Source: a virus
DNA: 25,015 nucleotides
IMG/VR virus record: IMGVR_UViG_3300017782_000202
Coordinates: 1-25,015 of that record
Strand: one strand, 5' to 3'
Shown one piece after another: positions 1 through 25,015 of the stretch (position 1 is its first letter; the number at the start of each line of letters is the position of its first letter). The translations under genes were made by a program, and so were the position numbers. Under the pieces are notes generated by a model. The model was not told the origin of the DNA, searched no databases, and saw nothing but the letters and a program-made list of their open reading frames with translations.

Positions 1-102
1 CAAAGACCAGAATCTGGTGCGAGTTTTCCAAAAGTAAATGCAAAAGCAAGACCTACAAGTGGTAGCGTATATCCACGACCAAGATTAAGAAAGAGAGGTT
101 AG
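1..102 (+). CDS. 3' end of an unidentified upstream gene (partial)
   Basis: The open frame from base 1 ends at TAG 100-102 and gives 33 residues. The visible tail is rich in Pro, Arg, Lys, Ser and Gly and ends with the basic stretch PRPRLRKRG. No domain can be recognised from so short a piece. It lies directly upstream of a gp8-type baseplate gene. In T4-like phages that position is usually taken by another baseplate wedge gene (gp6 or gp7), so this may be the C-terminus of one of those, but that rests on gene order alone. The frame and stop are clear; the product is unknown. Confidence 0.7.
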   Translation, partial: QRPESGASFPKVNAKARPTSGSVYPRPRLRKRG

Positions 103-111
103 CCCAATGGA

Positions 112-119
112 TATAAATA
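112..119 (+). promoter_or_regulatory. T4-type late promoter box
   Basis: This is an exact TATAAATA octamer, the late-promoter element recognised by the gp55-type sigma factor of T4-like phages. It lies in the 44-base gap between the upstream stop codon and the gp8 start, with the ATG 27 bases after the box. No -35 element is needed for this promoter class. It probably drives gp8 and the genes behind it up to about base 9000, since those genes are separated by 15 bases or fewer. The box and its position are seen; its activity is inferred. Confidence 0.75.
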
Positions 120-146
120 AACTAAAATATAGAGATTCAAATAACA

Positions 147-2126
147 ATGCCTGAAATTTTAACAAACAATTTTAATCAAGACATTAATAAGTTATTCATA
201 GCTGATGCAAAGGCTAACGATGACTATTATATGTTTGTTTCCAGCATTGGCGGTATTGAGCCAGTTGATTCTGCTACTTCTCAAAATGAGTTTTTAGAAA
301 AGACTCTATTTGCCAAAAAGATAAAGAACGATGATATTAACTTTATGATAAAGTATTATCCTTGGCAAAGAGGAACCGTATACGCTGAATACGATGATAG
401 TATTGATTTAGACGGTCTTAAGTTTTACGCGGTCGTTGGTCCTAACGATAATGATACCGATGATTATAGAATTTATAAATGCCTTAATAATAACGAAGGC
501 GTAGGTTCAGAATCTCCACCAACATTTGATGCAGCTAACGTAAATCAAGTTTATGAAACTGCCGATGGTTATGTGTGGAAGTATATGTATCGTCTCACTA
601 CATTACAATTCGAAGGTTATAATGCTTTAGGTTATATACCAATTGATCCTGAAACAACCATTGAACCAGCTGAGGTTTACGGCGGTGGTATTTCAGAGAT
701 TCAAGTAACTAATGCAATTGTGAATAATGGATACGAAGAAAAGAATGGACTTATTAATAGAAACCTTGGTAGAGTAGGTAGTCCTTTAACTCACGGTGAT
801 GTTTTATTAGAAATAGATCCTAGAGAACAAGATTGGAATGAAACCGATAATTATTATGTAGGTCAATATCTTTATGCTACAAACCCAAGTTCAAGTGTTA
901 CCAACTTATTTGTAATTAAATCATATGAATTACAAACAGGTTCAGGTTTAGCAAGAATTGTTGTAGGTGGAGAATTAGCAGATCCTAGACGTGGTGTTAT
1001 TGAAAATGCAACAGCAGCTGCACCAGTTGCTATTACATCAACTGACCACAACTTAGTTAACGGACAACCAATTACTTTTAGAAATGTTCAAGGTATGGTT
1101 GAATTAAATCTTAATGAATTGTCATCTGATACAGTAGCAGCTACAACATTTTATGTTTCAGTAATTGATGCCGATACATTCTCATTAAAAGCTGATCCTT
1201 TATTGGTTACTGATTTAGATGGAAGTGGATTTACTAATTATGATTCAGGCGGTACCTGGGAAGCATTAACTGATTGGGAAATTTCTACTTCAGTCGTAAA
1301 CGCAAATATTAAAATATGCCCAAGAGTTATTATTCAAGGTGACGGAGTAGGAGCAGTTGCAGTTCCTGAGATTGATTCCGGTGGAATTAATAAAGTCATA
1401 TTGTTAAATAAAGGTTCAGGATATAATAATGCAATTGCATCAGTCGTTGATCCTATCATTGACTTTAATCCAGGTGGAACAGAATCAGCAGACGTAAGAG
1501 CAACAATTAAACCTATTATTGAACCAAAAGGTGGACACGGTTATAACTTGCTTGACGAATTTAGATGTAAACATTTTTCAATGTATGCTTATATTACAGC
1601 AGAAGATAATACAAAGATCGGTGATAAGAATACATACGGATGTATTGGTATTGTAAGAACTCCTCAATTTAAAAGTATGGTAGATGTAAATACATGGAGA
1701 AGTGGACAAGCAAACACTGCCCCTGAGCCTGACATATTCGATAATAGAATCGCAATTGTCACTGATGATTATGCAAGATTAAATGCAAATAGTACAATCA
1801 CACAAGTTGATGTAAACAACGATGTTATATTCCAAGCTCAAGTACATGAGATCGACGAAGCTTCGAATACAGTTTATTTGGCTGAATATATAGGTCCATA
1901 TAAGAATAATGCACTTGTTGGTAATGGAGATACATCATTTAACCCAAATCTAGCAATTACATCAAATACTGGTCAGAGAATAACAATAAATAATCCTATA
2001 GCAGATAATGTTGTGTATTCAGATTATAAACAAAGAACAGGCGAAGTATACTTCATGGAGGAATTCTTCCCATTAGCAAGAAACGACCTCTCAAGAGAAG
2101 AATTTAAATTTGTACTGGAATTTTAA
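147..2126 (+). CDS. 8: Baseplate wedge subunit, gp8 family, with extra beta-module
   Basis: The 659-residue protein resembles T4 gp8, a subunit of the baseplate wedge. The N-terminus (LTNNF..DINKLF..) matches the gp8 start, where a T/S-x-K/N-F motif leads into a tail-domain helix. Residues around 110-155 carry the family pattern IYKCLNNN...ETADGYVWKYMYRL, compared with YRCLD...GDGYVWEYLF in T4 gp8. The C-terminus ends in EEFKFVLEF, like the marine family ending IKIVIEF. T4 gp8 is 334 residues, so this protein is about twice as long. Part of the excess is a module at residues about 287-371 (VAITSTDHNLVNGQPITF...ADTFSLKADP) that resembles the FCCH-like beta-module found in many phage virion proteins. 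A late promoter box lies just upstream. The SD is weak (AGAGA about 10 bases before the ATG). Gene identity rests on remembered motifs, not a search. Confidence 0.82.
   Translation: MPEILTNNFNQDINKLFIADAKANDDYYMFVSSIGGIEPVDSATSQNEFLEKTLFAKKIKNDDINFMIKYYPWQRGTVYAEYDDSIDLDGLKFYAVVGPNDNDTDDYRIYKCLNNNEGVGSESPPTFDAANVNQVYETADGYVWKYMYRLTTLQFEGYNALGYIPIDPETTIEPAEVYGGGISEIQVTNAIVNNGYEEKNGLINRNLGRVGSPLTHGDVLLEIDPREQDWNETDNYYVGQYLYATNPSSSVTNLFVIKSYELQTGSGLARIVVGGELADPRRGVIENATAAAPVAITSTDHNLVNGQPITFRNVQGMVELNLNELSSDTVAATTFYVSVIDADTFSLKADPLLVTDLDGSGFTNYDSGGTWEALTDWEISTSVVNANIKICPRVIIQGDGVGAVAVPEIDSGGINKVILLNKGSGYNNAIASVVDPIIDFNPGGTESADVRATIKPIIEPKGGHGYNLLDEFRCKHFSMYAYITAEDNTKIGDKNTYGCIGIVRTPQFKSMVDVNTWRSGQANTAPEPDIFDNRIAIVTDDYARLNANSTITQVDVNNDVIFQAQVHEIDEASNTVYLAEYIGPYKNNALVGNGDTSFNPNLAITSNTGQRITINNPIADNVVYSDYKQRTGEVYFMEEFFPLARNDLSREEFKFVLEF
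1005..1266 (+). other. FCCH-like beta-module inserted within gp8
   Basis: Residues about 287-371 of the gp8-like protein show the order ITSTDHNLVNGQPITFRNV, then GM.ELN, then TFYVSVIDADTFSLK and finally YDSGGTWE. This matches the pattern I know from phage proteins annotated as ubiquitin-activating enzyme E1 FCCH domain-like (ITS..HGLSNGD.V.I.GV.GM.ELNG..F.V...T..TFEL...D...Y..GGT). T4 gp8 has nothing like it. It probably forms a small surface-exposed beta-barrel on the wedge. The edges are approximate. Confidence 0.6.
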
Positions 2127-2130
2127 GGAA
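2125..2130 (+). promoter_or_regulatory. RBS AAGGAA overlapping the gp8 stop codon
   Basis: AAGGAA begins inside the TAA stop of gp8 and lies 11 bases before the ATG at 2142. The same arrangement, AAGGAA followed by an A-rich spacer ending in AAAG just before ATG, recurs before the genes at 9054 and 20490. This supports all three start choices and suggests coupling of gp8 and the next gene. Confidence 0.6.
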
Positions 2131-2141
2131 CGTAAGTAAAG

Positions 2142-5100
2142 ATGCCTATTAATAAAAACTTAAACCAAGCACCATACTTCGATGACTATGATGCCGAAAA
2201 GCAGTTCTATCGAGTTATGTTCAAGCCTGGCTATGCTATACAGGCAAGAGAACTTACACAACTCCAGACTATGCTGCAAAATCAGGTCGAGTCATTCGGA
2301 GATAATATTTTCAAAGAAGGTTCAATCGTAAAAGGTTGTAACTTTACAGAACTTGACGATCTTCAATATGTAAAATTAAATGACGGTCCAACAGGATTTA
2401 ATGCAGAAGCATATATCAGTGGTCCTGCAGTTGAAACACTCGGCGGTCAAGAAGTTGAACTTGATTATGTTTATGAAGTATCAGGTGCTTCTTCTGGCCT
2501 TAAAGCAGAAATTGTTCAAGCAGCAAAAGGTTTCCAAACAAGACCACCAAATCTAAATACTTTCTTTATCAATTATACTAATATTGGTAACGCAGGACAA
2601 ACTCAATTCCAAGCTGGTGAAGCTTTAGTTGTAACGAGATACAAATATCTCAGAGGAACAAGTACCGAAGCATTAACAGTTAATGTTGTAATTAATACCG
2701 ATCTTACAGTTTTCCAATCTCCTTCAGCAGGTAATCCTCATGTTGGTAGAGCCTTTGGTATTGAAGCTGCTCCTGGTATTATATTTCAAAAAGGTCATTT
2801 TATATTTACAGCAGAACAAAGATTGGTTGTTGAAAAATATACCAATGTTGCCGATGCAAAATCAGTTGGTTATTTAGTATCTGAATCACTTATCAATGCT
2901 TTACAAGATAACAGTTTATACGATAACGCAAACGGTTCCAAAAACGAAAACGCACCTGGTGCAGATAGATTACAACTTGTTCCTACATTAACAGTATTAG
3001 AAAGTTCTGAAGCAACTGCAAATTCTGACTTCTTTACATTAGCTCGTTATCAAAATGGTAACGCAATTACTGTTCGTGATGTTTCTCAATATAATGTTCT
3101 TGGTGAAGAAATGGCTCGAAGAACATACGAAGAGTCAGGAAACTATATCCTAGAGCAATTCCCATTAACAACTGATGACCGTGCTGGTGAAGTTCAAGTT
3201 GTTGTTGGACCAGGTACAGCATATGTTAAAGGTTATAGAGTAGAAAATTCTGGTGAACGTTCATTCCAAATAGATCAAATAGCATCAACCGAAACAATTG
3301 AGAATCAAAATATCTCAATGGAATATGGAAACTATTTTGAGATTGATAATTCATCTGCCTCACAAGGTTATTTAAATCTTGGTATATTATCAGTAGTTGA
3401 TGCTCAAATAGCAAACAGCAGTTCAGCAGGTTCTGTTTTAATTAAGAACATTACAGATAAAAGAGTTTATGTTCATTATAATATTTTCAATGGCGCAGCA
3501 GGAACACCAGTTAGAGACATTACTAAATTAAGTGATGGTAATGGTGATGTACCTGTTAAAACAAATAGTTTAGGTGCTCCTGTTATTAAAGAGACAGGAA
3601 GAAAGGCATTAATATTTGATACAGGTGTAAATGGAGTATTCTCAACAAGCAATACTCTTATTCCTTGTAGAGCACAAAATGCAAGTAGTGCAACAACAGG
3701 AACAATTACATTAACGGCAGGACCAGGAGAAGACTTTAATTGTCTTAACGATGATATTAGAGTTAACCAAGGTGGAACTACTTATCCTGTTATAAGTACA
3801 ACTACTGCATTAAATAATTCACAACTTAATATTGTTTGTGATTCAGGTTTAAGCGGATCAGTAGAAGTATTTTATAATAAGAGACAAATTGGATCCTCAG
3901 GTGGAATTTCTCCATACGCTAAAAACGAACGTGATACGTTTGTGAAGTTTAACTATACAGGTGTACAAGCAAAATATAGTTTAGGTTTCCCTGATGTATT
4001 TAAGATTGTAAGTATTGTAGATTCAACAGGCGCAGATTTTACAAACAGCTTTAGATTAAAATCTAATCAGAGAGATACTTTTTACGATCTATCTTATGTA
4101 GAATATATTGAAGGTCGACCACAACCAAGTGGATTGATGACAGTTAATCTAAAATGTTTTGAAGTAAATACTGCTACAGGTTCTTACTTCTTTACAATTA
4201 ATAGTTATCCTAATACTTTGAATAGATATGATATTCCTTCATATGTATCAGAGTCAGGACAAGTATTTAACCTAAGAGATAGTTTTGATTTCAGAGCACA
4301 TGTCGATAAAGATACTGCTGCAAATTATTCGGCAACCATAGGTAATGCTCCAACGATTACTCAACAGGTTGGGTTTAATCCAATTACTTTTAATGATAAA
4401 GGTGCACCGCTTGTACCTGCGGCTCAACAATCATTACAAACAGATATAGAACATTATCTTTCAAGAATAGATACAGTTGCATGTGATTCTTATGGAGAGA
4501 TAATTTTAATTAAAGGTGAAGAATTAAAGAACGCAAAACCACCTAAACTAACAACAGATCAATTAGCAATCGCAAACGTTGAGATTCCAACTTATCCTGC
4601 ATTGTCTAAGAAACAATCCGATGTTCTTCGTAAAGATGATTACGCAATCAAGCCAAGAGCAACTGGAATTAAAAACTTTACAATGAAAGATATGCACAAT
4701 CTTGAGAAGAAGATTGATAACATGGCATATTATATTTCATTAAATCAATTAGAATCAGAAACTGATAATTTAATTGTTAGAGATGAGAATGGATTAAATA
4801 GATTCAAGAATGGATTTATTGTGGATCCATTTAATAACTTATCGTTATCAGAAATTTCTCATCCGCAATTTAATGCTGCTGTACCATTTAATCAAAAGAT
4901 ATTAACTCCTTCGTTAAAAACATTTGCATTGGATTTAACATATGATTCAGCAACAGGATCGTCTATCTTCCCAAGTACTGCTGATGCAAAGGTTGGTGTA
5001 ATTGGTAGAGATTCAAATGTTGAAGTAATTAATCAGCCTTATGCTTCTAACTTTAGAAACTGTGTAAGTAACTTTTATAAGTATGTAGGTGATGGAGCTA

Positions 5101-7553
5101 TATCTCCACCATACGATGCTGCTTATGATACAACAGTTAACCCTGCTTCTATTGATATAGATTTAACTACTCCTTTCCAAGAATTCATTGATGACATTCA
5201 ACCATTCTTGCCTATGACTGATACAACAGTTACTCGAGATTTTGTAGCTGATGAAAATAGAAGAAGAGCAAGACGTGGTGCAGGTGTTGAAACTACAACA
5301 ATTACAACAGCATCAAGTCAAATTGAAATAGATAGCTCAACAACAACTGAATCGTTTGTTGGTGAATTTGTTTCTGACTTTAGATTCCAACCGTATATGG
5401 CATCGAGAGATATCAAAGTTTATATGTCAGGATTAAGACCTAATCAAAGACATTACTTCTTCTTTGATGGTATTGATGTAAATGCACATGTTATGCCAGG
5501 TTCAAATACAGCTAACTCAGTTGGTGAAGTAGGAAGGTTCGGTGATAAAGGAGCTGCGGTCTCTACAGATTCAAACGGTGTATTAAGAGCTGTATTCCAC
5601 TTACCTGCTGAAACATTCTATGTAGGTGATAGAGTAATGGAAATTGCTGACGTTTCACAATACTCAAGTATTGATTCTGCGTCAACTTCAAAAGGATTTG
5701 TTACTTATAGAGCATATAACTTCAGTGTTGAGAAAACAAGTTTAACGACTTCAACAAGAGCTCCAAACTTTGATGTTAACACTGTTATAACAACAAGAAA
5801 CGTTGCTCGTCGTATTAGAGGTAGAGATCCACTTGCACAAACATTCTTTGTTAAGAAAGGTATGGGTGCAGGAAGTAATTCAATTTACTTATCAGATATT
5901 GATGTATACTTCCGTCGTAAACCAACGCAGACAGGCTCAGGTGGTAACGACACTGCTCCATTAAATGGTGTATCATTACAGATTAGAGAAGTTGTAAACG
6001 GTTATCCAACAAATAGAATTTTACCATTCGCAAACGTTCATAAATTACCTGCTGATGTTAATGTATCTGAAGATGCTTCTTCAGCAACTACATTTACTTT
6101 TGAAGCACCTGTAAGATTGGATGTAGAAAAAGAATATTCAATTGTAGTACAGCCTGATGCATCAGATCCTAACTATTTAATTTATACTTCTAAAGTTGGT
6201 GGAATTGATTTAACACCAGGAGCAACAAAAGGTTCTGCTATTACTCAGGATTGGGGTGACGGTGTTCTATTTACTTCAACTAACAACTCTGCTTGGAAAT
6301 CATACCAAGACGAAGATATTAAATTTACAGTAAGAAGACATAACTTTAATTCTACAACAGGTACGGTTAAATTAACAAATGCTAATCATGAGTTCTTATC
6401 ACTTAATAATATTACAGGAAAATTTACTCCTGGTGAATTAATTTATCAAGATGGTTCAACTCCTGCAGATACGGCAATTACAACAAACGGTACTAAAACA
6501 TTAGTAGGTACAGGTTTAGATAGTGTTTATGCTGCTGGTGATTATATTAAGACAACTGTTTTGACTAAAATTGAAATACATAAGATTGCCACTGTTGTAA
6601 ATTCAACAGAAATTATATTAGAAACTCCAACAGTAAGCTCAGGTGGTGGTACTCACTTACCTGTCATTGCTGGTGATTTGGATCTATATGATGTTCAAAG
6701 AAATCCTTATGAATGTCATTTAGTTAATTCTTCTGCAACTGCAGCTAAACAATTTAACGTAGGTGCAAATATTGTTGGTCTTGATAGTGGAAGTACAGCA
6801 AACGTTTCTGCCATTAACGATATTAATTTAAGTTATATTCAACCGATGATTATGAAATCAAATGATTCTTCTTCAAGAACATTATTAGATGGTACTTTTG
6901 TACCACCTGCCGATGTATCATCTACTTACTTAAAGCCAATGCAATTTAATGACAATAACTATTTTACAGAGAAAGGTGTAATTCTTTATAGTAAGTCTAA
7001 CGATCCAAACGGATCAAAAGCATTTACTTTAAATGTTAATATGACAAACGATGGTAACGTTACATCAACACCATTCGTTGATATTGAAGCATCTAAACTT
7101 ATTGCCTATCAATATAAGATTACCAATACTGCAGATACCACAGCAAAGTATATTAGTAAAAAGATTGAATTAGCAGAAGATCTTGATGCTGAAGATTTCA
7201 ATTTAATTCTTTCTGCATATCGTCCAACAGGAACAGATATTAAAGTATACATCAAAGCTCAGAACGCATATTGCTTTGATGATTTTGATAGCCTAGCATG
7301 GACTGAGTTGGAATTATTTGAAGGAGTTGGTTCCTTCTCTGCAATTTCAAATCTTGGTGATTATAGAGAATTTAAATATAAAATAGCAGACTCAGACAAG
7401 TTTGGCAATGTTCCGGGTGGAGCATTTGCTTACACAAGTCAAAGCGGTGCTTTCGAAGGATTTAAGAGATTCCAAATTCGTATAGATTTATTATCTCCTA
7501 ATATTCATAACGCACCTACACTAAAAGATTACCGTGGACTTGCGTTAACATAA
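2142..7553 (+). CDS. Large virion protein, DUF4815 family
   Basis: This 1803-residue protein starts with the recognisable DUF4815 signature: QFYRVMFKPGYAIQARELTQ, then LQ.QVESFGDNIFKEGS. DUF4815 proteins are structural proteins of marine T4-like and related phages and probably belong to the baseplate or its periphery. The DUF4815-like part covers roughly residues 1-700. A region near 1082-1210 (PYMASRDIKVYMSGLRPNQ, then HYFFFDGIDV and GVLRAVFHLPA) is the exposed domain often found behind it. From about 1228 (DPLAQTFFV) a domain with SLQIREVVNGYPTNRILPF and EYSIVVQPD follows. The C-terminus (AEDFNLILSAYRPTGTDIKVY ... APTLKDYRGLALT) matches the usual family end. No signal peptide or membrane segment is apparent. 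The gene sits 15 bases after gp8 with its own AAGGAA. The exact molecular role is unknown. Confidence 0.8.
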   Translation: MPINKNLNQAPYFDDYDAEKQFYRVMFKPGYAIQARELTQLQTMLQNQVESFGDNIFKEGSIVKGCNFTELDDLQYVKLNDGPTGFNAEAYISGPAVETLGGQEVELDYVYEVSGASSGLKAEIVQAAKGFQTRPPNLNTFFINYTNIGNAGQTQFQAGEALVVTRYKYLRGTSTEALTVNVVINTDLTVFQSPSAGNPHVGRAFGIEAAPGIIFQKGHFIFTAEQRLVVEKYTNVADAKSVGYLVSESLINALQDNSLYDNANGSKNENAPGADRLQLVPTLTVLESSEATANSDFFTLARYQNGNAITVRDVSQYNVLGEEMARRTYEESGNYILEQFPLTTDDRAGEVQVVVGPGTAYVKGYRVENSGERSFQIDQIASTETIENQNISMEYGNYFEIDNSSASQGYLNLGILSVVDAQIANSSSAGSVLIKNITDKRVYVHYNIFNGAAGTPVRDITKLSDGNGDVPVKTNSLGAPVIKETGRKALIFDTGVNGVFSTSNTLIPCRAQNASSATTGTITLTAGPGEDFNCLNDDIRVNQGGTTYPVISTTTALNNSQLNIVCDSGLSGSVEVFYNKRQIGSSGGISPYAKNERDTFVKFNYTGVQAKYSLGFPDVFKIVSIVDSTGADFTNSFRLKSNQRDTFYDLSYVEYIEGRPQPSGLMTVNLKCFEVNTATGSYFFTINSYPNTLNRYDIPSYVSESGQVFNLRDSFDFRAHVDKDTAANYSATIGNAPTITQQVGFNPITFNDKGAPLVPAAQQSLQTDIEHYLSRIDTVACDSYGEIILIKGEELKNAKPPKLTTDQLAIANVEIPTYPALSKKQSDVLRKDDYAIKPRATGIKNFTMKDMHNLEKKIDNMAYYISLNQLESETDNLIVRDENGLNRFKNGFIVDPFNNLSLSEISHPQFNAAVPFNQKILTPSLKTFALDLTYDSATGSSIFPSTADAKVGVIGRDSNVEVINQPYASNFRNCVSNFYKYVGDGAISPPYDAAYDTTVNPASIDIDLTTPFQEFIDDIQPFLPMTDTTVTRDFVADENRRRARRGAGVETTTITTASSQIEIDSSTTTESFVGEFVSDFRFQPYMASRDIKVYMSGLRPNQRHYFFFDGIDVNAHVMPGSNTANSVGEVGRFGDKGAAVSTDSNGVLRAVFHLPAETFYVGDRVMEIADVSQYSSIDSASTSKGFVTYRAYNFSVEKTSLTTSTRAPNFDVNTVITTRNVARRIRGRDPLAQTFFVKKGMGAGSNSIYLSDIDVYFRRKPTQTGSGGNDTAPLNGVSLQIREVVNGYPTNRILPFANVHKLPADVNVSEDASSATTFTFEAPVRLDVEKEYSIVVQPDASDPNYLIYTSKVGGIDLTPGATKGSAITQDWGDGVLFTSTNNSAWKSYQDEDIKFTVRRHNFNSTTGTVKLTNANHEFLSLNNITGKFTPGELIYQDGSTPADTAITTNGTKTLVGTGLDSVYAAGDYIKTTVLTKIEIHKIATVVNSTEIILETPTVSSGGGTHLPVIAGDLDLYDVQRNPYECHLVNSSATAAKQFNVGANIVGLDSGSTANVSAINDINLSYIQPMIMKSNDSSSRTLLDGTFVPPADVSSTYLKPMQFNDNNYFTEKGVILYSKSNDPNGSKAFTLNVNMTNDGNVTSTPFVDIEASKLIAYQYKITNTADTTAKYISKKIELAEDLDAEDFNLILSAYRPTGTDIKVYIKAQNAYCFDDFDSLAWTELELFEGVGSFSAISNLGDYREFKYKIADSDKFGNVPGGAFAYTSQSGAFEGFKRFQIRIDLLSPNIHNAPTLKDYRGLALT

Positions 7554-7563
7554 GGTCAATACC

Positions 7564-7758
7564 ATGAGCAATGTAAAGAATATAAACAGAGATAATTCAA
7601 CTGGTGCAATTCTTAGTACTGATGCTGCCGCTCTCAATAAATATAAGGTAGAACGGAATTTTTACCGTAAGGTAGACAGAATACAAAATGACTTGGTTGA
7701 TATTAAAAAGAGTATTCTCGATATTTACCAAAGAATCGAAAAATTGGAAGAAAAATAA
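7564..7758 (+). CDS. Small coiled-coil virion-associated protein, 64 residues
   Basis: The N-terminus (VKNINRDNSTGAI.STD..ALNKYK) matches small proteins that I recall beside fibre genes in marine T4-like phages; their function is not established. From residue 33 on there is a strict heptad pattern: F33, V37, I40, L44, I47, I51, I54, I58, L61, spaced 4-3-4-3-4-3-4-3. Isoleucine at both core positions is known to favour trimeric coiled coils, so this may be a trimer that fits onto or caps a trimeric fibre. AAGG at 7552-7555, overlapping the previous stop codon, is a plausible RBS. The stop codon TAA directly abuts the next ATG (7759), which implies translational coupling with the S74 fibre. The coding call is good; the role is inferred. 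Confidence 0.78.
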   Translation: MSNVKNINRDNSTGAILSTDAAALNKYKVERNFYRKVDRIQNDLVDIKKSILDIYQRIEKLEEK

Positions 7759-9000
7759 ATGGCTATAGATATAGGTAAGATAACAACTTCGCAGACATTC
7801 CAAAATTGGTTTAATAAAACCAATGACCTGGTTGATGCTCTTGCTGATAATGTAGTAACCGCATCACCTGGCGGAGATACTACTACAGGTAGTGCTACAC
7901 TTACTGGTACTATAACAGCAGCAAACGTTGTTGGTTCTACCAAAGTTTCAACAGATACAATTCAAGCGGTTACAAGTAATGCTTCAGTTAATTTTGTTAG
8001 TCCATTACAAGTAACAGGTGCTGCGCAAACAACAAGTACATTCTTATTCGCGGCAGGACCTCAGACAAGATATTCAACAGGTACATTAAGTTGGGATGTT
8101 GGGTTAGAAGATGCAAATCCTGGTGCCTTTATTATTGATACAGGTACAGGTGATCCCAAGTTTAAATTATCAACCGCAGGTACTTTAACTGTACCTGATG
8201 CCACTGTTACTGGTACATTGACAGTTGGTACATTATCAATTGGAAGCGGTGGTGGTGGATTAAGTACCGATGATATTTCTGAAGGTAGTACAAACTTATA
8301 CTTTACCGATGCAAGAGCAAGAGGTGTATTCTCAGGTGGTGACGGTATTAATATCGCAACTGATGGAACGATTTCATTTGACGGTGAAGGTGAACTCAAT
8401 ACTTATAAAGGTAACGAGTTTATTACAACCGGCTCAGTTTCTGGTGATGAAAAAGCCTTCATTACAGGTAAGAGACTAATTAATGTACCATTCGGAGTTC
8501 TTAACAGTAATTGGTCTGGTACTGACTATGAAGTACTTACATGGGGACCAAGTGGTATTAATGTAAACGGTTACGGATATTTTAATGATGATGTTCAAGT
8601 CCGTGATGGTGATGTTGAAGTTTATAGCGGTAGCACTAAGGTTGCACAAATAAACCAAAGTGGAAATGGAATATTCGTTGGTGACGTAACAACAAACGGA
8701 TCATTCTCAGACGAAAGATTAAAAGAAAATATTGTTCCTTTAGAGAAGGGACTTGATACATTAGAACAAATAAAAACATATACATTTAATTATAAAGACG
8801 GACCTCAGGATACACACCCAGGTGTTATTGCCCAAGAATTAGAACAATTAGTTCCTGAAGTAGTTTATGATATTGAAATGGAAGATGATACTTACAAGGC
8901 TGTAAGATATCAACAATTAGTGCCGATCCTAATAAAAGCAATTCAGGATTTAAGTGAAAAGGTAAATGTTTTAGAAAACAAGCTTGAAAACAAAGAGTAA
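7759..9000 (+). CDS. Tail fibre protein with C-terminal S74 self-cleaving chaperone
   Basis: This is a 413-residue fibre-like protein. Residues 1-300 are Ser, Thr, Gly and Asp rich and include the motif DDISEGSTNLYFTDARARG (about 172-190), common in phage fibre shafts. The C-terminus from about residue 317 is a Peptidase_S74 (endosialidase-type intramolecular chaperone) domain: SDERLKENI, HPGVIAQELEQLVPEVV and YQQLVPILIKAIQDL, ending in a heptad-like helix. In this family the chaperone trimerises the fibre and then cuts itself off before the Ser of SDxRxK. Here that would be Ser317 with Lys322, leaving a mature fibre of 316 residues and a released 97-residue chaperone. The ATG abuts the preceding stop; GGAAG at 7746-7750 is the likely RBS. 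Both dyad residues are present, so cleavage is probably active. Confidence 0.87.
   Translation: MAIDIGKITTSQTFQNWFNKTNDLVDALADNVVTASPGGDTTTGSATLTGTITAANVVGSTKVSTDTIQAVTSNASVNFVSPLQVTGAAQTTSTFLFAAGPQTRYSTGTLSWDVGLEDANPGAFIIDTGTGDPKFKLSTAGTLTVPDATVTGTLTVGTLSIGSGGGGLSTDDISEGSTNLYFTDARARGVFSGGDGINIATDGTISFDGEGELNTYKGNEFITTGSVSGDEKAFITGKRLINVPFGVLNSNWSGTDYEVLTWGPSGINVNGYGYFNDDVQVRDGDVEVYSGSTKVAQINQSGNGIFVGDVTTNGSFSDERLKENIVPLEKGLDTLEQIKTYTFNYKDGPQDTHPGVIAQELEQLVPEVVYDIEMEDDTYKAVRYQQLVPILIKAIQDLSEKVNVLENKLENKE
8707..8724 (+). other. Predicted S74 autocleavage site and Ser-Lys dyad
   Basis: The codons for SDERLK (residues 317-322) match the S-x-x-x-x-K arrangement of endosialidase-type chaperone domains, where cleavage occurs on the N-terminal side of the Ser. 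Both the Ser and the Lys five residues later are intact. The cleavage itself is inferred from the family. Confidence 0.72.
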
Positions 9001-9014
9001 TTGAGTATTATACT

Positions 9015-9022
9015 TATAAATA
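9015..9022 (+). promoter_or_regulatory. T4-type late promoter box before the giant gene
   Basis: This is an exact TATAAATA in the 53-base gap between the S74 fibre and the giant gene, with the ATG 31 bases after the box. It starts what looks like a separate late unit containing the giant gene and the 141-residue gene behind it. An AAGGAA at 9038-9043, 10 bases before the ATG at 9054, is the RBS. Position and exact match are seen; activity is inferred from T4-like late transcription. Confidence 0.75.
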
Positions 9023-9053
9023 ATAAGGTAATACCACAAGGAAAAGACTAAAG

Positions 9054-12000
9054 ATGGCAAAAATTTCAGAACTACCTCCGATTACTGGTGCCAATACCAG
9101 AACAGAAGACCTGTTCGTTATTGTCAACCTTGTCCAAGGAGACGACGGTACAAGTAATATTACTAGGAAAGAATTAGTTGAAGCAATTCAATACGAAATC
9201 TTTGCTAGGATTCAAATTACAGGTGGAAACATCTCTGGCGTTATCCTGCGCGATTCTCGTATTGATAATGTCCAAATGGACAATTCTGAAATTGAAGATA
9301 CGGCTTTCCTAAGAGGTAACATCGACGATACACTGATGACAAACAGTGTAGCCAACAATATCACAATCGGTTCATCTTCATTCAGTGATGGTGAAATCTT
9401 TGACTCAACCGCTAACAATGTTGTCATTACAAATTCTGAGTTAAATGACAGTATTGGTAATAATAATGTATTCACTACTACAGAGTTACTTGGTGGAACT
9501 GCCAACGACTTTATTATTACAAGTTCAGAGTTCAATGATGGTACTGCTAACAACGTAACAATTACATCTTCAAAATTATTTGACAGTGAAGCAAATAATG
9601 TCATCATAACAAATTCAGAGTTCAACGAAGGTACAGGTAATAATGTAATCTTAACGAACTCAACAATTGATGATTCTTCTATTACAAATTCAACAGCAAA
9701 TAATGTTGTCATCGAAGCCTCCGAGTTTAATAACGGTGATATTAGTGATAGTGATATCGTTAATGGTACGATGGATAATACTGACATTACTAATGCCACC
9801 TATACAGACGGTGATATTGATAATGCAGTTATTATCAATTCTGATTTCTCTGATGGAACAATCGAAGATTCTACTGCCAACAATATTGTTATAACACAAT
9901 CTGAGTTTAATGACGGTACAGGAAACAATGTTGTCCTAACTAATTCAACGATTGATGATTCTACGCTTTCTGATAGTGTTATTACTAACAGTGAATTCCA
10001 AGGTGTAATGGATAATGTTGTTGCGACTAACATGTCAATTGGTAGTTCAACTGCTGATGGCCTTGGTGCAAATAATTCTTCATTCGATAATGGTACTCTT
10101 GGTGGATCGACATTTACAGGTGGTGTAATTGATAGATCACAACTTGTCGACTTCGACATGGATCTCAATAACGAATTTGAAGCTCCAATGGATGATGAAT
10201 CCTATTTCGCAATTCGTAACGAAAAGACAGGTGATACAGAACAAATTAACTTTGGTCAACTATTCGACGAAGTATCTAAGAAAACAGCACAAGCTTTAAA
10301 GGTTCATGCTGATGCAGGATCTGGTGATGATAAAAACCCAGGTACTCAATTACAACCTGTAAGAACATTAGAAAGAGCATTTGAACTTTGTTTAGAAAAA
10401 GCAGGTGGCGAATTAAATCGTAACGCAATTAATAACGCTGTTCATATTTCAGTAGGTCCTGGTACTTATTATACAAAAGGTAATCTTCAATTACCTGATG
10501 ACTGTTCTTGTACTTCAACTGCAGGTCAGTATGCTACAGTTATCGAACTACTTCCTGGATACGAAAACAATAACGGAATCTTAGTTGGTTCTGGTGGTTA
10601 TGTTCAAGGATTTGGTTATCAAAACTTTAAGGTTGATAACTTTGATTTCCCAGAAGGTGGATTTGCGATTGCTTATCGACCAGGTGCCAAACTATTACGT
10701 TCACCTTACTTAAGAGATAGTACTCAGTTATCTAACTTCTTACGTCAAGATGTTGAACCACCTCTTAACCCTTATAATTCAAAAGGTACTCTTGCTGACC
10801 TTGGTCAAACATTTGTACTTGAAACAAATATTACTGGTAATAACATTGACCCACTTCTAAGTTTATGGAAACTTGATGATGAAGTTGTATTCTCATCTGG
10901 TGCTATAGGTTACTTATCTTGGGATGATTCATTAGACGCACTCAAAGGTACAGTTCCTGGTGATGTTAATCAGACAAGAACAATCAGAGTTCGTAACCTT
11001 AAGAACGGTCAAGGATTTAAAGTTGGAGATACAGTAACATCAGAATCTGGTGGAACAGGTGTTGTCCAATCCATTGGAATTGACGACTTCCCTAACAGAG
11101 CGGTTGGTCGTGGTGGCGGTTGTGTACTTGCAGATAGAAGAGTACTTGATACCGATTCATTATATACATACGTACTTTGTTTTGGTTTCACACCTCGTAC
11201 TCAAAACGGTTTAGGATATGTTGCTAGAGACGGTGCTGGTGTTAACGGTATTGGTTCATTGTCAATCTTCGTTCGTTGTGCATTCTATGCATTGAATGGT
11301 GGTCAAATGACGCTGAACAACTCAGGTACTCAGTTCGGTGATATATCAATGAGAGCAAAAGGAACAACTCAGTTCTTTGCTCCAAAAGCAACAGCAGTAC
11401 CTATTATTGGTAATACTGCCTTCGCAGAATCAATTGATTACGGTGCAGACGAAATTATTGAAGATGTCGTTGAATACCTTACAGCCAATACTGCCAACGG
11501 CGGATTAGGTTATCAAGAATACGATTCAGAAAAATGTTTAAGAGATTCAGGTATTGTACTTGATGGTACAGGATACGATGTTGCTCTCGATACCAACTAT
11601 TGGGGTCGTTTAGGTGGTATTACTTATAGATCACCTATCAGTTACGTTGTACCTGGAGAACAGTTACAAGAAACAAAAGGTTCATTAGAATACCTAAGAG
11701 ATAGAACAAAAGAAATATTTGTTTCAGGTAATTCTGAAATCAACGAACGTATTGAAACATCCTTTAGAGAACTTCTAAATGTATTAGAGTACGGTGAAGA
11801 GAACATCAACCCGATTATATGGCAAGATACTTCTGTTCCTTATACCGCAGCTAGACATCTTTTACAAGATAACAAAGATTTAATTACAACAGATTTAATT
11901 GATTGGATTGAGAACAACGATGAGTTCTATGCTTACGATAGTAAAGCTTGTCGTAGAGATGTATCTGATTATATTATTCCTGCTGTTAAAAACGATATGT

Positions 12001-15000
12001 TATTTGACACAAACTATAACTCAGTAACTGCAGGTCGTGCATATTACATGGCTGCTGCAAAAACTGTTATGGAAAATCAGAATAACGAAACGGTTGCAGC
12101 ATACAAGAGATTGAAAGATCAAACAAATGAATTGGTTGATGGAGATTCATACGTTGCTTCTGATCGTCTTGATGATGCATACGATAACATTTTAGAAATC
12201 CTTCAGAACAAAGGAAAACAGTTTACTCCTACTGCCGCAACTTATGACCCAGAAACTGGTTTATCAGTTATCACACTCGGCAAAACAACTGGACTTACGG
12301 TATCAAACGCAACCTACGATCCTGCTACAGGAATCATGGAAGCAACTGTAGGTTCACATACACTAGAAGTTGGTGATCATATATGGATAAAACCTGAAAG
12401 TATTACATTTAGTTGTAATATGGGAGGAGGTGAACAGAATCACGCAGTTCCTGAAGCTCACCACCCATACTATAACAAACCATGTCCTATCATAGGAACA
12501 TCTGCTACAACGATTATAATGAATGTTGGTACAGGTGGATCAGGTCAAGTACCTCATACGTTTGTTTCAGCAACACCTAACGCGTTTACAGCAGGTCATA
12601 GTTTGGCTGCAGGTCGTTATGTATTATTGAAAACAGGTGGATTGGTATTTACTTGTGACAGAGATAATAATACAAAGAGAACAGGTTACCCAAGAGCTAC
12701 TGACCCAGCAGCAGGAACACCAGTTGAGGTTATAGGTTCTAACGCAAAATCAATTACAATTAATGTTGGTAAATCAGCAATTGTTGATGATCATACATTT
12801 GTTGAAGCTTTACCTAATGCAGTATCTATATTAGGGGATGATATTAAATGGTCAGAAGACTCAAGTATATCTGTTAATAAGATAAATGCAAGAAAGCAAT
12901 TACAAAGAAACAAAGAATTCATTCAAGATTTAATTGAAGGTTATATTGAAGATACTTATTATAGATACGATTCTAACAAGTGTCGTCGAGATGTAACTTC
13001 TTATATCTTACCTGCAGTTGAAAGAGATATTCTAACAGGAACAAACTATAACGCAGTTCAAACTGGTATTGCTTATAGAGCAGGTACTACACTTGCTGAT
13101 AATGTTATTAATAATCAGTTAGTAGAAACATTAGGTTCAATGGAAACATTGAAGCAGGAATTAATTAGTACAACACCTGGTGCTCAGTTTACACCAACAA
13201 CTGCAACTTACGATCCTGCTACAGGAAAGTTTGAAGCAACAATTGGTCAGCATAGTTTATTACCTGGAGATTATGTAAGATTCTCTGATGGTGGTATTGT
13301 GTTTAGTTGTGATACAGGAAGCGGAGTTCAAAACGACGCTGTTCCTGCTGCGCATCATCCTTACTTTAATCATCCTTGTCCGATCGAGGCAGTTACTTCT
13401 ACAACTATTATAATGAATGTAGGTACAGGTGGAACAGGACAATATCCGCATACGTTTGTTTCTGCAGCTGCTAATTCAATTACAGAAGTTAAGGCGTTAT
13501 CTGACGAAGCATCAAGACATAGAACAGTAGAGAATATTGATAAAGTTAAAAATATTCTAAATTCTGGTAATAAGATCTATACTCCATCTAATGCAACATA
13601 TGATCCTGTAACTGGTTTAACGGTTATTACAATTGGTGCTCACGATTTACAAGTCGGAGAAGAAGTATTACTTGCACCTAACAGTTTAACATTTACTTGT
13701 GCAACTGATGGTAATGCATCTCAACATACTTACCCAACTCAAACAGTAACTAACTTTACTCCAACTGATGCAAGTTATGATCCAGCAACCGGTGAATTTA
13801 CAGCGGATATAGGTACTCATAAATTACAGGTTGGTGATGAGATCGAGTTCGCAACTCGTGGTATTACATTTACTTGTGCAATAGATAATAATCAAACTCA
13901 ACACTCTGCACCTGAACCACATCATCCTTTCTACAAGAAGGCAGTTAAAATTACTTCTGTAAATGGAAACGTAATTGGAACTAATGTTGGAGCAGTTGCT
14001 AACGGCGGTGGAACTCATACATTTGTATCTGCTGTCACAGGAGCAATTAAAGGAACAAGAAATCATCCTGCATACAAGAAGCCTGTCGTTGTTGCACAAA
14101 CAACATCTACATCGTTTACAGTAAATGTAGGTACAAGTACTGATACTTCAACTCATACATTTGTTTCTGCTACATCAGACAGTGTTAAAACTGCTAAGTA
14201 CAATTCAACATATACTCCATACGATGCAACGTATAACGCAGTAACTGGCGTATTTACAGCATCAATTGGAAAACACAATTTGGAAGCTGGTGATACGATT
14301 GTTATTAAACCAAATTCAGTAATCTTTACTTGTACTTTAGATGGCGGTGTTACAGAACATGCTGCGCCGGCTAAACACCATCCTGCATATAAGACCCCTG
14401 TAAGACTTACAGAAGTTACTGCCGATACAATTACAATGAACATCGGAACAGGTACTGGTGGTACTCATACATTCGTTAGAGCGGATGCTGGGGCAATTGA
14501 CACGGATGGTTTATTCTTTACTGATCCTGCATCTTATGTCAAGCATTACACTCCAACTACAGCAACATTTGTTCCTGCTACTGGGTTAAGTGATATAACA
14601 ATACCAGGACACGATTTAACAACAGAAGATTATGTTGAGTTCGCTCCATACGCATTTACATTTACTTGTTCTCAAGATGGTGATGCAACTGAACATTCAT
14701 ACCCAAGAAAAGGCGATGTAAACTACATGCAGCCAATGAACATTACAGCAATCGTTGGTGATGTTGTTACTGTTGATATGGGTATCGCAGGTACAGCAGG
14801 TGGAGTACATACCTTCGTATCAGTAATCAAAGACGGTGTTTCAAAATCTACTTATAAATCTCAAGGTCAATACGCAAGAGAACAACTACAACAAAACAAA
14901 GACTTCTTGGCTAAGGAAGTATCCGCTTACTTGGATACCCAATACTTTGTATTTGATGGAGAAAAATGTTCAAGAGATTCAGGATTCATTCTTGATTCTG

Positions 15001-18000
15001 TAAGACGTGATATGGCAACAAACTCAACTTGGAACTCTCAGTTCATGGGTCTAGGATATAGAACCGGTTCTGTAGGTGCTAATAAAGTTATTGACGATCA
15101 GTTGGTTGAAACAGTTGCGGCAATTAATTATCTTAAAGCTCAAGTTGCAGCAGATCCTTCAGTAACAGGAGTTGCGTTAACAAGAACAAATCAACATTTT
15201 GATAAGATCATTGATATCATGCAAAATGGTTCAGCAAACATTGGCACAAAACAATGGGGTGCAACTGCCGCGTTAAGTAATAACCATAATGATGCTGGTA
15301 ATATCTTAATTACAAACAGAGCATTTATTATTGCTGAAACTACTGCTTATATTGCTCAAAATTATCCAACACTGAATTATGATACTGCTGCTTGTGAAAG
15401 AGATACAGGTTATCTTGTTGATGGTTTAATACAAGATGTTAAGTTTGGTGGAAATACATGTTCAGTTAACTTCGCAAGATTGTATTTTGAAAATGCGGTA
15501 TCAGTATTACCTGATGATCAAGTATTGCCAACATACAAAACATGGGAACATATTGCTGATGTTGTTTGGAATATCGTACGTGATGTTACTATTACTCCTA
15601 CAACAGGAAATGGTCAAGCACAGGATGATTCAGGAACTGATTACGGAATCGAAGTTGCTAACCTAGCAAGAGATAGAGTTAATATTGTAACTCAAGTAAT
15701 CAGCGACAATACATTAGATTACTTACCTGCATATATTGAACCAAATGTTGAAGATGCAATGATTGCGGCTCATGCTGCAATTGATGGTATGACAGAAAAT
15801 CTTTCTGCTTCAGTAATTGATTACTTAAGAGATGAACATAACGGATTACCTTATAAGAAAGCAACATGTGAACGTGATATCGGAATCATGGTTGATGCAA
15901 TCAGTAGAGATATTGAGTACGGCGGAAATGAAAATACATTAGAAGTATTTGATTATTACTTCCGTAGATTTGATACAACATCTGCTGATTACGAACAGCA
16001 ACGTTCAACTAACGTTTTACCAATTGAAGTAAAAGGTCAATTCAGAACATTATCTAATTACGAAGATACTGCTAACGTTTCAGGTTTAAGAGAAGCAATC
16101 AATGTATTGCCTTATGAACAACGTGAGGCAACTCAACTTGCATTTAACAGACTTGCAGGGTTGGCTGCTCCTGTCGCTGCAGGTACTCAACAAACTTCAT
16201 CTTATACAACATTCGGAGTTTCATCTGCAACCTACGATCCTGCTACAGGAATTTATGTTGCTGATATTGGTACTCACAGTTTTGATGTTAATGCTGAAGT
16301 ATATCTAAAACCAAACGGTGTAACATTCAGTTGTGATATGGGTAGTGGAGTTGCGAATCATACTTCACCACAGAAACATCATCCTTATTACAATAAAGCA
16401 GTTAAAATTATTGCTACAACCTCAACTACAATTTCAATGAATGTAGGAACAGGTGGTTCAGGACAACAACCACATACATTCGTATCCGCTGATGCAGATG
16501 CAATTAGTATGGGTCCATATCATATTATAGATGGAACTGTGGCAAGTTCTGCTAAGGCTGGAGAAGTTGCACAATTAATTTACTCAGTATCTAATTTAAT
16601 TGATAAGACCAATATTGAAGATTCTGAAATGCCAACATTAACTAAGGCTTCGTTTGATCCTAACAGAACATTGGCAAGAAAGCAATTAGTAAGAAACAGA
16701 GACTTCATCATCGAAGAATTACAAGGATACCTCAAAGATCGTTACTACGTATTTGACGGTGACAAATGTAAGAGAGATGTTGGAATGATTATCGACGCAG
16801 TTAGGACTGATGTATTAACAGGCGGTAATCAATCAGCAATATTTAATGGCCTTGCATATAGAACAGGTTCTGCTGGTGCTGACGTAGTTATTAACGAACA
16901 GTTAACTGAAACAATAAAAGGTATTGAGTTCGCAAGAGATAAAGCAATTGAGGCTGTAGTTGACGGTGAAATGAAACGTAGAACAGAAACTGCGTTTAAT
17001 GAAGTTATTGATATAATGACTAACGGTCGTGCTAACGCTGATGCAATTGATTATACAAATACATCACCTTCAACTGAAAGAATTAATGCAAGATCTCAGT
17101 TACAAAATAATAAAGCATTCTTACAAGCTGAAATTACAGCATGGCTTGCTGCTAACAGACCTTCACATAGTTACGATGTTGCTAGATGTGAAAGAGATAC
17201 AGGTTACTTAATTGATGCCATTGCAGCTGATGCTCAATACGGTGGAAACTTTGCTACACTGAACGATGCAAAACTTTACTTTGAAAATGCGGTATCAGTA
17301 TTACCTGCAGATCAAAGAGAACCAACGGCTGCTGCATTTGCTCACCTTGGTGATTGTGCTGAACTTATTTGTTTAGATACTGATATCGGTGGACTTAAAT
17401 CTGCTGGTAACGGTGAAACTCAATCATTCGCAGGTGGAACTGCTCAGGCTGCTATATCTGCTGAAGTAGAATCACTATTTGATATTGTTGCTGACTCAAT
17501 TACCAATAACACAATGTTACTTTCTCCTAAGGTTGTAATGCCTGATGAAACAAACGCAGTATGGGGTGCAACAGCAACTGCTGCTTACCTTGCACTTGAC
17601 GGAATTAAGGATTCAGTTTCTACTTCGTTACTTGCTCATCTGTCAGAGTTCTATCAAGTATTACCTTACAGTGAAACAAAATGTCGAAGAGATACAGGAT
17701 ATATCATCGATGCACTTTGTCACGATATTCAATACGGTGGTAATGCGGCATCAGTTCAAACTGCAGGAATGTATTTTGAGAATGCTGTAAACACTGGATT
17801 ACAAATCGAACAAAGAATGGGTACAAGAGATGCATTCTTACACTTGGCAAAAATTGTAGAACACGTTGTTGGTGGTAAAGATATTACAACTACTTTATAT
17901 CCAAGAACAGGAAAATACTACACAGGTGATATTGTAACTAAATACGATTATTGGAATGGCCTACCTTCATATCAAACTGTAGAAGCACAGGATATGGTTG

Positions 18001-19991
18001 CGGTTGGTGCAAATCCAAATACTTGTAAAGAAGCAAGAAAACTTGTTGAAATTGTTGCCAACGCAGTTGATGATAATATTGAAACAAGAAACACAATACC
18101 TGAAAGAATTGATGTATTACAAACTTGGATGGGTGATAACTACATTACTTCTAAAGAGGTTGTAGAAAGAAGATCTTCAATCTTGGCAGAATCAGTAATT
18201 ACATATCTATCAAGTACTCATAACGCGTTAAGTTTCCCTGAAGCAAAATGCAGAAGAGATATCGGTTATATTATCGACTCAATCTCTCATGATGTACAAC
18301 ACGATTCTAACTTTGCTACATTACAATCAGCAGGTATATACTTCGAGAACGGAGTATCAGTACTTCCTGTAGATACTAAAACTCAATACGCTGATGTATT
18401 ACAATTACTAGGTGATGTTGTTGAGCAGGTTGTTCAAGAAACTCCAGTAACTAATGCAAGTAATTATACATTAACTCCACAGAATACTGTAGGTACAGCT
18501 GCTACGGCTCTTGAAGGTACTCAGGTACATGATCTTGTTGCTGTCATTGAGAATGTCGTAAGAGCTGATGATACAGATGAAATACCATTACCTACTGAAA
18601 CTGCAAGTTGGGTTGATGCTACATTAAGGAATGTTGGTACTAAACTTGATAACAATACAGAGGAACTTGCTTCTGATGTAACTGAATATATCAATAGTAA
18701 CTTTAATGTACTTGATTACAACAAAGCAAAATGTAGAAGAGATACAGGATTCTTACTCGATGCATTCAGCTTCGACTTAAACTTCGGTGGTAACAGTGCT
18801 TCAAGATGGAATGCTGATTTCTACTTCTGGAATCAAATTTACAGATTGCCTGAAGATCAAAGAATACCGACTGCAAAATCATACCGTCACTTAGGTAGAA
18901 TTTGTAAGGATATCGTATTAGGTGAATACCCAGGTCAAACAATACTTGGTGAACTCGCAACTGAAGTCGAAAGTAAGAAGGTTGAAGAATTAGCAAATAT
19001 CTTCTATAAGACACAATTATATAACGATACTAAGTACTTACCTGTATTAATGGAACCTGATTACACATTCAGTAATTCAATATTTACCGATGCTCAAAAC
19101 ATTATCGGTCAAAGAAGAAAAGAATTACAGAAAGATACTGTAAGACATGTTAACTCTGCTTACAACTTCGTTGATATTAATTTAACAAGAAGGGATGCAA
19201 GAAACTTATTAACTGCTGTCTATAATGACTTTGCTTACGATAAGTTCAATCCTGATGTTCCACAACCTACATATAGTGATAATGGTTCTCAGAATGCTGT
19301 AAGAACATTTACCGCGTCGTTCTTTAACTATGACGGTACTCATGTATTCCCAGTATTCAATCCAACAATGCAAGGTCTGAAATACAGAGGATCAGTTAAT
19401 TCCTTCGCAGATCTAAGTAGTGTTACTGGAATGAAACCTAACTATGCTTATATTGTTGCCACTGATATTACAGTAAGTAACTTTACCGGTGATATATATT
19501 ATTGGAATGGTACCGCTTGGACCTTAGAAGGTGCTAACGATACAACGTTATTGGATGCATTTGTTGGTTCATGGGATAGAATGAAAACTTACATTACAAC
19601 AAATCTATCACCTGACGCTGAACATACCGCAATGGTTAATGGATTATTTGACGACTGTCTGAAAGACAACGTATTAAGACCTGAAACATTGATCTTCGGA
19701 TCATTGGTTGAATCCATTGCTCACCAGTTCAACGGTGCATCGGCTGGTGTTAACAGAAACGCATTACCTCTGAACTTCAGAAACTTAGGTGCTGCTATAT
19801 CGGCGATTGCTTCGGTACTCAATGAAAACGGTGGACGTATTCGTTGGTCAGGTGCTGATGAATTGAATAACCAGTACTTCGCAAGAGGTCTAAGAATTAA
19901 CGGTAGAACAGGTCGTATTGAAGGCCGACCATTTACTTCTTCGGTTCGTAAGTTAGCAAGACGTGCTTCGAACTCGAGAGCGGTAGTTTAA
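9054..19991 (+). CDS. Giant modular tail or fibre protein, 3645 residues
   Basis: One unbroken frame of 3645 codons. I recognise the type from marine T4-like phages but know of no established function. Order of parts: a short N-terminal domain (residues 1-60); 51 pentapeptides (61-315); a linker; a beta-helix-like region (about 418-800) opening with the pectate-lyase-fold-like motif SGDDKNPGT..QPVRTLERA; then a long mosaic (about 800-3380) of alpha-helical repeats with an invariant C-x-R-D motif, mixed with eight beta-modules marked ATYDPATG ... HTFVSA; and a conserved C-terminus (QFNGASAGVNRNALP; RGLRINGRTGRIEGRPF) with a basic tail. Cys is confined largely to the repeat motifs. No signal peptide or membrane segment is apparent. 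The size and solenoid modules suggest a long extended fibre or host-contact structure. The start is fixed by AAGGAA 10 bases upstream and a late promoter box. Its place in the virion is unknown. Confidence 0.85.
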   Translation: MAKISELPPITGANTRTEDLFVIVNLVQGDDGTSNITRKELVEAIQYEIFARIQITGGNISGVILRDSRIDNVQMDNSEIEDTAFLRGNIDDTLMTNSVANNITIGSSSFSDGEIFDSTANNVVITNSELNDSIGNNNVFTTTELLGGTANDFIITSSEFNDGTANNVTITSSKLFDSEANNVIITNSEFNEGTGNNVILTNSTIDDSSITNSTANNVVIEASEFNNGDISDSDIVNGTMDNTDITNATYTDGDIDNAVIINSDFSDGTIEDSTANNIVITQSEFNDGTGNNVVLTNSTIDDSTLSDSVITNSEFQGVMDNVVATNMSIGSSTADGLGANNSSFDNGTLGGSTFTGGVIDRSQLVDFDMDLNNEFEAPMDDESYFAIRNEKTGDTEQINFGQLFDEVSKKTAQALKVHADAGSGDDKNPGTQLQPVRTLERAFELCLEKAGGELNRNAINNAVHISVGPGTYYTKGNLQLPDDCSCTSTAGQYATVIELLPGYENNNGILVGSGGYVQGFGYQNFKVDNFDFPEGGFAIAYRPGAKLLRSPYLRDSTQLSNFLRQDVEPPLNPYNSKGTLADLGQTFVLETNITGNNIDPLLSLWKLDDEVVFSSGAIGYLSWDDSLDALKGTVPGDVNQTRTIRVRNLKNGQGFKVGDTVTSESGGTGVVQSIGIDDFPNRAVGRGGGCVLADRRVLDTDSLYTYVLCFGFTPRTQNGLGYVARDGAGVNGIGSLSIFVRCAFYALNGGQMTLNNSGTQFGDISMRAKGTTQFFAPKATAVPIIGNTAFAESIDYGADEIIEDVVEYLTANTANGGLGYQEYDSEKCLRDSGIVLDGTGYDVALDTNYWGRLGGITYRSPISYVVPGEQLQETKGSLEYLRDRTKEIFVSGNSEINERIETSFRELLNVLEYGEENINPIIWQDTSVPYTAARHLLQDNKDLITTDLIDWIENNDEFYAYDSKACRRDVSDYIIPAVKNDMLFDTNYNSVTAGRAYYMAAAKTVMENQNNETVAAYKRLKDQTNELVDGDSYVASDRLDDAYDNILEILQNKGKQFTPTAATYDPETGLSVITLGKTTGLTVSNATYDPATGIMEATVGSHTLEVGDHIWIKPESITFSCNMGGGEQNHAVPEAHHPYYNKPCPIIGTSATTIIMNVGTGGSGQVPHTFVSATPNAFTAGHSLAAGRYVLLKTGGLVFTCDRDNNTKRTGYPRATDPAAGTPVEVIGSNAKSITINVGKSAIVDDHTFVEALPNAVSILGDDIKWSEDSSISVNKINARKQLQRNKEFIQDLIEGYIEDTYYRYDSNKCRRDVTSYILPAVERDILTGTNYNAVQTGIAYRAGTTLADNVINNQLVETLGSMETLKQELISTTPGAQFTPTTATYDPATGKFEATIGQHSLLPGDYVRFSDGGIVFSCDTGSGVQNDAVPAAHHPYFNHPCPIEAVTSTTIIMNVGTGGTGQYPHTFVSAAANSITEVKALSDEASRHRTVENIDKVKNILNSGNKIYTPSNATYDPVTGLTVITIGAHDLQVGEEVLLAPNSLTFTCATDGNASQHTYPTQTVTNFTPTDASYDPATGEFTADIGTHKLQVGDEIEFATRGITFTCAIDNNQTQHSAPEPHHPFYKKAVKITSVNGNVIGTNVGAVANGGGTHTFVSAVTGAIKGTRNHPAYKKPVVVAQTTSTSFTVNVGTSTDTSTHTFVSATSDSVKTAKYNSTYTPYDATYNAVTGVFTASIGKHNLEAGDTIVIKPNSVIFTCTLDGGVTEHAAPAKHHPAYKTPVRLTEVTADTITMNIGTGTGGTHTFVRADAGAIDTDGLFFTDPASYVKHYTPTTATFVPATGLSDITIPGHDLTTEDYVEFAPYAFTFTCSQDGDATEHSYPRKGDVNYMQPMNITAIVGDVVTVDMGIAGTAGGVHTFVSVIKDGVSKSTYKSQGQYAREQLQQNKDFLAKEVSAYLDTQYFVFDGEKCSRDSGFILDSVRRDMATNSTWNSQFMGLGYRTGSVGANKVIDDQLVETVAAINYLKAQVAADPSVTGVALTRTNQHFDKIIDIMQNGSANIGTKQWGATAALSNNHNDAGNILITNRAFIIAETTAYIAQNYPTLNYDTAACERDTGYLVDGLIQDVKFGGNTCSVNFARLYFENAVSVLPDDQVLPTYKTWEHIADVVWNIVRDVTITPTTGNGQAQDDSGTDYGIEVANLARDRVNIVTQVISDNTLDYLPAYIEPNVEDAMIAAHAAIDGMTENLSASVIDYLRDEHNGLPYKKATCERDIGIMVDAISRDIEYGGNENTLEVFDYYFRRFDTTSADYEQQRSTNVLPIEVKGQFRTLSNYEDTANVSGLREAINVLPYEQREATQLAFNRLAGLAAPVAAGTQQTSSYTTFGVSSATYDPATGIYVADIGTHSFDVNAEVYLKPNGVTFSCDMGSGVANHTSPQKHHPYYNKAVKIIATTSTTISMNVGTGGSGQQPHTFVSADADAISMGPYHIIDGTVASSAKAGEVAQLIYSVSNLIDKTNIEDSEMPTLTKASFDPNRTLARKQLVRNRDFIIEELQGYLKDRYYVFDGDKCKRDVGMIIDAVRTDVLTGGNQSAIFNGLAYRTGSAGADVVINEQLTETIKGIEFARDKAIEAVVDGEMKRRTETAFNEVIDIMTNGRANADAIDYTNTSPSTERINARSQLQNNKAFLQAEITAWLAANRPSHSYDVARCERDTGYLIDAIAADAQYGGNFATLNDAKLYFENAVSVLPADQREPTAAAFAHLGDCAELICLDTDIGGLKSAGNGETQSFAGGTAQAAISAEVESLFDIVADSITNNTMLLSPKVVMPDETNAVWGATATAAYLALDGIKDSVSTSLLAHLSEFYQVLPYSETKCRRDTGYIIDALCHDIQYGGNAASVQTAGMYFENAVNTGLQIEQRMGTRDAFLHLAKIVEHVVGGKDITTTLYPRTGKYYTGDIVTKYDYWNGLPSYQTVEAQDMVAVGANPNTCKEARKLVEIVANAVDDNIETRNTIPERIDVLQTWMGDNYITSKEVVERRSSILAESVITYLSSTHNALSFPEAKCRRDIGYIIDSISHDVQHDSNFATLQSAGIYFENGVSVLPVDTKTQYADVLQLLGDVVEQVVQETPVTNASNYTLTPQNTVGTAATALEGTQVHDLVAVIENVVRADDTDEIPLPTETASWVDATLRNVGTKLDNNTEELASDVTEYINSNFNVLDYNKAKCRRDTGFLLDAFSFDLNFGGNSASRWNADFYFWNQIYRLPEDQRIPTAKSYRHLGRICKDIVLGEYPGQTILGELATEVESKKVEELANIFYKTQLYNDTKYLPVLMEPDYTFSNSIFTDAQNIIGQRRKELQKDTVRHVNSAYNFVDINLTRRDARNLLTAVYNDFAYDKFNPDVPQPTYSDNGSQNAVRTFTASFFNYDGTHVFPVFNPTMQGLKYRGSVNSFADLSSVTGMKPNYAYIVATDITVSNFTGDIYYWNGTAWTLEGANDTTLLDAFVGSWDRMKTYITTNLSPDAEHTAMVNGLFDDCLKDNVLRPETLIFGSLVESIAHQFNGASAGVNRNALPLNFRNLGAAISAIASVLNENGGRIRWSGADELNNQYFARGLRINGRTGRIEGRPFTSSVRKLARRASNSRAVV
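9234..9998 (+). repeat. 51 uninterrupted pentapeptide repeats in the giant protein
   Basis: Residues 61-315 divide without any gap into 51 units of five, from SGVIL to the last TNSEF. The consensus is [TNDS]-[ND]-[SGV]-x-[ILF]. The fifth residue is a large hydrophobic in most units and Ala or Gly in about ten. From about unit 12 to unit 27 the Ala/Gly units come every third unit, giving a 15-residue super-repeat (NNVVI TNSEF NDGTG). This differs from the classic A-[DN]-L-x-x pentapeptide because the Asn/Asp lies on the other side of the hydrophobic residue. A right-handed beta-solenoid is the natural reading. The register was checked against base coordinates at both ends. Confidence 0.85.
10305..11450 (+). 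other. Beta-helix-like region of the giant protein
   Basis: Residues about 418-800 begin with HADAGSGDDKNPGTQLQPV and RTLERAFE, the usual opening of phage and bacterial pectate-lyase-like beta-helices (SG.D.NPGT..PF.T...A). They continue with ISVGPGTYY, short Gly/Asn-rich strands (GILVGSGGYVQGFGYQNF) and RAKGTTQFF. Such folds often carry glycan-binding or depolymerising activity, but I cannot see a catalytic signature here. Limits are approximate. Confidence 0.55.
12222..12840 (+). repeat. Beta-module copy A split by a nested copy B
   Basis: Copy A opens at 12222 with ATYDPETGLSVITLG and stops near 12280. A complete copy B follows at about 12303-12590 (ATYDPATG ... HTFVSATPNAF). The missing remainder of A then resumes at 12594 with GHSLAAGRYVLLKTGGLVFTC and ends with DDHTFVEALPNAV by about 12840. 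The join GLSVITLG plus GHSLAAGRYV matches the uninterrupted order in copy D, GLTVITIGAHDLQVGEEV. B therefore sits in the first loop of A. Confidence 0.68.
13188..13491 (+). repeat. Beta-module copy C
   Basis: A complete uninterrupted copy of the roughly 100-residue module: FTPTTATYDPATG, IGQHSLLPGDYV, IVFSC, AAHHPYFNHPCPI, TIIMNVGTGG and HTFVSA in order. It follows a C-x-R-D helical unit and a short linker. Like copy B it has a second Cys in the PCPI segment. Confidence 0.75.
13578..14195 (+). repeat. Beta-module copy D split by a nested copy E
   Basis: Copy D runs from 13578 (YTPSNATYDPVTG) through LTFTCATDGNASQHTYP to about 13748 and then breaks off. A complete copy E occupies about 13755-14057 (FTPTDASYDPATG ... 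HTFVSAVTGAIKG). The second half of D then resumes at 14058 with RNHPAYKKPVVV and ends at HTFVSATSDSV. The break lies in the loop after the FTC strand, a different point from that in copy A. Confidence 0.68.
14211..14850 (+). repeat. Beta-module copies F and G in tandem
   Basis: Copy F (14211-14508) reads YTPYDATYNAVTG ... VIFTC ... APAKHHPAYKTPV ... THTFVRA. Copy G (14547-14850) reads YTPTTATFVPATG ... FTFTC ... EHSYPRKGD ... VHTFVSV. G lacks the HHP.Y segment and has the alternative YPR type, like the resumed part of copy A. The two are separated by a 13-residue linker, and G leads into the next helical unit. Confidence 0.72.
15486..15513 (+). repeat. 28-base direct repeat, copy 1
   Basis: These 28 bases, encoding the FENAVSVLP segment of the fifth helical unit, are identical to 17280-17307. 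The surrounding units are clearly diverged in sequence, so this is a short tract of exact identity within an older repeat. Confidence 0.75.
16212..16512 (+). repeat. Beta-module copy H
   Basis: A lone complete copy (SSATYDPATGIYVADIG ... VTFSC ... QKHHPYYNKAVKI ... HTFVSA) inserted between two C-x-R-D helical units, about 1.4 kb from copy G. Its opening shares 26 consecutive bases with copy B (16227-16252 against 12309-12334), so the copies are related at DNA level. Confidence 0.73.
17280..17307 (+). repeat. 28-base direct repeat, copy 2
   Basis: Identical to 15486-15513 and in the same codon register, encoding FENAVSVLP in the eighth helical unit. The two copies are 1794 bases apart. Confidence 0.75.
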
Positions 19992-20015
19992 AAAATTTAA
20001 AAGGGAATAAGAAAA

Positions 20016-20441
20016 ATGAGCGTAACAACAATTACAACGAGTCAAGCTCCAGACGCAAAACCAGTTGCGATTAACGAGATTGTGACTACGAACTGGCAAG
20101 TGATTGCAGATGTACCTAATTATAAAGTTCCTGAATTAGTATTCGGTGGATCCGAAACAATTGAACCAGGTGTTGGTGAAATCATATCACCTTTAGTATT
20201 ATGTAATACGACATCAAGTACAGTTTTAATTGATTTAAGATTCCATAGAGATGAAGCTAATGCAGAATTTTATGTATTAAGGAATATGCCAATCACGGCA
20301 AATGAAACAACACCAATTCCATTAAACGGACAGTTTCTTAAGAGTGGTGATACATTAGAAATTAAAGCTGATACTGATTTAGCAGTACATGCTACATTGT
20401 CATTCACGCAAGGTCAATCTGAAGAAGACGATGTTGTCTAA
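20016..20441 (+). CDS. Small virion structural protein, 141 residues
   Basis: This beta-rich protein of 141 residues ends in an acidic tail (GQSEEDDVV). The run TIEPGVGEIISPLVLCNTTS, the segment with LIDLRFHRDEANAEFYVL, and PIPLNGQFLKSGDTLEIKA match small structural proteins I remember beside the large fibre genes in marine T4-like phages. The latter end similarly in GQ.EEDD. The precise role is not established; an accessory or head-fibre-like beta-sandwich is one guess. No signal peptide is seen. It begins 24 bases after the giant gene with AAGGGAA 8 bases before the ATG, and there is no promoter box between, so it is probably co-transcribed with the giant gene. Confidence 0.75.
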   Translation: MSVTTITTSQAPDAKPVAINEIVTTNWQVIADVPNYKVPELVFGGSETIEPGVGEIISPLVLCNTTSSTVLIDLRFHRDEANAEFYVLRNMPITANETTPIPLNGQFLKSGDTLEIKADTDLAVHATLSFTQGQSEEDDVV

Positions 20442-20452
20442 GAATAAATATA

Positions 20453-20460
20453 TTATTAAT
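20453..20460 (+). promoter_or_regulatory. Possible variant late promoter box
   Basis: AATAAATA differs from the T4 late box only in its first base. It sits in the 48-base gap before the collagen-like gene, 29 bases before its ATG, a spacing similar to that of the two exact boxes. In so AT-rich a genome one-mismatch boxes occur by chance, so the position is the main support. Confidence 0.4.
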
Positions 20461-20489
20461 TAGGTTTGAATTTAAGGAAATAAACAAAG

Positions 20490-23400
20490 ATGTCCAGATT
20501 TGGTACAATAACAGGAAAGAATCAATTACTTGGTTACGGTATACCGCAGCCATATCCGATTACACTTGACCCCGTACCTTACGAGGGTGCACTTGTATAT
20601 GCTGATAATGATAAGGTATATTACTCCGATGGTACCCAGTGGAAAGAATTCTTAACCGATAGTGGTGTAACACAAAGCGCGATCTTACCATTTGCTTTCA
20701 TGAGAGTTGATGGTACAACTCCAACAGGAACAAGTATTACAGCTGCAAATTGGGATGTAGCTAATGGTACTTTAGATCTTACATTTGCTACTGCTCAACC
20801 TGATACTGATTATACTGTTGTAACTGATGGTGAGTTTCAAGATGATACAAGATTTGTATCAGTAAATAATAAAACAGTAAATGGATTTCAGATTGCATTA
20901 TATGACGGAAATGGAGCTGTTGTAACACCAAGTACAACAGAAGCGTTTACTGTTATGGTATTTGCTTCAGATCCTGTTACTCAAGTTGGTGCAGGTGTTC
21001 AAGGTTTCTCAGGAGCTCAAGGTGCTCAAGGTACACAAGGTGATTACGGTCCTGGCTTCGATATTATTGGTTCAGTACCAGATGTTGACTCAGGTGGAGA
21101 TCCTCAAGCAACATTAAATACAGCCTTTGGTTCTGCTGTTGTTGGTAATGCTGTCATTGATGACGCAGACGAAGAAATCTGGGTATATGATGGATCTGTT
21201 TGGATTAACCTCGGTACATTCCGTGGAGTTCAAGGCTTACAAGGTGTACAAGGCGATCAAGGTGTTCAGGGTCAATTAGGTTACGAAGGTATTCAAGGTG
21301 AAAGAGGATTCCGTGGCTATCAAGGTGTTCAGGGTAATCAAGGAACGCAAGGTATTCAAGGTGACTTAGGTTTCCAAGGAACGCAGGGACTGCAAGGAAC
21401 ACAAGGTAACCAAGGCTTTACTGGTATTCAAGGTGACTTAGGTATACAAGGTACTCAAGGTGACCAAGGGGTTCAAGGAACTCAAGGCTTTACTGGTATT
21501 CAAGGAGACGATGGTCTACAAGGCTATTCAGGTACTTATGGTGGAGTATCATTTGAGTTTGATTACGACGCATCTACAATTGCTTCAGATCCAGGTGTTG
21601 GTGGTTGGGCAATTAATAATACAGACCCTTCTCTTGCTACGGCAATGTTTATTGACCAAGAAGCAAAAAATAATAAAGATGTATCTGCCTTATTAAACAG
21701 TATTGATTTAGTAGCAGGACCAGTTAAAGGTTATATACAACTTACAAGAATTTCAGATATTCAAGAGTTTATTACTTTTGAAATTAATGATGTAACTGAC
21801 AACACAGGTTGGTTAACATTACAAATTAGTCATGTAGCAAACAGTTCAGGTGTATTCACAAACGTTGCATCAGATCCTGCATTTATACTTTCATTTGGAA
21901 GAGTTGGTACTCAAGGTGTTCAAGGTACGCAGGGATTCATTGGTATTCAAGGTGACCAAGGTACTCAAGGTGTTCAAGGTACTCAAGGATTTACTGGAGC
22001 TCAAGGTGAAGTAGGTTCACAAGGAAGTCAAGGTTTACAAGGCGATCAAGGTACTCAGGGATTACAAGGCGATCAAGGTACTCAAGGTTTACAAGGTGAT
22101 CAGGGTCTACAAGGTAATACTGGTGACTTTGGTGGAATCAGTTATAACTACGAATACGATAATAATACAACAGATGCCGACCCAGGTACAGGTATTATAA
22201 GGTTTAGTGATACTTCACTCTCATCTTCAGGTCTTAAGTTATGGATTGATGATGAAGACGAAGGTACTAACAATGTTATGGACGGTCTTGCTGCTGAGCT
22301 TGACGCAATTGTTGGAGATCCTAAAGGTTATGTTCGTATTGTTGATGAAACAAATATTTACAATCAACTATTACTTAGAATTGATGTAATAACAGATAAG
22401 ACTGGTTATTGGGAATTTGAAGTTGTAAGAATTAGTGGTGCAACGTCTTTAAGCAACGGAACTGGTGTTAAAGTAACTTTCTCAAGAAACGGTGATCGTG
22501 GTATTCAAGGACCACAAGGTACTCAAGGATTACAAGGCGATCAAGGTACTCAAGGATTACAAGGCGACCAAGGTGTTCAAGGAACTCAAGGTAACCAAGG
22601 AACGCAAGGTTTCCAAGGATTACAAGGGGAAGCCATTCAGGGTGTTCAAGGTGACCAAGGAACGCAAGGTATTCAAGGTACTCAAGGCGACCAAGGTGTT
22701 CAGGGAACTCAAGGCTTTACAGGTGGAACTGGTGCTCAGGGTGCACAAGGTACTCAAGGATTACAAGGACTTCAAGGTGAGCAAGGCGAATACGGTGGTT
22801 TAACATTTGTATGGAATTATAGCTCTAACGTTGTTGGTGGTACTGATCCAGGCTCAAACAACTTTAAGTTCAATAATTCTAATCCTCAACTTGCTACATT
22901 AATTACACTTGACGATGTTCCTGCTGACCAATTTACAACAGAGATTGATGCTTTATTAGATTATATTGATTCTTTCCCAGGATCACCAAAGGCTTATTTA
23001 AAAATTCAAATAGGTGCAGGCGGAGATCCAGGTCCTGGCGGACATCATTGGTTAGTTTACGAAATTACAGATTGGACTTGGGATTCAGGTGCTAAGAATT
23101 ACGGTTACTTTGATGTTGTTTATATTGATGGTAATGCTTCAAGTTGGACAACAGTTACTTCTTCTCATGGAGTTGAAACGTTATTAACATTTGTTCCTCG
23201 TGGCCCAGCTGGTATTCAAGGACCTCAAGGTACACAGGGTTTCCAAGGATTCCAAGGTTTAATTGGTCAAGGTACACAAGGTACTCAAGGCATTCAAGGT
23301 ACGCAGGGTGATCAAGGTGAATCTGGATCGTTCGGTGGTATTACTTTTGACTATACCTTTAAAACAGATACAGTTAACAACTCACCTGGTATCGGTGGAT

Positions 23401-25015
23401 TAAAATTCAATAACAGTACTTATTCTTCTGTTACCGCCACTTATATCGGTGATAGAGATGATAACTTTGTTAATATTGAACCTTTCCTTAGAACAATTGA
23501 TGATTCTACAAGTCCTATTAAAGGTCACTTTAGAATTACTAAGAAAGGTACTCCAGAAACATTCCAAATATTTACAATCTCTGCTCTTACAGAGGTTACA
23601 GGTTACTTTATTATATCATCCGCTTTTGTAAGTGGTAATGGTACATTTGTTGATAATGAAGATGTTACTATTACATTCGCAAGAACAGGTGATACTGGTT
23701 CAACAGGTAGTCAAGGTGTTCAAGGTACTCAAGGCGTTCAAGGAACTCAAGGTGACCAAGGTCTACAAGGTAATACAGGACAAGGAGATCAAGGTACACA
23801 AGGTGTTCAGGGTACTCAAGGTGATCAAGGTGATGAAGGACCTGGCGGTGGTCAAGGTATTCAAGGTGTTCAGGGTACTCAAGGATTTACCGGAGCTCAA
23901 GGTGAGTTAGGATTCCAAGGAGCTGGTGGAGAGGGTAACCAAGGTACTCAAGGTTTACAAGGGGACCAAGGTACTCAAGGTATTATCGGTTCTGATGGTA
24001 ACGACGGTGCTCAAGGACCTGCTGGTGCTGGTGCACAAGGTACTCAAGGTACACAAGGTGTTCAGGGTGGAGCAGGTGATGAAGGTCAGCCTGGTGGAGA
24101 AGGACAACAAGGTACACAAGGATTACAAGGCGACCAAGGTACACAAGGACCACAAGGTTTTGGTGCTCAAGGTGCTGATGGATTTGGACCTCAGGGTACT
24201 CAAGGTTTACAAGGTACTCAAGGAACAATAGGTGCACCGAGTGATGTTCAAGGACCACAAGGTACTCAAGGTTTACAAGGAGACCAAGGTGTTCAAGGTA
24301 ATGATGGAACTGGTGCTCAAGGTGCTCAGGGTTATCAAGGAACTCAAGGTAACGATGGTCCTGGCGGAACCGGTCCTCAAGGTTTACAGGGAGACCAAGG
24401 TACTCAAGGCGTTCAAGGTAATCAAGGCTTCCAAGGTGGAGCTGGTGGTGACGGTATTCAAGGTGATCTCGGATTACAAGGGGATCAAGGTACTCAAGGA
24501 TTTACTGGAGATGCTGGTGTTGGTGTTCAAGGACCACAAGGTACTCAAGGTGTTCAAGGTGGACCTGGAGAGGCAGGAGCAGATTCAACAGTACAAGGAC
24601 CACAAGGTACTCAGGGTTGGTATGGACCACAAGGTGAAACTGGTGCTGGTGAAGATGGTGTTCAAGGTCCTCAAGGTTTACAAGGATTTACTGGAGATAC
24701 AGGTGGTTCAGGACCACAGGGTACAACCGGTGGAGATGGTGGCTTAGGTCAAGAAGGTCCTCAAGGTCCAGCGGGTCCAGCAGGTGGAGACGGTAGTGTA
24801 GGTGCTCAAGGTGAAACTGGTGCTCAAGGTGATAATGGTGCAGACGGTGGAGCTGGTGCTCCTGGTACTCCTGGAGATCAAGGTGTTCAAGGTGTTCAAG
24901 GTACTCAAGGATTCTTTGGAGATGAAGGACCACAGGGTGCTGCTGGTGGCGGACCACAGGGTACTCAAGGTGAAAAAGGAGATGTAGGTGGAGACGGTAT
25001 TCAGGGTAGTCCTGG
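20490..25015 (+). CDS. Collagen-like tail fibre protein with interspersed globular domains (partial, 3' end outside window)
   Basis: The frame from ATG 20490 stays open to the window edge, giving at least 1508 codons; the frame was checked at several points. Residues 1-60 (GRYG-type opening LLGYGIPQPYPITLDPVPY, then KVYYSDGTQWKEF) are followed by a beta-domain (about 66-165, with TFATAQPDTDYTVVTD). After a short Gly-X-Y stretch comes a small module ending in EIWVYDGSVWINLG. From there on, Gly-X-Y triplets, mostly Gly-X-Gln and poor in proline, alternate with four copies of a roughly 120-residue domain. The last collagen-like stretch runs from about 23690 to beyond the end. Phage collagen-like segments form trimeric rods in fibres, so this is probably a long host-contact fibre. 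AAGGAA 10 bases before the ATG supports the start. No C-terminal binding or chaperone domain is visible because the gene is cut. Confidence 0.85.
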   Translation, partial: MSRFGTITGKNQLLGYGIPQPYPITLDPVPYEGALVYADNDKVYYSDGTQWKEFLTDSGVTQSAILPFAFMRVDGTTPTGTSITAANWDVANGTLDLTFATAQPDTDYTVVTDGEFQDDTRFVSVNNKTVNGFQIALYDGNGAVVTPSTTEAFTVMVFASDPVTQVGAGVQGFSGAQGAQGTQGDYGPGFDIIGSVPDVDSGGDPQATLNTAFGSAVVGNAVIDDADEEIWVYDGSVWINLGTFRGVQGLQGVQGDQGVQGQLGYEGIQGERGFRGYQGVQGNQGTQGIQGDLGFQGTQGLQGTQGNQGFTGIQGDLGIQGTQGDQGVQGTQGFTGIQGDDGLQGYSGTYGGVSFEFDYDASTIASDPGVGGWAINNTDPSLATAMFIDQEAKNNKDVSALLNSIDLVAGPVKGYIQLTRISDIQEFITFEINDVTDNTGWLTLQISHVANSSGVFTNVASDPAFILSFGRVGTQGVQGTQGFIGIQGDQGTQGVQGTQGFTGAQGEVGSQGSQGLQGDQGTQGLQGDQGTQGLQGDQGLQGNTGDFGGISYNYEYDNNTTDADPGTGIIRFSDTSLSSSGLKLWIDDEDEGTNNVMDGLAAELDAIVGDPKGYVRIVDETNIYNQLLLRIDVITDKTGYWEFEVVRISGATSLSNGTGVKVTFSRNGDRGIQGPQGTQGLQGDQGTQGLQGDQGVQGTQGNQGTQGFQGLQGEAIQGVQGDQGTQGIQGTQGDQGVQGTQGFTGGTGAQGAQGTQGLQGLQGEQGEYGGLTFVWNYSSNVVGGTDPGSNNFKFNNSNPQLATLITLDDVPADQFTTEIDALLDYIDSFPGSPKAYLKIQIGAGGDPGPGGHHWLVYEITDWTWDSGAKNYGYFDVVYIDGNASSWTTVTSSHGVETLLTFVPRGPAGIQGPQGTQGFQGFQGLIGQGTQGTQGIQGTQGDQGESGSFGGITFDYTFKTDTVNNSPGIGGLKFNNSTYSSVTATYIGDRDDNFVNIEPFLRTIDDSTSPIKGHFRITKKGTPETFQIFTISALTEVTGYFIISSAFVSGNGTFVDNEDVTITFARTGDTGSTGSQGVQGTQGVQGTQGDQGLQGNTGQGDQGTQGVQGTQGDQGDEGPGGGQGIQGVQGTQGFTGAQGELGFQGAGGEGNQGTQGLQGDQGTQGIIGSDGNDGAQGPAGAGAQGTQGTQGVQGGAGDEGQPGGEGQQGTQGLQGDQGTQGPQGFGAQGADGFGPQGTQGLQGTQGTIGAPSDVQGPQGTQGLQGDQGVQGNDGTGAQGAQGYQGTQGNDGPGGTGPQGLQGDQGTQGVQGNQGFQGGAGGDGIQGDLGLQGDQGTQGFTGDAGVGVQGPQGTQGVQGGPGEAGADSTVQGPQGTQGWYGPQGETGAGEDGVQGPQGLQGFTGDTGGSGPQGTTGGDGGLGQEGPQGPAGPAGGDGSVGAQGETGAQGDNGADGGAGAPGTPGDQGVQGVQGTQGFFGDEGPQGAAGGGPQGTQGEKGDVGGDGIQGSP
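21055..21230 (+). other. GSVxD...VYDGSVW module between collagen-like stretches
   Basis: Residues about 189-247 read FDIIGSVPDVDSGGDPQ, then GNAVIDDADEEIWVYDGSVWINLG. This is a small beta-module often found in phage fibre proteins, typically ending in a W/Y-V-Y-x-G-x-x-W turn. A related segment (YRGSVNSFADL ... DIYYWNGTAWTLEG) lies near the C-terminus of the giant protein at about 19381-19532. Confidence 0.55.
21226..21539 (+). repeat. Collagen-like Gly-X-Gln stretch 1
   Basis: About 35 Gly-X-Y triplets, with Gln by far the commonest third residue (GVQ, GTQ, GIQ, GLQ, GNQ) and some acidic triplets (GDL, GDD). At DNA level it is a degenerate 9-base repeat based on CAAGGTxxx. Confidence 0.85.
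21540..21905 (+). other. Interspersed globular domain, copy 1
   Basis: Shares a scaffold with the three later copies: GG[VIL][ST][FY]..[DE]Y near the start, then DPG.GG, a short N/D-S segment, a helix with D.L..SID, GPVKGYI.L, a strand pair around TG[WY], and SFGR.G at the exit into collagen. Probably a beta-sandwich with one helix. I recall similar domains in collagen-like proteins of other marine phages. Confidence 0.7.
21900..22128 (+). repeat. Collagen-like Gly-X-Gln stretch 2
   Basis: About 25 triplets, nearly all GVQ, GTQ, GDQ, GLQ or GIQ. The unit GDQGTQGLQ is repeated in tandem near 22036-22100. Confidence 0.85.
22129..22490 (+). other. Interspersed globular domain, copy 2
   Basis: Opens with FGGISYNYEYD, followed by DPGTGIIRF, a helix (MDGLAAELDAIV), GDPKGYVRI, KTGYWEFEVVRISG and FSRNGD. 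Same order of elements as copy 1 with extensive divergence. Confidence 0.7.
22488..22790 (+). repeat. Collagen-like Gly-X-Gln stretch 3
   Basis: About 34 triplets of the same Gln-rich type, with a few others such as GEA, GGT and GEQ. It repeats the tandem unit GDQGTQGLQ seen in stretch 2. Confidence 0.85.
22791..23205 (+). other. Interspersed globular domain, copy 3 (longest)
   Basis: Opens with YGGLTFVWNY, then DPGSNNFKFNNS, FTTEIDALLDYID, GSPKAYLKI, an added Gly/Pro/His-rich loop (AGGDPGPGGHHW) and a strand pair around YFDVVYIDG, ending FVPRGPAG. The added loop makes it about 20 residues longer than the other copies. Confidence 0.68.
23203..23330 (+). repeat. Collagen-like stretch 4 (short)
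   Basis: About 14 triplets (GPA GIQ GPQ GTQ GFQ GFQ ...) with one break at GLIGQGTQ, where a Gly-Gln pair replaces a full triplet. Confidence 0.8.
23331..23692 (+). other. Interspersed globular domain, copy 4
   Basis: Opens with FGGITFDYTF, then SPGIGGLKFNNST, NIEPFLRTIDDS, SPIKGHFRI, EVTGYFIISSAFVSG and ITFARTGD. This copy is closest to the version I recall from other marine phage collagen-like proteins. Confidence 0.72.
23690..25015 (+). repeat. Long collagen-like stretch 5, open at the window edge
   Basis: More than 140 Gly-X-Y triplets. The first part is Gln-rich like the earlier stretches; toward the right edge, non-Gln triplets with Pro, Asp, Glu and Ala (GPA, GED, GDE, GET, GGD) become commoner. 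Several two-residue breaks occur (GNTGQGDQ, GAGGEGNQ, GPAGAGAQ, GPQGFGAQ), plus one longer break at GAPSDVQG. Such breaks normally cause kinks or flexible points in a collagen rod. Confidence 0.85.

Follow-up and report, generated by a model that had tools for sequence, protein, structure and literature searches.

A β-module interrupted by a whole module of its own type in a giant cyanophage fibre protein: evidence for recursive nesting

One module of the giant fibre protein considered here, D, appears to break off midway, to be followed by a complete module of the same type, E, and only then to be finished. Are the two flanking pieces halves of a single domain and, if so, how did a whole module come to lie inside it? 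The window analyzed is the whole stretch of 25,015 bases, which is exactly one virus record. The plus-strand ORF at 9054–19991 encodes a 3645-residue protein bearing copies of a β-module of ~98 residues. Its whole-protein profile matches (phrog_5342, tail fiber protein, E 8e-122; phrog_701, virion structural protein, E 5e-120) meet the profile-match criterion for a T4-like cyanophage tail-fibre or virion structural protein, an assignment that rests on sequence. The neighbouring ORFs encode a baseplate wedge protein (phrog_438), a DUF4815 protein, an S74-chaperone short fibre and a collagen-like product. The D/E stretch matches 268 phage records in tblastn, all with names that start with Synechococcus, Cyanophage, Prochlorococcus or Marine.

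The fibre protein also contains a pentapeptide-repeat region near its N-terminus (9678–9908, residues 209–285; PF13599, E 9e-11). The ORF at 20490–25013, of at least 1508 residues and open-ended beyond the window, combines collagen-like GxQGxQG repeats with globular repeats, each of ~100 residues, scattered among them.

A module HMM built from six complete copies divides D into columns 2–57 and 57–101 around a complete E, and divides a second module, A, into columns 1–23 and 23–101 around a complete B. A refined HMM of 98 columns, built from 167 complete modules, gives a layout that agrees with the first:

9054–19991, + strand: giant fibre or virion structural protein, 3645 residues (ORF; phrog matches)
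12222–12290, + strand: A-front, columns 1–24 of host A (HMM)
12294–12593, + strand: B, complete module within A (HMM)
12594–12830, + strand: A-back, columns 20–98 of host A (HMM)
13188–13481, + strand: C, uninterrupted module (HMM); closest paralogue of B in the window (61%)
13578–13742, + strand: D-front, columns 1–56, strands b1–b5 of host D (HMM; AlphaFold2 strands at model residues 19–66)
13743–13754, + strand: short linker between D-front and E (sequence)
13755–14054, + strand: E, complete inserted module, columns 1–98 (HMM; AlphaFold2)
14055–14195, + strand: D-back, columns 55–98, strands b6–b8 of host D (HMM; AlphaFold2 strands at model residues 193–197 and 207–212, block pLDDT 88–95)
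14211–14498, + strand: F, uninterrupted module (HMM); closest paralogue of E in the window (49%)
14547–14843, + strand: G, uninterrupted module (HMM)
16215–16508, + strand: H, uninterrupted module (HMM); 60% identical to B

Within the D/E unit (13578–14195), D-front spans residues 1509–1563, E residues 1568–1665 and D-back residues 1669–1712. The two D pieces are complementary and each is significant alone (first-HMM i-Evalues of 2e-21 for the front and 9e-11 for the back). In the A/B unit (~12222–12830), the 23 residues of A-front are weak alone (i-Evalue 9e-5, first HMM); the remaining A/B and D/E pieces are significant singly. A sequence-only reading had described D as interrupted by a complete E and completed after it, with a break point different from that in A. 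The HMM bears out both points, and places the D/E boundaries and break points within a few residues of those proposed. The nesting depth in the window is one level. With A and D interrupted, the protein does not meet the criterion for a simple tandem-repeat fibre, in which all copies are complete and lie head-to-tail.

All three pieces of D/E are under purifying selection, with pN/pS values of 0.30 for D-front, 0.33 for E and 0.36 for D-back. The nested reading would have been refuted had the second half-module always been found in relatives without the first. Instead, both D halves occur together in 54 ORFs; wherever a D half stands alone, it lies at the end of a contig or in a distant array of different construction. 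The record that makes up the window derives from a metagenome, which raises the question of an assembly or sequencing artefact, but the D/E layout is identical in more than 20 distinct, independent contigs at 60–100% identity and the same grammar is found in cultured isolates (e.g. P-SSM4, Syn1 and S-TIM4). An artefact can for practical purposes be dismissed.

The D/E unit was modelled with AlphaFold2 using 23 nested homologues, with no alignment row stitched across the insertion. The resulting model (pLDDT 90.2, pTM 0.75) contains strands 1–5 in D-front. D-back supplies strands that D-front lacks: its strands coincide in position with strands 7 and 8 of E, and two short strand stretches fall at strand 6. 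The strands of E itself map to columns of about 4–9, 14–18, 29–32, 37–41, 49–52, 63–70, 73–77 and 88–93. On this basis D is broken in the loop between predicted strands 5 and 6 (the ‘YP|RxxDP’ loop) and A is broken between strands 2 and 3. The prediction supports a single eight-stranded domain formed jointly by the D halves, on which E sits as a distinct domain with the same fold; a model in which the halves did not form one fold, which would have counted against nesting, was not obtained. Contact between D-front and D-back is inferred from strand content and model confidence rather than measured, and there is no experimental structure.

A fold search of the D/E model identified no significant solved relative of the module; the best matches are to the phi92 endosialidase (4hiz, E 0.0047) and Uba6 (E 0.018), neither of which is significant. 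Profile matches to the endosialidase β-barrel (PF12195) or E1 FCCH type are similarly weak (best E 0.023). PF12195 (End_beta_barrel) scores 14.6 bits and does not meet its gathering cut-off of 35, and the Pfam profile test gave no match of the fibre module to E1_FCCH. These two families are the best leads for the module, but with scores below the cut-offs membership is not shown. The baseplate wedge protein (147–2126) contains an E1_FCCH-like stretch at residues 297–371, 0.1 bit under the Pfam cut-off, that resembles in type this weak fold match. Separately, the alignment profile of the module front has a 40-residue sequence match to the iota-carbonic anhydrase 7c5x (E 6e-5).

Relatives in which D is uninterrupted and E is missing, which the sequence-only reading had proposed as a check, were found in the same C-D-F-G order. 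In L130 (and likewise L131, L132 and L142) D is whole and E is absent. Columns 1–54 of the L130 D are 54% identical to D-front of the window and 44% to E, columns 57–98 are 46% identical to D-back and 32% to E, and the two modules that follow have F and G as their best overall matches. The whole D of L133 gives 56% to D versus 42% to E for the front and 49% versus 37% for the back; the corresponding values for L141 are 52% versus 44% and 49% versus 32%. Three further relatives (L019, L069 and L072) conserve the C-D-F-G order and the flanking helices, but identity does not separate D from E, and the orthology of D in these cases rests on gene order alone. At the other site, A is whole in L012, L014/L015, L034, L038–L040, L045 and L047, each of which has D/E nested. 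These uninterrupted A modules are 95% identical to A-front over columns 1–20 and, over columns 24–98, 73–82% identical to A-back and 33–36% to B. The empty-site case is stronger for A/B than for D/E.

The same piece order is predicted if, in a row of three tandem modules X-Y-Z, two deletions removed the back of X and the front of Z, leaving two halves that flank a whole module and a D that was never one domain. The modest identities of D to the outgroup modules leave some room for such an origin. However, both D halves are closest to one single module in L130 and in L133, the identities given above tie A-front and A-back to one uninterrupted module, and break columns coincide exactly and repeatedly at four loops across the family (see below), a pattern that two independent deletions would not produce. 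The empty-site modules already largely refute a two-deletion origin, and we consider it very improbable.

The order of the two insertions can be read from a tree built from the F-to-post-G region. Relatives in which both D and A are empty lie outside; lineages with D nested and A empty are basal in a single nested clade, and A-nested lineages lie inside it. One A-empty member, L118 (IMGVR 3300021425_000158), falls inside the A/B-nested clade, where its empty site may mean that B was precisely lost or that an exchange with a phage lacking B took place. Because of the empty-site relatives and this topology, we infer two nesting events with E-into-D first: the evidence supports a single entry of E into a D that had earlier been uninterrupted, in the ancestor of the clade that contains the window, and a later entry of B into A at the other loop. 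Of the two origins offered by the sequence-only reading, independent nesting events are the one supported. Two recombinations in register could not alone yield a front, a whole and a back, because exchange between tandem copies in register is inferred to give whole modules only.

The likely sources of the guests lie nearby. Outside nested sites, the closest match to E is the module at the F position in relatives without E (61%), and its closest match within the window is F; B is closest to C-position modules (66–68%) and, in the window, to C and H. Each guest resembles the module next downstream of its host, which suggests local copying, with a signal blurred by age. Since in-register exchange would not suffice, we infer that copies of neighbouring modules were pasted into loops via illegitimate or non-register recombination. 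The host would tolerate its guest because the N- and C-termini of the module are inferred to be close in space, such that a whole module replaces a turn and leaves the host unbroken. The expected outcome is lateral bulk, with side domains protruding from the fibre, rather than added length. By inference, these side domains probably alter or add surface for host-cell binding. The suggestion that nesting is a route of fibre growth fits guests that look like copies of the neighbours F and C and relatives in which they are absent, and fibres seem to gain modules internally as well as by end-to-end addition.

We surveyed 291 loci, comprising 148 non-redundant ORFs with 528 uninterrupted modules in the non-redundant set. 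One HMM matches all hosts and guests; inserted modules can themselves act as hosts, and one host may be interrupted twice. Fronts, wholes and backs follow bracket order in P-SSM4, S-TIM4, Sf-FP1 and P-RSM6, and at least one nested join is present in 23 of the 24 cyanophage isolate regions sampled. The ends of fronts and the starts of backs cluster at four loops (columns 20–30, 55–56, 71–76 and 81–85), all between predicted strands, which bears out the proposal that several loops of the module tolerate an insertion. At the first three sites we counted 18, 12 and 12 distinct host lineages (≤50% identity).

Joins were counted as the maximum non-crossing matching of complementary broken ends, with shuffled piece order as the control. 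The 148 proteins contain 492 such joins, compared with 203 ± 9.7 (maximum 237) after shuffling, which excludes a chance origin. When only HMM hits and the first three sites are used, the count is 251 versus 95 ± 9. Perfect balance is found in 104 of 185 arrays (9.1 ± 3.2 when shuffled) and in 64 of the 120 arrays with at least six broken ends (0.2 when shuffled). The arrays are interrelated; these statistics measure order and overstate independence, and they do not count independent origins. Many of the misses in the 81 imperfectly balanced arrays are inferred to be short or diverged pieces below detection, and some may be real orphan halves. The deepest array described here, L267 residues 1571–2738, contains 19 pieces on five levels and is fully balanced with no remainder; P-RSM6 reaches four levels. 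Generalizing from these arrangements, the pieces close in a last-opened, first-closed order, like matched brackets.

Tandem repeats make up most fibres, and this family, too, has many uninterrupted modules, as the survey count attests. Could the arrays be plain tandem repeats in which the divergence or truncation of some copies has led to a misreading? Shuffled order falls far short of the observed complementarity, non-crossing order and balance, empty sites exist, and both D pieces are conserved under purifying selection. We find next to no support for this explanation.

In residues ~3245–3305 of the P-SSM4 protein (L022) and ~2069–2131 of L020, both long-known cyanophage proteins, there are runs of short ‘GGNYTHTFVSATSNGV’-type repeats. 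The best reading of these runs is that they supply the last strands still missing from earlier-opened modules, not that they are degenerate repeats. In L101, a stretch at residues ~3561–3811 that looks LamG-like by eye comes after a module whose break is at the fourth site; the stretch may be an unrelated domain type inserted at the same loop.

A second AlphaFold2 model addresses closure in a deep array. The modelled segment of L146 contains opener 2, opener 3, a whole module and closers 3, 2 and 1, with opener 1 deliberately omitted (pLDDT 92.9, pTM 0.84). Closers 3 and 2 have strands and pLDDT values of about 94–98. Closer 1, whose sequence is nearly equal to that of closer 2, falls from pLDDT 72 to 57, has no strand and is the sole disordered closer. 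This is the outcome predicted beforehand, in which only closer 1 is left without a partner. An end effect may contribute, as closer 1 is the C-terminus of the model, where confidence tends to drop; a comparable terminal strand in the D/E model nevertheless kept a pLDDT of about 94. A fold search of the deep-array model returned only generic fibronectin-like β proteins (TM about 0.1–0.17).

Fibre proteins are often trimers, and in such an assembly the D halves might complement each other between chains or, as a domain-swapped variant, exchange strands with E. Swapping of elements has been described for some recursively inserted HABAS domains (PMC11515920). Against this arrangement, the single-chain model is confident throughout D/E and disorder in the deep L146 array is confined to the closer that lacks its own opener. 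We regard complementation between chains or strand swapping as unlikely.

The reading we strongly favour is that D is interrupted in its b5/b6 loop by a whole module of the same type, that D/E formed first and B/A after it, that the family nests recursively and that the halves of a host form one fold. With somewhat less assurance, we think it probable that the giant fibres of T4-like cyanophages follow a recursive, bracket-like grammar: four loops accept modules of the same family, HTFVSA closers complete the hosts in reverse order, the fibre branches and thickens internally, and closely related phages differ in which loops are filled. The HTFVSA repeats, although seemingly degenerate, would then be the last strands of earlier modules. 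Because they complete those modules, repeat counts and domain boundaries obtained by linear reading would be wrong. Nested modules also provide natural material for engineering insertable domains, and a system for asking how a nascent chain folds when several other domains are finished before one that was begun earlier.

Clear homologues of the fibre protein among phrog_5342/phrog_701 cyanophage proteins (P-SSM4 gp7-like AAX46881 and S-TIM4 ORF_101) have the same modules and nested joins. Their records carry plain product names, and the annotations and papers we found do not describe nesting; text searches limited to an open-access library gave no report of such insertions in the fibres of phages or in structural proteins of cyanophages. 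Ordinary nested insertion of the A1-B1-C-B2-A2 type, as in NdhH (PMC13114784), is bracket-like in the same way, but there host and guest belong to different families, whereas in the fibres they belong to one. Recursive self-insertion is itself already known, and the nearest precedent is the HABAS (sandwich-barrel hybrid motif) domain of cyanobacterial RNA polymerase β' Si3 (PMC11515920, PMC13114784), where up to six levels are reported (PMC13114784) and one host may hold several guests. As in Si3, a small β domain is repeatedly inserted into its own copies; guest and host belong to one domain family (a single HMM matches D-front, E and D-back); the host is split at a loop between predicted strands into complementary halves; and nesting in the family goes beyond the one level seen in the window. 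The fibre module differs from HABAS in fold and in the protein that carries it, and no HABAS homology appears among the Pfam, PDB-sequence or Foldseek matches listed for it. Si3 is known from experimental structures, the fibre module from predictions only. Si3 is also one striking cellular case, a single conserved region, whereas in these abundant marine phages self-insertion appears to be a routine building principle that recurs in many arrays throughout a phage family. Close relatives there differ in whether a site is empty or filled, which makes the evolution of nested domains directly testable.
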